Source: Candidatus Thorarchaeota archaeon (GTDB taxonomy: Archaea; Asgardarchaeota; Thorarchaeia; Thorarchaeales; Thorarchaeaceae). From it: a stretch of DNA of 64,000 nt. Position 1 is the stretch's first letter, and every line of letters begins with the position of its first letter. Location of the stretch: the NCBI GenBank assembly GCA_016841005.1, contig JAEORG010000192.1:33865-97864 (forward strand). Direction: 5' to 3'. Positions 1 to 64,000 of this stretch are shown here, piece after piece. The notes beneath the pieces were generated by a model. The model was not told the DNA's origin and did not search any database. It saw only the letters and a list, made by a program, of their open reading frames with translations. The translations under genes were made by a program, and so were the position numbers.

Positions 1-306
1 AGTCAAAATAGCATAATCCTAGTTAGCTTCCAAATTCCAGGTACACCTGGTGCAGAACTTCTTTCAAAACATAAAGCAACAGTCGGAAATAGAACTTTTG
101 ACGTTCAAGCAGAAGTTCGATATCATCACTTAAGCAGTCATTCTGACTCCAAAGGATTAGTGGATATGCTCTTGAATATCCCTGGTGATCCGGAATTCTA
201 TCTTGTACATGGTGAAAGCGAATCCTGTGATGCACTACAAGCAAAATTAGAGAAGAAAGGTAGGAGAGCACATATCCCTGAAACAAACGAAAGATTTGAG
301 GTTTGA
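1..306 (+). CDS. Beta-CASP/metallo-beta-lactamase RNA-processing nuclease, C-terminal fragment
   Basis: This frame is open from the first base of the window to the TGA at 304-306, so the gene is cut by the window edge and only the last 101 residues are visible. They contain a SSHSD motif (about residues 45-49) followed by YLVHGE and end in a short basic and acidic tail. This pattern is the RMMBL segment at the C-terminus of beta-CASP RNases of the YSH1/CPSF73 and RNase J type (COG1236-like), where His and Asp of HSD complete the zinc site. The reaction would be RNA cleavage or exonucleolysis in the cytoplasm. Family-level assignment is good; the exact subtype (aCPSF2-like, aRNase J or another) cannot be decided without the N-terminus. 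It converges on the eL38 gene. Confidence 0.75.
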   Translation, partial: SQNSIILVSFQIPGTPGAELLSKHKATVGNRTFDVQAEVRYHHLSSHSDSKGLVDMLLNIPGDPEFYLVHGESESCDALQAKLEKKGRRAHIPETNERFEV

Positions 307-537
307 TTACTCTTCTTCTGATGCAGGTCGTGCCTCAACAACTTGGCACTTGACTTGAGATAGTACTTCTTCTGCTTTCTGGGGCTCTACTATTAGAGTA
401 TAGAGGTATCTAGCTGTACGTAGTTTGAGCTTGACCTGATCAGGGCCTCTCTTCACTCGACATTCCTCAGCATCTTCGGTCATTTCAAGGAATTTTTCTA
501 CGTCATGTATCTGTTTTGGCATTTCTTTAAGCCCCAT
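307..537 (-). CDS. rpl38e: Ribosomal protein eL38
   Basis: This 76-residue basic protein matches eukaryotic/archaeal eL38 along its length. It has an N-terminal MPKQIHDVEKFL helix resembling the MPRKIEEIKDFL opening of eukaryotic eL38, and the hallmark RTARYLYTLIV core strand. It is a large-subunit ribosomal protein found in eukaryotes and only some archaea. The first ATG (537) has no clear ribosome binding site. An internal ATG at 522 gives the family-typical start and has GGGG nine bases upstream, so the true protein may be five residues shorter. It lies immediately downstream of the tRNA-Val and eL40 genes in the same direction, suggesting a shared translational unit. Confidence 0.85.
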   Translation of the reverse strand: MGLKEMPKQIHDVEKFLEMTEDAEECRVKRGPDQVKLKLRTARYLYTLIVEPQKAEEVLSQVKCQVVEARPASEEE

Positions 538-553
538 TCATTTTGGTTTAGGA

Positions 554-662
554 TGGTGGGCCGGGCGCGATTCGAACGCGCGACCTTCTCCGCTTTCAGA
601 AAAGGTTCTGAAGAGCCTTTCCATGTGAAGGAGACGTCATAGCCGGGCTAGACCACCGGCCC
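554..662 (-). tRNA. tRNA-Val(CAC) with a 31-nt intron and encoded CCA
   Basis: On the minus strand the sequence folds as a tRNA: 7-bp acceptor stem (GGGCCGG with CCGGCCC), D arm, anticodon stem UCUCC/GGAGA, variable loop AGGUC, T stem GCGCG/CGCGC with UUCGAAU loop, discriminator A, and CCA encoded at 554-556. With five paired anticodon-stem bases the loop reads UU-CAC-A, giving anticodon CAC (valine). A 31-nt intron at 593-623 interrupts the loop between positions 37 and 38, the canonical archaeal site cut by the tRNA splicing endonuclease. The mature tRNA is 75 nt before CCA. Confidence 0.93.
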
Positions 663-679
663 TAGCGTAAGGGGAATGA

Positions 680-835
680 TTACTTCTTCCTGCGCTTTGG
701 CCTGAGGTCCTTCCCTCGACACTTTCTGCATTTCTTTGCCTTCAATGGATTAGTTGCGCCACAGTCGCGGCAAACTGATTTGTATAGCAAATAATGCTGT
801 GCGAGTCTACGTTTCTCAATGTCAGAAACTGGCAT
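680..835 (-). CDS. rpl40e: Ribosomal protein eL40
   Basis: This short gene encodes 51 residues. Reading from the ATG at 833-835 gives [16 protein letters not shown] followed by a zinc-ribbon with four cysteines (CRDC and CRKC separated by 12 residues) and a very basic end (RPKRRKK). This is the complete archaeal eL40 protein, without the ubiquitin fusion found in eukaryotes. It binds zinc and sits in the large ribosomal subunit. A GAGGT ribosome binding site lies about nine bases upstream and a TATA box lies further upstream at 904-913. It is followed by the tRNA-Val and eL38 genes on the same strand. Confidence 0.93.
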
Positions 836-861
836 TAACAGGACCTCAATGATTTTGATTC

Positions 862-913
862 CGGACTTCCTAGTAGTCCGCTCAGGCCAACCGAGAGCCT
901 ATGAATATAAACC
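862..913 (-). promoter_or_regulatory. eL40 promoter TATA box and leader hairpin
   Basis: On the minus strand GGTTTATATT (904-913) is a strong archaeal TATA box. Between it and eL40 is a 6-bp hairpin, CGGACT (rc of 875-880) and AGTCCG (rc of 862-867) with a 7-nt loop. This would lie in the 5' untranslated leader and could be a ribosomal-protein autoregulatory structure (inference). Confidence 0.5.
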
Positions 914-979
914 TGTTCCTCAGGCAAAAGACAAGAGGGACTGCTGAGGCTCTTTATCCCCACCAGTCTGTCTTGTGAT

Positions 980-1849
980 CTATAATAGTTCATTGAGAAT
1001 GCGGGTCACATCACTCGGTTTTTCTGCAACCTGAATACCTGCATCATTCATAGCTTTAATCTTAGCTGCAGCTGTCCCGCTACTTCCACTAATAATTGCC
1101 CCAGCATGCCCCATTCTCTTTCCAGGTGGAGCAGTTCTCCCAGCAATGAATCCTACAACAGGTAGATCGTATTCCTTCTGGACATATACTGCTGCTCTCT
1201 CCTCAGCATCTCCACCAATTTCGCCAACCAGAACAAGTGCTTTGGTATCCTTGTCGCTTTTAAAGATCTCAACAGCTTCAATTGTCGTTAGACCAACACA
1301 TGGATCGCCCCCAAGCCCGATGGCTGTTGATATCCCTATACCTGCGTTGGTCATTCCTGCAGCAATTTCGTACGTGAGTGTACCACTTCTTGACATTAGT
1401 CCTACATCACCTGCAGAGAAGACATGTCCTGGCATAATACCTAGTTTCTGCTTCGCCCCTGGAGTGATAATTCCTGGAGTGTTAGGTCCAATGATTGTGA
1501 TTCCCTTTGCTTTCGCTGCGTGGATTATTTTGATTTCATCCTGAACTGGTACGTGTTCAGTGATTAACACCACTGGATTCAAGTCAGCGGAAATTGCCTC
1601 AAGTGCGGCATCTCCTGCAAATGGAGCTGGAACGAAGATGACTGAAGCATTGGCATCGGTTTCTGCTTTTGCACTACTAATACTATCAAAGACAGGGATT
1701 CCATGAATTTCGTCGCCGCTCTTTCCTGGTGTCACACCTGCAACAACCTTTGTTCCATACTCTAGCATAGCTTTCGAGTGGAATGTACCCTGACCACCTG
1801 TGATTCCCTGAATGAGCACACGTGTATCTTTGTCAACAAGTACCGCCAT
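980..1849 (-). CDS. sucD: Succinyl-CoA synthetase (ADP-forming) alpha subunit
   Basis: The 289-residue product is a full-length succinate-CoA ligase alpha subunit. The CoA-binding Rossmann region is at the N-terminus (IQGITGGQGTFHSKAMLEYG) with IIGPNTPGI about residue 120, and the active-site histidine lies in the GHAGAI motif near residue 248, which is phosphorylated during catalysis. The enzyme interconverts succinyl-CoA plus ADP/GDP and succinate plus NTP in the TCA cycle. The ATG directly abuts the stop codon of sucC, so both subunits are translated from one message, beta first. Confidence 0.95.
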   Translation of the reverse strand: MAVLVDKDTRVLIQGITGGQGTFHSKAMLEYGTKVVAGVTPGKSGDEIHGIPVFDSISSAKAETDANASVIFVPAPFAGDAALEAISADLNPVVLITEHVPVQDEIKIIHAAKAKGITIIGPNTPGIITPGAKQKLGIMPGHVFSAGDVGLMSRSGTLTYEIAAGMTNAGIGISTAIGLGGDPCVGLTTIEAVEIFKSDKDTKALVLVGEIGGDAEERAAVYVQKEYDLPVVGFIAGRTAPPGKRMGHAGAIISGSSGTAAAKIKAMNDAGIQVAEKPSDVTRILNELL

Positions 1850-2995
1850 TTATGCTCCCTCCTTTACTAACTCAACAACCTTTGAGGCTGCTTCTTCCAT
1901 AGTTTTCAGGAAAGGTATCCCCGCGTTATCGAGTATTTCTTGCCCCTCTTTTTCATTGGTTCCGACCATTCTGATAACCATAGGAACAGCGATACCCTTG
2001 GTTTCTCGAACAGCAATAATACCATTGGCTACATCATCACAACGGGTGATTCCTCCCATGATATTCACAAGTATTGCCTTCACTTTATCATACATGAGAG
2101 CGATCTCGATTCCCTTCTCAACACGTTCCTTGTTGGAACCACCACCAAGATCTAGGAATGTACTTGCTTTCCCTCCATAGAGGTTGACAGCGTCAAGAGT
2201 TGCCATAGTAAGACCAGCGCCATTGCAGATGCATGCAATATCCCCGTCAAGTTCCACATATGCCATCCCTTCTGCTGTAGCCATGCGTTCCCGTTCATTT
2301 TGTTCAGCTGGAGCTCTATGTATCTTCTCGATTATTTCTTTATGTCTGTATAATGCGTTATCGTCAATATTCAGTCTTGCATCTGCAGCAAGGAAGCGGC
2401 CATCTTTTGTCAAGATGAGGGGATTGATTTCTGTGAGTTCAACATCATATTGACTGACGATATTCCAGAGTTTCATGAAGAAATTGCTAAGATTATTGAT
2501 TGCTTTTCCTCTGAAACCCATGGCAATAGCCATTTCTCTTGCTTCCCATGATTGGAATCCAAGGCCAGGGTCTACATACCGCTTAATGATTTTCTCAGGG
2601 CTTGTTTCAGCAAGTTCCTCAATAGACATACCTCCCGCTCCACTACCTATCATTACATATTTGCGCTCGTTGCGATCTACTGTGACACCAGCATAGATTT
2701 CCTGTTGAATGTCAAGTTTCTCTTCAATAAGGACTGCCTCAACTGGTAAGTCATTGATTCTCATTGCGAGTATCTCTTTTGCATGGGTTTCTGCTTCTTC
2801 AGGTGTATCTGCAAATTTTACACCACCAGCTTTTCCACGTTTACCTGCGAGTACCTGGGCTTTTACTACCACAGGTTTTCCAACCTCTTGAGCCCGTAAT
2901 TTTGCCTCTTCTGGAGTTTTTGCGACTCCTCCCGGAGGTGTGGGCATACCAAAGGCCTTGAAAATCTCCTTCGCCTCATGCTCAAATAGCTTCAT
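1850..2995 (-). CDS. sucC: Succinyl-CoA synthetase beta subunit
   Basis: The 381-residue protein begins with MKLFEHEAKEIFKAFGMPTP, the standard start of SucC, followed by an ATP-grasp fold (VVKAQVLAGKRGKAGGVKFA) and C-terminal flavodoxin-like CoA-ligase domain with the conserved NIMGGITRCDDVANGI segment. It supplies the nucleotide-binding half of the succinate-CoA ligase heteromer. Length and motifs are complete. It is the first gene of a two-gene operon with sucD, with no gap between them, so equal expression is expected. Confidence 0.95.
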   Translation of the reverse strand: MKLFEHEAKEIFKAFGMPTPPGGVAKTPEEAKLRAQEVGKPVVVKAQVLAGKRGKAGGVKFADTPEEAETHAKEILAMRINDLPVEAVLIEEKLDIQQEIYAGVTVDRNERKYVMIGSGAGGMSIEELAETSPEKIIKRYVDPGLGFQSWEAREMAIAMGFRGKAINNLSNFFMKLWNIVSQYDVELTEINPLILTKDGRFLAADARLNIDDNALYRHKEIIEKIHRAPAEQNERERMATAEGMAYVELDGDIACICNGAGLTMATLDAVNLYGGKASTFLDLGGGSNKERVEKGIEIALMYDKVKAILVNIMGGITRCDDVANGIIAVRETKGIAVPMVIRMVGTNEKEGQEILDNAGIPFLKTMEEAASKVVELVKEGA

Positions 2996-3082
2996 CGATA
3001 CATTCCTTCTATAAAATGGGGGAACTAATTTCTTGTTAACCCCTGGACTCGAGCCGCAATCCGTGGAAAACTAGTAAAAAGG

Positions 3083-5296
3083 TTAACTGAAACCACTAAG
3101 TAATTCCTGAAGTCGTTTCTCCATGTAGGCTGTTTCTTCCTTCATGGTTTTTCTCTTTGAGGTTCCCAATCTTGCTAGAATTGTGTTAAGAAAGTGTAAA
3201 TCTTCGAGGCAGTTTTCAATAATCCCTGGAACGTCATCCTCACAGAACTCTACCTCTCCTTTTATTCCTGGTTCTGTGGTATCAAGTACTCGTTTCCACA
3301 CTTTCCTTGGAACTGAAGACCGCACAGACGCAGCTTCAAGGAGGATATGTCGTAATTCTGCATCTGGCTTTTCAAGAGCCTGTATGACTCTCTTTGCCAC
3401 TCGTACTGGAATTCCGAGTGCGATAGTAGTTTTCCCACTATCGGAGCACTCATGCACTTTTCCTTTACTGGTTACTAACCCACTATTCTCAAGATCATCT
3501 AGTATCTCAAGACCTCGCATTGATTGATCAATAAGTGCAGTGGCATATAGAGAAATGTCATCCTTCTCAATCGCATAGTTCATGAATTTAACAAGATGCT
3601 TACAAAGACGATGTTTCCTTATGCCCTGATATTTCCATGACTCACAAGTACAGGATATACCTTCTTCTGCCCTTAATATCACATGATGCCAGAGGTCCCG
3701 GGATGCACTATGGATTAATCCTTCCACCTTTTTTGGATTGACTGAAACAAGTTTGACACTTGAATCAGCTATCTCACTCGCGCGGGAGATTATTGACTTG
3801 GTGGCTCTCATGGAAATAAGATTCTTGATACGATTCTTCGGTCCTATCTCCCCACTCTCAGAGATTTCATCAGTGGACATGCTTGCAGCCCAAAATGTCC
3901 TATTCAAAATAGAGAATGGATCCTCATCGCCAGTTTCTGATAAACAAATCTGACTTAACACAAGATCTTGAACATTTTCAGGGTCATCCATGCAACTATC
4001 AACTTCACCCAGTCTTGGTGTGATTGAACTATCCTTCTGACGCTCAAAGTATTTTGAGATGACTCGTTGACGTTCATTCTCATCTGCAACAACAACTATT
4101 GCAAATGCTCGATTATCAACATCACTGCGTCCAGCTGATTGGACTACATCTGTAAGTTCCCATTCAGATAATAACGAGAATCGTTCCTCATCATCATCAC
4201 CTTTCAGGGAATCTTCCATATATACACCCATAACAAATACAGATGACGCCTTAAAGTTCGCAGGAATTGCAAATCTCGTCGGAACAACTAGCACAGGAAG
4301 CAGTCCTTCTTCCCATGCATCAGATATGATTCTCCTCTGAGCTTTGGAAATCCCACCATGAAAGAACGACACTCCTTTAGAAAGAACTTGTCCCAATATC
4401 TTACTCGTCTTGCACTCAGGATACAAATTACCAACTTCATCCGCTAGTTCGATGAGATCATCTTTGTGACCTAGAGTCATATTGAAAGATAGTGTTCCTG
4501 ATTTTTCCCCTTTGTCAATTCCAGCCAGTTTAGAAGCTAGGGACTCAGCATCTTCTTCATTTGCACACAGGATTAGGACTTGTCCTCTTTTAGCCTGAGC
4601 GTATTCAGTCAAATCTGCAAGAGACTCGTAGACGTTTTCAAAAGCTCTCACACTGAAAATTCGTTGGATATCATCTTTCTTATCTTCAACAATCTCTGAC
4701 TCTAGCCATCTCCTTAATTCATCAAGATTTGCAACGGGTGGGCAAATAGATATGTATTGCAAATCCTCCGGTTGTCCTTTGAGTGTGACAAGTGCTGATT
4801 CTAAATCAGCTCCAACGCCCTGATGACCTATGAAATCCAACCTCTCAATCACAACACATCTCAAATTCCTAAGGATTTCAGGATGTGTTCTTAATGCAAT
4901 TCTCAAGGCTCGAAAAGTTGACACAATCACTCGTCCGATGTGTAGATTGGGGTCAGTTGCAATTCGCCTACGAATTATTGCAGTTGTTTCCAATCCCATA
5001 CGCAGGCATTTCTGATTGATAGAGTGATATGATATCTCAGCCAAGTGTGGGTTTGGGCAAATGACAAGAACTTTGCTTTGAAACTCAGAAGCAACTCGGT
5101 TTAGGATTGCAATCTCTGCAATATCATACGCTTCTATATAGTCTCGAGTCAGCAGAATCTGACTTGTTCCTCTCATTATCCCCTTCTCAACTGCCTCAGC
5201 TTGGAACTTGGTCAGCTGTGCCATTCCCTGTCTACGTAAGATCTCTAAAAGACGAGGGGAGGTACGTGCTAATTCAAGTTCTCTGAGGGTGCTCAT
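3083..5296 (-). CDS. Degenerate superfamily II helicase-like protein with SWIM zinc finger
   Basis: About 737 residues from an ATG at 5296 preceded by GAGAG; a TTG-started form would add ten residues. The N-terminal half has the layout of a Ski2/Hel308-like helicase: a Q-motif-like LTKFQAEAVEKGI, VIVSTFRALRIAL in the place of motif Ib, and QSAGRSDVDNRAF resembling motif VI. However, the Walker A site reads ILLTRDYIEAYD with no GKT/S, and the DExH site reads VIERLDFIG. A C-terminal SWIM finger follows (CTC, then CKH, about residues 545-570). It therefore probably binds nucleic acid without being an ATP-driven helicase. Its exact family is not recognised. It is monocistronic, downstream of a long intergenic region. 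Confidence 0.6.
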   Translation of the reverse strand: MSTLRELELARTSPRLLEILRRQGMAQLTKFQAEAVEKGIMRGTSQILLTRDYIEAYDIAEIAILNRVASEFQSKVLVICPNPHLAEISYHSINQKCLRMGLETTAIIRRRIATDPNLHIGRVIVSTFRALRIALRTHPEILRNLRCVVIERLDFIGHQGVGADLESALVTLKGQPEDLQYISICPPVANLDELRRWLESEIVEDKKDDIQRIFSVRAFENVYESLADLTEYAQAKRGQVLILCANEEDAESLASKLAGIDKGEKSGTLSFNMTLGHKDDLIELADEVGNLYPECKTSKILGQVLSKGVSFFHGGISKAQRRIISDAWEEGLLPVLVVPTRFAIPANFKASSVFVMGVYMEDSLKGDDDEERFSLLSEWELTDVVQSAGRSDVDNRAFAIVVVADENERQRVISKYFERQKDSSITPRLGEVDSCMDDPENVQDLVLSQICLSETGDEDPFSILNRTFWAASMSTDEISESGEIGPKNRIKNLISMRATKSIISRASEIADSSVKLVSVNPKKVEGLIHSASRDLWHHVILRAEEGISCTCESWKYQGIRKHRLCKHLVKFMNYAIEKDDISLYATALIDQSMRGLEILDDLENSGLVTSKGKVHECSDSGKTTIALGIPVRVAKRVIQALEKPDAELRHILLEAASVRSSVPRKVWKRVLDTTEPGIKGEVEFCEDDVPGIIENCLEDLHFLNTILARLGTSKRKTMKEETAYMEKRLQELLSGFS

Positions 5297-5495
5297 ATGG
5301 ATACTCTCTCGTTGCAAATTGCGCAATTTACTCTTTTAGTACCTTGCATGTCATATAATTTATCGATTTTTCGAACAATTGCTCTTTAAATAACACAGTA
5401 TTACAAAATATCGAAAGAATAGAGATTTTCACAAATCGGAAGGTCAATTAGCAGTTGTAAATGGTTTTTGAGTAGTCATCTGAGCAATATGCTAA

Positions 5496-5568
5496 TGATA
5501 TACAGGTACATATCTTCGGTTATGTACCTACAGATGTACTAGAGAGCAGGAAAACTGGTAATTCCTGC
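5496..5568 (+). promoter_or_regulatory. Promoter/leader with two strong inverted repeats upstream of PAC2 gene
   Basis: A TATA-like GATATA (5497-5502) is followed at once by a 9-bp dyad, AGGTACATA (5504-5512) and TATGTACCT (5521-5529), with a TTCG loop. A second dyad follows, GCAGGAA (5546-5552) and TTCCTGC (5562-5568). Both are perfect. They could be operators or leader hairpins. The rest of 5297-5587 shows no open gene. Confidence 0.45.
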
Positions 5569-5587
5569 TTTAAGAGGATTGAAAGTA

Positions 5588-6328
5588 ATGGCTTTCGTCG
5601 CAACTAAGGACAGCAGTTTCAAAGTAATTCTAAAAGAAGGATTCAAGATCAAACCCGGGTCAGTTTTCATATCAGGTTTTCATGGCCTCGGAGAGGTGGG
5701 ATACTTGTCCACCGCACACCTGACTCGTACCCTTGAAGCAGAGAGAGTTGGGTTCATTAAAAGCGACATGCTACCACTCTTTGTGTCAATGGAGAATGAG
5801 CAACTTGTCCTGCCATTTGAGATCTTTTCCTATGACAAGAAGAATATGATTTTCTTTGTCCCACGATTTCAGCCCCATCAATCAGAACAGTGGGGATTTA
5901 TAGAACGACTCGCGGAATGGATTGTGGAACAGAAGTGTAGCGAAGTCCTACTCCTTGGAGGACTTGATGCGAGTTTCAAAGAGGATGAGGAAGATATGCG
6001 TGCAGTGCCAACAACTGCTTACAAAGACCAGCTCACGAAGTGGAATGTCCCTCTCCTAGAAGAAGGTCTCTTCGTTGCTGGACCACTTGCGCTTTTACTT
6101 GCTGAATTAGAAATACAAAATGCACCTGCAATGGGCATTCTTACATATGCTACAAGAGGAAGACCTGATCCTCGAAGTGCAGCTACAATGCTTGAAAAGA
6201 TCAATGAGGTATTTGGAGTCACTGCAAATGTAGACCAACTCATTGAAGAAAGCAAAGAGATTGAGCGTCTTGAGAAGATGCGAAAATCAATTGAGGCAGA
6301 TTCAGACCCCTCACAAATGTATCTATAG
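5588..6328 (+). CDS. PAC2 family protein (proteasome assembly chaperone-like)
   Basis: The 246-residue protein has the PAC2 (DUF75) layout: SVFISGFHGLGEVGYLSTAHL at the N-terminus, a central PRFQPHQSEQWGFIERLAEWI helix, VLLLGGLDA, and a late AMGILTYATRGRPDPRSAATMLEKINEVFG segment. Archaeal members (PbaA/PbaB type) bind proteasome alpha subunits and assist core assembly in the cytoplasm, which is family knowledge rather than something shown here. The chosen ATG has GAGG ten bases upstream; a TTG three codons earlier is too close to that site. The C-terminal 40 residues are charged and probably coiled. Confidence 0.8.
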   Translation: MAFVATKDSSFKVILKEGFKIKPGSVFISGFHGLGEVGYLSTAHLTRTLEAERVGFIKSDMLPLFVSMENEQLVLPFEIFSYDKKNMIFFVPRFQPHQSEQWGFIERLAEWIVEQKCSEVLLLGGLDASFKEDEEDMRAVPTTAYKDQLTKWNVPLLEEGLFVAGPLALLLAELEIQNAPAMGILTYATRGRPDPRSAATMLEKINEVFGVTANVDQLIEESKEIERLEKMRKSIEADSDPSQMYL

Positions 6329-6345
6329 TTTAGAAGAACAGGTAG

Positions 6346-6933
6346 TCATGCCATACGTCTGATGTACCATCCAATATCAACCAGGTTTTTGGCTACCAGT
6401 TTCTCTTTTCCAATTCTTGTTCTCATGAACCCATCAACTACAAGCATCGCAAGCCCCAAGACATTTCCATCTTGGTCTTTTACAATCACTCGCTGTCCTC
6501 TCTTGAGAGATGGCTTAAGGCTGACTACTCCTTCTTTGAGAATGCTTCTCCCATAGGTGAATAACTCTGCTCCGTGTTTGGTCACAACCAGAATGTTCTC
6601 TGCTAGCCTAGAGAGCTGTTCAAGAATGGGAAGACTTAGTCGCATCCTTCCTTTCGAGAGGTCTCCTAGCCATAAACCAAGTAATCTGATATCAAAATTA
6701 GGGAAACCTTCTCGTAGGGACTCTGCCCAATCTATCGGAATGAGATAGAACGACCTGATATTGTTATGTTCCATGACTACTGGAATTAAACCATGAACAA
6801 GTGCTTTCATGGTCCCAACTCCAAAGTCCGAATCTACTTTTTTCACTATAGATTGCCATTCAATTGGATCAACAAATTCAGGGTTCATCATAATCACTTT
6901 GTTCGGTGAGGATTTACTTATGAGATATTTCAT
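6346..6933 (-). CDS. Nip7-like PUA-domain ribosome biogenesis protein
   Basis: The 195-residue protein ends in a PUA domain with the Nip7-like signatures ELFTYGRSILKEGV (about residue 124) and NLVDIGWYIRR at the extreme C-terminus, comparable to the QADIGEYVR end of Nip7. The N-terminal ~110 residues are an alpha/beta pre-PUA domain. Nip7 homologues bind RNA and act in large-subunit rRNA processing. The gene converges on the PAC2 gene and lies directly downstream (7 bp) of the ABC permease, in the same direction. The N-terminal domain is more divergent than the PUA part. Confidence 0.65.
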   Translation of the reverse strand: MKYLISKSSPNKVIMMNPEFVDPIEWQSIVKKVDSDFGVGTMKALVHGLIPVVMEHNNIRSFYLIPIDWAESLREGFPNFDIRLLGLWLGDLSKGRMRLSLPILEQLSRLAENILVVTKHGAELFTYGRSILKEGVVSLKPSLKRGQRVIVKDQDGNVLGLAMLVVDGFMRTRIGKEKLVAKNLVDIGWYIRRMA

Positions 6934-6939
6934 ACATCT

Positions 6940-8598
6940 TTAGGCTTCCAACAGAGTCAATCTTATTATCCCGCCTACAAGAATAAGCACACCTACACAC
7001 AATAATGGAATGCTTGACAGAAATATCCCTAGAATGAGAAGACCAAGATTGAGTGCCATAATAATTCCCCAAAAAAGACAGGCAAACTGAGAAATCATAA
7101 TTACAGCTATCGATGCGAAGGAGTTGATATAGAATGCACTGCTCTTCGTGTTTTCATATGCGGGATTCATAGCTGTGAGACCTACTCCTACAAGTATTGA
7201 TCCAATCAATACAATATAGGTTTGAGCTAATATTATGAGGGCACTCACAAAAGCCAGTGATAGAACTATTGACACAATGCTGACTGGTATAAGTACCATG
7301 GGCACTCCCAGAAGAGCCGAATTCAATAAACGCGCCTTAACATACTTGGTAACGCCTTTTGGTGTTGATTTGATTAACCATAGGTGGTCTTTAGATTCGA
7401 GGAAGCCCATCCCTCCGAAAGTGATACCACAAAGCATACCTAGGATCAAACTCAACATAAAGGCTATCAAGATCAAGTTAAATTCTAATTCTCCGCTACC
7501 TGACAACCCGGAGAAGTTCAGCATAATGGGGAATAATATTGATAGAAAGATGGCATAGACTAGTCTGGAAATATTCTGTGCTTTTCTTCCAAAATCTTTC
7601 AGAGTCGAAACAACAAGCAATCCAAAATATCCAGGAATCAATCGTCTAATACCTCTCAAAACAATGTTCTCTTTACCTACGGTAGTGATTTTCTCTGTTC
7701 GAACTCCTCCTTCGAAGGTGAAGAGCCTGTCTGGAATAGTAAGCCCAAATATAGTAACTAAAATTGTAAAACAACTAACGAGTAGAATATCAGCAACTGC
7801 TGGTAGTCCCAGTATTTCTTCGAATATATGAATAGATGAGGCAGGTAAATCAGCTCCATTGAAATAAATTGTAATCCAAGTGATGATATCTGCTCCCCAT
7901 GTTGATGGAAGTAAGAGGAACACATTCAAACCCATTATTTGGGAAATTCCCTCTGCAAAGTATATTATACTATAGAGAGGTAGTAAAAAGACAATAACAA
8001 CCACAATTCCCATTGCCTTTGCAATGTCATTTCCTCTTGGTGAATCTCCGAGTTTCGCTTGGATTGCTGTACTGATTACTGTAGAGAGCAAGAGAGTACT
8101 AAGAGTAAATACGGTAATGACCAAATACACCAATATCTGTCCAAGAATAGAAACTTCATAGATTATCAAGAATGGTGAGAGGAGAACAGGCGCCATAAAT
8201 AGAACCAGAAGTCCATATGAAGGAATCTTCCCCAGATACATTCCAGTTATCATGTCTCGAGAGCTTACATTATTACTAAGCATAATCTCCCATTGTCCAA
8301 TTCGTATCTCTTGGAGTGCATAAGAAATGGGAAAAACAAGTACCATCACCCAGAGCAAGAGAATTACAGCTCTCATCAATCCTGGAAATGCAATTGCTAG
8401 AATTACCTGAACTTCTACTGAAAACATGTCCAGAATACCGCTCATCATCGCAGGTGCAACAACTATTGCCCAGAAGAATCCTATAAGGAATAGGAGTACA
8501 GTGGATTCTCTTCTTCTCTTTCTGAACATTGAGGTCATGACTTGAAACTCTGCTTTAGCAATGATTTGCCATTTTCTAGCCACTAATCTTTCCTCCAA
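6940..8598 (-). CDS. ABC transporter permease, ABC-2-like
   Basis: This 552-residue protein is mostly hydrophobic, with around twelve predicted membrane segments and short loops. A cytoplasmic N-terminal start (MEERLVARKWQIIAKAEFQVMTSMFRKRRRES) is typical of large ABC-2 export permeases. The first codons overlap the end of the upstream ATPase gene by 16 bases, so the two form a translationally coupled exporter. Substrate cannot be read from the sequence. Families with this arrangement export drugs, lipids or peptides. Confidence 0.75.
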   Translation of the reverse strand: MEERLVARKWQIIAKAEFQVMTSMFRKRRRESTVLLFLIGFFWAIVVAPAMMSGILDMFSVEVQVILAIAFPGLMRAVILLLWVMVLVFPISYALQEIRIGQWEIMLSNNVSSRDMITGMYLGKIPSYGLLVLFMAPVLLSPFLIIYEVSILGQILVYLVITVFTLSTLLLSTVISTAIQAKLGDSPRGNDIAKAMGIVVVIVFLLPLYSIIYFAEGISQIMGLNVFLLLPSTWGADIITWITIYFNGADLPASSIHIFEEILGLPAVADILLVSCFTILVTIFGLTIPDRLFTFEGGVRTEKITTVGKENIVLRGIRRLIPGYFGLLVVSTLKDFGRKAQNISRLVYAIFLSILFPIMLNFSGLSGSGELEFNLILIAFMLSLILGMLCGITFGGMGFLESKDHLWLIKSTPKGVTKYVKARLLNSALLGVPMVLIPVSIVSIVLSLAFVSALIILAQTYIVLIGSILVGVGLTAMNPAYENTKSSAFYINSFASIAVIMISQFACLFWGIIMALNLGLLILGIFLSSIPLLCVGVLILVGGIIRLTLLEA

Positions 8599-9368
8599 CG
8601 TAGAAGGCTCTCACGATCTACCTTACTTCCAACCAGTTTCAAGTATGCTTCTTCAAGATTCTCTGTTCCTGTATTATTGATTATATCCTTAGGAGTTCCT
8701 AATACAACCAGCTTTCCATCATTCAGGACACCTATTGTTTCACAGACATCTTCAGCAAAGTCAATCATGTGGGTACAAATGAAGAATGTAGTATCCATCT
8801 CTTGTGCCATAGCCAAGATTAATTCCTTAACTAAAACACTCGCGGCTGGGTCCAATCGTGAAGTGGGTTCGTCCAGAAAGACAAGCTGAGGTTCGTGAAT
8901 AAGGGTTGATGCTACCAAGACTTTCTGTTTCATACCTGAAGAATACGATTCCAATAGATCGTTTTGTCTCCCCTCTAATCCCAGAATTTCAAGGAAACTT
9001 TCAATTCTTGAATTAAGTTGAGCACCGCTAAGGTCATTCAAGGCTCCAACAAATTCAAGAAACTCAACTGCTGAAAGCTTTGAATATAGACCGGGTGCTT
9101 CAGGCAATAGACCGGTAGCCGCCTTTATCTCATCCCTTTGAGAGCCCACATCATAACCACAGACCTGAGCGGTTCCTGAACTCGGTCGTAGTAGTCCTGA
9201 TAGAATACGGACTGTTGTGGTCTTTCCTGCTCCATTTGGACCAAGATATCCAAAAATTGTTCCTTTTCTAACCTCTAAATCAAGATCGACTAGAGCATTT
9301 ATCTGATCAAACCTCTTGCTCAATTTATTCGTTCTAATCATAATGTCATCTGATGTCATCCTTCTCAC
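8583..9368 (-). CDS. ABC transporter ATP-binding protein
   Basis: A complete nucleotide-binding subunit of 261 residues. It has Walker A GPNGAGKTT (about residue 40), Q-loop region GLLPEAPGLYSKLSAVEFL, signature SYSSGMKQK, Walker B LVFLDEPTSRLDP and the H-loop CTHM. The first codon is a GTG; an ATG three codons later is equally placed. It energises the downstream permease, which starts within its last codons. The CcmA-like/DRR-like subgroup is typical of ABC-2 exporters. Confidence 0.92.
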   Translation of the reverse strand: MRRMTSDDIMIRTNKLSKRFDQINALVDLDLEVRKGTIFGYLGPNGAGKTTTVRILSGLLRPSSGTAQVCGYDVGSQRDEIKAATGLLPEAPGLYSKLSAVEFLEFVGALNDLSGAQLNSRIESFLEILGLEGRQNDLLESYSSGMKQKVLVASTLIHEPQLVFLDEPTSRLDPAASVLVKELILAMAQEMDTTFFICTHMIDFAEDVCETIGVLNDGKLVVLGTPKDIINNTGTENLEEAYLKLVGSKVDRESLLRWRKD

Positions 9369-9413
9369 GCAAACCTGTTCTTCATCAGATTCTATTGCTA
9401 ATATGGCTGATGA

Positions 9414-10385
9414 TTAGCGTTCCTTCTTCATTTTGCAGATGAAAAATCCTTCAGTCCCATGAAGATGTGGAAGGAATCTTCTGGCAAGCGTAAGGGACTC
9501 ATCGAGGCTGACTCCGTACGGAGTTGAATATCCCGGGCTACCAAATTCAAGATCTATAGGAACGATTTTCATCTCAGGATATCGTCTAAGGACACCATCT
9601 ACCACATACTCATTCTCTTCTGGTGCAATTGTGCATGTAGAGTATACTAGATACCCTCCGTCCTCGAGTTTTCTAACTGCAGCATCAAGAAGCTCATCTT
9701 CTCTTGTGGCACAATAATGAATGTCTGCCAAGGTCTTGCTAGTTTTTCTTGTTGGATCGAGAGGAATGAGTCCTTCTCCTGAACATGGCGCATCAAGTAG
9801 AATTCTATCAGTTTCTATTGTGATGTTCTCAATCTTCTTTGCATCACCACGTAAGACCATAGAATTAGTGACGCCACAGCGAAGGATATTGCTCTGAAGG
9901 GCGTCAATTCTCAATCTATCGGTTTCTACCGTCAAGACCATGCCAGTGTTTTCCATTAGTTGAGCAATATGGGTGGTCTTTCCTCCAGGAGCCGCAGCTA
10001 GGTCCATGACAGTTTCACCTTTCTGAGGGTCTAGAACCTCAACAACCGTCATTGATGGCACTCCCTGAACATAATACTGACCAAGCATATGTTCCAATGT
10101 AGCACCTGGTGAATATCCCCCGAAATCTGCATAGAATCCAGTATCTAACCATGGTATAGATTCAAGGACTATTCCTTTGTTCATGAGTGAATCATAGGTT
10201 TTCGAAGGGGGATTCTTCAGACTATTCAATCGGATGGATGTCTTTAGCGGGATGTCACAGGCTTTGATGAATTGAATGGTTTCTTCTTCTCCCCATAGAC
10301 TGAGATACCTCTCAATCATGTATTGAAGGAATCCATATTCCTTTGCAATCTTCTTTGCTTTTTGCTTCAATTCTATCCTGGACAT
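9414..10385 (-). CDS. NOL1/NOP2/Sun family RNA cytosine-C5 methyltransferase
   Basis: The 323-residue enzyme has all NSUN landmarks: SAM-binding VMDLAAAPGGKTTHIA, the DAPCSGEG motif with the release cysteine, and STCTIAPEENE carrying the catalytic cysteine. The N-terminal ~90 residues are the usual RNA-recognition extension (SIRLNSLK). It methylates C5 of cytosine in tRNA or rRNA. The chosen ATG at 10385 has GGGGT six bases before it; a TTG one codon earlier is possible. It is 20 bp downstream of the cytosine deaminase gene and probably co-transcribed. The specific target (tRNA or rRNA) is not deducible. Confidence 0.9.
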   Translation of the reverse strand: MSRIELKQKAKKIAKEYGFLQYMIERYLSLWGEEETIQFIKACDIPLKTSIRLNSLKNPPSKTYDSLMNKGIVLESIPWLDTGFYADFGGYSPGATLEHMLGQYYVQGVPSMTVVEVLDPQKGETVMDLAAAPGGKTTHIAQLMENTGMVLTVETDRLRIDALQSNILRCGVTNSMVLRGDAKKIENITIETDRILLDAPCSGEGLIPLDPTRKTSKTLADIHYCATREDELLDAAVRKLEDGGYLVYSTCTIAPEENEYVVDGVLRRYPEMKIVPIDLEFGSPGYSTPYGVSLDESLTLARRFLPHLHGTEGFFICKMKKER

Positions 10386-10405
10386 CAAATGACCCCTTAC
10401 TTATT

Positions 10406-10858
10406 TCACTCACCAATGTCTTCGTTCCAAAGCTCTGGATTATCTCTGATGAAGTTAGTCATAAGATCAGTGCATTCATCGTTATCTAAAATGGTAAGCT
10501 CAACTCCTCGTGACTGTAGATATTCCTCTGGACCCTTGAAAGTCCGATTCTCACCAATAACAACATTTGGGATTCCGTACAGCAAAATAGCCCCACTACA
10601 CATGTCACATGGAGACAATGTTGTGAAGATAGTTGCTTTTGCGTATTCACTCGCCTTTAACCGTCCAGCGTTATCCAAGCAGTCCATCTCTGCATGTAAT
10701 ATTGAACTTCCTTTCTGTACTCTCCTGTTATGTCCTTGTCCGACAATCTTACCGTCTATCACGAGGACTGAACCAATAGGAATTCCTCCTTCATCAAGAC
10801 CCTGCTTAGCTTCTACAATGGCAGATTTCATGAACTGAAACATTTGTTCTTCATTCAC
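10406..10858 (-). CDS. Cytosine deaminase, yeast FCY1-like
   Basis: The 150-residue protein is a zinc-dependent cytidine-deaminase-fold enzyme: HAEMDCLDNAGR supplies the zinc histidine and proton-shuttle glutamate, and TLSPCDMCSGAI supplies two zinc cysteines. Beyond these motifs the C-terminal half is strikingly like fungal cytosine deaminase: LYGIPNVVIGEN, then EEYLQSRGVE and a terminal W-EDIGE. Length is close to the yeast enzyme (158). It would convert cytosine to uracil for pyrimidine salvage. It starts with GTG, with GGAG nine bases upstream, and lies 6 bp after the threonine synthase stop. Guanine deaminase or tRNA deaminase are less likely given the C-terminus. Confidence 0.85.
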   Translation of the reverse strand: MNEEQMFQFMKSAIVEAKQGLDEGGIPIGSVLVIDGKIVGQGHNRRVQKGSSILHAEMDCLDNAGRLKASEYAKATIFTTLSPCDMCSGAILLYGIPNVVIGENRTFKGPEEYLQSRGVELTILDNDECTDLMTNFIRDNPELWNEDIGE

Positions 10859-10864
10859 TTCAAT

Positions 10865-12172
10865 TCACTCCAATGCAGCTGTTAAGTCATCAAGTCTTGG
10901 TAATATAACGGGTACTTCAGGTGTAAGACGGTCTGGTGTGGCTAAGTCTTTGAAACCTGAACCAGTGATGGGTACAACCACAGTATCATTCTTGTCGATT
11001 TTTCCGTCATTTACTAGAATCTCAAGCCCTGCCATGGCTGCTACTCCACTTGGTTCAGCAAATATACCTTCATACTTGCCCAACAAGACAAGGTGTTTCT
11101 CAATCGCATCATCAGGAACTGAGACTGCCTTTCCACGAGCAAGTTCAAGATACTTCAAAGCAGCATCACCATCCCATGGAAAAGGGTCTGCTAGACCACC
11201 CGCTACAGTATCATTTGAACTCCATGGAGAAATATTCAACGGGTCTTGGTTTTCGTTAAAGGCTCTCACTATTGGAGCACATCCATCTGGTTGAACAACA
11301 ACCGGACGTGGCAATCTATCGATTAATCCCATCTCACGGAATTCCCAAAAGCCTTTCATTGTTCCCGCCATCAACCCTCCACTACCTGTTGGGAACAGAA
11401 TCCAATCTGGGGGATTCCAAGCAAGTTGCTCTGCAATTTCATATCCCATTGATTTTGTTCCCTCAAATTGGAATCCGTTGAAAGGACCAAATGAGGGAGT
11501 TGGTGTCCATCCCAATCCATCACAAGCTGCATGAAGTATTGTAGTCGTAGGATCAACGCCTTCTTCGACCTTACGCACTCTGAATACTTTAGCTCCAAGT
11601 GTTCTCAAATGAATCAATTTTCCAGCTGGTGCATTCTCAGGTACAAATACGACTGCTCTTAATCCAGCTCTAGCAGCAAACGTTGACATTGCAGCAGCAG
11701 CATTTCCTGAAGAAGCAGCTGAAACAGTTTCTGCCCCATCTTCTTTTGCTCTACTAACTCCAACACAGATTGGACGATCTTTAAACGAACCAGAGGGATT
11801 CAATGTTTCCATTTTGATATAGAAATTTGACAATCCCAGATGGTGTGCAAGACGGGTGCTCTTAACAAGAGGAGTACCACCTTCTCCAAGCGTAATAATA
11901 CTCTCTCGTTGTTTCAAAGGCATCAATTCAAAGTACTTCCAGAGACCTCCCTTACGAGATTCCAGTACTTGCTTTGTCAGATTTTCTCTGATTAATTCCA
12001 GATTATGAAAGACATCTATTCTCCCACCACATCTGTCATTTGGTGGGACATTATCATCTGTGTATTCCTTTCCACATTTTGCACACTTGTAGTGTCTGAG
12101 TTCCAAAGTGCATTCACCAGCCTCCTGAATCATACCAGCCTTAGTTATCTTAGTTCCGCTCACGAGCACCAA
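10865..12172 (-). CDS. thrC: Threonine synthase
   Basis: The 435-residue PLP enzyme carries the lysine motif NPSGSFKDRP (about residue 140), AASSGNAAAAMS for phosphate binding, and GSGGLMAG near residue 265. The N-terminus has two CxxC-like zinc-ribbon residues (CAKCG), as in many archaeal threonine synthases. It converts O-phosphohomoserine to threonine. The reported start is TTG; GTG codons just inside or the ATG at 12133 are alternatives. It heads a co-directional set with cytosine deaminase and the RNA methyltransferase, and is divergent from the CYTH gene. Confidence 0.9.
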   Translation of the reverse strand: MVLVSGTKITKAGMIQEAGECTLELRHYKCAKCGKEYTDDNVPPNDRCGGRIDVFHNLELIRENLTKQVLESRKGGLWKYFELMPLKQRESIITLGEGGTPLVKSTRLAHHLGLSNFYIKMETLNPSGSFKDRPICVGVSRAKEDGAETVSAASSGNAAAAMSTFAARAGLRAVVFVPENAPAGKLIHLRTLGAKVFRVRKVEEGVDPTTTILHAACDGLGWTPTPSFGPFNGFQFEGTKSMGYEIAEQLAWNPPDWILFPTGSGGLMAGTMKGFWEFREMGLIDRLPRPVVVQPDGCAPIVRAFNENQDPLNISPWSSNDTVAGGLADPFPWDGDAALKYLELARGKAVSVPDDAIEKHLVLLGKYEGIFAEPSGVAAMAGLEILVNDGKIDKNDTVVVPITGSGFKDLATPDRLTPEVPVILPRLDDLTAALE

Positions 12173-12220
12173 AAGGAAAGACCTAACTCAGAGCAGGTTT
12201 GAATCCTAATAGAACATAAA

Positions 12221-12811
12221 ATGACTGTAACAGATTATGAAGTGGAAGTGAAACTTCCTATCAAAACCGAAGAAGCAATCATAGAAGCATTACATAAGCT
12301 AGGAGCGGTTAAGACAAACACAGAAACTCAGATTGACGTATATTTCGATCATCCATGTAGGTCCTTTCAAGAAACTGATGAGGCTCTCAGAATTAGGAGC
12401 CGAGAAGTCGTCATCAAACATGAGGATCATCCCTCAATACCACCTCAAAAAACAGAGATGACATACAAAGGGCCTAAGATTGATAAATCAACAAAGACGC
12501 GTCTTGAGATTTCTCTTGTTATTGATAACATATCTTCTGCCAAGACCATACTTGAAGAACTTGGCTTCCGAAATGTTGCGACTGTTGAAAAGATGCGTTC
12601 GTTCTTTACATACGAAGATATTGTTCTCAGCATTGATTCAGTCGTTCAAGTTGGTCTTTTCTTGGAGTTGGAGAAAGTTGTAGACTCTGAGGATCAGATT
12701 CCTGCTGTCAAAGAAGAAATATTCACAATCATAGAAAAATTAGGGCTCAATCCCAAAGATTCAATTCGAGAATCATACCTTGAACTTTTCTTAAGAAAAC
12801 AGCATATCTAA
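12221..12811 (+). CDS. CYTH domain protein (CyaB/thiamine-triphosphatase-like)
   Basis: The 196-residue protein starts with the ExExK signature (EVEVKL, residues 7-12) that defines CYTH triphosphate tunnel enzymes. Alternating charged strands follow, including LRIRSR, KTEMTYKGP and TRLEISLVID, with a late LFLELEKVV. These residues line a tunnel that binds a triphosphate with metal ions. Members include class IV adenylate cyclase and thiamine-triphosphatase; the archaeal substrate is unknown. The gene overlaps the converging HD gene by four bases. Confidence 0.85.
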   Translation: MTVTDYEVEVKLPIKTEEAIIEALHKLGAVKTNTETQIDVYFDHPCRSFQETDEALRIRSREVVIKHEDHPSIPPQKTEMTYKGPKIDKSTKTRLEISLVIDNISSAKTILEELGFRNVATVEKMRSFFTYEDIVLSIDSVVQVGLFLELEKVVDSEDQIPAVKEEIFTIIEKLGLNPKDSIRESYLELFLRKQHI

Positions 12812-13389
12812 AATTGAACTTCTTCTTTCATACGATTAACAAATGCCTCCAGAAAGGAATGTCGTTCAATAGCCATTTCTCTAGCATCATCAGTATACAT
12901 CAAATCTTTCAATTTCAATAGCTTTTCATCAGCGTGCTGTAGAAAACCACTGATTCCCCGACCTGAAACAGTTGCTTGTGCTATTGACCGAAAAATCCCT
13001 ACAGCCCCAATAGCATCAAGTTTGTCTGCATCACTGAGAATGCGTCCTTCTAAGGATGTAGGCTCAAGGCCCTCACTGAATCTGTGTGTTCTAATGGCTG
13101 AAACCACTTTAGTAATCTCTCCATCTGAATATCCAATACTGGAAAGAAAATCTCCACTCATTTTTCCAGATGATATGGAATGAGATTCGCCTGTTGTGGT
13201 TTCAGCAGGTCTACCAATATCGTGAAGTAATGAAGCTGCGCCAAGAATTCTGATATTCGCTGACGCTCTCCTTCCCATTTTCAAAGCAATAGCAAGCACA
13301 CGTCTTGTGTGGTCATAGGTATGAGCTCCCTGACCATTAGGTTCCATCACACTTTTAGCAAATGTGTCAATTTCTTTCTCTGGGAACAT
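12808..13389 (-). CDS. HD-domain phosphohydrolase
   Basis: The 193-residue protein has the metal-binding HD signature in order: HTYDHTRRV (residue ~20), LLHDIGRP (~52), a second histidine group HS-SG, THRF and SDADKLDAIG. That is the arrangement of small archaeal and bacterial HD hydrolases of the YedJ type, which cleave phosphomonoesters or nucleotides. A GGTGG site precedes the ATG. It ends inside the last codon of the CYTH gene on the other strand. The substrate is not visible. Confidence 0.88.
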   Translation of the reverse strand: MFPEKEIDTFAKSVMEPNGQGAHTYDHTRRVLAIALKMGRRASANIRILGAASLLHDIGRPAETTTGESHSISSGKMSGDFLSSIGYSDGEITKVVSAIRTHRFSEGLEPTSLEGRILSDADKLDAIGAVGIFRSIAQATVSGRGISGFLQHADEKLLKLKDLMYTDDAREMAIERHSFLEAFVNRMKEEVQF

Positions 13390-13569
13390 GAAACCACCTT
13401 ATTCACAACTAAATAATACGCTTTCTTTAAATCGTCGGGTTGTACTATATTTGTTTGTGGCTAATCCTAGAAACGCTTTAAACAAAATAACTCGCTTTCT
13501 TCATGCTATTGAGCCGCCGCCTTCTAAAGCCCAATACGCGCCACATCACGCACGGAGAGGAAAGTTACC

Positions 13570-16500
13570 TTGAGTGAGACTCCAACTACACCTAAGCGAA
13601 AAATTGGTTTAGTCACAATCTTGAGTTCTCTGTTTATCATTTTCATTCTAGTCTGGGGAGCATATACGCTTATTCTCATTCAAGCGGGAGAGGTTCGAAC
13701 TTCTGAGCCTCATTCCAAACTCGATGATATTCCTTCGTGGCCATATGATATTAATTGGGCTGGTGGTCGAACTAACTGGTTTGAAAATATCAATTACACC
13801 GATTTGCCACTTGATCAGCAACTTCCTGAAGATCTTCTAGCACAGCTCAATAATACCATCTTTATTGCGGAACCTGCGAATCCTGCACAACTCTGGCGGA
13901 GTAGTGCATATGATCGATACAGTGGTTCCGGATGGAGTAAGACACTATCTGGTAGTTATACATACACTGCAATTAGCCCTGGTCAAGCTACTAATCCAAT
14001 CTACACAATAAGCATGAATGTGAGCGTTTCGCCAAGTATAGAGCCAATCGAGCTACCTGTCCTCTTTCCTGATATTATGGTAATAGAGAATTCATTTCGA
14101 ACAATTCCTTCAGGACGTTTGGTTGATTATACCCTAACAACTGATCAGTATGACACACTTCTGTTTAGTCCATTGTTAACTGGTTCTCCTGATGAAACAG
14201 TGCTTATACAGTATGACGTAACCTATGGGAACCAAGATTTGACCTACATCCAGGACCATGCCCTTCCTGGAGATCTCGCAGACACTGATATTGACACCAT
14301 CTATGGAGATGTAGGTGTCACACTATCGCAGACAGTAATTGACGAGATTGCGCCATTTGAAACCGTAGGAGATAATGCCTATGATAAGGCAATGGCAGTT
14401 GACCTTCATTTTCGCACTCATTATCAGTTGCTAATCGATAGTGAGAATATCACAGAACGCCCCCAAGACCAAGAACTAACAGAATGGTTCATCGAACGTG
14501 GTGGTGGTCTTCCGATGGACTTCGCAACTGCGTATTGTGTCTTCATGCGGTATCTCAATGTCCCAGCTCGAGTCACAATTGGTTATGCGATGGGTGAACC
14601 TGATCCTGATGGTGGCAATTTTCGTTTAATTCAAGTAAAACACATGATGTTCTGGGTAGAGGTCTATATTCCCTTAGATGACGGCACAGGTGAATGGATA
14701 CAAGTTATTCCTCTTCCGCTGCCACCTGAGTTTGCTGGTGGGTCACTTCCCGAGAATTTTGATCAAGGCGATGTTGAACTCCTTGTTGTTCCCTCCGTAC
14801 CATGGGCTGAGATTGGTACTGATTTTAATTTATACGCGATTCTAACAGTAAACAATGTCACTGTTAGGGATCCTGAAAACATACGTTTCTATGATTTGAC
14901 TGATGGAGTTGACATCGGTATAACAACCATTCAACCTTCTGACTGGTTGATTCCTCTGGCAAACATAACATACCAATTCCCAGCTGGTGCTACTGTCGGG
15001 GTTCATAATATTACTGCCATGTGGATTTCATCAACGTTTCTTGTTTCTAACTTCACCTATGTGGTAGCAGTTGGTCAATCAAGTCCGCTTAATGCAGCAC
15101 CTCCTGATGCGCCTGATATTCCGTTCATTCCAGCTGATACAATAGATGTAGACATCAGTCTGGGTTTAAGCAACTACGAAGCTCACTGGAATGACACAAT
15201 TCATGTACATGGGATAATGACTATCTCTGGATCCCCAGCGAATGGGACATACTTGGCTCAGCTCGGAAATGACAAGATGTGGATCATGTGGGATGGTCTG
15301 TGGTATGGAAATGCTACTATAGGTTCAGATGGGTATTATGAGTTAGACATCGTTGCAGATGGTACTGACTTGGCCAGAATGGTTACAGGTACCCATACAA
15401 TATCTGCCTATTACGCTGGTGCATATGACCCGGGTACTGGATTCCCTGTAGTGTTACCGGGATCTTCTGCGGATTCAACAATCAATTTGAGGGGAGCTCC
15501 TGGCTTTGACTTAACAGTGGGTCCTGTTGACACATATGGTGGTGGAAGTATCACATACGATGGCTTGGCATACCTTCAAAATGGCACCCTTCTCATTGGC
15601 GAAACCATTGGAATTCTTTTTGATGACATAGAAATTACCACTGTTGTTACAAACAGCACTGGTGGGTTCAACTATGTATACAATATTCCTCTTCTGCATC
15701 CATCAGGAACCTTCAATGCACAAGTAAATTGGACTGCACCACCTTCTGATGTTGATGGTGGTACTAGCTTCGCAATTCCTGTGACTATTCAGAGTGGTGC
15801 AACGACTTTGACAATTGACTCCACTCCTAAGGATCCCGAACCTGTTCATATATACGAAACCATCACAATCTTCGGGACTCTTACGGTCAGTTCTGATGGG
15901 ACTCCTCTCGTTGGAAGGACTGTTGAGATATGGTGGGACTGGAACAATGGTACGACAACAATGATTGGTACTAATACAACCATAGTTGGAGGTTATTACG
16001 AATTTACCTTTACAATTCCTGCTGGTTCAGAGGGGCTTTCCACTTACTGGGTTGAATGGGATGCATCAGCTGAACCAAATTACCAAGACGCAGTTTCTAC
16101 AACGATGGACATTACAGTCAAACGGTATGACTTGATTGTCACAATTGGAACAATTCAAAGCTCAGTAGTAGTTGGTGAAGAATTAGATATACAAGGAGCA
16201 TTATTTCTTCCAGAATTTCCAGGTTTTCTTGGAGGTGAACCTGTCACCCTTTGGTGGCAGAATGGGACTGGAACTTATAATATCACAAGTGTGTACACAG
16301 GTATTGCAACAGGAGTATACACATTCAATTATACAGTTCCCATTACACATGAATTGACTACTGTGCAGCTATGGGCAGAATACATCTCAAGGTCTCCCGC
16401 GCTCAGTAGTAATGTGTCATCTCAGCTAGGAATTGTTGTGAGAAACTACAATTCCTACATCACAGTACTATCTAACGCCTCTGTGGTTCATCTAAATGAG

Positions 16501-19500
16501 TCTGTACTAATTTACGGATATCTGGAGCATGAGAACGGAACACCTCTTACAGGAATGCCTGTGGATATTGAATGGAATAATGGAACCTCTTACTTCTTTC
16601 CAGTTGTTACCAACTCTACTGGGTGGTATCGCTACCTATACAACTGCTCACTCACCATTGATAGTGTTGGAACCGTCACTGTCACCGTTTATCACACTTC
16701 AATAGACCCTAGTTATAGTGGTTCGAATGCGACTCTGTCCCCTTCACTGACACTACAACTCTACCAAGTAACGCTAGATGCAGACGTTGCATCAAACAGC
16801 GTCCATTTAGATGAAGTAATTGTGTTTACTGGGACTCTGATGTTAGATCTTACTGGTACCCCCATTACAGGGGCTACAGTCATTGTTCATTATAGGAATA
16901 GCACAGGAACCTACATGTTTCCAAAAATAACTGATGTAACTGGATCCTTCTTCTTCCAATACAACTGTTCCCTTAATGATGCACTTGGTGCAGTCTATCT
17001 CTGGGCACAGTATAACAGCCTAAACCCCCTATGGGATAACGCTGAATCGTTAAATCGAACTGTAAATCTGCTTCTTTATTCAATGGACTTGACTACTTTC
17101 ACTGATAGTGCAACTTACTATATTGACGAGGTAGTTCATATCTTCGGGACTTTGACGTATAGTCACAATGCAACGCCATTAGCTGGACAAGATATTGAAA
17201 TATGGTGGAATAACGGCACATCATATTCTCTTGGTACTGTTTTGACAGACGGAACAGGATACTTTGAGTACTACTACACTCTGTCACCACAGACAGACAC
17301 TACTGGCTCTGTTACAGTCTGGGCTGAGTTCACTACCTCTGTACCATTATGGGCAGATGCAGACTCTTTACCTGGTGTTACCTTTACTATCTCTAAATAT
17401 GGGGTCACGCTAGATGTTTCGTTAATTCCAAACCCCGTCTATCTTAATGGATCATTGACTATTGAGGTTCATCTATTCTTTACTAACAACGCGACTGATA
17501 TCGTTGGTGAATGGGTTTCAGTCTGGTGGGATAATGGTACTGTATCACTCCTATCGACAGGTCAAACTGACGGTGCAGGTCTCTATTCATTTCCATATTC
17601 AAACATGGACGAAGATACTATTCTATCTGTTCAGATCTTTGCAAATTATACCGAATCAGCCTATCTGCAGACTGCGACCTCCGCTCCTCAAAGTCTGCTT
17701 CTTGAACGATGGTTGACAATAATCTCTGGGTTCGATACCGGAGGTGTAACAGCATTTCTTTTGACAGATACTGTTGTAGTCACTGGTACTCTGTATTACG
17801 ATCTCGGTATCCCTGAGCCATATGGAGGAGTTGAGGTTCAAATTCTTGTCAATGGTTCGATTGTGGATACTACCACTACAGCATCTGATGGAACTTTCAT
17901 AGGATATTGGGATATCCCTGATTTGACACCAATTGGTAACTACGATATTACAGTTCGATATGTATCTGCTGTGAACTGGATTGCAGACTATGAAACAACT
18001 CCGATTACTGTTTCAGTTGATGCCGTAAGTATTGTTTGGACCTTCGCAGTTGATCCCAATGTTGTATACAGAAGCGAATGGTTGCACATCTATGGTACTC
18101 TCGATTTGGATAATGGAAGTGTCTACACAGGAGCTATTGTTACTATAATGTGGGAAAACACCGTAACTGCAACTGGACCTATGACACTTACAACAGTAGT
18201 CACTGATGGAAGTGGGAATTTCGATTATTGGTATCTGTTGAGTGAAACAGAGGAACTTGGTCTTACTCAAATTTGGGCGGAGTGTAATTCAGGAGTGCCA
18301 ATAATCGCTGCAAGTTCGTCACCAATCGAATTAGTAGATGTGATGCAGATTCCAGTCAGTCTAACAGCTACAAGTTCACACTCCGTAATCTATCTTGGCG
18401 ACACAATCACCATTAGCGGAACCCTTCAATTTGCGAATGGCACAGTAATGGTTGGATATAGTATCGAAATCATATGGGCTGGGGATGTCCTCGATACAAT
18501 TTTGATTACTGACACGGTAGCTGGTGCATATTCCTATGATTACTTACTTCCGTGGGACGAATCGCCTCGTGATATAACACACTATGTTAGATTTGTACAA
18601 CCCTCAGAAGCATATACAGCCACGCAGACCACCGAAGAGGCACTCGAAATAAGAGATATAATTACCCTTTCTATCGATCCACAATTAGTCACATCCATCG
18701 TCCGAGGAGATACCCTCTTTGTTTCTGGTACAGTGACCAATGGCGGTGGAGCAGATGCTGGTGTGCCTATCGATTTGCTAGTTGATGGTTCTCCAGAAGG
18801 AATACTACTGGTTTCAGACACAAACGGAATTATCTCAACCACTTTTGAGATATCCGCTAGTATTAGTCGTGGGCTACATAATTTCAGTATACGTGTGAGT
18901 TCATCCAATTATGATGTGACCTCATCCTCAGGGTATTGGATAATACAAGTCAACATTACATCAAGGCTTTCTGTATCCTTCGAAAGTACTCCGAGTCTCA
19001 TGCCTGGTGAATCTTTCACTATTCGTTTCACATTGATAGACCAAGCTGATGACCGCCATGAAGGAGAAACAGTAGATGTTTATCTTAATGAAACCTACTT
19101 GATGTCAATCACAATCGATGCAGCGAGTCCCCATATTCATTCAATTGTAATCAATCCTTTACTATGGGGTGCAAGAAGTGGATTTTATGTAGCTATAGTT
19201 GTATATCCCGGAGATCAATATGTTGTGGGAAGTTCAGCTGAAACAAGAGAATCTATTCATGTATTTCATGATGTAGTATTCACTGGGTTTAACCCCCCGT
19301 ATAGTGTGATTAATAACCCTCTCACCCTCTCAGGAGTTCTTGTCGACCCTAACGGCGCTCCTATAGAGGGAAGGAATATAACTCTAACTCGGAATGACAC
19401 TCTCTCTTTCGACTTAACAACCGATGTGAACGGGCAGTTCACTCATCAATCAACAGAAATCATAACCACTGAAGGAACCTATACATTCTTCGTGTCATTT

Positions 19501-19734
19501 ACTAGGGCTGACTCAACTGTTGCCAGCGATTCATACTCATTCGAGATTACCTCTGGGTTACCCCCAGGATTCGACACAGCTTTGTTAATTACTTGGGCTG
19601 TCATTGTAGCCATTGAAGCTGTGGTAGCTATGCTCATTGTAGCAAGATATAGATACAAAGGACGTGGATTTGTTATACCACGACTTGGTTTCTCCGAACG
19701 CGCTTCGGAAATTCATGATTCATTAGTCAGGTGA
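13570..19734 (+). CDS. Giant surface protein: catalytically dead transglutaminase-like domain plus about 14 Ig-like repeats
   Basis: This 2054-residue protein starts at a TTG preceded by GGAGAGGAAAG. A signal-anchor helix (residues 12-38) leads to an extracellular region, and a second helix (about 2000-2022) leads to a basic 30-residue tail. Residues ~240-400 have a transglutaminase-like core (DFATAYCVFMRYLNVPARV, FWVEVYIP). The three catalytic positions are substituted: Cys by Pro315 in GLPMDFA, His by Met360 in MMFWVEVY, and Asp by Ile380 in WIQVIP. About 14 repeats of roughly 105 residues follow, each with a V/L-x-L-x-E-x-(I/V)-x-I-x-GTL strand. Many NxS/T sequons suggest N-glycosylation. 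It is the first gene of the MoxR/DUF58 cluster. The function is probably structural or adhesive (inference). Confidence 0.85.
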   Translation: MSETPTTPKRKIGLVTILSSLFIIFILVWGAYTLILIQAGEVRTSEPHSKLDDIPSWPYDINWAGGRTNWFENINYTDLPLDQQLPEDLLAQLNNTIFIAEPANPAQLWRSSAYDRYSGSGWSKTLSGSYTYTAISPGQATNPIYTISMNVSVSPSIEPIELPVLFPDIMVIENSFRTIPSGRLVDYTLTTDQYDTLLFSPLLTGSPDETVLIQYDVTYGNQDLTYIQDHALPGDLADTDIDTIYGDVGVTLSQTVIDEIAPFETVGDNAYDKAMAVDLHFRTHYQLLIDSENITERPQDQELTEWFIERGGGLPMDFATAYCVFMRYLNVPARVTIGYAMGEPDPDGGNFRLIQVKHMMFWVEVYIPLDDGTGEWIQVIPLPLPPEFAGGSLPENFDQGDVELLVVPSVPWAEIGTDFNLYAILTVNNVTVRDPENIRFYDLTDGVDIGITTIQPSDWLIPLANITYQFPAGATVGVHNITAMWISSTFLVSNFTYVVAVGQSSPLNAAPPDAPDIPFIPADTIDVDISLGLSNYEAHWNDTIHVHGIMTISGSPANGTYLAQLGNDKMWIMWDGLWYGNATIGSDGYYELDIVADGTDLARMVTGTHTISAYYAGAYDPGTGFPVVLPGSSADSTINLRGAPGFDLTVGPVDTYGGGSITYDGLAYLQNGTLLIGETIGILFDDIEITTVVTNSTGGFNYVYNIPLLHPSGTFNAQVNWTAPPSDVDGGTSFAIPVTIQSGATTLTIDSTPKDPEPVHIYETITIFGTLTVSSDGTPLVGRTVEIWWDWNNGTTTMIGTNTTIVGGYYEFTFTIPAGSEGLSTYWVEWDASAEPNYQDAVSTTMDITVKRYDLIVTIGTIQSSVVVGEELDIQGALFLPEFPGFLGGEPVTLWWQNGTGTYNITSVYTGIATGVYTFNYTVPITHELTTVQLWAEYISRSPALSSNVSSQLGIVVRNYNSYITVLSNASVVHLNESVLIYGYLEHENGTPLTGMPVDIEWNNGTSYFFPVVTNSTGWYRYLYNCSLTIDSVGTVTVTVYHTSIDPSYSGSNATLSPSLTLQLYQVTLDADVASNSVHLDEVIVFTGTLMLDLTGTPITGATVIVHYRNSTGTYMFPKITDVTGSFFFQYNCSLNDALGAVYLWAQYNSLNPLWDNAESLNRTVNLLLYSMDLTTFTDSATYYIDEVVHIFGTLTYSHNATPLAGQDIEIWWNNGTSYSLGTVLTDGTGYFEYYYTLSPQTDTTGSVTVWAEFTTSVPLWADADSLPGVTFTISKYGVTLDVSLIPNPVYLNGSLTIEVHLFFTNNATDIVGEWVSVWWDNGTVSLLSTGQTDGAGLYSFPYSNMDEDTILSVQIFANYTESAYLQTATSAPQSLLLERWLTIISGFDTGGVTAFLLTDTVVVTGTLYYDLGIPEPYGGVEVQILVNGSIVDTTTTASDGTFIGYWDIPDLTPIGNYDITVRYVSAVNWIADYETTPITVSVDAVSIVWTFAVDPNVVYRSEWLHIYGTLDLDNGSVYTGAIVTIMWENTVTATGPMTLTTVVTDGSGNFDYWYLLSETEELGLTQIWAECNSGVPIIAASSSPIELVDVMQIPVSLTATSSHSVIYLGDTITISGTLQFANGTVMVGYSIEIIWAGDVLDTILITDTVAGAYSYDYLLPWDESPRDITHYVRFVQPSEAYTATQTTEEALEIRDIITLSIDPQLVTSIVRGDTLFVSGTVTNGGGADAGVPIDLLVDGSPEGILLVSDTNGIISTTFEISASISRGLHNFSIRVSSSNYDVTSSSGYWIIQVNITSRLSVSFESTPSLMPGESFTIRFTLIDQADDRHEGETVDVYLNETYLMSITIDAASPHIHSIVINPLLWGARSGFYVAIVVYPGDQYVVGSSAETRESIHVFHDVVFTGFNPPYSVINNPLTLSGVLVDPNGAPIEGRNITLTRNDTLSFDLTTDVNGQFTHQSTEIITTEGTYTFFVSFTRADSTVASDSYSFEITSGLPPGFDTALLITWAVIVAIEAVVAMLIVARYRYKGRGFVIPRLGFSERASEIHDSLVR

Positions 19735-19740
19735 TGAATA

Positions 19741-20202
19741 ATGCAGAACGAACTTCAGTTAATAATGCCAATTGTTGCACTCACTGGTGCAGTCATTGTG
19801 GTATTGCTGTATCTTTACTTCGTTAAGGGTATGTTTCAGACCACTGGAAAACGTACAGTAGCATCTGTAGACATTCCAGGCAAACTGAGAAACATCAAGA
19901 AACTTGCCGATGCGGGTAAGTTTGATGCCGCAATAACTCTTGCATTCCGCACATTTGAACAGATGTGTGGAATGAAGATAGGATCAGAGAGGATGTCTTC
20001 AGAAACAGCACGAGAGTACATTGAGAGAGTTCTGAAGGTAATACCTCTAGATGCAGAATCAGTCGAGGAATTTGTCCAAGCCTATGAAGAGGCCCGATTC
20101 TCGAGCCACGATATTGCTCGAGAACGCTATGAATTAGCAATAAAGGTCTTTACAGATATCTATCCACGAATTGAAGGTGCAACACCAATCAGAGCCTCGT
20201 GA
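19741..20202 (+). CDS. DUF4129-type small membrane protein
   Basis: The 153-residue protein has one N-terminal membrane helix (residues 7-29) and a cytoplasmic helical domain containing FDAAITLAFRTFEQM, SSETAREYIERV and EARFSSHDIARERYELAIKVF. The E-A-R-(F/Y)-S segment with adjacent helices is typical of DUF4129, a domain often fused to the C-terminus of TgpA-type transglutaminases. Here it is a separate gene beginning six bases after the transglutaminase-like gene, with a GGTGA site overlapping that stop. This supports its being the detached C-terminal part of that system. Its biochemical role is unknown. Confidence 0.7.
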   Translation: MQNELQLIMPIVALTGAVIVVLLYLYFVKGMFQTTGKRTVASVDIPGKLRNIKKLADAGKFDAAITLAFRTFEQMCGMKIGSERMSSETAREYIERVLKVIPLDAESVEEFVQAYEEARFSSHDIARERYELAIKVFTDIYPRIEGATPIRAS

Positions 20203-20226
20203 AGGTGAAAAAAGGAGCGAGTATAG

Positions 20227-21630
20227 ATGGGATTGAAGGAAGGCGTACAAATTGCTCTCTTTGTACTTGCATGGATTCCAATTGGATTCCTAGCTGGGGT
20301 TACAATTTTTGGCATTCCTACCGGTCTATATGACAATACTGATTTTTCAATCTACAACGATGCTTGGAACGGTTGTAGTAATTTTCGTATTCAAATCGAA
20401 CAGAATGGATATACTCCTCAGACTATCGAGTCATCGATGAGTGTTATCAATCGTTACAATGGAAGTGCCATTCTTGTTATTATGGGTCCTGTACGGGATT
20501 TTACTCTTGATGCAACACTTACGATATTTCAACACCTGATGGCTGGAGGTGGTGTGATAATAGCAGACGATTTCGGAACTGCAAATAGCTCATTCCTCTT
20601 GCTCAATCAGTTTCTACTAAATCAGTCTGGATCATATGCAGACTATATTGCACGGTTAGGAGTGACGGGATTTCTTTCTTTCACAAAGGGAGTTGTAATG
20701 GATCTAGACTCTTACTATATGAGTCCTAGACTACCAATTATACGTGACTTTAGTCCGTCACATCCAATAACAGCAGGAGTATCAGAACTTCATCTTAACA
20801 ATGCTTCAGCTTTGACTCCGACAAGTGCAATCGGTTTCACTGGTATTGCATGGACAAGTTCACGAGCCTGGAGTGAAACAGATGTAGATAATGCCACGCC
20901 CACACCTGATACTAATGAATGGGCTGGTAGGCTTCCTATAATTGGTGCACTCGACATCAATGGCCTTGGTCTTGGACCAGGAGGTAGAATTGTAGCTATC
21001 TCAGATCCAAGTATATTCATCAATGATATGTGGGACAATTTTCCTGGAAACCGTAGACTCGGTGAGAACCTAATTAATTGGATTACTAACGGTAATACTG
21101 ACATTCCCATCATCTTCTGTGAGCAGCTTCTTGAGATGCCTATCGTTTCTGGCGAGTTCTTATTTGGAAGCTTCATGGGGCGGATGCTATGGGCTAGTAC
21201 CAATATCTTCCTTGCACCAGTCTACCCACTAATGACTGCAATTGGAATCAAGAAATACCTGCCTGACATGGAAAAACCAGAAGTGAAGAGCGTATCTGAA
21301 GTTTTCATGCGACGTGGTCAGACTTACTTCAGTGAACGCATGACATATTATAGAACAGAAGGCAACTATGCAAGAGTAGTCAAGATGTTGTATCGCAAGT
21401 TGCGGCGGTCCATGCAGAAGAAATACCAATGGGCAGATTATGATAAGAAAAAAGTATGGGACTTGATTCAGTATAAAGATCCTAGAGTCAAAGAGGTGAA
21501 TTTCTTCAAAACTATATCTCGAATTGAGGAAATCTCCTCAAGACCAAATATCAAAATCAGAGAGAGCGAAATGATGAAGCTCTTCTTCTGGATGAAAAAC
21601 ATACAAGACAAGCTAATTGAAGCAAAATGA
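20227..21630 (+). CDS. DUF4350-like membrane protein
   Basis: The 467-residue protein has an N-terminal membrane helix (residues 8-30) and an extracellular glutamine-amidotransferase-like domain that includes AILVIMGPVRDFTLDATLTIFQHLMAGGGVIIADDFGTANSSFLLLNQFL. Further on is GGRIVAISDPSIFINDMWDN, then a second hydrophobic stretch near residue 320 and a cytoplasmic, basic, helical C-terminus. This is the DUF4350 layout. In known gene clusters DUF4350 accompanies MoxR, DUF58 and transglutaminase genes, as here. A GGAG site precedes the ATG. No catalytic nucleophile of a true amidotransferase is apparent. Confidence 0.7.
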   Translation: MGLKEGVQIALFVLAWIPIGFLAGVTIFGIPTGLYDNTDFSIYNDAWNGCSNFRIQIEQNGYTPQTIESSMSVINRYNGSAILVIMGPVRDFTLDATLTIFQHLMAGGGVIIADDFGTANSSFLLLNQFLLNQSGSYADYIARLGVTGFLSFTKGVVMDLDSYYMSPRLPIIRDFSPSHPITAGVSELHLNNASALTPTSAIGFTGIAWTSSRAWSETDVDNATPTPDTNEWAGRLPIIGALDINGLGLGPGGRIVAISDPSIFINDMWDNFPGNRRLGENLINWITNGNTDIPIIFCEQLLEMPIVSGEFLFGSFMGRMLWASTNIFLAPVYPLMTAIGIKKYLPDMEKPEVKSVSEVFMRRGQTYFSERMTYYRTEGNYARVVKMLYRKLRRSMQKKYQWADYDKKKVWDLIQYKDPRVKEVNFFKTISRIEEISSRPNIKIRESEMMKLFFWMKNIQDKLIEAK

Positions 21631-21645
21631 GGTGGAACGAAAAAA

Positions 21646-22632
21646 ATGACAACAGATGCAACTGGCCCCAATTCAGAAAGCCTTGGTCCACCCATGACCA
21701 TATCTGAGGTTCATGATCTGACCTCTGAGATTCTCCGTGAGTGTGGTCGTATCATCGTAGGAAAACTTGATGTAATGCGCGATACTCTGGTAGCGTTTCT
21801 CTCTAATGGACATGTGGTACTTGAAGGCGTGCCTGGGCTCGCAAAGACGTACATGGCTCGTACCTTTGCATCAGTCCTTGGATGCGCATTCAAGAGGATA
21901 CAGCTTACCGTGGACACGTTACCCGCGGACCTGTTGGGGAGTAATGTATTCAACCAAAAAACAGGCGAATTCTGGTTTCGAAAGGGTCCAGTATTCTCTA
22001 ACCTAGTGCTGGCCGATGAGATAAATCGATGTCCTCCAAAATCTCAAAGTGCTTTGCTCGAGGTGATGGAAGAACGTCAGGTTTCAACAGAAGGTATCAC
22101 TAGAAAACTTCCAGAACCCTTCCTAATTATAGCAACACAGAATCCTGTGGAGCAAGAAGGAACATATCCATTACCAGAAGCTCAGCTTGACCGATTCATG
22201 TTCAGGCTGATTTTAGACTATCCAACTGGTTCGGAAGAGGCAGAGGTTGTTCGGAGGAAGCATGTTGGAGAAGCAGGTGATCTTCGAGTTCTTGCTGATC
22301 CCACAACAATGATGCGAATGCAACAGACATGTAGGACAGTGTTTCTCGATGAGGACATCATCACATACATTCGTGATATAATTGTAAAGACCAGAAATGA
22401 CCCACAAATTCTCCTAGGCGGTTCTCCGCGTACATCAATGATGCTAATGAGCGGATCCAAAACAAGAGCGGCAATGCATGGAAGAGACTATGTGGTTCCT
22501 GAAGATGTACGTAGACTTACTGTACAGACCTTAAATCACAGGCTTATCCTCAAACCAGAAGCTGAGCTTGAAGGTCTAACTGTTGAACGCGTTGTAAGCA
22601 AAATCATGGGTGAAGTTGACTGTCCACGATAG
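21646..22632 (+). CDS. MoxR-type AAA+ ATPase
   Basis: The 328-residue AAA+ protein has Walker A GVPGLAKTYMAR (about residue 62), Walker B LVLADEINRCPPKSQSALLEVMEE, sensor 1 IIATQNPVEQEGTYPLPEAQLDRFMF and a late arginine-rich sensor 2 (GGSPRTSMMLM). All ATPase motifs look intact. MoxR proteins act as chaperone-like remodelling ATPases, usually on a VWA partner encoded next door. Here the DUF58/VWA gene starts 27 bases downstream. A GGTGG site lies before the ATG. Confidence 0.93.
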   Translation: MTTDATGPNSESLGPPMTISEVHDLTSEILRECGRIIVGKLDVMRDTLVAFLSNGHVVLEGVPGLAKTYMARTFASVLGCAFKRIQLTVDTLPADLLGSNVFNQKTGEFWFRKGPVFSNLVLADEINRCPPKSQSALLEVMEERQVSTEGITRKLPEPFLIIATQNPVEQEGTYPLPEAQLDRFMFRLILDYPTGSEEAEVVRRKHVGEAGDLRVLADPTTMMRMQQTCRTVFLDEDIITYIRDIIVKTRNDPQILLGGSPRTSMMLMSGSKTRAAMHGRDYVVPEDVRRLTVQTLNHRLILKPEAELEGLTVERVVSKIMGEVDCPR

Positions 22633-22659
22633 TTTTATCATTGATGGAGTAAGTGAAGA

Positions 22660-23982
22660 ATGATTACACAGAGAGGCTTTGTAGTTGTTTTCTCAGGAGT
22701 TCTGCTACTTACTAGTGGCTTCTCCTTTAACAACTTCTATCTCACAGTAATTGGTGTATACCTATTGGTAGGTCTCGTTGTTACATTGCCTCTCTTTGCA
22801 ATGACTGCAAATATATCTGGTATCGAAATTGACAGACAAATAGATAAAGTCAAGGTCTTTTCAGGTGATTTTCTCCGTGTTCGTGTTACTATTCATAACA
22901 CTTCACGTAGGCATTTCGATTTTATTGAAGTTCATGATCAGTACCCTGAACTCTGGATTCTTGCGATTGGGGCTAATTTCATTGCATCTAGAATCCAACC
23001 GGGTGGAAGTATCACCTTCTCATACATTCTTCAAGTCCGAATGCGTGGGAAGTACTATCTTGGTCCTACAGAAGTAATCATGCGTGACCGTCTTGGTCTT
23101 CATTATTTCAAACGAACTCTCAAAGAAGAAACAGAAGTGCTTGTCTATCCAACATGGAAAGATGTCCGACGACTTGAAGCGCTTGGAAAACAGCGACAAC
23201 TTGGATTAATGTTTGGAGCCCACAGAACCAAGGTCATTGGTATGGGTTCCGATTTTACTGGTTTCCGAGAATATGTTCCCGGGGACTCGTTTAGAGTTAT
23301 CGACTGGAAGACCAGTGCAAAACGTGGTGATATGGTCGTAAGACAATATGAGATGGAAAAGAACGTCCAGATCGTTTGTATGGTTGATACTAGTGGGTCA
23401 ATGGGTAATGGTTATCCTGAGAATACCAAGCTTGAGTATGCTATTCGCGCTGCTGTACTTCTCACTCATATGGGATTGGAGAGAAAAGACCTAGTTGGTA
23501 CATGTGTTTTCAGCGATGTTGTGCATGCATATGTTCCACCGGGCACAACTCAGAATCACATGTATAATCTCCTCGAATCTCTGGCTATAGCTGAACCTAA
23601 AGGCTGGAGCGATTATGAAACAGCTATATCATACGTGACACAGCAGACAAAGAAAAGGTCATTCATTATTTGGCTCACTGATTTAGAAGAGTCTCCTGCT
23701 CCCTTGCTCAATGCAATGAAGTCTGTCATTGCAAACGGACACAAAGCCATGGTTATCAGCCCATTTGGTCCGTGGTTTGAAGCTCCTGTTGGACAATTCG
23801 GACCTGTCGAGAAAGTTCTCTCTGAGGCAGTATCTGAGGAGCTCTGGGAGCGAAGGCAAAAAATTACAAGAGCTCTTGCAAGATTTGGAATAAATGTGGT
23901 GAATGTTGGTCCAGAAGACTTTCTACCAACCATCATCAGACAATATGAGGATGCAAAGCAAAGGGGGGTTGCTATGTTTTGA
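22660..23982 (+). CDS. DUF58 domain protein with VWA-like fold
   Basis: The 440-residue protein has two N-terminal membrane helices (residues 4-50), a beta-rich extension, then the DUF58 signature GSDFTGFREYVPGDSFRVID followed by WKTSAKRGDMVVRQYE (about residues 195-230). The VWA metal site DTSGSMG is intact near residue 247. It is the presumed target of the neighbouring MoxR ATPase. The GGAG-containing spacer before the ATG gives a clear ribosome site. Its stop codon overlaps the TTG start of the next gene, so they are translationally coupled. Confidence 0.9.
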   Translation: MITQRGFVVVFSGVLLLTSGFSFNNFYLTVIGVYLLVGLVVTLPLFAMTANISGIEIDRQIDKVKVFSGDFLRVRVTIHNTSRRHFDFIEVHDQYPELWILAIGANFIASRIQPGGSITFSYILQVRMRGKYYLGPTEVIMRDRLGLHYFKRTLKEETEVLVYPTWKDVRRLEALGKQRQLGLMFGAHRTKVIGMGSDFTGFREYVPGDSFRVIDWKTSAKRGDMVVRQYEMEKNVQIVCMVDTSGSMGNGYPENTKLEYAIRAAVLLTHMGLERKDLVGTCVFSDVVHAYVPPGTTQNHMYNLLESLAIAEPKGWSDYETAISYVTQQTKKRSFIIWLTDLEESPAPLLNAMKSVIANGHKAMVISPFGPWFEAPVGQFGPVEKVLSEAVSEELWERRQKITRALARFGINVVNVGPEDFLPTIIRQYEDAKQRGVAMF

Positions 23983-25361
23983 GAGCTGTTACATGGGTCC
24001 TCCGTATTCTCTCAACTGTCGCCTTCATTGCTATGTGTTGGCTTGTATACACGACTATGTCTGGATATTGGGATTGGGATGCACCATACATCTTCATTGT
24101 CACGGTTTTCAGATTGATATCCATGGTATTGTTCTTCATCGGTTCATTAGTTATGGCAGGTCTTGTTGCTCCTTTTACTGGTTTTTCAGTGAGTGATGCA
24201 CTTGTGGGAATCTATAACACTCAGCTTCTCAGAATGTGGTATCTCCAACCATTTGGTGTTACAGATCCATTCACAAGTGTGACTCAGGTCTTTAACAGCT
24301 TCATATCAAATATTGGCGCAGTCTGGTTTATCATAAGCGAATATTCCTTTACCTTCATGTATTTTCTTGGGGCCGCATTAGGAATTGCATTCTTTCTCCA
24401 ATCTCTCTTTAGAATGGAACACAAGTTTGTTGGTGGTGCATTCCTATCAATTCAATCGATACTCATAGTAGCTGCTTTCAGGGCTGTTACATCAGTTCCT
24501 AACTTTACAGATGGATTTCCTGCTGATTTCTTCGTCTTTCTATATAGTCCTGTTCAAGTGCTTGCAATAGTGTCATTTGCCTATCTTGAAATAAGCTATC
24601 AGATGATTTACAGTAGTAATGTGGGGAAGCCTGTAGAAGAGCGGGAAGAAACATTGAAGAAACAACTACTAGCACTTCGTCAGACCACAAGAAAACAAGA
24701 TGCAATCGAGCGCGGTGAGAAAGTCAGTACTACCGCAATGAGTAGAACATCCGGAGCAACTGCATTTTCATTCCTACGTGAAGCTATTGAGCGACGTATT
24801 TTTGGTGAACATGAAGTAGTCGAGAGCCTTGATGCTGTCGCAGATGTCCGAAGGCTTCAGATATTTGTAGATGAATTATTGACTAATGATCCAAATGCAC
24901 GAGATGAACTAACTGCGAAGGCTGCAGCACCATCAGAAGGCTATGTAATTTCCTCTACAATTACCGGATCTATAATTCGATTTATTGGCATCTTGACAAT
25001 TTCATTTGTATTCATGAACCCAGTCTTCTTCACTGCTCTGTTCAATCTTCCACCTGGTGTTGAGAATAGTGTTGAAATTCAACAGCCAGAATTAGTTGTA
25101 TTCTTTTTACTACCAATTCTCTTGCTTTTTGTTCTGATTGCAATGGGTATTGTTTGGACAACGACTCGTGAAATCCCTGAGAAACCTAAACATACGAAAG
25201 AAGAAAAGGAGAAAGAGAAAGACCGTAAGAAGGAGCTAGCAAATAAGAGAAAAGAAGCAAAGAAGGCCAGAAGAGAACGTGAAAGGGTACGAAGAAAAAG
25301 AACCGCTGATGATGGGGAAGATGAGTGGGATAAAGCTTTAGAAGAAACATATAGAACATAG
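23979..25361 (+). CDS. Polytopic membrane protein with charged coiled C-terminus, DUF58-cluster associated
   Basis: This 460-residue protein is not recognised. It begins at a TTG that overlaps the DUF58 stop, with a strong AAGGGGGG site ten bases upstream. About six membrane helices occupy residues 5-215. A cytoplasmic helical block of ~110 residues follows, then two more helices (about 325-395). The last 65 residues are an almost uninterrupted Lys/Glu/Arg helix (KEEKEKEKDRKKELANKRKE). The layout suggests a scaffold of the membrane complex formed with DUF4129, DUF4350, MoxR and DUF58 (inference from context). Confidence 0.75.
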   Translation: MRAVTWVLRILSTVAFIAMCWLVYTTMSGYWDWDAPYIFIVTVFRLISMVLFFIGSLVMAGLVAPFTGFSVSDALVGIYNTQLLRMWYLQPFGVTDPFTSVTQVFNSFISNIGAVWFIISEYSFTFMYFLGAALGIAFFLQSLFRMEHKFVGGAFLSIQSILIVAAFRAVTSVPNFTDGFPADFFVFLYSPVQVLAIVSFAYLEISYQMIYSSNVGKPVEEREETLKKQLLALRQTTRKQDAIERGEKVSTTAMSRTSGATAFSFLREAIERRIFGEHEVVESLDAVADVRRLQIFVDELLTNDPNARDELTAKAAAPSEGYVISSTITGSIIRFIGILTISFVFMNPVFFTALFNLPPGVENSVEIQQPELVVFFLLPILLLFVLIAMGIVWTTTREIPEKPKHTKEEKEKEKDRKKELANKRKEAKKARRERERVRRKRTADDGEDEWDKALEETYRT

Positions 25362-25381
25362 TCCTCTCTGAGCGTGAATCA

Positions 25382-26362
25382 ATGAAATCTTTCGTACTGT
25401 CGCATGGGGATGTTGATGGTATTACCTCTGGCGCAATAAGTCTGCTTAGATTTCCAGGATCTTCTTTTTACTTCACCAGACCTTCACAAGTGCATAATGA
25501 CTTGTATAGAGTAGCAAAAGACAATCCAGACATCGTTAGCATTAGCGATATAGCTGTGAATGATATGCGGTTTGAACATATAATTCGCGCTCTTGAGAAA
25601 ATGCCTGAGTCCACTGAAATTTATTGGACTGATCATCATCCTATTGGTCGAAAACAGAAGAAGAAATTGGAAAAACGCGTAAATCTAACACATGAAATTG
25701 GTCCTTCTGCGGCTGAATTAGTCTACAGACGCTTTGAAGACGATTTGCCTGAACATGCCCTTCGTCTGGCTCTATATGGAGCAATTGGTGACTACTGTGA
25801 TAATTCATACTTTTCTCAGAAACATTTCGAAGATTATGATAAAAGGACGCTCTACTTGGAAGCTGGACTTCTTGTCCAATCCTTACAAGAAATTGATTAT
25901 CAGAAAGAAGCTAAGGATCTTGTTCGAGAGCTCACTCTTGGTATTGCTCCAAGTGCGATGAATAATATCGTAGATTTGGCATTGAAAGCAACTCGAATTG
26001 AAAACGAGGTATTTCGTTACATACAGGGCAGTGCAAGAAAACTGGGTCGAGTAGGCTATGTTCTTGATATGCCAATTCGAGGATATCGTGGAAAATCTGC
26101 GAAGTTTGCTGCATATCTAACTGACTCAAATGTGGGGATAAGTGCAAAATCCTCTGAAGATGATGTAGATATGAGCATCCGAAGACGAGGGTCAAAAGTC
26201 GACCTCAATCAGGCTCTGAACAATATTCTACCTAATCTTCATGATGCACATGGGGGTGGTCATCCTGCAGCCGCTGGTGCGACAATGCATAGGAATGAAT
26301 TTCCCAAGTTTCTCCAACGTTTGGCTGACTATATTGATGAGAGTCTTAACCGAAAAAGATGA
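25382..26362 (+). CDS. DHH/DHHA1 family phosphoesterase
   Basis: The 326-residue protein has the DHH-family metal motifs: HGDVDGITS at the N-terminus, SDIA, TDHHPIG (about residue 84) carrying the eponymous DHH, and the C-terminal DHHA1 signature GGGHPAAAGATM. Members are exonucleases (RecJ/archaeal GAN-like) or cyclic-oligonucleotide phosphodiesterases such as NrnA. The single-domain size fits nano-RNase or c-di-nucleotide hydrolases. It is 20 bases downstream of the membrane gene and may be the last gene of that operon. Its 3' end overlaps the converging OPT gene by 17 bases. Confidence 0.88.
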   Translation: MKSFVLSHGDVDGITSGAISLLRFPGSSFYFTRPSQVHNDLYRVAKDNPDIVSISDIAVNDMRFEHIIRALEKMPESTEIYWTDHHPIGRKQKKKLEKRVNLTHEIGPSAAELVYRRFEDDLPEHALRLALYGAIGDYCDNSYFSQKHFEDYDKRTLYLEAGLLVQSLQEIDYQKEAKDLVRELTLGIAPSAMNNIVDLALKATRIENEVFRYIQGSARKLGRVGYVLDMPIRGYRGKSAKFAAYLTDSNVGISAKSSEDDVDMSIRRRGSKVDLNQALNNILPNLHDAHGGGHPAAAGATMHRNEFPKFLQRLADYIDESLNRKR

Positions 26363-28649
26363 ATGCACTATATAATACCCAGATTACTGTTACAATAGCC
26401 TCTCCTGCAACAATACCACTTAGCAGCTTGGTCCACCTCTTATACCTAGGTGAGTCTGTTGGATCACTACTTTCGGAATCGGTATGTGTCTTTCTAAGGC
26501 GATAATCAATAAATCCACCAAATAGCATGGCGACTGTTGTTGCTGGTGGTATTAGCAATCCCACTGCTAAGCTCATAGGACTGAGATTACGTTTACTTAA
26601 CTCTCGTCCGGCAAGGAATCCAATTATTCCGAAGATTATAAGATAGCCAAATGCTAGAGCCGGATGAACTCCTGAAAATTGATCCAAACCTGGGAGTTGA
26701 AAATTGCTTAGGCCTGTAAGACTTACGACAAGAAATCCAAACAATTGTGCAGCAGGTGCTGGAAAATCTGTTCCTCCAAAACCATATGTAATATAGAGAA
26801 CGAATGTGATTAAGGACCCCACGAAGGTTCCAAGAAGCGCTCCAACAAAAACTCCTTTCATCATATCTCGGCCACGTACCCCAGTCAGTGTTCCCAGTTT
26901 CAAGTGAACTAGCAAAGCAATCGAAGCGTCCTGAAGAGCCCCCAACATAGACATGAATGTGGTAATTGCCGAGAATGATACCTGGAAGAAAAGGATTGCA
27001 GGTATCGCTACCATATCTGATATGTATCCTGCAAGCATTCCTGTTTCACTAATTGCTCTGGCGGTGAAGTAAGCAGAAAGTAAGGCAACCGGGGCACCAA
27101 AGACAAAGAGAAGCCATGGAATTTCTAGATTAGCAAACAGATCTAGAATGGAGAAAATCAAAATACCTGAAATCATAATCAGTAGCATTGAAACTATTGC
27201 AACCCACAGAGGCACCTGCCCTCTTCTTGATGCAAGGTATTCTCGTGGATCCGCTATCATCTCACGGATTTCTTCTTTTACTATATCAATGGAAAAAAGC
27301 TCTTCCCGTACTCTCTGCAATTTAGGGAGTAATGCCTCATCCTTTTCAATTTGCTCAGATTTGTCTGACTCATCAGTGGTTTTAGGATGTCTGTCACCTT
27401 CATCTTCGTGGTCTTCCTTGCTTGAAAATACATCTCCAACAATGACGGTCACGAACATTCCAATTGCTAGATAGAGAATCTCTGGTCGAGTGAGATGTTG
27501 GCCGTAAGATATTGGTGCTGCACCTTCAAGAACTAACCATATTACAAGAGATGCAAGACTACCTGCAGCCATTATCAGAACTCTCTTCCACCCGACGAAG
27601 AATCCAATGGCACCTATAAGCGGCGAATTAGAGATACCTATCCAATCTGGTATAGAAGGTATCATAGAATGTGGGAATGAAGATAAACTGAGTCCTGGAT
27701 TCATGACTTCTGCTACTTTCGAAGCTCCGACCCAAGTTGCAGAAGTTGCAAGACCAGAGATTACTATGACCTTTGATGCCGTATCTGCTCCTAGTGAATT
27801 GATAGTTTCAGCCTGTGGCTTAACCTGAGGCCATGGTTCATTTTCAAATGTATTCCGGAAAGGTACCATTAGGACCATCCCAAAAAGAGCACTAATACCT
27901 GTTACAAATGCTATGAAGGGGTATGTTATCAGATTAACAGCTACAGATGGGGCAAAAATTGCGATTGCAGGAAAGGTGATCAATACGCCAATAGAAACCA
28001 TAGATGAACTATTAGCAATAGCAACAACAACTGCATTTTCTTGAGGTGTATATTTCCCAAATATACTCAAACCAAGAAATCCAAGTAACTCAGCTCCAAC
28101 AAAGTAAACCACTCCTAATTTTAGAGCGAGATAGATGCCAAGAAATGTAATGATGACTCCTACTACAATTCCAGTACCAATTGCTCGTTTGGTAAGAGGA
28201 AATTTAGGTTCGCTCTTCAGGGCTCCAAAAATTGCAAGCCCTCCAGCTGCCATAACCACAATCTCAGAAAAAGCTCCTAATATCAATGACAAAATGACAT
28301 ACAAGATTGTGCCAAATGATACTAGACCAAGTCCTTTCTTATCTATACTACCTGGAAGGGCTGAACTAACTAATAAAAGAAATTCAATAAGAACCGCAAC
28401 AAAGATGCCATAATCCATCCTTCCTTCAGCAACAACAAGTAGCGCGTAGAACAGCCCTGCACCGAATAGACCGACTAATAGAGCTCTTGTAGAATCAAGT
28501 CGTTTCAGGAAGTTTGCCTCCGTTGATTGGAAATTTATGATTATCGATGGAATATTTACTCTGTGTGATTCCGTGAAGTCACAAATGGCATGAATGGGAT
28601 ATTTAGCGTTTGTGCAACTCTGATAATCTGTCCCAGACCTCTCCTGCAC
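26346..28649 (-). CDS. OPT family (oligopeptide/metal-chelate) transporter
   Basis: This is a very hydrophobic protein of about 720-767 residues with ~14 membrane segments and a hydrophilic central loop (about 400-470) rich in Asp, Glu and Lys. Motifs YTPQENAVVVAIANSSSM and PFRNTFENEPWPQVKP resemble OPT transporters, which import peptides or metal chelates with protons. The open frame starts at a GTG inside the DUF167 gene, which is improbable. No ATG/GTG/TTG occurs until about residue 74, but a CTG at 28508 sits eight bases after a perfect GGAGG. The true start is therefore uncertain. Confidence 0.7.
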   Translation of the reverse strand: MQERSGTDYQSCTNAKYPIHAICDFTESHRVNIPSIIINFQSTEANFLKRLDSTRALLVGLFGAGLFYALLVVAEGRMDYGIFVAVLIEFLLLVSSALPGSIDKKGLGLVSFGTILYVILSLILGAFSEIVVMAAGGLAIFGALKSEPKFPLTKRAIGTGIVVGVIITFLGIYLALKLGVVYFVGAELLGFLGLSIFGKYTPQENAVVVAIANSSSMVSIGVLITFPAIAIFAPSVAVNLITYPFIAFVTGISALFGMVLMVPFRNTFENEPWPQVKPQAETINSLGADTASKVIVISGLATSATWVGASKVAEVMNPGLSLSSFPHSMIPSIPDWIGISNSPLIGAIGFFVGWKRVLIMAAGSLASLVIWLVLEGAAPISYGQHLTRPEILYLAIGMFVTVIVGDVFSSKEDHEDEGDRHPKTTDESDKSEQIEKDEALLPKLQRVREELFSIDIVKEEIREMIADPREYLASRRGQVPLWVAIVSMLLIMISGILIFSILDLFANLEIPWLLFVFGAPVALLSAYFTARAISETGMLAGYISDMVAIPAILFFQVSFSAITTFMSMLGALQDASIALLVHLKLGTLTGVRGRDMMKGVFVGALLGTFVGSLITFVLYITYGFGGTDFPAPAAQLFGFLVVSLTGLSNFQLPGLDQFSGVHPALAFGYLIIFGIIGFLAGRELSKRNLSPMSLAVGLLIPPATTVAMLFGGFIDYRLRKTHTDSESSDPTDSPRYKRWTKLLSGIVAGEAIVTVIWVLYSAFIFFG

Positions 28650-28911
28650 TTAAACTTGTGATTAGAAGGGTCTTTTCTCTTGTCTTTTGACCAGCAACAA
28701 GAGTGATGTTTCCTGACGAAATACCTAGGACCTTTGCTATCCGTTTTACTAACTCTTTGTTCGCTTTTCCCTCTCTTGCAGGTCCTTTCAAATTGATGAG
28801 AAGTTCTGTTTCTGAGATGCTCTCAATTAAATCACCAGTCCCTGAATTGGGTCGTACCAAAACCCTCAAGAACGTCCCCCGTTCATTCTCCCAAAGAAGG
28901 TTCTCGGTCAT
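28603..28911 (-). CDS. DUF167 (UPF0235/YggU) family protein
   Basis: The 102-residue protein shows the DUF167 fold pattern: LRVLVRPNSG at the N-terminus, LLINLKGPAREGKANKELVKRIAKVLGI in the centre and ITLVAGQKTREKTLLI. It is universal in archaea but of unknown function. It is complete, starts at an ATG and lies upstream of the OPT transporter on the same strand. Confidence 0.88.
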   Translation of the reverse strand: MTENLLWENERGTFLRVLVRPNSGTGDLIESISETELLINLKGPAREGKANKELVKRIAKVLGISSGNITLVAGQKTREKTLLITSLSAGEVWDRLSELHKR

Positions 28912-29027
28912 ACGTTACCTCTCAAGTACAGGCTTATGAGTGTTCCATCGCGGATTATTTTTTATGGAATTCATTCAGCTATCAAATTAGAAACCGTGTG
29001 ACAGAAACCACGGGGTGGATGAAAACA

Positions 29028-29408
29028 ATGTCTGATCCTGTTATGGACGCATATACACAAGCATACAACGCCTCTGGACAACTGATTCAGGCTTTTGGAG
29101 TAATCAGGTCTGATGGAGCTGTTCTTTGGCAGAGCAACAACTGGTCCCTCGAAGCGGATGCGAGGAACTTAGTGAATGCTGTTTCAAGCAGGGCCTCAAG
29201 TATTGTTCAGAATCAGGTCAAGTATAGTACCATGAGAACAAGCCCTGAGAGCCTAGTAGCCAGAAGCATTCAAGGAAATGGAATTCTGGTCCTTGCTAAA
29301 ATTGACGACGACAAATGGGTTGTTGCCTGGGCTGCACCTGATGCTGCTCCTGACGGAATCTATGTCGATGTTGATCGCGCAGCGAAATCCCTTAAGGGGA
29401 AAATCTAG
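29028..29408 (+). CDS. Profilin-like protein, copy 1
   Basis: This 126-residue protein (ATG at 29028, GGTGG nine bases upstream; GTG at 28998 would add ten residues) has the order of elements seen in profilins. An N-terminal helix (VMDAYTQAYNASGQLI) is followed by GVIRSDGAVLWQSNNW, comparable to the plant profilin strand IIGHDGSVWAQSS. A helix comes next, then QVKYSTMRTSPESLVARS comparable to GVKYMVIQGEPGAVIRG, then GILVLAKIDDDKWVVAWA and a C-terminal helix. Asgard profilins are known to bind actin. Alternatives are a roadblock/longin-like fold. The call is by eye and moderately certain. It stands beside a second related copy. Confidence 0.62.
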   Translation: MSDPVMDAYTQAYNASGQLIQAFGVIRSDGAVLWQSNNWSLEADARNLVNAVSSRASSIVQNQVKYSTMRTSPESLVARSIQGNGILVLAKIDDDKWVVAWAAPDAAPDGIYVDVDRAAKSLKGKI

Positions 29409-29505
29409 ATCCGCTTGATATGTCTGGGGGGATAAACTGTTTCCCCCAGTCATCGATACCTCTTGGAGCTTAAAATTTGGGATGCAACTTAGGAGCCTAT
29501 TCAGA

Positions 29506-29874
29506 ATGGATATATCAGAAATCTGGTCAACCTTGTATTCTCATAATCCTAAACTACAAGCTTTCGCTGTATCAGAGGATTCTAAGATAATTTGGCAAAC
29601 TGATAACTGGAATTTAGTTGAATCCATGGATGAAATTCTGGATGTAGTTACTAACAATAAATCGAAACTAAAGGTGTCAGGTGTCACATACAAAACTGTA
29701 CGTACAACAGAGGAGTCGCTTGTCGCATCCTCCGATGGAAGTGGGCACTTTTTAATGGCAAAGGCCAAACACAGAAATGACACTTGGGTGATTGCCTGGG
29801 CAACAAGTGATTCTGATACTGACCTTGCAATCATAGACCTAATGTATACTGCAACTAAGATGGATAGTTTCTGA
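29506..29874 (+). CDS. Profilin-like protein, copy 2
   Basis: This 122-residue relative of the preceding gene shares the same skeleton: FAVSEDSKIIWQTDNWNL, then GVTYKTVRTTEESLVASSDG, then HFLMAKAKHRNDTWVIAWA. The shared pattern is W-Q-(S/T)-(N/D)-NW, VKY/VTY, ESLVA and a W-V-(V/I)-AWA strand. An ATG at 29506 has GGAG ten bases upstream; the ATG at 29482 has none suitable. The two products are roughly one-third identical, an old duplication. In family terms profilins bind actin and poly-Pro or phosphoinositides. Key actin-contact residues were not assigned here. Confidence 0.6.
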   Translation: MDISEIWSTLYSHNPKLQAFAVSEDSKIIWQTDNWNLVESMDEILDVVTNNKSKLKVSGVTYKTVRTTEESLVASSDGSGHFLMAKAKHRNDTWVIAWATSDSDTDLAIIDLMYTATKMDSF

Positions 29875-29982
29875 CGAACCAAAATGTTCGAAATTGTTAT
29901 TCTTAGCCCTGTTTAATGTCTATATTCGACGCAAAGAATAAGAACAAGAATTGTGATTGAAATCTTGGAGAGGTAGTCAGTA

Positions 29983-30216
29983 TTGAGCGTGCTTGCTTTC
30001 ATCCTTTTGAACGTCGAAATGGCATCACAGAGAGATGTCCTTGCTAAGATACGAACCCTTGACGAAGTTCAAGAAGCTCATCTAATCTTTGGTACTTATG
30101 ACATAATTGTGAAAGCAGAGTTACCTACAAATCAAGCTCTCAGTTTCTTTGTAGTGGACAAGATTAAGTCAATTCCAGGCGTTGGAGAAACCCTGACAAA
30201 TATCTGTACTAACTGA
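29983..30216 (+). CDS. Stand-alone Lrp/AsnC ligand-binding (RAM) domain protein
   Basis: The 77-residue protein is just the C-terminal domain of Lrp/AsnC regulators: AFILLNVEMASQRDVLAKIRTLDEVQEAHLIFGTYDIIVKAE, ending VGETLTNIC. There is no DNA-binding domain. Such single RAM domains oligomerise and may bind amino acids or modulate partner regulators. It starts at a TTG with GAGGT eight bases upstream, follows the profilin-like genes and converges on a winged-helix regulator. Confidence 0.88.
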   Translation: MSVLAFILLNVEMASQRDVLAKIRTLDEVQEAHLIFGTYDIIVKAELPTNQALSFFVVDKIKSIPGVGETLTNICTN

Positions 30217-30225
30217 GTATGTCTT

Positions 30226-30975
30226 TCATTTGAAAAGGATGTCACGCATCGTTTTGTGAATCTTGATGTACTCATCAGAGCCCATCGCATACATCGTAAC
30301 TAAGAAATCAAACATACTTAGAACATCTTTGTCTGCGACATCGCTTCGGATCATCTTTGCAACTTCAGCTCGTCCCTGTACCTCTTTCTTATAGGCTTCA
30401 AGTCGTAATTGAACTAGTTTCTCTTTCTCTTCGTCTGTGAGGTCTATAGCGAACACCTTGAGCATCCTATCATTGTATTCCTTACTCTTCTTTAGGAGAA
30501 GCTTCTCATCAGCATCAAGGAGTGCAGTAACAAGAACAAAACCCTTTGCTGTTCTTCTATAGTATGTAGTAGTTCTTCCTTCAGTCTTCTCATCTCTTAC
30601 GACTGTGACTTTTCCAATCTCAGCGATATACCCCTGATCTTTGAGTTTTGGTAAATGATGGTATACTTGATTCTTAGTTATTTTCTCAGTGTCCTTATGT
30701 TCCTTGGACATATTGACAATTTCCACTACTGACATCGCATGTCTCTGCACAGTACGAATCAGCTTTACACCTGGCTCTGGATATTCAGTCTTTTTATCCT
30801 CGATACCTCTTCTCATAATTTGCAATATTGCCAATCTTACAGGATCGTCTAATTCTCTCGCTCTCTCTTCATCTGATACAAATTCAAATTCTCTTACGGG
30901 CGGAGCCTCACTAAGTGGTGGTTCCAAATCTTGCAGAGTATCGGTGTCATCATTCCATTCTTCATAGTCGCCCAT
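30226..30975 (-). CDS. Winged-helix (ArsR-like) transcriptional regulator
   Basis: The 249-residue protein has an acidic N-terminal ~40 residues, then a winged-helix domain: DDPVRLAILQIMRRG, VVEIVNMSK, TKNQVYHHLPKLKDQGYI and a wing TEGRTTTYYRRTAKGF. A long helical C-terminal region probably dimerises. It resembles ArsR-type regulators common in Asgard archaea. A GGTGA site lies just before the ATG. Its start is divergent from the microprotein operon, with two identical GGTTT-N7-AAACC dyads in or next to the shared region, making it a candidate regulator of that operon. Confidence 0.8.
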   Translation of the reverse strand: MGDYEEWNDDTDTLQDLEPPLSEAPPVREFEFVSDEERARELDDPVRLAILQIMRRGIEDKKTEYPEPGVKLIRTVQRHAMSVVEIVNMSKEHKDTEKITKNQVYHHLPKLKDQGYIAEIGKVTVVRDEKTEGRTTTYYRRTAKGFVLVTALLDADEKLLLKKSKEYNDRMLKVFAIDLTDEEKEKLVQLRLEAYKKEVQGRAEVAKMIRSDVADKDVLSMFDFLVTMYAMGSDEYIKIHKTMRDILFK

Positions 30976-31091
30976 TAAATCACCAGTCGCGTGCGTTTTC
31001 TGTGTTAAATCACTCCATCCGACATATTAAAGTTTTGTTATCGTATCAATATTCAAATTTCGTTTGCAATTTTAACTTTTTATTATATAAT

Positions 31092-31179
31092 GGTTTACTC
31101 AACAAACCAAAACGACAACCTTATATACATTTGATGTGCATCTTGTACCAAGACTTCTGAAAGGTTTGGACTACAAACC
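31092..31179 (+). promoter_or_regulatory. Microprotein operon promoter with two identical dyad operators
   Basis: GGTTT-N7-AAACC occurs twice with the same 5-7-5 geometry, at 31092-31108 and at 31163-31179. Between them lies a TATA box, TTATATAC (31121-31128). The first dyad is upstream of the TATA box and the second sits within the presumed leader. This arrangement resembles a repressor/activator site pair. The flank 30976-31091 is AT-rich with no gene. Confidence 0.6.
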
Positions 31180-31200
31180 AAGATGAAGCGGTGGTCAACC

Positions 31201-31308
31201 ATGGCGATAGAAAGTAACTCCCGAACCAACACTGTGACGAAGAATAAGAAGACGGCACAGCCGGTATCGACTGTTGCTGTTGGATACGCATACGCTTACA
31301 GGAGGTAA
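31201..31308 (+). CDS. Microprotein 1 of tandem microprotein operon
   Basis: A 35-codon open frame (ATG at 31201, GGTGG six bases upstream; an in-frame ATG at 31183 would add six residues, MKRWST). The product is basic and Thr/Asn/Lys-rich, ending VAVGYAYAYRR. No known family is recognised. Its last codons AGG AGG TAA double as the ribosome site of the next gene. The first of three tightly packed small genes behind a TATA box with flanking dyads. Coding is supported by the ordered gene/ribosome-site array, not by homology. Confidence 0.55.
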   Translation: MAIESNSRTNTVTKNKKTAQPVSTVAVGYAYAYRR

Positions 31309-31314
31309 GATAAC

Positions 31315-31404
31315 ATGGCACTTGCAAAGAAGGATCTCAAGAAGAAAACTCGCAAGCAGATTTCACCAAGAGCTATCCGATACTCATACATTTACAACAG
31401 GTAG
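31315..31404 (+). CDS. Microprotein 2 of tandem microprotein operon
   Basis: A 29-residue, very basic peptide (MALAKKDLKKKTRKQ...) ending AIRYSYIYNR. A perfect GGAGGT lies eight bases upstream of the ATG, the best ribosome site in this region. The C-terminus repeats the alternating Y-x-Y-x-Y pattern of microprotein 1, and the underlying 23 bases differ at only five positions, so the two are likely duplicates at their ends. Unknown function; a nucleic-acid or membrane-surface binding peptide is a guess. Confidence 0.6.
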   Translation: MALAKKDLKKKTRKQISPRAIRYSYIYNR

Positions 31405-31410
31405 ATCGAA

Positions 31411-31530
31411 ATGTCCCGAGATACCCGTTTACTAAGAACACGTATCCGAGGTAATAGTGACATTATCGCGGATAAGACTCATCATCGAGAGATGACAATT
31501 CAGGATATACTCAAACTTGAGGCGACTTAG
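31411..31530 (+). CDS. Microprotein 3 of tandem microprotein operon
   Basis: A 39-residue peptide, MSRDTRLLRTRIRGNSD at its start and EMTIQDILKLEAT at its end: a basic N-terminus and an amphipathic C-terminal helix. It starts six bases after the stop of microprotein 2, whose last AGG may help ribosome binding. The stop codon lies inside a terminator-like hairpin. No homologue is recognised. It differs in composition from the first two and lacks the Tyr-repeat end. Confidence 0.55.
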   Translation: MSRDTRLLRTRIRGNSDIIADKTHHREMTIQDILKLEAT

Positions 31531-31537
31531 TCGCCTC
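31519..31537 (+). terminator. Hairpin at end of microprotein operon
   Basis: GAGGCGAC (31519-31526) pairs perfectly with GTCGCCTC (31530-31537) across a TTA loop; the stop codon of microprotein 3 is in the loop/stem edge. Pyrimidine-rich sequence follows. It probably ends the transcript or protects its 3' end. Confidence 0.6.
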
Positions 31538-31571
31538 TACTTCCTATTTAGGACCTACTTCTTTTCTAAAT

Positions 31572-32465
31572 TCATTTCCTGAAAACAATTTGATAGAATG
31601 TATCGTTCAGGATGTAAGTGACCTCAACATCTTTTGCATTTTCAGGAAGATGTTCTAATGGAGGTCTGGCTTCAAAGAGTTTGTTAGCCTTGATGATTGC
31701 CTTTCCCTCCTCAGTATTCCGTTTCTGGGGTGAGAGACCCTCGTCACTCACGATGACAAAGCCGTCTTTCTTTACAACTCGAAGCATCTCTTCAAATGCC
31801 CGTGGAATGTCTGAGTATGTATTGATCCCTCCGCTATGATTGACAATGTCAAAGAAGTTTTTCTTGTAAGGGATATTGAACACATTGCTCTGCACAAGAC
31901 TTAGCGTCATATTCCTCTCTCTTGCTTTTCTCTTAGATACACGAAGCATTCCTCTTGAAAGGTCAAGCCCATGCAGATTGAATCTACCCATCTTGTCATT
32001 GAATACATTTGCTAGAGCCATGAAATTGGCGGCTGTCCCAATGCTGATATCAAGAATCTTGACAGGGCCCTCTATCGGAATGAATTGTGCAAGACTCTCT
32101 CTACTCTTCATTACGTCAACGCCTAGCCAGTCATCATATTGTTTGACGAGCTCATCATAGTTTTCAGCCATTTCATCATATTCAGATATCCACTTCTGGT
32201 CATCTTCATTTATCGGAGGATGTACAAGTGAAGGAATCCCCTCTGTGATTTGCCAGGTGTGTCCCTTCTCACAAGCAATAATTGCTTCTTCTATCTCGTC
32301 TGATTGCTTAGTGATCGTTGTGAGTCTGAGTTTCTCCTTACACCGTGGACATTGGAGAATATCGAGATGAGGGTTTTGCACGTTATTCACCTCTCTCAGT
32401 TCATCTGCATCATTGGATGCTTTGTTCCTTTTTCTCTCACCATTATCATTTGGTTCATCACTCAT
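31572..32465 (-). CDS. SAM-dependent methyltransferase with N-terminal zinc-ribbon-like (Trm112-type) segment
   Basis: From the ATG at 32465 (GGTGA nine bases upstream) the protein has about 297 residues; the open frame extends further but lacks support. Residues ~36-80 hold LQCPRCKEKL with a later CEKGH, a Trm112-like zinc-binding module followed by GIPSLV. A class I methyltransferase fold follows, with VKILDISIGTAANF in place of the usual glycine-rich loop, GLDLSRGML, and VNHSGGINTY. This looks like archaeal/bacterial ubiE-like methyltransferases that include the YcaR/Trm112 domain in one chain. Substrate unknown. Confidence 0.8.
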   Translation of the reverse strand: MSDEPNDNGERKRNKASNDADELREVNNVQNPHLDILQCPRCKEKLRLTTITKQSDEIEEAIIACEKGHTWQITEGIPSLVHPPINEDDQKWISEYDEMAENYDELVKQYDDWLGVDVMKSRESLAQFIPIEGPVKILDISIGTAANFMALANVFNDKMGRFNLHGLDLSRGMLRVSKRKARERNMTLSLVQSNVFNIPYKKNFFDIVNHSGGINTYSDIPRAFEEMLRVVKKDGFVIVSDEGLSPQKRNTEEGKAIIKANKLFEARPPLEHLPENAKDVEVTYILNDTFYQIVFRK

Positions 32466-32628
32466 CGTGTTTTTCACCAAGATATTGTATGGGTGGTCAC
32501 TGATTATAGAAAGATTGGTTATAAGTGACCAGTCTCTCTCATTAGATATGAAAGAATCGGATAGATAATTCAATTAAGAAACAGATGGACTAATCACTCC
32601 GTTCGAACAAGTTGTAGGATATGTTATC

Positions 32629-33471
32629 CTATGATAATGCCTTTTTCATCATACTCTCAATGATACCCTCAACTGCACCTAATGCAGTCTTGATTACCTG
32701 CCACTGAATAATTACGATGAGGGGATTATTGATGTGAAGTGACCAAGGTTTCTGAGTTTCGCTAGGAGCTAAAAAAACAGCAACGCTATGTTTCATATCA
32801 ATCACAAATATCGACATAGCATCAGGATTCCATCCAACATCCTGGATATCTATCTCACTAAGGACTTGCATCAGGTTCTCCTTGAGTACATCAGAACTTG
32901 GAATAGCATCACGGATATCGAGGTAGTGACGAAACTCATCAAATTCTTCCGCAATCATTCTGGTAGTATGTAACTCAATTTTTACTCCTCTATTCTTTGC
33001 TTTTGAGAATGCAGAACGGAGTGGACTCAATAGACGAGGTAATCGAGTAGCTATGAAGATTGATTGTTGAGCTTCATTGAGTGCTTCAATGAGACCTGAA
33101 TTGATTTGATCTTGACCCTCATTTGTCCACACAAATTTCCGTTCAACTGCCTCTCTCTTTTTCTCAATATTTGCTAGAGCTTTTCTAACAGACTCGCTTG
33201 AGGCGATAATCTCGCCCTCAAGCTGTGTCACTACTACTTCAGGTGATACTGCATCGTAAGTAGTGGGGCTTGACCTCTCGTCTTTGATTACAATACCCCG
33301 TTTCTCCAGGTCTCCAAGAGTTTCATACACCTTGCTTCTGGGAATGGCTGACTCTTCAGCGACTTGTCGTGCGGACGAAGGTCCAAGACCTACTAATGCT
33401 CTGTATGCTTTGGACTCGTTGATAGTCAGTCCCAACCTGAGAAGGTTTTCAACTATTGTGTCTTCAGCCAT
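32629..33471 (-). CDS. TrmB family transcriptional regulator
   Basis: The 280-residue protein begins with the TrmB winged helix (LGLTINESKAYRALVGLGPSSARQVAEESAIPRSKVYETLGDLEKRGIV), then a coiled segment and a C-terminal domain with phospholipase-D-like SIFIATRL and IELHTTRMI strands. TrmB proteins sense sugars or other small molecules and bind palindromic sites. It is divergent from an ABC-2 exporter; two dyads in the shared region make local and self-regulation likely. Confidence 0.88.
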   Translation of the reverse strand: MAEDTIVENLLRLGLTINESKAYRALVGLGPSSARQVAEESAIPRSKVYETLGDLEKRGIVIKDERSSPTTYDAVSPEVVVTQLEGEIIASSESVRKALANIEKKREAVERKFVWTNEGQDQINSGLIEALNEAQQSIFIATRLPRLLSPLRSAFSKAKNRGVKIELHTTRMIAEEFDEFRHYLDIRDAIPSSDVLKENLMQVLSEIDIQDVGWNPDAMSIFVIDMKHSVAVFLAPSETQKPWSLHINNPLIVIIQWQVIKTALGAVEGIIESMMKKALS

Positions 33472-33516
33472 TTTACCACCGATTCTGTATATGACCTTTC
33501 TACCATATCAATGAGT

Positions 33517-33641
33517 TGTCACTTTGGGGGTGACAGTTTGCGAACATATGTGCTACTAATTGTAAAACTGATACATTGCGATGAGAAATCTTAGTGCACT
33601 TAGCAGAGATGTTACTCCACTAGTGACACTAGTTCTATATC
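33517..33641. promoter_or_regulatory. Two dyads between TrmB-family regulator and ABC exporter
   Basis: TGTCAC-N7-GTGACA lies at 33517-33535, close to the regulator start. ACTAGTG-A-CACTAGT is a perfect 15-bp palindrome at 33619-33633, directly followed by a TATA-like TCTATATC (33634-33641) serving the exporter. Both share a GTGAC core. They are plausible operator sites. Confidence 0.5.
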
Positions 33642-33675
33642 ATACGAGATGCAATGTAAGCGTGAGTTGTTGTGA

Positions 33676-34629
33676 TTGATTGAAATCGAATCTCTGACAC
33701 AGATCTACTCAGGTGATGTGAAGGCACTCGATAGTCTAACCATCACACTGGAAAAAGGTACAATTACCGGATTACTGGGACCTAATGGTGCTGGGAAGTC
33801 AACTTGTGTAAAGATGATTACTGGTCTTTTGAAACCGACATCGGGTTCTGTAAAGGTTAGCGGTTTTACAGTATCTGAGAATCTTGCTGAGGTTCGGAAA
33901 CTTATCGGTTTCATGCCTCAGGAAACTGCACTCTACCAAGACCTGACTGCTCAAGAAGCACTAGAATATCATGCAGATATCTATGGTGTCCCAAAGGAAG
34001 AGCGAGATGATAAAATAGCTGCTGCATTAGAACTTGCAGGCCTCACCCATCGTAAGGATGACTTAATCAAGACCTACTCGGGAGGAATGAAGCGGCGGCT
34101 TGCACTTGTGCGTACTCTCTTACATGATTCCGAGGTCATAATTCTTGATGAGATGAGTCTAGGTGTTGATGTCCAGAGTCGTAATCTCATCTGGCAACAG
34201 GTGAAAGACCTGAAGGCCAAGGGAAAGACAGTCTTGTTCTGTACAAACTACATGGATGAAGCTGATGAGCTTGCAGACAAGTTGTACATTCTGGATCATG
34301 GGACATTAGTTGCGGAGGGAACACCCGAAGAACTGAAACAGAAGTATGTTGGAACATATCTCATAGAAGCTCAATTGGAGGGCCTCAAAGAGGAACAGGA
34401 TATCTCATGGCTCAGTGAAAAACTCGGTCTCACCGTCGAAGAACTATCGGAAGACATAGAGAGTGGGCTGAAGACCGCCTGGATTGTCAGCGAGGCGGGT
34501 TACAAGGATTTACCAATTGCACTCAGGACTCTCACTGATCTTGGATTAGTTGTGAAGCAGGCCGCAATGAGAGAACCTTCTCTAGGGGATGTATTTCTCA
34601 AAATCACTGGATCAAGACTGAGGGATTAG
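33676..34629 (+). CDS. ABC transporter ATP-binding protein
   Basis: The 317-residue ATPase has Walker A GPNGAGKST, Q-loop GFMPQE, signature TYSGGMKRR and Walker B VIILDEMSLGVD. The usual P of DEPT is M here. An extra ~80 residues after the core are typical of DrrA-like/ABC-2 export ATPases. Starts at TTG. It precedes two ABC-2 permease genes, together forming a heteromeric exporter, probably under TrmB-family control. Confidence 0.92.
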   Translation: MIEIESLTQIYSGDVKALDSLTITLEKGTITGLLGPNGAGKSTCVKMITGLLKPTSGSVKVSGFTVSENLAEVRKLIGFMPQETALYQDLTAQEALEYHADIYGVPKEERDDKIAAALELAGLTHRKDDLIKTYSGGMKRRLALVRTLLHDSEVIILDEMSLGVDVQSRNLIWQQVKDLKAKGKTVLFCTNYMDEADELADKLYILDHGTLVAEGTPEELKQKYVGTYLIEAQLEGLKEEQDISWLSEKLGLTVEELSEDIESGLKTAWIVSEAGYKDLPIALRTLTDLGLVVKQAAMREPSLGDVFLKITGSRLRD

Positions 34630-34631
34630 AC

Positions 34632-35765
34632 ATGATGCAACAATTACTAGCAGTGATACGGAAGGACCTACGCATCGCTAGACGCGACCCTCGTTTCCTT
34701 GGTCCATCGCTAATTGTCCCTTTCGTTCTCTTGTTGGTCTATACAGTTCTGTGGTCGTCCTTCGGTAGTGGCGGAGAGTCTTTCGTATGTGGCTTGGTCG
34801 TACAGGATCAGTCAGGACCCGCAGATGAGATGGCTGAGATTATCAAAAACATGAAATCAACTACTAATTATACATGGTTCACAATTGAAGAGCATGATTT
34901 AGCAACATCAGAACAACTCTTTCAGCAGGGTGATCTGATAGCATACATAGTCATACCCACAGGGTTTGGAAACAACATAACAACAGGAGAAAAGGCATCT
35001 GTTGTTATTCACATAAACAACTTGAACGATGACGTAAACAAGAACTACATTCATCGAATAGAAGTTGCTGTTCTTCTATACAACCAAGAGGCGATGTCCC
35101 CAGACTTTGACCAGTCTGAAGCAGTTGTAGCATTAAATGAAGTTCACACACTTGAAATGACTCCTGGAAATGTACAATACGCTGGTGCAGCAGCTATTAT
35201 CCTATCTCTGATTACTTGCTGCTTGGCAGGCCAAGGATTGAACACTGCTGCAGATTTTGAGAATAAAGCCATTCATGACACACTGAATTCTCCAATGCCC
35301 AGACATATTCTGGTACTTGGTCATACATTATCCGCTATACCACGTTCAATGATTGTGCTGGCTATCACCTATCCAATAATCACATTGTCAGTAGGAGTTC
35401 AACCAGTGGGAAATCCACTGGTGCTTCTAGGCATAATTCTGCTTGCAACTCTTGCATTGACACCCTTGGGTGAGTTGATAGGAGTACTTGCGAGGGAAAA
35501 GGAACAATCATTGCTTGCTGCTGTACTCCTGACTGTGTTAGGCTTTCTAATGGGTGGTGGACTAGCTCCAATTGCATTGATGCCCTTTCAGTTCAGAGTG
35601 ATTTCACTATTCATACCAGTGACCTACGTTATCGTTATCTGGACAAGAGTATTCTTCTATGATACACTGACAGGTCTGCTCCCCAGTGTTGTCGCTCTTA
35701 TTGCAATATGGATACTCTGCACACTTGCAGTTGTACTTCTTACTAGAAGGGAGGTGGAGAGATAG
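34632..35765 (+). CDS. ABC-2 type transporter permease, first subunit
   Basis: The 377-residue protein has one N-terminal membrane helix, a ~140-residue extracellular domain, and five C-terminal helices, the ABC-2 membrane subunit plan of drug, lipid or antibiotic exporters. The start is two bases after the ATPase stop, and its stop codon overlaps the GTG start of the second permease by one base. The two permeases have the same size and topology, so they likely pair. Confidence 0.85.
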   Translation: MMQQLLAVIRKDLRIARRDPRFLGPSLIVPFVLLLVYTVLWSSFGSGGESFVCGLVVQDQSGPADEMAEIIKNMKSTTNYTWFTIEEHDLATSEQLFQQGDLIAYIVIPTGFGNNITTGEKASVVIHINNLNDDVNKNYIHRIEVAVLLYNQEAMSPDFDQSEAVVALNEVHTLEMTPGNVQYAGAAAIILSLITCCLAGQGLNTAADFENKAIHDTLNSPMPRHILVLGHTLSAIPRSMIVLAITYPIITLSVGVQPVGNPLVLLGIILLATLALTPLGELIGVLAREKEQSLLAAVLLTVLGFLMGGGLAPIALMPFQFRVISLFIPVTYVIVIWTRVFFYDTLTGLLPSVVALIAIWILCTLAVVLLTRREVER

Positions 35766-36931
35766 TGCATCAATTTCTACGAGTACTAAGAGCATCGATT
35801 ATCAAAGAGATCCGGATATGGAAACGAAATAAATCAAAACTAGGATTGGTTGTCCTCTCACCCCTGATGTTCTGGGGCGGATTTGCCGTTCTTATGGGTG
35901 GAGTATACTCTCAGGGTATTGAAGCAGGTCTTGTAGTCCTTGAAGACAATCCCGGTTTCTACACTAATGCTCTGATTGAGGTACTTGGAGAACCAGATGA
36001 GATTCCTCCGAGTCTGTCCCTGATCGAGATGGATCAAGCAACAGCAGAGGCTATGTTAGAAACAGGGGACATGATGCTTGTCATCATTATCCCCGATGGA
36101 TTTGAGGAGGCTCTTGAGAATAACGAGACAACAAGTATTGAGATCTGGGTGAACAACTTTCACGAAGACATGACCAAGAATCTGAGAATGCCTGTCCTTC
36201 GTAAGTTGGATATCTTCTACCAGAGATATCTTCCTGAGTCAAGTCCGGTTGATTTTGATTACGTACTCCTGAGAGAGTTCACCTATCCAAGACTTGGATA
36301 CATGGCTTGGACAATGTCCATCTATGCTGTTATGTTTGGTGCGATGTTTGCTGCAGGCTCCTCAATGACTCAGGAGTTTGAAGATGCAACCTTTGATGAG
36401 ATTGAACTCTCCAATCAATCGCCCATAGCAATTCATGCTGGTAAGATCCTAGTGGGTTCTTGTATTGGATATATTGTACCTCCAATCCTGATGCTCTTTG
36501 GATGGCTGGGATATGGAGTCTGGCCAAATGGTGATTTCATCATCTACCTACTCCTGACCTACTCTCTTGCGATATTTGCAGGCAGCATTGGAATGATTCT
36601 CGGTGCGTTTTCCAGACACTCTGTATATGTGGTCCCCCTTGCTGCTCTCACTTCCCTCTTCTACTGGATGGTGGGTGGAGGAATGGCACCATTACTGTTG
36701 GCAGGTGTACAATTAGATATCATTGATAATTACAGTCCAATATCGAATGCCTACAGGTCTCTCACATCGATGTTTGTTGATGGAACATATTCTACACTTC
36801 TAGTTGACCTGACACTGATAGGTGGATTCGCGATAGTAATGCTTCTGATTGCACCGATGATTGCAGTGAGATTGGCAAGTATCAACTATTCTCATCGTAT
36901 TGAAGAGATAAGACAGCGAAGAAAGCGGTAG
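35765..36931 (+). CDS. ABC-2 type transporter permease, second subunit
   Basis: The 388-residue protein has the same plan as the preceding permease: N-terminal helix (LGLVVLSPLMFWGGFAVLMGG), extracellular domain and five C-terminal helices, with a basic end (RIEEIRQRRKR). Its GTG start overlaps the previous stop by one base. The pair plus the ATPase form one transcription unit. Confidence 0.85.
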   Translation: MHQFLRVLRASIIKEIRIWKRNKSKLGLVVLSPLMFWGGFAVLMGGVYSQGIEAGLVVLEDNPGFYTNALIEVLGEPDEIPPSLSLIEMDQATAEAMLETGDMMLVIIIPDGFEEALENNETTSIEIWVNNFHEDMTKNLRMPVLRKLDIFYQRYLPESSPVDFDYVLLREFTYPRLGYMAWTMSIYAVMFGAMFAAGSSMTQEFEDATFDEIELSNQSPIAIHAGKILVGSCIGYIVPPILMLFGWLGYGVWPNGDFIIYLLLTYSLAIFAGSIGMILGAFSRHSVYVVPLAALTSLFYWMVGGGMAPLLLAGVQLDIIDNYSPISNAYRSLTSMFVDGTYSTLLVDLTLIGGFAIVMLLIAPMIAVRLASINYSHRIEEIRQRRKR

Positions 36932-36946
36932 ATGCAAAGAATACAA

Positions 36947-37789
36947 TCATCCTGTCGATGGAGCACCAATAGCATATTGGTTTGGACTGAAGGATGGTTG
37001 TATATCCCCTTTCACCATACGGATTGAGTGAGAATACTCTCCTAATGCTAATCCATTTGAAAGTGCGAGGTCATATGCCCTCTTGTTTGTTTCAAGAATT
37101 CCCATTGCTAATTCTCTACCCCCAGAAACCTGTCCTATTGCTCGAAGAAGGTCTCTATTGAAATCCCCGTGAATGGTTACAATCCAAGGTGCAACTCTGA
37201 CATACTCATCACGATGACTACCCATCGCATATGATACTATAGTTCCATCTTGTTCCAAACAGACGCAGAGATTAGGACTTCCCATCCACTTGTTTCGTAG
37301 AAAGTGAGAACGGTCTGCTCCGAAGTATTCTTTGTCAATCTCGTAAATAGTAGGGAGATCCTCTTTTGAAATAACTCTGACATTTTCTGAATCTAATTCA
37401 GATATCTTACCCCTTAGCCGATATGATTTACATACAGAGCGAAATCCATGCTTCTCATACAACGACATAGCTTCGGGTACTGCATCTAACATGATGTAAG
37501 GGGTACCTAAATCTTGGAGATGTTTTATTCCATATCTTAGAAGCTGGATACCATATCCTTGTCCTCTATACAGTGGATGAACAATTAGATTTCCAATAAA
37601 TCCAAACAAGCCATATGATACAGCACTAACCATCCCGATGTATTCATCAGAGTCTTCTAACACAAAAGCAGCGGTAGGATTGAAATTAATGAGCGCCTCG
37701 AAATCGCCTCTAATATCTGACCAACCCTCAATAGAGGTTAGATTCAATGCAAAATCGATATCATCGTTCATCATTTTTCTGATTCGCAT
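36947..37789 (-). CDS. GNAT acetyltransferase, two-domain
   Basis: The ~280-residue protein has an N-terminal GNAT domain with the acetyl-CoA loop HPLYRGQGYGIQLL (about residue 72) and the AMSLYEKHGF segment, and a degenerate C-terminal GNAT-like domain (residues ~145-270, LAMGILETNKRAYDLALSNG). This resembles the acetyltransf_18 arrangement. It transfers acetyl from CoA to an unknown amine. The ATG at 37789 or the TTG two codons before may start it. Confidence 0.85.
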   Translation of the reverse strand: MRIRKMMNDDIDFALNLTSIEGWSDIRGDFEALINFNPTAAFVLEDSDEYIGMVSAVSYGLFGFIGNLIVHPLYRGQGYGIQLLRYGIKHLQDLGTPYIMLDAVPEAMSLYEKHGFRSVCKSYRLRGKISELDSENVRVISKEDLPTIYEIDKEYFGADRSHFLRNKWMGSPNLCVCLEQDGTIVSYAMGSHRDEYVRVAPWIVTIHGDFNRDLLRAIGQVSGGRELAMGILETNKRAYDLALSNGLALGEYSHSIRMVKGDIQPSFSPNQYAIGAPSTG

Positions 37790-37925
37790 TGACAATCACT
37801 TCCAGTCTGATGATTTGCAGTCGCTAATCATTCTCATATGAATTCATTGCCAACACGGCATCCTATTATACCGGTTTTGTTTCAATGAATCGGTCTAAAA
37901 TTGAATAACAATTGGAGAGAGAAAA

Positions 37926-39260
37926 TTGGCTTTTGAAGAGGTATCAGCAGTTCCTCCCGAACCCACGCAGGTGGATTCACAAGAAACTGAACCAATGAGA
38001 TGGCTTTACGTCTTTGTAATTGGTCTGGGATTCTTCACCACAGGTGTAAGCTGGAATGTCTATAATAGCTACTTACCTGCAGACTTTCTACCACTGTTCA
38101 TATCAGGTGAATTCACAAATACCATTATTGGATTAATCATGGTCTTGGATAATGTTCTTGCTTTATTGTTAGAACCATATATAGGTGCAAGATCGGATTC
38201 CGAGAGATCCAGAATTGGTCGAAGAATGCCATACATTTTGATAGGAACTCCGGGAGCTGCAGTCTTCTTTGCTCTCATTGCATTGGGCTGGGCTGCATTT
38301 AGTTTCTGGTTGATGTTCTTCTTCTTAACGGTATTCAACGTATTCATGGCATATTATAGATCACCTGTAGTGTCTCTAATGCCTGATGTTGTGCCATCAG
38401 AGCATCGTAGCAAGGCAAATGGTGTAATCAACCTGATGGGAGGCATAGGGGCAATCTATGCGTTTGCAATCGCTTCGCAAATCTACAAGATTAATGATCC
38501 AAGTCTTGCAGCATTGTTTGGGACTACAACCACTCGAATCGGTCCAATTCTGACATTCTTGACTACTTCAATAATTATGGTCGTTTCTATGATTATACTC
38601 TATGTTGTCGTAAAGGAGCCGGAAGTGCCACCAGAAACAACCAAAGAAGTTAACATAATTGGGGCAATCAAACAGGTGTCCTTTGCTAAGGATAAATCTG
38701 CATTTGGATTATTATTTGCAATATTATTCTGGTTCTTTGGATGGAATGCCATGGAAACTTGGTACACAAGATATGGAAAAGAAGTCCTTGGATTTCTCTC
38801 TGCTGATGCTTCCTTCCAACTAACTGCTGTTGCATTATCCTTCGTCATCTTCGCCGTCCCTGCAGGCTTTGTAGCAGGAAAGATTGGAAGAAAACGAACA
38901 ATCCTCCTTGGTCTTATTATTATGATTGGATCATTGAGTATCTTGATAGTAGTCCACGACTACATGGTGATGATGCTAATCTTCATTTTCACTGGATTAG
39001 GATGGGCTCTAGTTAATGTCAACAGCATTGTGATGATCTGGGAGCAATTAGGAAAGGTACGAATTGGTGCAGGAACAGGATTGTACTATCTCTTTAGCAT
39101 GAGTGCAGCAATCTTTGGCCCACTGATTGTAGGAGTCATCTTTGATTTGACTTCACTCTCTATGCTATTCCCAGTATCTATTGTATTTCTCGCAATTGCT
39201 TTCATAATCATGTTGGGAGTAAAAACTGGCGAAGTAGGCGATTTAGCTATAGATGAATAA
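37926..39260 (+). CDS. MFS transporter, GPH/SLC45-like
   Basis: The 444-residue protein has ~12 membrane helices and the loop 2-3 motif GARSDSERSRIGRRMPYILIG, typical of glycoside-pentoside-hexuronide and sucrose-type symporters. The second half repeats it as AGKIGRKRTILLG. Cargo is probably a sugar, but this is only family inference. Starts at TTG. It is convergent with another MFS gene. Confidence 0.83.
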   Translation: MAFEEVSAVPPEPTQVDSQETEPMRWLYVFVIGLGFFTTGVSWNVYNSYLPADFLPLFISGEFTNTIIGLIMVLDNVLALLLEPYIGARSDSERSRIGRRMPYILIGTPGAAVFFALIALGWAAFSFWLMFFFLTVFNVFMAYYRSPVVSLMPDVVPSEHRSKANGVINLMGGIGAIYAFAIASQIYKINDPSLAALFGTTTTRIGPILTFLTTSIIMVVSMIILYVVVKEPEVPPETTKEVNIIGAIKQVSFAKDKSAFGLLFAILFWFFGWNAMETWYTRYGKEVLGFLSADASFQLTAVALSFVIFAVPAGFVAGKIGRKRTILLGLIIMIGSLSILIVVHDYMVMMLIFIFTGLGWALVNVNSIVMIWEQLGKVRIGAGTGLYYLFSMSAAIFGPLIVGVIFDLTSLSMLFPVSIVFLAIAFIIMLGVKTGEVGDLAIDE

Positions 39261-39305
39261 GATTTAGAAAAAGCTCTGGAAGTGGCTAGGACGATCAATT
39301 TCGTC

Positions 39306-40463
39306 CTAGTCTGCTGTTTCTTTGATTGTGGATAACATCTGAGTAGACTTCTCTCCCACAATGACAGATTCAGAACTGCGATTGCTGAAATAAAATATAC
39401 ACAGAGCAACAACTGACATGACAGCAGCAAAGAGAATTATTGGAATGTAGCTAGCCCACAATGCAAATAGGATAGCTGCATAGATTGGGCCTATCACCCC
39501 TGAAATCGAGAGTGCTGATTGCAATAGTCCCGATGCAGTAGAACGCTCCTCGTTCTTTTCAGTGACATATTTCAGTGCTCCTACATAGAGACATGCCCAA
39601 GCGAACCCTAAGAGTATTTGAGGGGGAAAAATATCCCAAATTGTGTTTGCAAATGACATCCAAACAAATGTAACTGCTGATGCTCCAAGACCCACAGAAA
39701 TGAGCTTACCGCACTCAAAACGGTCAGTAAAACCAACCATGAAGATCACTTGCGAGATGGAATTTGTAGCTTGAATCAACCCTATTACAAAGAGATCTCC
39801 TCCAAGGTCGGACAGGAACAGTGGCCAAAAGGTCCACACAGCGAAAGCTGAGCTGTGTCTAACAAGAACTGCAAGATATACTGGATAATTTTTCTTTAAG
39901 GTTTCAATAGGAAAGAGAGGGACCCGAATTGAATTTACCTGAATCTTCGGTAAGGTAAATGCACTAGCAAAAGCTATCACAAAGAACAAATCTGATACAA
40001 GAAATGCCCAGTAGATGTTGAACCCTGCGGCATAACCAGCAAATACAGTTCCTGCTCCCCATCCTAATGCACCGAATGAAGCGAATCTCCCCATCTTCAT
40101 TTCTGATTCATATGCATAAGCCGCTAGAGCCCCTGGATACATACCGATACAAAAACCATTCAGAATCCTAACAATAAAGAGCCAATCTAGTGACATTGGA
40201 ATAACCAAGAAGCCAAAACTAACCATAGAAACGAACAGTCCCACTCTCAGGACGATTCTTCGCCCGTAGATATCACCAGCTCTACCAAAGATATAGCTAG
40301 ATGTGAATGACGCTATAGCATATACAGCAACAATCATTGTGATATAGAACTCATCAGCACCCAGAGTATCCTTCGCAAGGATGGGGAGGTATGTAAATGC
40401 AGAAAGTGTTGCTGCACCTGCCATAATTTGGATAATCTCTGTTCTCACGTCAAATTCACACAT
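39306..40463 (-). CDS. MFS transporter
   Basis: The 385-residue protein has ~11-12 membrane helices and the A-motif GRAGDIYGRRIVLRVG after helix 2, with a weaker repeat GFTDRFECGKLISVG in the second half. It looks like a drug- or metabolite-efflux MFS member. Not related closely to its convergent neighbour. An ATG starts it. Confidence 0.83.
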   Translation of the reverse strand: MCEFDVRTEIIQIMAGAATLSAFTYLPILAKDTLGADEFYITMIVAVYAIASFTSSYIFGRAGDIYGRRIVLRVGLFVSMVSFGFLVIPMSLDWLFIVRILNGFCIGMYPGALAAYAYESEMKMGRFASFGALGWGAGTVFAGYAAGFNIYWAFLVSDLFFVIAFASAFTLPKIQVNSIRVPLFPIETLKKNYPVYLAVLVRHSSAFAVWTFWPLFLSDLGGDLFVIGLIQATNSISQVIFMVGFTDRFECGKLISVGLGASAVTFVWMSFANTIWDIFPPQILLGFAWACLYVGALKYVTEKNEERSTASGLLQSALSISGVIGPIYAAILFALWASYIPIILFAAVMSVVALCIFYFSNRSSESVIVGEKSTQMLSTIKETAD

Positions 40464-40565
40464 TTCGCCGGGTTATGCCGTCTAATTAACAGTCTGGTGT
40501 GACACTTGTGGTAAACCTTTTTTCCCTTCAAGTGAAATTAGTAACAGGTTGGAGACGTACAAATC

Positions 40566-40949
40566 ATGGTATCCCCAAGAGTCAAATTCATTGCAATAAC
40601 TGTTGATGAGCTGGTATTGGTTCCTATAGCCATCGCACTGGTTTATTATTTCCTACCTGAATACTTTGTAACGAGTATTATCCTTGGCGTGGTCGGTGCT
40701 GCGATTTTTGTTACTATCAAGTATTATTGGATTTATCCGAGTCTGTTAGATGTAACTTATCCACTCTATGATATGAAGGGCGTTACTGGTACTGTAATTA
40801 AGCAGGTGTCTTCGCAGTCTGGAAAAGTGAAAGTTGGACAGGAGATTTGGGATGCACGATATAATTATGGTGTTCTTGAACCAGGTACCAAAGTACAAAT
40901 CATCTCGAGAGAGAGTATGATGGTTACAGTTGAACCCTTTGAAAGATAA
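40566..40949 (+). CDS. NfeD-like membrane protein
   Basis: The 127-residue protein has two membrane helices (about residues 15-62) then a small OB-fold domain, GVTGTVIKQVSSQSGKVKVGQEIWDARYN, ending VTVEPFER. This is the short NfeD form, usually partnered with a membrane stomatin/prohibitin; no stomatin gene is seen here. It acts in membrane-domain or protease complexes in characterised relatives. Confidence 0.82.
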   Translation: MVSPRVKFIAITVDELVLVPIAIALVYYFLPEYFVTSIILGVVGAAIFVTIKYYWIYPSLLDVTYPLYDMKGVTGTVIKQVSSQSGKVKVGQEIWDARYNYGVLEPGTKVQIISRESMMVTVEPFER

Positions 40950-40962
40950 ATCAGTCCAAGTT

Positions 40963-42009
40963 TTACTCCGCTTCAGATAGAAGAAAATGATAGACTAAAT
41001 CGACCACATTTTGAGCATCGACAGGATCTATCGATTCAAAGCTGCTGTGTGTATACCTGCATGGGACACCTACCACAGCAACAGGCAGTCCTTGTGATGC
41101 TATAGGGGATCCATCTGTTGCATAGTTATGATAAACTGCTCGTTGAATCGATATGTCCTTATCTTCTGCAGTCGAAATGAGTTTCTCATTGAGGTGATGA
41201 GAGTAAACTATCTGGCTGTCTTTTATTACTATGACAGGACCCTTTCCTAACCCGACAGAAGCCTCTCCAGATGTTCCAGGATAGTCATCAGCGAGACCCA
41301 CCTCCAATATAATAACTCCATCTACATCCAAGTCTTGTGCAACTGCAGAAACACCTTTTGCTCCTATCTCTTCCATCACGGTCGAAATGAATGAAACCGT
41401 AGGTCTCTTATCTTTGGGCATTTTTGAAATTCGCTCTGCTATAACGATTATCTCTGCAAGTCCTATACGGTCATCAAATGATTTGCCCACAAGATGCTTT
41501 CCTACTCTCTCTACAGGGGCAGCGTAAATGACCGGAGTGCCAATATGAATTCCTATCTCCTCGACTTCATTTGCAGTTTCCACACCAATGTCTAGGAAGA
41601 CCTCTTCCCATTTGGGGATTATATTTTTCCCCTTTGGTCCTGCTATATGCGCTGTCTTTACACAGAACACTCCGGGAATAAGCCCATTGTCTGTCATCAA
41701 TAAAACCCATTGACCCGGTAACAAACGAAGGTCTGGCATATGAGTCTGTGTACTCCATTTTGCTCTGATAAATCCATCATCGGAAATATTACTTACGAAG
41801 AATCCTACTTCGTCTGCATGCGCAACTAGAGCATAGTGTTTTGTAGTGCCTTCAATGGTTGCTACTAGATTACCAATCTTATCAACCATGATTTCATCAC
41901 TAATATCTTTGAGGTGCTCTCTCACATATTCTTGAACCATCGCTTCTCTACCAACTGGACCTGGCGTTGCACTCAATTCATTCAGTATCTCAAACACTCG
42001 CTCTGGCAT
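40963..42009 (-). CDS. M42 family metallo-aminopeptidase
   Basis: The 348-residue enzyme shows the M42 zinc ligands and catalytic residues: HADEVGF, SFDDRIG, EEIGAKG, LEVGLADD and a late HSSFESI. It forms large tetrahedral complexes that trim peptides in the cytoplasm (glutamyl or general aminopeptidase). Complete length. It lies downstream of the Asp-box protein gene, separated by a hairpin-containing spacer. Confidence 0.93.
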   Translation of the reverse strand: MPERVFEILNELSATPGPVGREAMVQEYVREHLKDISDEIMVDKIGNLVATIEGTTKHYALVAHADEVGFFVSNISDDGFIRAKWSTQTHMPDLRLLPGQWVLLMTDNGLIPGVFCVKTAHIAGPKGKNIIPKWEEVFLDIGVETANEVEEIGIHIGTPVIYAAPVERVGKHLVGKSFDDRIGLAEIIVIAERISKMPKDKRPTVSFISTVMEEIGAKGVSAVAQDLDVDGVIILEVGLADDYPGTSGEASVGLGKGPVIVIKDSQIVYSHHLNEKLISTAEDKDISIQRAVYHNYATDGSPIASQGLPVAVVGVPCRYTHSSFESIDPVDAQNVVDLVYHFLLSEAE

Positions 42010-42078
42010 CTGATAATCCTCTCACTTCCACTGATACTTGTTCTTGATAAGGACTGTGTAATGGATGGAAACGTGGAG

Positions 42079-42127
42079 GACTTCCTCTTTACAGCATTCA
42101 TGGGACTATCACTGTTTTGAGGAAGTC
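42079..42127. terminator. Long inverted repeat between Asp-box gene and M42 gene
   Basis: GACTTCCTC (42079-42087) pairs perfectly with GAGGAAGTC (42119-42127); inside, ACAG and CTGT extend the stem. It lies after the stop of the Asp-box protein gene (minus strand) and before the M42 gene, so it may end the former transcript. No gene was seen in 42010-42186. Confidence 0.4.
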
Positions 42128-42186
42128 ATCTTCAGTTGAATTGCTATTTAGCATGGTGAATCTTTTCTACACCGTTTCGTAGAACT

Positions 42187-43629
42187 CTAGACACTCCTAC
42201 GTTTCAGTACGACTACAGCTAGAATTATGATTACAATAACAATGATTGTTATTGCGATTACTACGTTTGTATCAATTCCCAGCTCAGTTGGTTGTTCCTG
42301 TTCAATGACTCCGTGGGCATAATAGATATCCATCTCATCATTCCTACCATCTGACCAAACAATATGTGGAATATCATCTTGGTCAAGTCGGATGGTAAAG
42401 TAATCTCCAGGGCGTGTAAAATCACTGGATGTTGTTTCACTTGCAACTGGGATTGGATCACTGAAGACTGGAAAATCTCCCTCATCACCAGTCATATTAG
42501 CAACGATGTAATATGGGCGAAATTCCTCGTAAGTTTCGCTGTAGTAGACAATGTGTATTAGACCTGTGGAGTCTATATCCATATCAGGCTGCCACTGATT
42601 CCCAAATGCCTGAGGATTGACACGGTATCTCTGAGTCCAAGTTTCGCCATCATCGAGAGATATGCGCATGTAGACATCGAATGTGTGTGCATCGGGATCA
42701 TATCTATCCGCCCATAGTAAATACAGGCGACCATAGTCGTCAAACCTGATTACTGGGAGCGTGCTCTTTCCTGGTCTACCATTTACTGATTCGAAAGAAG
42801 AGTAATTTCCTTCAGGATTTAGTAATCTTGGTGTATCCCAAGTTTCACCACCATCAGTACTCTTGGCAAAAAAGAGATTTCCCTCGTAATTTTCATCAAT
42901 CCAAGTCCAAGCTGCAAACAGATCCCCATCATTATTAAGTGCAAGATATGGGCCTATATGACCTGGATCCGGTTCACCAATCACACCTACTTCTTCGAAG
43001 GTCGCTCCACCATCGGTTGAACGAGTGATTCTGAGAGTTACATTCCCCTCTGGTGAAGATGTGTCTGCATCATCATATGCGAGATAGATGGTTCCATCAT
43101 CAGCAATCACCATTGTTTCTTTATCCGCAAAGTAGTCATTATAGGATGCTTGTACCGGATTCCACGAACCTGCATAGTCAGTACTTTTTGCGACAGTCAT
43201 TTGTGTAAATGCAGTATTGGAACCATACTCAAGATAGGCATAGTATATACTTCCATCATGCCACACCAACCACGGATCCGATTGTCTTGTTGATAATCCG
43301 TTGAACATTTCCATATTATCCGGATCTGTCCACGTTGTTCCACCATCAACTGACTTCACAACACTTACTCTTGCACCCCCTCCATAGTCTGTTTCAGAGT
43401 TTTTCCATCCTGCAAAGATAGTTCCATTATCAGAGATGGCCAAGGTGGGCTCTACATGATGCGCATAAGGCAAATCCCTCGTAGAGAGAAGGATGTTTTC
43501 TGAAAATGAGTCAATTTGGGGAACTACACTCTGTGCATCCACAAACTGATTTTCATTTGTAATACTTGGTATAGCAGTCATGACTAACATTGCAATACAT
43601 AAAACCGAGAAAAGATGCCACTTTCCCAT
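42187..43629 (-). CDS. Membrane-anchored Asp-box (sialidase/BNR-like) surface protein
   Basis: The 480-residue protein has a signal peptide (residues 1-25), repeated Asp-box motifs S-x-DGG-x-TW (SVDGGTTW, STDGGATF, STDGGETW, SLDDGETW) characteristic of six-bladed propellers of sialidases and related hydrolases, and a C-terminal membrane helix followed by KRRS. Catalytic residues of sialidases (Arg triad, Tyr/Glu) were not identified, so it may be only a binding protein. A GAGGAG site precedes the ATG. Confidence 0.82.
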   Translation of the reverse strand: MGKWHLFSVLCIAMLVMTAIPSITNENQFVDAQSVVPQIDSFSENILLSTRDLPYAHHVEPTLAISDNGTIFAGWKNSETDYGGGARVSVVKSVDGGTTWTDPDNMEMFNGLSTRQSDPWLVWHDGSIYYAYLEYGSNTAFTQMTVAKSTDYAGSWNPVQASYNDYFADKETMVIADDGTIYLAYDDADTSSPEGNVTLRITRSTDGGATFEEVGVIGEPDPGHIGPYLALNNDGDLFAAWTWIDENYEGNLFFAKSTDGGETWDTPRLLNPEGNYSSFESVNGRPGKSTLPVIRFDDYGRLYLLWADRYDPDAHTFDVYMRISLDDGETWTQRYRVNPQAFGNQWQPDMDIDSTGLIHIVYYSETYEEFRPYYIVANMTGDEGDFPVFSDPIPVASETTSSDFTRPGDYFTIRLDQDDIPHIVWSDGRNDEMDIYYAHGVIEQEQPTELGIDTNVVIAITIIVIVIIILAVVVLKRRSV

Positions 43630-43729
43630 CGTAGATTCTCCTCTAAACCTAGATAGTGTGCCTTGATATCAGAGGGTATTGCCTTTCGTATCAACGCAAT
43701 GATAATATCGTGGTCAGATTTGCACAGAC

Positions 43730-44836
43730 CTACAAACCTATTCTTTCCATAGCATCATCAAGACAGAATTTCTTGTCAGTTCGCCATTCATTTCTCTCTT
43801 TATCGAAGGTTTCTGCCCAGAGTCCATAACGCTCTGAGTGTTTGTAGTCTATAATGAGCAATTCATGACTCACTGCTTGTTTCCATACCAGTGCTACTAG
43901 TTCAGAAAGATGTGCCGATGGCAATCTCGCTATCCAGACAAAACCATCCTTAGTTTCACGAATGTTCGAGCTGAATGGAAAGTCACTTGTTGATTTTAGA
44001 TGATTAATCAGTTGACGAGTCTTTTCTGAATCAGCATTTGCAATGATCATAGGTGTATTGTAGATGTCAAAATAATTCCAGTTAATGAAAACAGAATAAG
44101 TTTCTATGGCACTTTCCTTCAGTCTATTGAGTCGCGTGGACACATTCTGCTGTATACCTTTCTTATCTGGATTCAACCGTATAGCTCGGATAATGTCAAC
44201 ATTCTTTCTACGTGCATCCATCGTTAATTCCTGAAGTAGTTGAGCATCAATGTAGTCTAATTCAATTTGGTCTTCCTCTAAGCTTATTTCAGAAAGCTCA
44301 TCAAACTCTTGCACAAGTGCTTTACTCCACCATTTCTCCCAATCAAATTTCCAAGTGAGATTCTTGGGATCCCATGCATCCAATCTAGGTTTTGTATGTG
44401 TCGAACCATATTGTGTCTGAAGAGTTGGCAATTCTCTGATGTCTGAAATTATTCCTGCCTTCATCATCTTATAGAATGCCTTTGTGAGATGCTTCTCGAC
44501 GTCAACTGGTTGTCTGAATTGAAGCAACAGACCTCTCGTTTCTCCACCAAATACTCTCGATCTATATGATGTGTATGGATGTGCATCGCAGAATGATTCG
44601 ATTGTCTTGAGAGATTGATAATCCTCTACACGCACTAGATAATCATACATCTCCAATCCAATCCGTCTGACCCTGAGAACTGCTTGAACGCTGGAATATA
44701 CCTTATTCTTTCTAAGACTCTCCAACCAAGTTCTTGCAGTGGGTGGAGTCACTCCTACTTCTTTGGCGAGCAGAGCAGCTGGTGCAACAGGTTGCTCCTG
44801 GAGCGCTAACAGGAGTGCGAGCTTCTCTTGATTCAC
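43730..44836 (-). CDS. Two-HTH (Lrp-like tandem) transcriptional regulator
   Basis: The 368-residue protein contains two winged-helix units: one at the N-terminus (APAALLAKEVGVTPPTARTWLESLRKNKV) and one around residue 195 (LDYIDAQLLQELTMDARRKN). Each is followed by an alpha/beta sensor-like domain. The linker holds a Trp-rich LTWKFDWEKWW. The same plan is in the gene at 52657-53754, including an aligned W-x-x-DW-x-x-W segment, so they are paralogous. Starts at GTG. Targets unknown. Confidence 0.68.
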   Translation of the reverse strand: MNQEKLALLLALQEQPVAPAALLAKEVGVTPPTARTWLESLRKNKVYSSVQAVLRVRRIGLEMYDYLVRVEDYQSLKTIESFCDAHPYTSYRSRVFGGETRGLLLQFRQPVDVEKHLTKAFYKMMKAGIISDIRELPTLQTQYGSTHTKPRLDAWDPKNLTWKFDWEKWWSKALVQEFDELSEISLEEDQIELDYIDAQLLQELTMDARRKNVDIIRAIRLNPDKKGIQQNVSTRLNRLKESAIETYSVFINWNYFDIYNTPMIIANADSEKTRQLINHLKSTSDFPFSSNIRETKDGFVWIARLPSAHLSELVALVWKQAVSHELLIIDYKHSERYGLWAETFDKERNEWRTDKKFCLDDAMERIGL

Positions 44837-44878
44837 TACCTTACTACCTTCTTATCTCAGAAGTATCCCTTTAGAACC

Positions 44879-45343
44879 TCAGAAGTATCCTGCAACATCT
44901 GGAAGGCCTGATCCAGTCGGTGTTGGTGGATCGAAGACAATCTCGTCTATGATGTAGTATTTACCGGTACCTGTACCCATGACAGATGTCAGAAGGGAAA
45001 CAGTATACCAACCTGACTCGATAGCCATGTTGAAACAGTCCAAATTCAAAACTGAGTCACCAGGCGCCCTCCATACTGCGACTCTGAAGTTGAACATGAA
45101 ACCTGAAGGAAGTTCGATCCATATGTTCAGATCAACACGCAGAACTACGTCCGTGGGGAATGAAAAGGTCACGAGGAGTTTGATGTCGTCTTCTGCACCA
45201 TCTCCATCCAAATCTGCATAATATGCATCAGTGATCTGGACATATGATGCCTCAGAAAGTCTAATGATCTGCGCATCAGCCACAGGCATACAGGTCATGA
45301 GTAGTATCCCTGTAAGCAATAGTATTGGTAGAAGTTTCTTCAT
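44879..45343 (-). CDS. Small secreted protein of unknown function
   Basis: About 154 residues from the ATG at 45343 (GGTGG eight bases upstream); a longer frame runs back through the promoter region and is not credible. The product starts with a classic signal peptide, MKKLLPILLLTGILLMTCMPVADA, broken here as MKKLLPILLL and TGILLMTC. A short beta-rich domain follows, with YADLDGDGAEDD reminiscent of a Ca-binding loop and two cysteines lost from the mature part but one retained (NLDCF). It is divergent from the caspase-like gene. Confidence 0.72.
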   Translation of the reverse strand: MKKLLPILLLTGILLMTCMPVADAQIIRLSEASYVQITDAYYADLDGDGAEDDIKLLVTFSFPTDVVLRVDLNIWIELPSGFMFNFRVAVWRAPGDSVLNLDCFNMAIESGWYTVSLLTSVMGTGTGKYYIIDEIVFDPPTPTGSGLPDVAGYF

Positions 45344-45429
45344 CATCATCTCCACCTTCATAGAACAAATCTCGACGTCCCAAAGGTATCTTATAAGTAT
45401 ACTTTCAATTAGAAAAAAAAGATAACTTA

Positions 45430-45440
45430 TTAATATATTA
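45430..45440. promoter_or_regulatory. Symmetric TATA region between two secreted-protein genes
   Basis: TTAATATATTA at 45430-45440 is palindromic and lies in an AT-rich stretch midway between the divergent small secreted protein and the caspase-like protein. It can serve as TATA box in either direction, which suggests co-regulation. Confidence 0.45.
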
Positions 45441-45522
45441 TCTTTTCTCGGAAGTCTTATTAGTGAGTAAACACTCGAAAACAATTGGGTATTCGTATGT
45501 TCTTCACATATTGAGGGACGAT

Positions 45523-46383
45523 ATGAGTCCGATAGCGGTGAAAATAATGAAGAGAGCAATCGCAGTCACGCTTCTTTTTGGCTTAACCCTGGGCCTCTTT
45601 CTTCCATCTATTGTAATCACTGTTGATAACAAGATGATAATGAAGGGACCTGGTGGAGGTGGAGGACCTCCCTCTCAGGATCCAGCAGATCCAATTACCT
45701 ATTACACCGGTTCAGCTGAAGACAAGTGGGCTGTATTCATCGGCATTTCAGATTATGATGGTCAGTCATCAGACCTCTGGAATCCAACCAATGATGCATT
45801 AGAAATGAAGCAACTATTGGAAGCAGATGGCTACAACTATGCACTAGCACTCGATGGAACTGCAACCAAGGACAACTTTGAGGTTATGCTCAATTGGCTT
45901 ATTGCAAATGAAGGTCCCAATTCTGAAGTCGTATTTTTCTACTCTGGACACGGTTCTAGAACCTCCGATGGTAGTTGGGACACAGATATTGAGGCTGATG
46001 GAAACGATGAGTGTTTAGTATCCTGGGATTTACGGGCTATCACTGACACCTACGTCGCTGAGAAGGTTGCACAGATGGAGTCAAATCATATTGCACTCAT
46101 CTTCGCAAGCTGTCATAGTGGTGGAATGTTTGATGACCCATCTGAGTATCGTAATGGTGTTCTATACATTGGTGCAGCGGAGGCTGATCAATACGGATGG
46201 GACTATTTAGATCTCGAGAACACACTGTTCATGTACTGGTTCCTTGATCAGGGAATTCTCAACGGCCCATACAACAACTTCCAAGACGCTTTCTGGTACG
46301 CAAGGCCTCTTGTCATAGCAGAGCAGCCTGATAGCTGCCCAATCATGCTTGACAACCTTGGTGTTCCATTTTACTGCAAATAA
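45523..46383 (+). CDS. Secreted caspase-like (C14) protease
   Basis: From the ATG at 45523 (GAGGG seven bases upstream) the protein has about 286 residues; an upstream GTG (45463) or an ATG at 45547 (GGTGA upstream) are alternatives. A signal peptide is followed by a Gly-rich linker and a caspase fold: WAVFIGISDYDG, the catalytic histidine in FFYSGHGSRT (about residue 143) and catalytic cysteine in FASCHSGGMFD (about 197). Both catalytic residues are present. The acidic DDECLVSWD-like loop fits metacaspases, which cut after Arg/Lys. Its secretion is unusual for an execution protease and suggests extracellular processing (inference). Confidence 0.85.
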   Translation: MSPIAVKIMKRAIAVTLLFGLTLGLFLPSIVITVDNKMIMKGPGGGGGPPSQDPADPITYYTGSAEDKWAVFIGISDYDGQSSDLWNPTNDALEMKQLLEADGYNYALALDGTATKDNFEVMLNWLIANEGPNSEVVFFYSGHGSRTSDGSWDTDIEADGNDECLVSWDLRAITDTYVAEKVAQMESNHIALIFASCHSGGMFDDPSEYRNGVLYIGAAEADQYGWDYLDLENTLFMYWFLDQGILNGPYNNFQDAFWYARPLVIAEQPDSCPIMLDNLGVPFYCK

Positions 46384-46389
46384 TGAAGC

Positions 46390-46425
46390 AAGGGCGTTTT
46401 GCCCTTCTTCTCTTTTCTTTTTGAT
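46390..46425 (+). terminator. Intrinsic terminator after caspase-like gene
   Basis: AAGGGC-GTTTT-GCCCTT (46390-46406) is a perfect 6-bp hairpin followed by a pyrimidine run rich in T. A close copy of the same hairpin and T tract ends the structured-RNA unit at 48308. Confidence 0.75.
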
Positions 46426-46484
46426 AAGAAATATCGCAAAGTCTTTACACACGTTCAAGTAGATTCATACTTGTGTGATTTGTG

Positions 46485-47861
46485 ATGTCTGGGTTCCGAG
46501 TTAAGCCTGTTTTACTCTATGGTTCCTATGAGAGAAAAGAACAAACCAGTTGGAGACCATGGGGTGCAATTCAGACTGAAGATGATGCCAATCGTGAGGT
46601 TGAGAGGATCAATAAAGAACTGCAAGTAATGTCTGAGAAAGTTGATTTTCCTCTCGACATTGAATCAGCAATGAAAGTTAGAACCATTGAAGAGATTCAG
46701 GAATCTAACTTCGACGCAGATATTTTTCTTGTATATGCAGCTGGAGTCCAAGAGAATGACTCGATTGAGCCTCTCGAAAAAATAGTGGCTCTTGACAAAC
46801 CGGTCCTATTCTTTCTGAGGAAGGATTATCTCTGGTATGAAATTTTTCACCCTCGATTCTTGAGAAAGAGCCAATCCGATGAAATCTTGCAGCCTGTCAA
46901 TGTCGAGGATGTGGTTGTAGACGATTATGACACTCTTCTTTGGAAACTGAGATCCATCGCAGGGCTTTCACTTACTCGGGGAGCGAGAGTGATATCAATA
47001 GGACCTCCTGAGGGTTGGGGAATTGGAGAAGCTGCAGTCAGAAATTCGATTGAAACTTGGGGTTTTGAGATTAAGTCTGTGCCATACCAAGAATTAGAAA
47101 CAAGACTACAAAACTTGAAATCGGATAAGCGCGTGCTTGAAAATGCTGAGAGAAGTGCAGAGGAATATCTCTCTGATTCTGGTGTAGAGCTTCATACGAC
47201 AAAGGAATTCGTGGTTAATTCATTTGTACTCGATAGTGCCTTTCGAGTCCTATTGAAGGAGCAAGAGGCAGAGATTTTGACTGTATCCGAATGCATGACA
47301 ACAATTATGCCCATATCTGAGACAACTGCATGTCTACCGCTTTGTATGTTAAATGATTCTGGATTTGTAGCATTCTGTGAAAGCGACTTTGTAGCTATAC
47401 CTGCTGGAATTCTTCTACACTACATTTCTCAAAAACCGGTGTTCTTAGTTGACCCCACCCTCCCGTACAAAGGACAGGTCATCGTTGCACACTGCACTGC
47501 ACCAAGAAGAATGGATGGATTCAACCTTGAAAAGGCAGATATCTTAACGCATTTCGAATCTGATTATGGAGCTGCACCGCAGGTTAAGATGAAAGAAGGT
47601 CAAATAGTCACAGTAATTGACCCTAATTTCGGTGGTAATGAATGGATTGGTTTTAGAGGAAGAATACTTGAAAATCCAACTCTTCAAATTTGCAGGTCAC
47701 AAATCGATATTGAAATTGAAGGTGATTGGGAGAAACTATTACGCGAGATGAAGGGATTTCATTGGCTTGTGGTTTATGGTGATTATTTGAATGAAATTGG
47801 ATATGCACTGATGAAGACAGGAATCACGTGGACAAATCTATCTCGAGGGCTCAATGAATAG
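46485..47861 (+). CDS. L-fucose/L-arabinose isomerase-fold protein
   Basis: The ~458-residue protein has a sugar-isomerase C-terminal fold: VAHCTAPRRM, ILTHFESDYGAAPQ, GQIVTVIDPNFGGNEWIGFRGRIL, CRSQIDI and GFHWLVVYGDYLNEIGYALMKTGI. The N-terminal half contains a DADIFLVYAAG strand as in FucI/AraA. Metal-ligand residues of true isomerases (Glu/Asp/His) are partly represented (SECMTT, H of AHC). It may be an isomerase for a rare sugar or a divergent non-catalytic member. A T-rich sequence after the stop may terminate it. Confidence 0.65.
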   Translation: MSGFRVKPVLLYGSYERKEQTSWRPWGAIQTEDDANREVERINKELQVMSEKVDFPLDIESAMKVRTIEEIQESNFDADIFLVYAAGVQENDSIEPLEKIVALDKPVLFFLRKDYLWYEIFHPRFLRKSQSDEILQPVNVEDVVVDDYDTLLWKLRSIAGLSLTRGARVISIGPPEGWGIGEAAVRNSIETWGFEIKSVPYQELETRLQNLKSDKRVLENAERSAEEYLSDSGVELHTTKEFVVNSFVLDSAFRVLLKEQEAEILTVSECMTTIMPISETTACLPLCMLNDSGFVAFCESDFVAIPAGILLHYISQKPVFLVDPTLPYKGQVIVAHCTAPRRMDGFNLEKADILTHFESDYGAAPQVKMKEGQIVTVIDPNFGGNEWIGFRGRILENPTLQICRSQIDIEIEGDWEKLLREMKGFHWLVVYGDYLNEIGYALMKTGITWTNLSRGLNE

Positions 47862-47958
47862 ATTATTCTGTATTTTCCTCAATCTTCATTTTTTTGCTTC
47901 ACAATTACCCATTTAGGCTTGAAACCCTCAAAATGCATTCTAAATAGCACATAGAATG

Positions 47959-47965
47959 TTTAAAT
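47959..47965 (+). promoter_or_regulatory. TATA box of structured-RNA/microORF unit
   Basis: TTTAAAT at 47959-47965 lies about 25 bases ahead of the first strong stem at 47988, the distance expected for an archaeal start site near 47985. Confidence 0.55.
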
Positions 47966-47984
47966 CCAAATTTGTGGTTATGGG

Positions 47985-48190
47985 TGGGTCCTTGATTTAG
48001 TACTTGCAACTTGCTGAGCTCCTTCCATTTTCTCCTGTGGATGGAATGGGATGCTAAATCAAGGACAGGGTGCTGGCACCCTCCGTTTGGTCTGTATAAG
48101 CCCAGCACCTGGGGCCCCACTGCTAGGATAACTAGCAGGCTGTACAGGCAACTTGGATACATCGGTATCCACGTTCAATAGGAGACTTTC
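47985..48190 (+). ncRNA. Putative structured RNA (five stem-loops), unknown class
   Basis: In ~185 bases there are five non-overlapping perfect stems, with one more nested: GTCCTTGATTTAG (47988-48000) with CTAAATCAAGGAC (48054-48066), enclosing TTCCAT/ATGGAA (48023-48046); AGGGTG/CACCCT (48067-48082); CCCAG/CTGGG (48101-48113); CTGCTAG/CTAGCAG (48120-48138); GGATAC/GTATCC (48155-48170, ATCG loop). Such density is far beyond the neighbouring DNA. It is not a tRNA, and lacks SRP-domain-IV or RNase-P core motifs I could check by eye. It could be a free RNA or a leader controlling the next microORF. Confidence 0.65.
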
Positions 48191-48192
48191 GT

Positions 48193-48267
48193 TTGGCAAA
48201 GAAAAAAGCAAGTGCAAAGCCGAAGAAAACCGCCGCATCTACTGAGAAAAAAGGCAAAAAGAAGTAA
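48193..48267 (+). CDS. Lys-rich microORF downstream of the structured RNA
   Basis: A 24-residue peptide starting at TTG (48193), MAKKKASAKPKKTAAS followed by TEKKGKKK. A GGAG lies seven bases upstream of the start, and a strong terminator follows 40 bases after the stop, so it looks like a complete short transcription unit with the structured leader. Its Lys/Ala/Pro composition resembles histone or ribosomal tails, or DNA-binding peptides. It is too short for homology calls; it could also be a leader peptide. Confidence 0.5.
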   Translation: MAKKKASAKPKKTAASTEKKGKKK

Positions 48268-48307
48268 CGTCCTTCTTTATCATTCTATAGCTTAACCCAA
48301 AGTGTCT

Positions 48308-48340
48308 GAAGGGCGTTATGCCCTTCTACTCTTTTCTTTT
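48308..48340 (+). terminator. Intrinsic terminator of the structured-RNA unit
   Basis: GAAGGGC-GTTAT-GCCCTTC (48308-48326) is a perfect 7-bp hairpin followed by TACTCTTTTCTTTT. It shares hairpin core and T tract with the terminator at 46390. The flanking 48268-48307 holds nothing else visible. Confidence 0.8.
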
Positions 48341-48381
48341 CTGAAACATCCTCTTACTTACTCATCATTTAATGAATATTC

Positions 48382-49203
48382 TCAGATGTGATTTACTTCT
48401 TTTTTTGCAGAAACTATGAGAGAACTTGGAACTATCCTGTTCCCCGTGATGAATCCCTTGTTTTCATTTGGAATATCTCGATACGGAACTGCATCAGTAG
48501 GAAGATTGGTCAGTTCTTCCTCAGAATAGCCTCGCGGTTCTGCCACTCTCTCAATGCTGAACCCTGCAGTGATCAGTCCATTGAAGATATGCTCAAGACG
48601 CCATGATTTGCTGTGAAATGTGGCAATCTTCTCCCCTTCATATCCTTCCCAGTCCCAGATGTCATCAATCCCTTCGAAGTAGTTTACAAGTTTAGAAAAG
48701 TCGCTCAATTCTAGAGCCTCACCGAGTACAATCCACAATGGATGACTAAGGCAAGTAACTAATCGACCACTAGAGCGAAGTAAACGATTACATTCTCTGA
48801 ATACCTTATCAAGATCCATAGCATAGTTCATTGCATGTGATGATACAATAAGGTCAAATGAAGCATCACCAAGCTCTGAAAGGTCTTCCATATCGCATTT
48901 CTTGAAATTAACATTGACACCCAAGCTAGTTGCTAGTTTCTTAGCATGCTCTATCTGATTCATAGATTGATCTATACCTGTGACAGTCTTCGCTCCTTGT
49001 TTTTTCAGTACAATTGAATTCTGTCCCCCACCACACCCGACTTCAAGAATATCCAGACCTGATACATCTCCAATGATGTTTAATTCATTCTCGCCAGGGG
49101 CATAGGCTCCATAATGGTCATTTTCTGATGATATTCTACGAGATCCTTGATAATGCTGAGAGAGAGTGTTCCATGCGTCTTCATTCTTTTCCTTGGACAT
49201 CAT
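48382..49203 (-). CDS. Class I SAM-dependent methyltransferase
   Basis: The 273-residue protein has motif I LDILEVGCGGGQNSIVLKKQG (about residue 50), motif II TGIDQSMNQIEHAK, and motif IV SHAMNYAMDLDKV as in small-molecule (UbiE/COQ5-like or phosphoethanolamine-type) methyltransferases. It is complete with an ATG start and stands alone, divergent from the 151-aa nuclease-like gene. Substrate unknown. Confidence 0.9.
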   Translation of the reverse strand: MMSKEKNEDAWNTLSQHYQGSRRISSENDHYGAYAPGENELNIIGDVSGLDILEVGCGGGQNSIVLKKQGAKTVTGIDQSMNQIEHAKKLATSLGVNVNFKKCDMEDLSELGDASFDLIVSSHAMNYAMDLDKVFRECNRLLRSSGRLVTCLSHPLWIVLGEALELSDFSKLVNYFEGIDDIWDWEGYEGEKIATFHSKSWRLEHIFNGLITAGFSIERVAEPRGYSEEELTNLPTDAVPYRDIPNENKGFITGNRIVPSSLIVSAKKEVNHI

Positions 49204-49329
49204 GACCGCCAGGATTAACAGAAAGATAGTTCCTATTTTGCTTTCCCTTTAGAGAGTAGAAACTACGTGTTGCCCAGAGAATACCATGCAATTACCTGAG
49301 CATATATTGGATAATCCCGATTCAGAGTT

Positions 49330-49785
49330 ATGGCTCTTGAAGATACTCTAGTCGGTCTAATGTTTGGTCTAGTAATTGCATTCATTGTCTATCTGGCTAT
49401 GAAAGCCAACCTAAGGCATCGAATAGCAAAGGTGGAGGCTGAGTTCAGGGCAACATGGGAGGAGCAGAAAGCTGGGATTAGAAAGGATGCAACTGATAGG
49501 AGTAGAGTTGTCATCAAAGGAAAAATTGCAGAACACATGGTCCCAATGATTCCTGAAGTTTTTCACTATGATCCGTCTGATGCAAGATTTATTGGCGCTC
49601 CAATTGATTATCTCATCTTTGATGGGTACACTAGAGTGAAGGATGGAAACTCTGATGAACCAATTGTTGTCGTTCTTGCAGACATCAAGACTGGAAACGC
49701 ACAGCTAAGCAAGACAGAGAAAAAGATCAAAGAGGCTGTAGAGGCAGGACGAGTGAGTTGGGAAACTATACGATTAGAGTTCTAA
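49330..49785 (+). CDS. COG4741-type predicted endonuclease, Holliday-junction-resolvase-related
   Basis: The 151-residue protein has one N-terminal membrane helix (residues 5-24), a coiled segment, then a small domain with DARFIGAPIDYLIFDG and VVVLADIKTGNAQLSKTEKKIKEAVEAGRVSWETIRLEF. The D-x(n)-D/E-x-K arrangement resembles PD-(D/E)XK nucleases: D of PIDY, then D-I-K as the catalytic triple. Membrane-anchored members with this pattern are annotated as distant relatives of Holliday junction resolvases. Activity has not been shown in the family, to my knowledge. Confidence 0.75.
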   Translation: MALEDTLVGLMFGLVIAFIVYLAMKANLRHRIAKVEAEFRATWEEQKAGIRKDATDRSRVVIKGKIAEHMVPMIPEVFHYDPSDARFIGAPIDYLIFDGYTRVKDGNSDEPIVVVLADIKTGNAQLSKTEKKIKEAVEAGRVSWETIRLEF

Positions 49786-49816
49786 GTTTTTAGAAGTAAT
49801 AATCCGTATATGCAAC

Positions 49817-50146
49817 CTACTCACAGAAGCAATCTCGCATAAAGGCGTTAACAATTGCGTCACGGATGCTCCCCTCATCTGGGAGACCCATAATCATTTC
49901 ATCACAAATCTCAATTGTAGGTAGACCTATTATTCCTGCTTCCCGTGCCAAATCTTCGTCTTTACCGATGTCAATCTCAAAGACACTGTGTTTAGAAAGA
50001 CCAAACTGAGTAAGGGTTTCCTCCAGTATCTCGCTTGCTGGTTTGCAGAACATACACTGGTCTCCCTTATAGAAGATCACACATCCCTGCTTGCCACAGG
50101 GAACACCAATTTGAGAAGACGAGGTGGTTGGCACATCTGCTTTCAT
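49817..50146 (-). CDS. Thioredoxin/glutaredoxin-fold protein
   Basis: The 109-residue protein has a CMFC redox motif (about residue 32) and a cis-Pro GLPTIEI, as in thioredoxin-like folds, plus an extra C-terminal CFC and an N-terminal GVPCGKQGC. Five or more cysteines in a short protein suggest metal or disulfide chemistry. It probably reduces disulfides in the cytoplasm. It lies near, and in the same direction as, a flavodoxin gene. Confidence 0.8.
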   Translation of the reverse strand: MKADVPTTSSSQIGVPCGKQGCVIFYKGDQCMFCKPASEILEETLTQFGLSKHSVFEIDIGKDEDLAREAGIIGLPTIEICDEMIMGLPDEGSIRDAIVNAFMRDCFCE

Positions 50147-50322
50147 TTCTCATTTCTCCTGTAATCTGCAGCTTCACGCGTGGATCCTATTGATCTGCCA
50201 TCCAGAGTAGATACTCTCTAGAGGTTAGCATCAGAAATCTAGCGTGCCTTTTCATAATATTCTTGGACTTGTTCCTTAAAGAGATAATTAGGGTAAATGT
50301 TGCAATAACTTTGTTTCCAGAT

Positions 50323-50784
50323 TCATTCAACAAGTTTGTTTCCGATATTTTTACCAAATTCCCGTGCTCTCTCAATCTCGCTCTCTACAAGAGGGCCTTT
50401 TCTACCCTCTACCTTGGCAGAAAACCCATCTCCTATGAATTCAATGCCTGGAAACTTATCGCCTACAATACTTCTCAATTTAGAGAGTGCAATTCCTTTA
50501 TTTCCTCCAGTATAGGTGTCGAATACTGCGCCAATCCTGCCGGTCACATGAACGATAGAGGCTCGGTCTAGAAATTTGGTCATATTGAGAGCTGGTCCCT
50601 GATTATGATTTGGGCAACCAAAGAGAATTCCATCATAATCGCATATCTCATCTGTGTGGATTTCTCCTGTTTTCACAACCCTACACTCAACACCACGAGA
50701 TTTCTGAATTCCCTCTGCTATTGCTTCAGCAATCCGTTTTGTATTTCCATATACACTCTCATAGACAATTATTACTCGCTTCAT
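50323..50784 (-). CDS. Flavodoxin family protein
   Basis: The ~153-residue protein has the FMN phosphate loop ESVYGNTKRIAEAIAEG right after beta-1 (MKRVIIVYE), then LFGCPNHNQGPA and AVFDTYTGGNKGIA, the flavin-isoalloxazine loops of flavodoxins. It is an electron carrier or NAD(P)H-quinone-oxidoreductase-like. The ATG at 50784 has GGGAG six bases upstream; a TTG twelve bases earlier is less likely. Confidence 0.9.
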   Translation of the reverse strand: MKRVIIVYESVYGNTKRIAEAIAEGIQKSRGVECRVVKTGEIHTDEICDYDGILFGCPNHNQGPALNMTKFLDRASIVHVTGRIGAVFDTYTGGNKGIALSKLRSIVGDKFPGIEFIGDGFSAKVEGRKGPLVESEIERAREFGKNIGNKLVE

Positions 50785-50856
50785 TATTTCTCCCAACTAT
50801 CGACTTCTCCCTTCTACTTATGTGCATTATGAACTGCAAAGATTCGATATGCATTT

Positions 50857-51030
50857 CTAACTTGAAGCTTCTTCTTCTTTCAACCATCTGATTACCATAT
50901 TATACAAAAGGTCCACTTGTTCGTAAGTCAGCTTGTTAAGTTGCGACTTGATCCAATTTCGTTTCATTTTTGCATCAACAAAGCTTTCCTTGAATGACCT
51001 TTTTTCAGCTTTCAACCCTATTACTTCCAT
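50857..51030 (-). CDS. Small conserved-looking 57-aa protein, unknown
   Basis: A complete 57-codon gene from an ATG (51028-51030) to a TAG. The product, beginning MEVIGLKAEKRSFKES and ending WLKEEEASS, is helical with alternating basic and acidic stretches: DAKMKRNWIKSQLNKLTYEQ. The composition, codon use and absence of gaps look real. Not recognised. It precedes flavodoxin on the same strand by about 70 bases. The remainder of 50797-51206 has no other gene. Confidence 0.55.
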   Translation of the reverse strand: MEVIGLKAEKRSFKESFVDAKMKRNWIKSQLNKLTYEQVDLLYNMVIRWLKEEEASS

Positions 51031-51206
51031 TCGAAAGACAAAACATGGAACAACTTGTATCTATCGGCAATTGTCACAATACATTGGAATTGATTATTCT
51101 CTCGATATCTCTCAGACAGAATGATAACACGCAACCAAATGTTATCAGTTCGTGAGGTGTGCTTCTATTCTCAGAAACTCAGTCATTACCAGAGAAGTGA
51201 CTATTC

Positions 51207-52097
51207 ATGCATAGACCAAGTGATGATGTACACAAACTCTTTGATCGCGGCGAGAAATTCTATCGTTTCCATGAATATGATGCGGCAAGCGAAGCACTGA
51301 AAGCCGCAATTGAGAAAGATAATGACTATTCCCCTGCATGGAATCTCCTTGGTCTTGTTCATTGCGAATCTGGAAAAACTGATCAGGCACGCAATTGTTT
51401 CAAAGAAGCAATTTCTCGAGACCCAACATGGTTGGAGCCATTACAAAACCTAGGTAGTTTAGAATTCTCTGAAAAAAATTACCAAGATTCTACGAAATTC
51501 ATGAAGAAGTATTTCAAACTGGGTGGAAATGATGTTGAAGCATTATTGACTCTCTCAAGTGCAGCATTTGAAATTGGGGACTGCAAAACCGTAATTTCAG
51601 TCACTTCGAAAATTCTTGATATAGATGATGATATATTTCAAGCATGGGCAATGAGAGGGATATGTCAGGCAAAGACTGAACGATATAATGCAGCTTGCAC
51701 TAGTCTTAACATTGCAATTGAACTCAATCCTAAAGCTGTAAGTTCGCTGAATACAGTTGGCGAGGTATGTTTTGACTCAAAAAACTACGAGAGAGCAATT
51801 GAATTCTATGAGATGAGTCTGGAAGCAAAAACAAAACAACCAATTCCAATGTTTCGTATAGGCGTTTCATTATGGTACCTCAACAGGTGGGCTGAGGCCA
51901 TTTCTTTCTTCGAGAAATATGTTGAACTTACTCCTGAAGATCCAAAAGGATGGAATAATTTGGGAGTAGTTCTTCGAGAAAAGGGTGAGGTGAAGAGAGC
52001 TATCGAATGTTACAACAAAGCATTATCCCTTGACTCAACTCTAGAAATTGTAAGAACAAATATGAAGACTGCAAAAGACATGCAGCTCATTCTCTAA
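51207..52097 (+). CDS. Tetratricopeptide repeat protein
   Basis: The 296-residue protein consists of about eight TPR units, for example YSPAWNLLGLVHCESGKTDQ, WLEPLQNLGSLEFSEKNYQD, IFQAWAMRGICQAKTERYNA and PKGWNNLGVVLREKGEVKRA. Each has the W-x-x-L-G or N-L-G helix pattern with a Pro at the end (D-P). It is a scaffold for protein interactions in the cytoplasm; no enzyme domain is attached. Start is an ATG. Confidence 0.9.
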   Translation: MHRPSDDVHKLFDRGEKFYRFHEYDAASEALKAAIEKDNDYSPAWNLLGLVHCESGKTDQARNCFKEAISRDPTWLEPLQNLGSLEFSEKNYQDSTKFMKKYFKLGGNDVEALLTLSSAAFEIGDCKTVISVTSKILDIDDDIFQAWAMRGICQAKTERYNAACTSLNIAIELNPKAVSSLNTVGEVCFDSKNYERAIEFYEMSLEAKTKQPIPMFRIGVSLWYLNRWAEAISFFEKYVELTPEDPKGWNNLGVVLREKGEVKRAIECYNKALSLDSTLEIVRTNMKTAKDMQLIL

Positions 52098-52247
52098 CAT
52101 TGAATCGTTTACTTTTTGGCAATCCTGCCTACTTACTCAGCATCAAGAATCCACTACTAGTTTCCTCTCACTTTTCCTCAGAATGGCTCAGTTAATCAGT
52201 GCTGTTATATGCTAGATTTAATTTCTCTACCTACGTGGTGATATTGT

Positions 52248-52637
52248 TTGGATAGAACCAAATACCATAAGATACTGTTCACACTCGCAGCACTTTGGAA
52301 CTGGATTCTTGCTATTGCATTTCTTGTCCTTCCAAGAATTGATATCAATTACTTCTACATCGCAGGCGATTCAATTCCTCCTACCCTCTTGTGGTTTGAT
52401 GCATTCATGGGTCTGATTTTTGCTTTCGGCATAGGATTTTACCTTGTGAGCTTGAACATAGATGAGAATCACGGATTTATCAAAGTCGCATGTTTTGAGA
52501 AGGTCTGGGTATTTATTATTCCATTATACTATTTCCTAATTACAGAAGCGACAATCATGGTCATGGCCTTTGCCGTTGTCGACCTTGTCTTTGGTTTCTT
52601 ATTCATGGAGGATTTACGGACAATCACTAGAAAGTGA
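52248..52637 (+). CDS. Four-helix membrane protein, unknown
   Basis: The 129-residue protein has four predicted helices: FTLAALWNWILAIAFLVLP, TLLWFDAFMGLIFAFGIGFYLV, VWVFIIPLYYFLI and TIMVMAFAVVDLVFGFLFM. Starts at TTG with GGTGA upstream. It is not recognised, but resembles small archaeal/bacterial integral proteins of the DoxX-like size class. Its 3' end is close to the converging two-HTH regulator. Confidence 0.7.
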   Translation: MDRTKYHKILFTLAALWNWILAIAFLVLPRIDINYFYIAGDSIPPTLLWFDAFMGLIFAFGIGFYLVSLNIDENHGFIKVACFEKVWVFIIPLYYFLITEATIMVMAFAVVDLVFGFLFMEDLRTITRK

Positions 52638-52656
52638 AGTATTCCGGGCAGCACAC

Positions 52657-53754
52657 TCATTTGATGAGATTCAAGTAATCATCCACAGGAATATTCCACG
52701 AATCAGACTCTCTATCATAAAGGTCGAAGACCTGTCCATACTTTGTATCAATTCTATCTGCTAGATGGAATTGGAAGAAGTATGACTTGAGAAAGGGTCG
52801 AATCTGTTTGAATCCATCCAAGAACTGTTTCAAATCGGATGTTGCTAGTCCGAATCGGATACAGTATCTTGTATTTGACTCCATAAGAACAACACCTGGG
52901 AATGGAAGGTCGTATATGCTCTTCAAAATACCCCCCGCGTATTTCTCTACCTCAATGAAGCAAGAAAACCACAAGAGATCCCCAGCGAAACCATATCCTC
53001 TTGTGTATCCTTTGATCACTTTCTTCTTTCTCAGTCTTTGAATCCTATCTCGAACGTGTTGTGCAGAAATACCAGTGATGCTTGATAGGCTGGATGTGGA
53101 AGAGTCTGGATCGTTCTTTAATACTCTAAGTATCATCACATCCTTGTGATCATGTTGAATGACTTCGTGGTGTTGAGTCAACTCGAAAGGTGATTTTATT
53201 GATGTTGACATATTCTTAAGTATCTGATTCTGCCACTCCTTCCAATCACAAGACCAGTCTCCTTCGGAATTATATTGAGTAAAATCAATCCTTTTTGCAT
53301 CATTATCAACGATGTCAAAAAAGGTGTAATCTGCGACATATCCTTTCTTTTGTAGAGCGACCGCCAATTTCAGTATCATATCTGGTTTTGAGAGATCAAA
53401 TACCGTATGAACCAAGTATCCGTCGAATTTTCCGTGCGTGGGAACATGCCAGTAGAATATCGGTATATTAAGCAACAAATCCTGTAACAAGTTGCTCTTA
53501 CTTGGGACTTCCTGAAGCAATAGAATCCCCTCGCCTAGCCCAATCTTTCTTTCATCTGTCTTCAGGAACGATGGAAGTAGAATGCCCCTCTCCATTAAAG
53601 TGGAGATGCGGTATCTTACAGTTCTAGCTGGAATTGGTCTATCTTCCTCTTCTCCCCTTAGGTTATCATGGATATAATCACTGATCTGTTGGGCTGATGC
53701 ATTTCCTCCCAGACAGTCCAATGCAGTAAGAATCCTCAAATCTTTATCATCCAA
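52657..53754 (-). CDS. Two-HTH (Lrp-like tandem) transcriptional regulator, paralogue
   Basis: The 365-residue protein has winged-helix units at residues ~5-60 and ~205-245 (ILRVLKNDPDSSTSSLSSITGISAQHVRDRIQRLRKK), each followed by a sensor-like domain. A W-x-x-DW-x-x-W linker (WSCDWKEWQ) aligns with the regulator at 43730-44836. Both are ~365 residues, so they form a paralogous pair. It reads divergently from a small winged-helix gene across a long dyad. Confidence 0.68.
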   Translation of the reverse strand: MDDKDLRILTALDCLGGNASAQQISDYIHDNLRGEEEDRPIPARTVRYRISTLMERGILLPSFLKTDERKIGLGEGILLLQEVPSKSNLLQDLLLNIPIFYWHVPTHGKFDGYLVHTVFDLSKPDMILKLAVALQKKGYVADYTFFDIVDNDAKRIDFTQYNSEGDWSCDWKEWQNQILKNMSTSIKSPFELTQHHEVIQHDHKDVMILRVLKNDPDSSTSSLSSITGISAQHVRDRIQRLRKKKVIKGYTRGYGFAGDLLWFSCFIEVEKYAGGILKSIYDLPFPGVVLMESNTRYCIRFGLATSDLKQFLDGFKQIRPFLKSYFFQFHLADRIDTKYGQVFDLYDRESDSWNIPVDDYLNLIK

Positions 53755-53851
53755 CGACCAGCTTTTACTCAGAGAATCACATCCAAGTACAATTTCTTAC
53801 TCAACGCACACATAATTCTTGTGAGGAAAGCGATTTTCCACATCAATTGCG

Positions 53852-53883
53852 TACGGCAAAATATACATAAGCAATTTGCCGTA
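53852..53883. promoter_or_regulatory. Long dyad between two divergent regulator genes
   Basis: TACGGCAAA (53852-53860) and TTTGCCGTA (53875-53883) form a perfect 9-bp inverted repeat with 14 bases between; the spacer contains ATATAC, a TATA-like box. GGCAA half-site variants recur nearby (GGCAAG at 53892, TTGCCGGCA at 53914). A repressor bound here would block the TATA. Confidence 0.6.
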
Positions 53884-53948
53884 AGTTATTGGCAAGATTT
53901 CGGCTTTTCTTTTGCCGGCACATCACAAACCATTGCGGGTGAATCGAC

Positions 53949-54233
53949 ATGGCTCTGAGTGGGCTACCAATAAGTGCTTTAATCGTTTTGGACAAACTCC
54001 AAACAAAAGGTCCAATGACTCCGAAGCAAATTCGAAGCGAGGTTCCCCTCTCTCCTCGATCTGTATCTGATGCATTGCGTAGACTAACGGAGAAAGAGAT
54101 CTGTAAGAGAATACCCAATCTGCATGACATGCGACAACCAATCTATAGTACAGATCCAAGTAAGATTCGCGAAATGCAGATTAATTTTGATCATATTCGT
54201 GCGATGACTAAGATATACATGAAAGTAGTATAA
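53949..54233 (+). CDS. Small winged-helix DNA-binding protein
   Basis: The 94-residue protein is a single winged-helix domain, MarR-like: LDKLQTKGPMTPKQIRSEVPLSPRSVSDALRRLTEKEICKRIPN, with a basic wing and a short dimerising helix. It is likely an autoregulator acting on the dyad upstream of its own gene. ATG start, complete. Confidence 0.85.
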   Translation: MALSGLPISALIVLDKLQTKGPMTPKQIRSEVPLSPRSVSDALRRLTEKEICKRIPNLHDMRQPIYSTDPSKIREMQINFDHIRAMTKIYMKVV

Positions 54234-54313
54234 TCGTAACTCGGTAGTTACTTAACATCAGTGGGTTTTCTGTATCTTATCTGTTTAACAGTTCTATTTA
54301 GGGAGTCTCTTAC

Positions 54314-55744
54314 GTGACAAAAATTAGATTTCTATCTGGAGAAGATAAAAAAGCCATTCATTCCGCGTCTATTGAAGTTCTTGAGAATACTGGTGTATTA
54401 GTAAAGAATGAAATGGCACTGGAGATTCTCAAAGAATCTGGGTGTAGTATCGACTCAGACCGGGTTAGAATTCCCTCTACTCTAATCGAGGAGAGTATCA
54501 AGAAGCCTCCTTCTTCTTTCAGACTTTATACGCGAGATGGGAGTTTCTCTCACAATATTGGAGATAGTAATGTCATCTATAATCCAGGGTCAAGTGTAAC
54601 ATATTTTAGAGATAGCACTAACGGAGAGATTCGAAAAGGGACAATTGCTGATTTAGAAAAGATTGTTCAGCTGGTTGATGCAGTAGCATTTCTTCATGCT
54701 CAAAGCACAGCATTAATTCCTAATGATATTCCAGAGAATACTACAGATTTCTATCGATTGTATCTTGTATTAAAAAACAGTACAAAACCAATCATAACAG
54801 GTGCTTTTCGAAAAGAGGGCTTTCATGATATGCGTAGATTGCTTGAGGTCATCGCTGAGGGACCACATGAGTTGTCCTCCAAACCTAGAGCAATCTTTGA
54901 TTGTTGTCCTTCCTCTCCACTAATTTGGAGTGATGTGACTTGTCAGAATCTCATAGATTGCGCAACACATAGAATTCCTGCAGAGATAGTTCCTGCACCC
55001 CTAATGGGAGCGACAAGTCCTGTGACACTTGATGGGACGATTGTACAAACAAATGCAGAGATTCTTAGTGGTATTGTAATCTCCCAACTAGTTCGACCTG
55101 GGTCCACAATAATTTATGGTGGAGCACCTGCAGTTTTTGATCAACGATATGCCACTCCAAGATTTGGAGCAATCGAAGCGATAATGACTGCATGCGCTTC
55201 AGCAGAGATGGGAAAATATTATGGATTCCCCACGCATGCTTACCTTGGTTTAAGTGATTCCAAAGTAGAAGATGCTCAAACTGGATTTGAGTCAGGCCTC
55301 GGTATTGTACTAGGTGCGATGGCCGGAATTAATGTCGTATCAGGACCTGGGGCTCTTGCATACATAAACATGCAATCGTTGGAGAAAATCGTTATTGATA
55401 ATGAGTTGTGTGGTATAGCTTATCGTCTAGTTGAAGGTCTAGCGATGGAAAGTATGAATGAACTCACAGATCTCATCCATAATGTTGGTCCGGGAGGAGA
55501 TTTCTTGGGACAGCGTCATACCGCTAGCAAGCTTAGACGAGAACATTTCTTTCCATCGGATTTGATTGATAGATTGACAACAGATTCTTGGTTAGAAGGA
55601 GGCTCAAAGGACACATTAGCGCGTGCGAAAGAGAGAGTAGAGCTCATCCTTAATGACCATATTCCAACACCTATTCCATATGAAACAGAAAAAGAACTCG
55701 ATACAACATTTAGAGAGATTCTCGATGTATATACCCCTTCCTAA
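54314..55744 (+). CDS. MttB superfamily (trimethylamine/glycine betaine-type) methyltransferase
   Basis: The 476-residue protein has the whole MttB-family fold: LEILKESGCSIDSDRVRIP, NVIYNPGSSVTYF, PIITGAFRKEGF, STIIYGGAPAVFDQRYATPRFGAIE, and a C-terminal region GGDFLGQRHTASKLRREHFFP. It reads through without any in-frame amber codon, so it is not the pyrrolysine-dependent MttB. Non-Pyl members (MtgB, MtcB type) demethylate quaternary amines and transfer the methyl to a corrinoid protein. No corrinoid protein or reactivase is visible close by. GTG start with GGGAG eight bases upstream. Confidence 0.88.
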   Translation: MTKIRFLSGEDKKAIHSASIEVLENTGVLVKNEMALEILKESGCSIDSDRVRIPSTLIEESIKKPPSSFRLYTRDGSFSHNIGDSNVIYNPGSSVTYFRDSTNGEIRKGTIADLEKIVQLVDAVAFLHAQSTALIPNDIPENTTDFYRLYLVLKNSTKPIITGAFRKEGFHDMRRLLEVIAEGPHELSSKPRAIFDCCPSSPLIWSDVTCQNLIDCATHRIPAEIVPAPLMGATSPVTLDGTIVQTNAEILSGIVISQLVRPGSTIIYGGAPAVFDQRYATPRFGAIEAIMTACASAEMGKYYGFPTHAYLGLSDSKVEDAQTGFESGLGIVLGAMAGINVVSGPGALAYINMQSLEKIVIDNELCGIAYRLVEGLAMESMNELTDLIHNVGPGGDFLGQRHTASKLRREHFFPSDLIDRLTTDSWLEGGSKDTLARAKERVELILNDHIPTPIPYETEKELDTTFREILDVYTPS

Positions 55745-55788
55745 AATCAAATTGATGGTTTGAATTTATGATGTTGGTTTTCTCATTC

Positions 55789-56937
55789 TCAACAATCAAT
55801 TACAATCAAGGGAACTTGCAACTCATCCTGTGAAATCCCCCCATGATGCCCTATCATCATTGGTGGTTCCATTCCTGGGAAACAATTCAGCATCGCATGT
55901 CCTTCCTTGAAGATGAGTGTGTAATCGCCCACTCGTTCATACAACTTCGGACTTGGATTAAACAATCCAAACCATTCATCATCTATCAGCAATTGACTCT
56001 GATGCATCTCGCACGTATCCTCAAAAGTATCAGAGATATATCTCTCAAAATCGCGTACTTTGTTTGGTTTCACATAGCAAAATACGGTTCTCGTATCACC
56101 ACAAAGAGGAAGTCTCAATGTTTCATTTAACCTGGGATGGTCTCGAGTGAAAATACTATTTTCCGCATTTACATCACTAAAACCGTGGTCACTCGTAACT
56201 ATGAGTCTGGTGTTCGTACCTTCTAACTCTTCTTGAAATATTCTCAATGCCTTATCGAATGTGTAAAGGTGATCCTTTGCCTCAGGGCTCTGGATTCCAA
56301 GCATATGGGCAATCGCATCAAGCTGGGGCCAGTATGCATGAATATAACTTGCATCGGATGATTTGACTGCTACACGAATCTGAGAGAAGAATTCACTAAG
56401 ATTGGAATACCCCAAGCGCTCTGCATTTCCTGACATGTATCTTGAGTACACGGACTGGGTTATCTCATTACCAAGAATGACATAATGATCTCTCTGCATT
56501 TTTGTGAGAATTGGAATTGCACCAACTGATTCTGAGATGTCAACTCCCAAAACGTTCCAATCAATCGCTGTCGTAAATGGAAGAAACCTAGAAACTAAGC
56601 CATACTCCTGTAGGTAGACATACCATCCGGTAATCGCATGCTGTTGAGGCGCAAGACCAGTGAAAAAGGAGCTTATGGCTGATCCTGTGGAAGGAAGAAA
56701 CACTGTAGACATTGATGACTTGAGAGATTGCTTTAGTAATGTGTCCATCTTGAAATTCTTGAGATAGTTGAAGCCTAATCCATCGATTATCATAAGGACA
56801 ATATTCTCAGCGTCATCCAGATGGAGGACAGATTCATTTTCTAGTGGGGCATATGGGTTCTGAAGATCTAGTGATGACGAGATGGAACTCATTAGATTGA
56901 CAATACTACTACCATGATACTCAGGTCTAGTATGCAT
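55789..56937 (-). CDS. Alkaline-phosphatase-superfamily phosphodiesterase/phosphatase
   Basis: The 382-residue protein has the metal-binding motifs of the phosphodiesterase/nucleotide-pyrophosphatase group: IVLMIIDGLGFNYL, nucleophile in STGSAISSFFTGL, HAYWPQLDAIAHMLG and VTSDHGFSDV. The Asp, Thr/Ser and His positions are intact. It hydrolyses phosphodiester or phosphate bonds. No signal peptide is apparent, so it is probably cytoplasmic. Confidence 0.88.
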   Translation of the reverse strand: MHTRPEYHGSSIVNLMSSISSSLDLQNPYAPLENESVLHLDDAENIVLMIIDGLGFNYLKNFKMDTLLKQSLKSSMSTVFLPSTGSAISSFFTGLAPQQHAITGWYVYLQEYGLVSRFLPFTTAIDWNVLGVDISESVGAIPILTKMQRDHYVILGNEITQSVYSRYMSGNAERLGYSNLSEFFSQIRVAVKSSDASYIHAYWPQLDAIAHMLGIQSPEAKDHLYTFDKALRIFQEELEGTNTRLIVTSDHGFSDVNAENSIFTRDHPRLNETLRLPLCGDTRTVFCYVKPNKVRDFERYISDTFEDTCEMHQSQLLIDDEWFGLFNPSPKLYERVGDYTLIFKEGHAMLNCFPGMEPPMMIGHHGGISQDELQVPLIVIDC

Positions 56938-57006
56938 AGGGTTTCTGTTAGTGTTCAGCTATAAAGCCTCTTACCTATGGAGGCTCAATAGCTTTTCAGC
57001 ATGTAA

Positions 57007-58683
57007 TCATCTACGTCGAAATATGATTACTACCAGAAATACAACTAACGCTATCGAAATTGGTACTACGACTACCATTTGTTGAAGCCAAACACCATCA
57101 TTATCAGGTGGAATCGATGGAGTTGTTTGAGGGATTGGATGGTTGCTTAAAGCTGCGATGTATACATTCATCTCATCAATATCCATGGTTGCTTGAAAGC
57201 CTCCGTTATTCAGGACTTTCATTGTTCGATTCAGATAATTGTGAAATGATTCATCCATTGGCTCTATGCCATAGTATTGATTACTGAGTGGTGCATAATC
57301 CGGGTCCAATGAAGAATACTCAGTATAATTGAGGTAATCAGCAGTTTGACAAAGTACATTCTTTGATGCCCAATAATCTAATGATACCGGATCTTGACTC
57401 GCTCCAACGACGTCAGTAAATCTTGCACTAGTATATGTTGACCATGGTCCACGACGAGAGGAACTCTCCATCGGGTGTGCATTTACCCAAATCATATCGA
57501 GGATATTGAGTATTGGAGCTCGTGTTTCAACCATAAGTGTCCCCATACCACCCAAACCGATTGAGAAATGCTCATGTGGAATGTCATAACTAATATCTGT
57601 CACAATCTGCCCCTTTGGAAGTCCCATGAAGTTTTTGATACATCCTGTGACACCATAACGAAAGTGGGACTTCATAACTGGCATGTTAATGACTTTTAGT
57701 CTGTCTGAGTCATATCCTGTGTCTTCGTTCCATACACCAAATTTGTAACTTATGTATGTCCCATGAACTGTCCTGAATTTCGGATAAGATACAAACAATT
57801 CAGTTTCTGCATCCCAAGTTTCACTCAACACATAGCCACTTATCAGATCTCCTTCATCGTATTCCCCAACACTAAATCGTCTAAGATCATCCCATAGAAA
57901 TGTTGATACATTATATGAAGGAAATAAACTTGCTACTTCTTCCATTGATTGATTGTGATAGAATGCATTACAACTTGCAAAGTCCATATTTCCCAGACCT
58001 TGTCCATTATCAGCGATGACAATCTCACCTGTGAAACCATCAGGATGGTCAATTATTGCTTTTATCACACCAGACACTAAGTCGGTATTGGTCCCTCCTC
58101 GATAGTTCCACTGACCATTGACCTTCAAAATCACAACATCGTTATTACCGATAAGTCCCACAGGTGTTGAAGAACCTGCATAGAACTCAAGTCCGTTTGA
58201 ACTCATCAATTCCAGTAATGCATTGATTGCAGAATCTGTGCTTCCTTCAAGACCTGTTGCATTCTGAACAACAAAGATATCTGATGCGTTATCTGGTAGT
58301 ATCGCAGAGTTCGGATGCATGTTTAGAGGTACTCGGGTATAGTCATCATCAACTGCTACTATCAATGAGTTGTTCAAAACGATTGAATTATTGGTTAATA
58401 GCACCGAGCCTAAGACAATTCCCCCAATAAGAGCAATAGGTTTGAGGGTATGTCCTATTGATTTCAGACTGGCAAATGTAGGTAAGCTTGCCAGTAATAA
58501 GGTCTTGAACGTTGTGATATTTGATAATGCAGTCTGTTGACAAGGGTATACAAGACGTGAGGGCTTGGTTCCAGATCTATATGCAAGCCAAATCGCACTT
58601 ATCATCGCGATGATACCTAATTTCCATAACCTTCCCCAGTTACGTCTATCAGTCTGCTCATCATTTCCTTTACAATGATCCAT
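57007..58683 (-). CDS. DUF362 domain membrane protein
   Basis: The ~558-residue protein has two N-terminal hydrophobic stretches, a large DUF362-type domain (DVVILKVNGQWNYRGGTNTDLVSGVI, MPVMKSHFRYGVTGCIKNFMGLPKGQ, NILDMIWVNAHP) and a C-terminal membrane helix followed by FRRR. No ferredoxin Cys cluster is present. DUF362 proteins are uncharacterised and often linked to Fe-S proteins. The ATG at 58683 has GGAG six bases before it. Likely anchored at the membrane with its large domain outside. Confidence 0.78.
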   Translation of the reverse strand: MDHCKGNDEQTDRRNWGRLWKLGIIAMISAIWLAYRSGTKPSRLVYPCQQTALSNITTFKTLLLASLPTFASLKSIGHTLKPIALIGGIVLGSVLLTNNSIVLNNSLIVAVDDDYTRVPLNMHPNSAILPDNASDIFVVQNATGLEGSTDSAINALLELMSSNGLEFYAGSSTPVGLIGNNDVVILKVNGQWNYRGGTNTDLVSGVIKAIIDHPDGFTGEIVIADNGQGLGNMDFASCNAFYHNQSMEEVASLFPSYNVSTFLWDDLRRFSVGEYDEGDLISGYVLSETWDAETELFVSYPKFRTVHGTYISYKFGVWNEDTGYDSDRLKVINMPVMKSHFRYGVTGCIKNFMGLPKGQIVTDISYDIPHEHFSIGLGGMGTLMVETRAPILNILDMIWVNAHPMESSSRRGPWSTYTSARFTDVVGASQDPVSLDYWASKNVLCQTADYLNYTEYSSLDPDYAPLSNQYYGIEPMDESFHNYLNRTMKVLNNGGFQATMDIDEMNVYIAALSNHPIPQTTPSIPPDNDGVWLQQMVVVVPISIALVVFLVVIIFRRR

Positions 58684-58921
58684 TTTCATCTCCTTTTATC
58701 TGGAACACAAAGCTATTACCTTTCTATAGAGTTTGGTCGTAGCAGAGGTTTCATTGTTAGATATGGATCGAGTGTTAGTTTTCACGATACAATTTAGTAT
58801 AACAATTCATTGAACACAGCAGAGTCGAATTTTGCCTCTTTTTCGTACCAAAATAGTCCTTTTCGATATCTCAGATAATATTCAAAACACCAGATAATGT
58901 AGTCTATAATGAGGAGTTCCA

Positions 58922-59239
58922 ATGAGCCTCCGAGAACCTTTACGAGCCAAGAAAGGCTATCTCAAGACCACTATACACCCTCATCATATAACTCTCATGA
59001 GTATCGTAGAGAAAGCCCCAACAATGAATCCAGCATATTATGAGTTCATCTGGAGAACTCCAACAATGGATTCTCGGTATGCTCTTCTTGAGGAAGTCAT
59101 AGAGCGTCACATGAATGAATACAACATTCGCGTTGAGCCCAGCACTCTTAGAGTCGATAAGTTTGCAAAAGTAAGAGGAAGAAATCTCTCGTATGTGTAT
59201 CAGCATAAGGCTATTGTCGAGTTTTCTGAGCACAAATAA
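58922..59239 (+). CDS. Small protein, unknown (105 aa)
   Basis: A 105-residue protein with a strong GAGGAG ribosome site five bases before its ATG, which argues that it is real. It is slightly basic, mixed alpha/beta, with IHPHHITLMSIVEK, FIWRTPTMDSRYALLEEVIERHMNEYNIRVEPSTL and a terminal VYQHKAIVEFSEHK. No family is recognised. No signal peptide. It stands between DUF362 and MaoC-like genes. Confidence 0.6.
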   Translation: MSLREPLRAKKGYLKTTIHPHHITLMSIVEKAPTMNPAYYEFIWRTPTMDSRYALLEEVIERHMNEYNIRVEPSTLRVDKFAKVRGRNLSYVYQHKAIVEFSEHK

Positions 59240-59329
59240 AGATGACAATATGAGTTACTCCGAACATCCCATACACTGATTAGTGGAATATGGGTCGTTG
59301 TTTGTTCAGAATATTCTTGGTGATGATTG

Positions 59330-60199
59330 ATGGATGATGAATCTACAACATTAAACATGAGTTATGTTGGGAAGGAATATGTGAGTAGCCCTTGGCTGGT
59401 TAGTGCGGAAAGTATGAAGCAATATGCACAGGCCACAAACGAGTCAAATCCTAGATACTATGTTGAGTCTTCTGATGATTTGGTTCCCCCGCCTCTTTAC
59501 CCTGTTGTCTTTATCCCTGGAGTTCTGGGCCAGCTAAAGAACGATGCAGATGACATGAAACTTGACATTCTTAGAATCGTTCATGGTGAACATGAGATGT
59601 GGTGGAAAGGTCAGATTAGGCCTGGTGACACAATCATTTCCAAAGGGAAAATCATGGCAATTAAGAAGTTAGGTCCAAATGAATTGCTGGACATTCATAT
59701 AGAGTGTTTCCGTGAGAATGAGGTCTTGGTTGAGATGAGATACAAACTGATAATGAGAGGAACTGGCAAATCGGATTCTAAAAAACAGCCCACCTCATCA
59801 CGTGAGACCCCACCACGTAAGAAACTTACTGAAGGAACTATTCTGGTTTCTGATGACCAAGGTATAAGATATGCAGATGCATCTGGTGATCATAATCCAA
59901 TACATACCAGTGATGAAATTGCGAAAAGTGCTGGATTTCCCAGAATGATTCTACAGGGGCTGTGTACTATGGCTCTTGCGTCTCAAGTTGTTGTGTCTAA
60001 TCTTCTTGATGGAAACCCCTTAAGACTTCAGTATATGAAAGTACGATTTGCAAAGCCAGTTCTCATGGGTGATGCTCTGACTACTGAAGTCTACGAAGGC
60101 GGAGTGAAAAAAGATGGACTCCATCAGGTCTACTTTGAAACAAAGAATCCATCGGGTGTTTTTGTATTGACCAACGGCGAAGCTCACTTTGATGAGTAA
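59330..60199 (+). CDS. MaoC-like double-hotdog dehydratase
   Basis: The ~289-residue protein has an N-terminal half-hotdog (residues ~10-145) and a C-terminal MaoC domain with the hydratase signature YADASGDHNPIHTSDEIAKSAGFPRMILQG, whose Asp and His are catalytic in R-hydratases. It likely hydrates or dehydrates acyl thioesters. Single-chain double-hotdog members occur in archaeal lipid or 3-hydroxypropionate-type metabolism. ATG at 59330 has GGTGA six bases upstream. Confidence 0.88.
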   Translation: MDDESTTLNMSYVGKEYVSSPWLVSAESMKQYAQATNESNPRYYVESSDDLVPPPLYPVVFIPGVLGQLKNDADDMKLDILRIVHGEHEMWWKGQIRPGDTIISKGKIMAIKKLGPNELLDIHIECFRENEVLVEMRYKLIMRGTGKSDSKKQPTSSRETPPRKKLTEGTILVSDDQGIRYADASGDHNPIHTSDEIAKSAGFPRMILQGLCTMALASQVVVSNLLDGNPLRLQYMKVRFAKPVLMGDALTTEVYEGGVKKDGLHQVYFETKNPSGVFVLTNGEAHFDE

Positions 60200-60285
60200 T
60201 ATTTGCTGTTGGTTTGATGCAACTTGAAATCCTCAAAGATTTGGATTGTAATAGCTAACAATCCCATTTGGAATGCAAGAAAAAG

Positions 60286-60762
60286 TCATCTTGGGGTTCT
60301 ATCACTCATCTCTATATAGAGTGATTCAATATCTTGTCGATAATCTGTAAGTATCATTTTCATTATTGGATGTAGCTCGAGAGACGATAGAGCATCAGGT
60401 GCAAACCATCCTACCTCTCCTTCAGGAGTTTCTTCATAATTGTCTTCGTTTAATGCTCGTGCAAGATAACAAATCATCAGACCATGATACTCGATGTTTC
60501 CCTTATCATCAGGTAATATCACATCAATAACGCCAAGAAGCTCATGAAGATCAATGTCAATTCCAGTTTCTTCCAAGATCTCTCTCTCAGTAGCTGCTCT
60601 ATGTGTTTCTCCGAGTTCGATTACTCCTCCAGGTATGCTCCAGAGTCCCTTTCCGGGATTTTTATCTCTACGGACAAGTAAGACTCCTTTTTTACCTACG
60701 ACAACTGCACCAACACCAGCCAATGGCGTTTCGGGATATCTTCTTTCTACCAAATCATTCAC
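60286..60762 (-). CDS. Nudix hydrolase
   Basis: The 158-residue protein has the full Nudix box, GGVIELGETHRAATEREI followed by LEETGIDI, with an LLVRRDKNPGKGLWSIPGG strand before it. It hydrolyses nucleoside diphosphate-linked compounds (e.g. ADP-ribose, NADH or oxidised nucleotides). GTG start. It converges on the MaoC-like gene. Confidence 0.93.
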   Translation of the reverse strand: MNDLVERRYPETPLAGVGAVVVGKKGVLLVRRDKNPGKGLWSIPGGVIELGETHRAATEREILEETGIDIDLHELLGVIDVILPDDKGNIEYHGLMICYLARALNEDNYEETPEGEVGWFAPDALSSLELHPIMKMILTDYRQDIESLYIEMSDRTPR

Positions 60763-61040
60763 TGTGTAGGAATATACCTGTAGACAGATAAAGAGCGATA
60801 TTTAGGAATTCAATTCTTCAATGAATTATCAATAAGATTAGAGATAGAGAAATAGAAGGTACCATTCTATGCTATGATATTCTTCATAATAGGTAGTAAG
60901 TATTGCTCTTTATTGCGTCGATTCTTGGGTTGCCGTGACAGATTCTCTTCATTCTGTTTGATTTCGGTCAGTAACCCGCGAAAGAAGAAAACCAAATAGC
61001 TTATGTTCAACTTTCCCAATCGTTTTCGCCTGTGGTTTTC

Positions 61041-62594
61041 ATGAAAAGGGAGATATCAATGCTTATTCTAATAGGCTTAGTATTTGCACCTCTATCTGCA
61101 CCGATTCAGATACAATATCATCAGGATAATGTGAAAGCAATCAGTACCAACATCTCTTCAGAAGAATTCGTACGAGGTCCAACTGTTAACCTGGTGACAA
61201 ATAACTCAGCAGCTATCTTTTGGAGAACAGATACTCCAACTGATGCTTTAGTAGAATTTGGATTGAACACTAGTCTACTAGAAAGCGTATCCAATTCGAC
61301 TCCTGATACTGACCATCTCATCTCACTCAATGGACTTGAAATGGATGCTAAGTATTACTATCGAGTGGAATCAAATGGGATTCAAAGCGAAATCTATCAC
61401 TTCTTGACCATGCCAGCTGATGGAGGGGAATTTAATATGATAATTGCAGGTGATAATCGACCTGATTTTGGAACTACTCCAAATCAGCCCCAAGCGTTCT
61501 TAGATATTGCAGATTTGATAATTGCGGAAGAACCACACTTAATGGTAATGCTTGGTGATTATGTATTTGATGTCCTTACAGAGCATGCAGCAAACCTCGA
61601 AGCATGGAAGGCTTTCACTGATATTGCAGACCGAATTGGACACTATGTACCTATTATTGGAGTACTAGGAAATCACGACACTGGAGTAGGTACTGGAGAA
61701 TATAGACCGGAATACTTCCATGATGCATTCATAAATCTCAATGATTTGAGAACCTACTTCTCTTTCAATTATGCTGGAGTTCATCTCAGCTTCCTAGATT
61801 CTGAAGACTATGGCCATGAAGGGCGTATCATTGATGCGCAATACGATTGGTTCATTCAAGATTTAGCTGAGAATGTAGAAAGAGATAAGCTAATTTTTAC
61901 ACATCGACCTATGTTCACAACGAATCATATGCGTGTTTCTCTTGATACTAATGCTACAGAAAGGGATGCATTGCAAGTTGTGCTGGAAGAGAACAACGTG
62001 TCACTTTTTGCCGCAGGGCATGATCATGCCTATGATTGCATGGCTGTAAACGGTGTAACTCATTTAATTGCTGGTGGTTTGGGTGCACCATTCAACCCTT
62101 GCCCTTGGGGTGTAGATATTTTCCACTATGTCAAATTGAATGTAAATGAACAATTGACCATTACAGTTGTTAAATCTGACAGCACTGTCTATGATGAATT
62201 TAGTATACCATTTGATGGTCCAATTCGTATCTACGACAGAGAGATTGTCAATGGAAGCTCAAAACCGGTAGGAACGATGCCAGTGATATACTTCAGCGAA
62301 AGGCCAACTACTGAATACTATTCATGGGACAGTGGACCAAATTCCACTGTGCTGACAGGACTACCAGAGGGAGAATCACTTCATACTCTTGACATATTTG
62401 TTGAAGATGACGAAGGCGTTTGGAGTACTGCACGATATGCTTGGACCACAATAATGCCGGATACTTCCACTCCAACAGACACTACTCCTCCCCCTACCAC
62501 ATCAATAGACCCACTACTAATTGTTGGAGTTGCAGGACTAGTTGGTGTAGTAATTGTTGTAGGATTCCTTCTAAAGAAAAAGAAGGGCAGTTGA
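61041..62594 (+). CDS. Membrane-anchored metallophosphoesterase (purple-acid-phosphatase-like)
   Basis: The ~517-residue protein has a signal peptide, an N-terminal FN3-like domain (residues ~40-125) as in purple acid phosphatases, then a calcineurin-type core: IIAGDNRPD, VMLGDYVFDV, GVLGNHDTG, FTHRPMF and AAGHDHAYDC. The C-terminus has a Thr/Pro-rich linker, a membrane helix and KKKKGS. It acts outside the cell on phosphoesters. An ATG at 61041 is preferred to a GTG three codons earlier. The 269-bp region before it (60763-61031) has no gene. Confidence 0.88.
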   Translation: MKREISMLILIGLVFAPLSAPIQIQYHQDNVKAISTNISSEEFVRGPTVNLVTNNSAAIFWRTDTPTDALVEFGLNTSLLESVSNSTPDTDHLISLNGLEMDAKYYYRVESNGIQSEIYHFLTMPADGGEFNMIIAGDNRPDFGTTPNQPQAFLDIADLIIAEEPHLMVMLGDYVFDVLTEHAANLEAWKAFTDIADRIGHYVPIIGVLGNHDTGVGTGEYRPEYFHDAFINLNDLRTYFSFNYAGVHLSFLDSEDYGHEGRIIDAQYDWFIQDLAENVERDKLIFTHRPMFTTNHMRVSLDTNATERDALQVVLEENNVSLFAAGHDHAYDCMAVNGVTHLIAGGLGAPFNPCPWGVDIFHYVKLNVNEQLTITVVKSDSTVYDEFSIPFDGPIRIYDREIVNGSSKPVGTMPVIYFSERPTTEYYSWDSGPNSTVLTGLPEGESLHTLDIFVEDDEGVWSTARYAWTTIMPDTSTPTDTTPPPTTSIDPLLIVGVAGLVGVVIVVGFLLKKKKGS

Positions 62595-62604
62595 ATGAAT
62601 CGCC

Positions 62605-62640
62605 ACTGAATCTACTCCAGTGGCATTCCTTTCTATTTTG
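62605..62640 (+). terminator. Intrinsic terminator after phosphoesterase
   Basis: CCACTG and CAGTGG form a hairpin at about 62603-62623, followed by T-rich sequence (CATTCCTTTCTATTTTG). It ends the phosphoesterase message and, on the other strand, lies just beyond micropeptide copy A. Confidence 0.6.
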
Positions 62641-62641
62641 A

Positions 62642-62713
62642 TTATTTCAAGGGGACATAGGCACTGCTCTTTGTTGCTCAGATACCCGGAGAGCCGTGTG
62701 TAGCTCGCTTTAT
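62642..62713 (-). pseudogene. Micropeptide copy A (disrupted)
   Basis: Aligned codon by codon with the intact copy at 63820-63891, this 24-codon segment has ATA where the other has ATG at position 1 and TGA where the other has GGA at codon 12. The part from codon 13 to 23 reads ATKSSAYVPLK in both. All four base differences there are synonymous third-position changes. The frame looks like a recently decayed or re-started gene. It lies downstream of the pseudo-GTPase gene on the same strand. Confidence 0.55.
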
Positions 62714-62790
62714 CGTGTGATGAGGAATCTAGAACTAGAGCCCAAAAGCACATCAATTCGAATAGAGCAATAATTTGATATATGATTCTA

Positions 62791-63483
62791 CTACGATGTC
62801 TCTCCTTGAAATACCTCTCGACATTCCTTTAGAACTCTATCAATAGTTTGATCAGAAATATTTGCGTCTGAGAGAATCTTACAAGCATCTAACAATGCTT
62901 GATCAGAACCCTTCTCAATTGCCCTGACTATTTCCTCAACTCTATCATGGATAGTAAGTCCTAATGTTTCATCTTTAGATAGTCCCATTCGAAGCCATGC
63001 TCGTAAGATGAATAACAAACCGCTCCCCTTCGGAGGTTTCTTTTCAGGCTCTGGTTTGGGTATTATAACTTTCGAACTATCATGGATGATTTTGCTCACA
63101 AACTCTATGGTTTTCCTTTTAGAAGCACTATCACCTAGGTTCAAATAGAAAACAGGTGTATCGAGAATTCTACTAATGATTTCTTCATCATTCTGTTTTT
63201 GTCTGCTCACTACAATTATAGCTAATAGTGCATGTGGTATCTCTTCTTTCACCAAAGAAATCATTTTCTTGCTCCGGATGACATACTCAATAGAGATATC
63301 CACTGCAACAATCACAGCTTGTGAAGATTCTATCATCTTACCCCATAGGTTGCTAAATCTAGATTGTCCTGACAAATCCCATAATACAATCTCTGCATCC
63401 TCTCTGTTTGACCCTTTAATTATAACATCTCGAAATGAAGGAATGTCCAGACCGAAACAGAGTATCGCAACCTTGGCAGTCAT
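62791..63483 (-). CDS. Small GTPase-fold protein lacking the P-loop (pseudo-GTPase)
   Basis: The product (about 230 residues; ATG at 63483 with GGAGG eight bases upstream) keeps GTPase-like architecture: beta-1 KVAILCFG, the Arf/Ras-like switch II WDLSGQSRF, and a beta-4 AIVAVDIS-like strand. The phosphate loop GxxxxGK(S/T) is absent (FGLDIPSFRDV), and NKxD is replaced by VSRQKQND. A C-terminal helical region (residues ~145-230) is extra. It thus cannot bind GTP in the classic way. Asgard genomes are rich in Ras-like GTPases; this may be an inactive adaptor. Confidence 0.6.
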   Translation of the reverse strand: MTAKVAILCFGLDIPSFRDVIIKGSNREDAEIVLWDLSGQSRFSNLWGKMIESSQAVIVAVDISIEYVIRSKKMISLVKEEIPHALLAIIVVSRQKQNDEEIISRILDTPVFYLNLGDSASKRKTIEFVSKIIHDSSKVIIPKPEPEKKPPKGSGLLFILRAWLRMGLSKDETLGLTIHDRVEEIVRAIEKGSDQALLDACKILSDANISDQTIDRVLKECREVFQGETS

Positions 63484-63695
63484 GTATCTATCCTCCAGCC
63501 TGACCATTAATACTGTATAGAATCCATCTTATGACACCATCAGACACTTCTTGTTTTGCAGGAAGACCTTCTGTATGTTTCCTAACATTACTGTTTACCC
63601 CCTTCAATAATCAGACTCTACTCCTGTTAGAACACTGAACTAGACTATAGGTCTTTTCTGAAGATGCATTGTAATCAAAGATTCTTTCTGCGTTC

Positions 63696-63806
63696 TCGGG
63701 TTTCGACATAAATCCGAAACATCCCCAAATCAGTGAGCAAGTCTTTTGATATGAAACTTGCTCCCACTCATACGAGAACCTATGGTGGTGCAAAAAATCT
63801 GCACCA
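63696..63806. promoter_or_regulatory. Cluster of three hairpins near micropeptide copy B
   Basis: Three inverted repeats: CGGGTTT/AAATCCG (63696-63715, one G-T pair), GAGCAAGT/ACTTGCTC (63738-63765), and TGGTGCA/TGCACCA (63786-63806 region). They lie beyond the 3' end of copy B on the minus strand. The third may end its transcript. No gene was supported in 63508-63819. Confidence 0.4.
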
Positions 63807-63819
63807 ACTACTTTCTAGA

Positions 63820-63891
63820 CTATTTCAATGGGACATAAGCACTACTCTTCGTTGCTCCGATACCCGGATTTCGGTGTGAAACTCGCTTCAT
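63820..63891 (-). CDS. Micropeptide copy B (intact, 23 aa)
   Basis: An ATG-to-TAG frame of 24 codons, with MKRVSHRNPGIG at the start and ATKSSAYVPLK at the end. It is followed by a strong TGGTGCA/TGCACCA hairpin on the same strand and lies 14 bases after the end of the partial gene at the window edge. Its sibling at 62642-62713 differs only at synonymous sites over the last eleven codons, an indication of selection on the peptide. Function unknown. Confidence 0.6.
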   Translation of the reverse strand: MKRVSHRNPGIGATKSSAYVPLK

Positions 63892-63905
63892 GGTGTTTGA
63901 GAACT

Positions 63906-64000
63906 CTATCTATCTCCTATCCTTACTGTTAGTGAAAATGCAAGACTTCCTGATGTGACATTCCAATTCTCATCAAGAAGACGCATTGCCCACACTTGAA
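63906..64000 (-). CDS. C-terminal end of an unidentified protein (partial)
   Basis: On the minus strand a frame is open from the window edge to the TAG at 63906-63908. It gives 30 visible residues ending VRIGDR, with VWAMRLLDENWNVTSGSL in the middle. The composition looks like a protein end (beta-rich, one N-glycosylation sequon), but there is too little to classify. It precedes micropeptide copy B by 14 bases. Confidence 0.4.
   Translation of the reverse strand, partial: QVWAMRLLDENWNVTSGSLAFSLTVRIGDR

What the first reader, a model, noticed from the sequence alone, without database searches (positions are those of the whole stretch)
31092..31537. Three-gene microprotein operon with duplicated operator dyads
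Between a winged-helix regulator and a methyltransferase gene sits a compact unit. A TATA box is flanked by two identical GGTTT-N7-AAACC dyads (31092-31108 and 31163-31179). Three consecutive tiny genes of 35, 29 and 39 codons follow, with ribosome sites embedded in the preceding stop regions. The unit ends in a perfect 8-bp hairpin that includes the last stop codon. The first two peptides end in the same alternating Tyr pattern (YAYAYRR, YSYIYNR). None resembles a known family. The divergent winged-helix protein at 30226-30975 is the obvious candidate regulator. This is the strongest candidate for an undescribed system in the window.
Basis: partly seen in the sequence, partly recalled or inferred. 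Interest (0 to 1): 0.85.

Follow-up and report, generated by a model that had tools for sequence, protein, structure and literature searches.

The report
Multicopy microprotein operons of Thorarchaeota
A tiny three-gene operon beside a DNA-binding regulator proves to be one of several copies of an unnamed family of very small proteins in Thorarchaeota, an Asgard lineage related to the ancestors of eukaryotes; what the proteins do is unknown.

Summary
The three frames (P1 35, P2 29, P3 39 aa), operators, embedded ribosome sites and terminal hairpin recur divergent from the same winged-helix gene (R1): 29 of 39 loci with upstream sequence, window included, carry recognisable P1-P2-P3. P1 and P2 evolve as proteins (dN/dS 0.11 and 0.13 over the last 12 codons); their shared C-terminal tail, A-[IL]-x-Y-A-Y-x-Y-R-R, is the conserved core. 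The end hairpin is a conserved RNA element. The unit belongs to a family: 44 of 227 genomes of the phylum hold P1/P2 relatives, up to 13 matching frames per genome, 43 of the 44 in one group of 45 handles. Dispersed copies have another operator, AGTCACA-N3-TGTGACT, and in the one genome pair tested evolve in concert. That operator also precedes a bactofilin-like gene. Pfam, NCBIfam, PHROGs and PADLOC do not know the peptides. Best reading: a Thorarchaeota-specific regulon of co-translated microproteins, repressed at these operators and released as stoichiometric effectors, perhaps in an envelope response. Existence and conservation are shown; molecular function is inferred and open.

The parts
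30226..30975 (-). R1, winged-helix regulator (249 aa), divergent from the operon; PH1932/ArsR-like
   Evidence: relatives in 43 of 227 genomes of the phylum
31083..31090 (-). TATA-like box of the R1 promoter, abutting operator 1
   Evidence: read by eye; inference
31092..31108 (.). operator 1, GGTTTACTCAACAAACC
   Evidence: conserved operator at orthologous loci
31121..31127 (+). TATA box of the microprotein operon
   Evidence: in 27 of 35 loci the best operator is directly followed by a TATA, not so in the window
31163..31179 (.). operator 2, GGTTTGGACTACAAACC (exact GGTTTG-N5-CAAACC), probably just downstream of the transcription start
31190..31196 (+). Shine-Dalgarno-like site of P1 (GGTGGTC)
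   Evidence: inference
31201..31308 (+). P1, 35 aa, tail VGYAYAYRR
31300..31306 (+). Shine-Dalgarno of P2 inside the last codons of P1 (AGGAGGT)
31315..31404 (+). P2, 29 aa, tail AIRYSYIYNR
31399..31402 (+). Shine-Dalgarno core of P3 inside the end of P2 (AGGT)
31411..31530 (+). P3, 39 aa, tail DILKLEAT
31519..31537 (+). hairpin GAGGCGAC-TTA-GTCGCCTC spanning the P3 stop; probable 3' end element
   Evidence: z -3.05 here, z below -2 in 22 of 27 ends; pair covariation on 25 ends of the common register, to which the window does not belong
31572..32465 (-). convergent Zn-ribbon SAM methyltransferase; frequent downstream neighbour (by eye), not part of the unit

Best explanation
The locus is the resident, regulator-linked copy of a Thorarchaeota-specific multicopy microprotein regulon. 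Shown by sequence: R1 is divergent from a conserved operon of three co-translated microproteins; operators of form GGTTTG-N5-CAAACC sit at or beside its TATA box; P1 and P2 are related proteins with a conserved C-terminal tail; P3 ends inside a conserved RNA hairpin; further copies elsewhere have another operator and, in the genome pair tested, are homogenised within a genome. Inferred: a dimer of R1 binds the dyads, shuts both divergent promoters by blocking BRE/TATA and the start site, and releases them on a signal; an unidentified factor does the same at the second operator. The burst of small proteins (P1, P2 basic; P3 mostly acidic in the family, though +2 in the window) then acts stoichiometrically, the C-terminal tail docking on a common cellular partner or on each other, the variable N-terminal part tuning the copies. 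Because the second operator also precedes a bactofilin-like gene and an unnamed gene whose predicted protein has a hydrophobic stretch, the response probably concerns the cell envelope or cytoskeleton. The hairpin ends the transcript or protects its 3' end.
For: Conserved order R1, operator, P1-P2-P3 in 29 of 39 loci. Best operator match in the R1-P1 gap: 0 mismatches 13, 1 mismatch 18, 2 mismatches 4 of 35 loci with recognised peptides; at most 2.5% of 200 Markov shuffles do as well in any of them. Exact operator at one place in 6 of 10 genomes, 5 of these 6 beside R1. dN/dS 0.11 (P1) and 0.13 (P2) over the last 12 codons; pN/pS 0.97 and 1.25 in the two other frames of P1. Tyr codons TAC and TAT interchange, Phe and His replace Tyr. 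Arg-Arg kept as AGGCGT, AGGCGG or AGACGC in L079, L084 and L090, where no further recognised peptide follows. Peptides in 44 and R1 in 43 of 227 genomes; 39 have both. Concerted evolution. AGTCACA-type operator before 8 bactofilin genes, all over the Pfam cut-off. Median net charge P1 +4.5, P2 +5, P3 -3.
Against: No transcript, peptide or binding data. GGTTTG operators with up to 1 mismatch are only about twice the reversed-pattern control (68 against 36 forward matches over 7 genomes; in G005 and G213 fewer than the control), and one exact site lies at an MFS/acetyltransferase junction. 4 of 10 genomes have no exact site. R1 relatives exist without recognised peptides beside them: L001, L015, L040, L041 (L040 has one divergent peptide) and G076. 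P3 coding selection is weak (dN/dS 0.58 and 0.48 on 13 pairs) with low synonymous change at its end, so part of its conservation is RNA-level. Most Arg-Arg ends are ribosome-site codons, also 13 of 15 counted without a start close by. AlphaFold gives P1 as one low-confidence helix (pLDDT 67, pTM 0.27), so no docking surface can be read. The envelope link rests on two kinds of co-regulated gene. The regulator of the AGTCACA operator is not identified: the MNEY gene next to some copies occurs in 100 of 227 genomes, far beyond the peptides.
Confidence: 0.5

Rival explanations
1. Nascent-chain sensors. The conserved tail acts in the ribosome exit tunnel: a ribosome pauses at YxYRR-stop on a cue, masks the next gene's ribosome site, and finally decides whether the P3/hairpin end forms. 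The peptides would be regulatory leaders, not effectors.
For: Only the last 10-13 residues are well conserved and the N-part is freer, as in C-terminal arrest peptides (recalled); stop and next ribosome site overlap; the hairpin 5' arm lies inside P3; 26 of 39 dispersed cassettes have a same-strand gene next.
Against: No constant gene downstream: in the set labelled R1-locus (window, L001-L071, some loci held twice) the next gene is convergent for 53 of 65 cassettes, and the genes after dispersed copies differ. Tyr is replaced by Phe, His, Leu or Trp.
Confidence: 0.13
2. Leaderless multi-peptide bacteriocin or signal peptides: short cationic peptides made together and exported.
For: Two related cationic peptides of about 30-35 aa in one operon, multicopy, variable N-part; MFS genes lie near some cassettes (by eye; Pfam for L083).
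Against: Few Trp (4 of 52 P1, 6 of 66 P2), no constant transporter or immunity gene seen beside the copies read, presence in nearly all genomes of the group and in-genome homogenisation instead of strain-variable loci.
Confidence: 0.1
3. Mobile or selfish repeat: the operon with its operator and hairpin is a small repeated element spread by copying.
For: In G002 three copies share only about 410 bp, 93-98% identical over the aligned blocks, with unrelated flanks.
Against: Four positions are orthologous between G002 and G202 while the copies cluster by genome, so old positions are being homogenised; no transposase frame in the 410-bp unit; selection on the peptides (R1-locus copies only).
Confidence: 0.07
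4. Nucleic-acid or ribosome-binding small basic proteins (chromatin or hibernation type) made in quantity under stress.
For: P1 and P2 basic, multicopy and concertedly evolving as in some highly expressed genes (recalled), TATA and ribosome sites of good consensus.
Against: No known family at all in Pfam, NCBIfam or PHROGs; the conserved part is the aromatic tail, not the Lys-rich part.
Confidence: 0.15

Closest known systems
Archaeal micro-proteins of Haloferax volcanii, e.g. C(P)XCG zinc-finger micro-proteins such as HVO_0758 (PMC10716476, PMC11241148; search listing and start of abstract seen)
   Same: Very small archaeal proteins
   Different: Those named carry C(P)XCG motifs; 0 of the 263 frames here do. 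I did not read whether any Haloferax ones form multicopy operons
PH1932 of Pyrococcus horikoshii (PDB 1uly, 2cwe), ArsR-like winged-helix protein
   Same: R1: similar fold (Foldseek E 3e-9, TM-score 0.47-0.51 on R1) and sequence relation over residues 104-245 (E 7e-9)
   Different: R1 is longer (249 against about 190 residues); the PH1932 entries carry no tested function in their titles
Prokaryotic genes under concerted evolution (PMC6053082; start of abstract in search listing)
   Same: Paralogues of one genome more alike than orthologues between genomes
   Different: That abstract speaks of 26 genes by genome-wide analysis; here the unit is a dispersed microprotein operon with its promoter and hairpin
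Garvicin KS-type leaderless bacteriocins (recalled)
   Same: Several short cationic related peptides in one operon
   Different: No constant export or immunity neighbours seen and few Trp here

Membership tests
ArsR/PadR-like winged-helix regulators (R1) | winged-helix fold in the predicted structure | tested here: met
   model pLDDT 85, pTM 0.74; best PDB match PH1932, called an ArsR homologue
ArsR/PadR-like winged-helix regulators (R1) | score above the curated cut-off of a named family | tested here: not met
   Pfam HTH_20, PadR and HTH_5 below cut-off; NCBIfam below cut-off
ArsR/PadR-like winged-helix regulators (R1) | binds its own operator as a dimer | not testable with these tools
   only the conserved dyads
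C(P)XCG zinc-finger micro-proteins | C(P)XCG motif | tested here: not met
   0 of 263 frames
Toxin-antitoxin or defence system | match to known components | tested here: not met
   P1-P3 no PADLOC or PHROGs match; R1 only a weak Csa3 match (3.8e-8, residues 34-192)
Leaderless bacteriocin operon | neighbouring transporter or immunity genes constant | tested here: not met
   neighbours vary; at the R1 locus most often a convergent methyltransferase, by eye
Leaderless bacteriocin operon | antimicrobial activity | not testable with these tools
   needs synthetic peptides
Leader peptide with attenuator | constant regulated gene downstream on the same strand | tested here: not met
   53 of 65 R1-set cassettes face a convergent gene, 11 a same-strand one; 26 of 39 dispersed ones have a same-strand gene, of varied identity
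Insertion-type mobile element | positions differ between related genomes | tested here: not met
   four orthologous positions in G002 and G202, the one pair compared; L093 has no partner among the four G202 loci held
Pyrrolysine read-through of P2 into P3 | PylS in the genome | tested here: not met
   0 of 13 genomes over the TIGR02367 cut-off; weak matches in 8 of 13, as in 13 of 14 control genomes

The most novel reading that the evidence does not exclude
Thorarchaeota use a lineage-wide, multicopy, concertedly evolving system of co-translated microproteins that share one C-terminal docking tail and are switched through two dedicated operators: a new kind of peptide-based stress or envelope control in an Asgard lineage, with several operons acting as interchangeable sources of one tail and many N-terminal variants.
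Probability: 0.45. Interest if true: 0.85.

Novelty: categorically new. Interest (0 to 1): 0.75.

Why it matters
The family is present in nearly all sampled genomes of one Asgard group, with several matching frames in most of them, under purifying selection, yet carries no name in the libraries searched. It suggests that genes of 29-39 codons can be core, regulated and homogenised parts of an archaeal genome while annotation passes over them. It gives a direct handle: two operators, a candidate regulator, a short tail motif and a co-regulated bactofilin-like gene, all testable in vitro or in a heterologous archaeon. Concerted evolution of a dispersed operon would point to recombination among copies in Asgard genomes.

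Tried and rejected
The single-peptide protein search found nothing; the alignment search found 97 proteins at E <= 1, none with a Pfam domain and none named other than hypothetical. Seven of these, 68-70 aa, look like P2 and P3 joined across a stop read as Gln; P0183 equals L029 P2, Q, two residues and P3. PylS was sought in 13 genomes and not found over the cut-off, so read-through is not favoured. Rfam at gathering thresholds: no family in the window. Structure of P1: low confidence, not used. A second winged-helix-like gene (MNEY) lies divergent from some dispersed cassettes and was first taken as regulator of the AGTCACA operator; relatives occur in 100 of 227 genomes, so this was dropped. 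R1 in viral contigs: 62 stretches matched a pattern, none a relative. Mobile-element reading lowered by synteny plus concerted evolution. Leader-attenuator reading lowered by the varied downstream genes. Literature: six searches listed no paper describing such an operon; only listings and starts of abstracts were seen, no paper was opened.

Full report
What is there. The window comes from a Thorarchaeota-like archaeon: the best match of the winged-helix protein is 94% identical and named Candidatus Thorarchaeota. At 31092-31537 all the described features are present. P1 starts at 31201 (35 aa, with a Shine-Dalgarno-like GGTGGTC); for the in-frame ATG at 31183 I see none. P2 is 29 aa and P3 39 aa. 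AGGAGGT and AGGT, the ribosome sites of P2 and P3, overlap the last codons of P1 and P2. Dyad 1 abuts a TATA on the minus strand, dyad 2 lies just beyond the expected start site of the operon, so two bound dimers could close both divergent promoters (inference).

Conservation at the same place. An alignment of 26 R1 sequences found 41 loci in genome contigs. Three (L016, L035, L039) have too little upstream sequence. Of the remaining 38 plus the window, 29 hold recognisable P1, P2 and P3 in order, 6 hold one or two of them, 4 none; L007 and L013, counted as complete, have a changed P3 end. The profiles were built from many of these same peptides, so the count describes and does not test. L006 and L133 have four peptides, read by eye, and L040 one divergent peptide. 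The operator generalises to GGTTTG-N5-CAAACC; in the 35 loci with peptides the best match has 0 (13), 1 (18) or 2 (4) mismatches of 12, and in 27 of 35 it is directly followed by a TATA (the window is one of the 8 exceptions). The exact site occurs at one place in 6 of 10 genomes, 5 of these 6 beside R1, and in 4 of 10 not at all. With one mismatch allowed the excess over the reversed control is small: 68 against 36 in 7 genomes.

They are proteins. Between pairs of R1-locus copies 60-99% identical, dN/dS in the last 12 codons is 0.11 for P1 (50 pairs) and 0.13 for P2 (41 pairs), with 0.52 and 0.27 in the rest; pN/pS of the other two frames of P1 is 0.97 and 1.25. The pairs are not independent. 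Tyr codons interchange freely. The terminal Arg-Arg doubles as the next ribosome site, yet in L079, L084 and L090, where no further recognised peptide follows, it is written AGGCGT, AGGCGG and AGACGC. In L079 and L090 an ATG lies shortly after the stop, in the terminal hairpin, so my script counted those two as having a start nearby; of 15 Arg-Arg ends it counted without one, 13 still use ribosome-site codons. So this point is suggestive only. Of distinct peptides 51 of 52 P1 and 61 of 66 P2 fit a loose A-[ILVM]-x-x-[AS]-[YFHW] pattern near the end; the model that found them was built on this tail, so this is descriptive. P3 is less clear: dN/dS 0.58 and 0.48 on 13 pairs; 37 of 39 end in an EVLxWEAT-like motif.

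The hairpin. A 60-nt stretch at the P3 stop folds with z below -2 in 22 of 27 loci (mean -3.46), against 0 of 27 at the P1 stop and 2 of 27 at the P2 stop. On 25 distinct ends of the common register the named 13-pair stem is formed in 87.4% of cells with a covariation score that 0 of 500 shuffles reach; for pairs with change on both sides 51 of 500 and for further pair types 21 of 500 shuffles do. The window, L002 and L006 use another register. So the EVLxWEAT end of P3 is shaped by RNA and probably protein together.

A multicopy family. P2 and mixed P1/P2 profiles were run on 227 genomes of the phylum. With the mixed profile 44 have a match at E <= 0.01, up to 13 matching frames per genome (P1 and P2 counted separately); three are weak (G192, G008, G191, E 0.001-0.004). 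43 of the 44 are in the group G001-G010 and G192-G226 (45 handles; G194 and G196 missing), the other is G191. R1 relatives occur in 43 of 227; 39 have both, 5 peptides only, 4 R1 only. Of the 4, G194 has a P2 match at 9e-11 and G190 a divergent cassette read by eye; G076 has an R1 relative beside a different gene and no peptides. HMM enumeration in the loci then fetched gave 263 peptide frames in 104 cassettes, some loci held twice. The protein database holds 97 relatives at E <= 1, none named. The window itself has only this one cassette.

A second operator. The dispersed copies shown carry AGTCACA-N3-TGTGACT or a near match upstream of the TATA. The exact site occurs in 33 of 45 genomes, the reversed control in 2 of 45; with one mismatch the shorter GTCACA-N3-TGTGAC has 86 forward matches against 36 control in 7 genomes. 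From the listed exact places I fetched 20 that were not yet in hand: 18 precede a microprotein frame (L104 and L110 cut by the contig end, L111 read by eye) and 2 (L099, L105) a bactofilin gene. Among 20 further places picked from the looser scans, six AGTCACA-type sites precede a bactofilin gene (L116, L118, L124-L127; all over the Pfam cut-off), two an unnamed gene with a hydrophobic stretch and no Pfam family (L122, L128), three microproteins (L121, L130, L131) and two small frames ending in ENLYYEY (L112, L113) read by eye; L119, L120, L123 and L129 show no recognised partner; GGTTTG-type sites stand before a DUF362 gene (L114, L115) and at an MFS/acetyltransferase junction (L117).

Concerted evolution. 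Flank synteny pairs L076 with L095, L077 with L091, L078 with L096 and L092 with L094 between G002 and G202, but the copies cluster by genome with support 1.000: 86-94% within G002, 84-95% within G202, 77-83% between. Position is older than sequence, which fits gene conversion among copies. One genome pair was tested.

Function. Pfam, NCBIfam, PHROGs and PADLOC give nothing for the window's three peptides. R1 resembles PH1932. The most economical reading is a repressed, burst-type production of tail-bearing microproteins from several interchangeable operons. The link to the envelope rests on the bactofilin gene and the unnamed gene. The partner of the tail is unknown. I put 0.5 on this mechanism as a whole, and close to certainty on the family being real and conserved.

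Noticed in passing
window 31402-31416 and orthologous loci: The P2 stop is TAG in 27 of 29 R1-locus operons (P1 8 of 29, P3 2 of 27) and P3 is in frame with P2 in 23 of 27; seven database proteins of 68-70 aa read the stop as Gln. A bulged ribosome-site pairing may explain it; no PylS over the cut-off in 13 genomes.
   Followed up: partly
L121:5480-5640 and L083:730-850: Another conserved frame of about 36 aa (MTLRxTSxKPCL...) behind a GGTTTG-type operator, with a strong GC hairpin after it: perhaps a further microprotein class of the same regulon (read by eye).
   Followed up: no
L099, L105, L116, L118, L124-L127: A bactofilin gene (8 of 8 over the Pfam cut-off) shares the AGTCACA-type promoter; a small HTH_45-like gene lies next to it in several of these loci.
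   Followed up: partly
L082, L097, L100, L101, L104: A conserved protein of about 166 aa (MNEY...), next to a TFIIB-like zinc-ribbon protein in some loci, is divergent from a cassette; relatives in 100 of 227 genomes of the phylum.
   Followed up: partly
window 29998-30216: Stand-alone Lrp/AsnC ligand-binding domain next to R1.
   Followed up: no
L001, L015, L134: R1 relatives divergent from other genes (names by eye: MFS region, fumarate-reductase-like, VWA-like) without microproteins beside them, so R1 may be older than the operon.
   Followed up: partly
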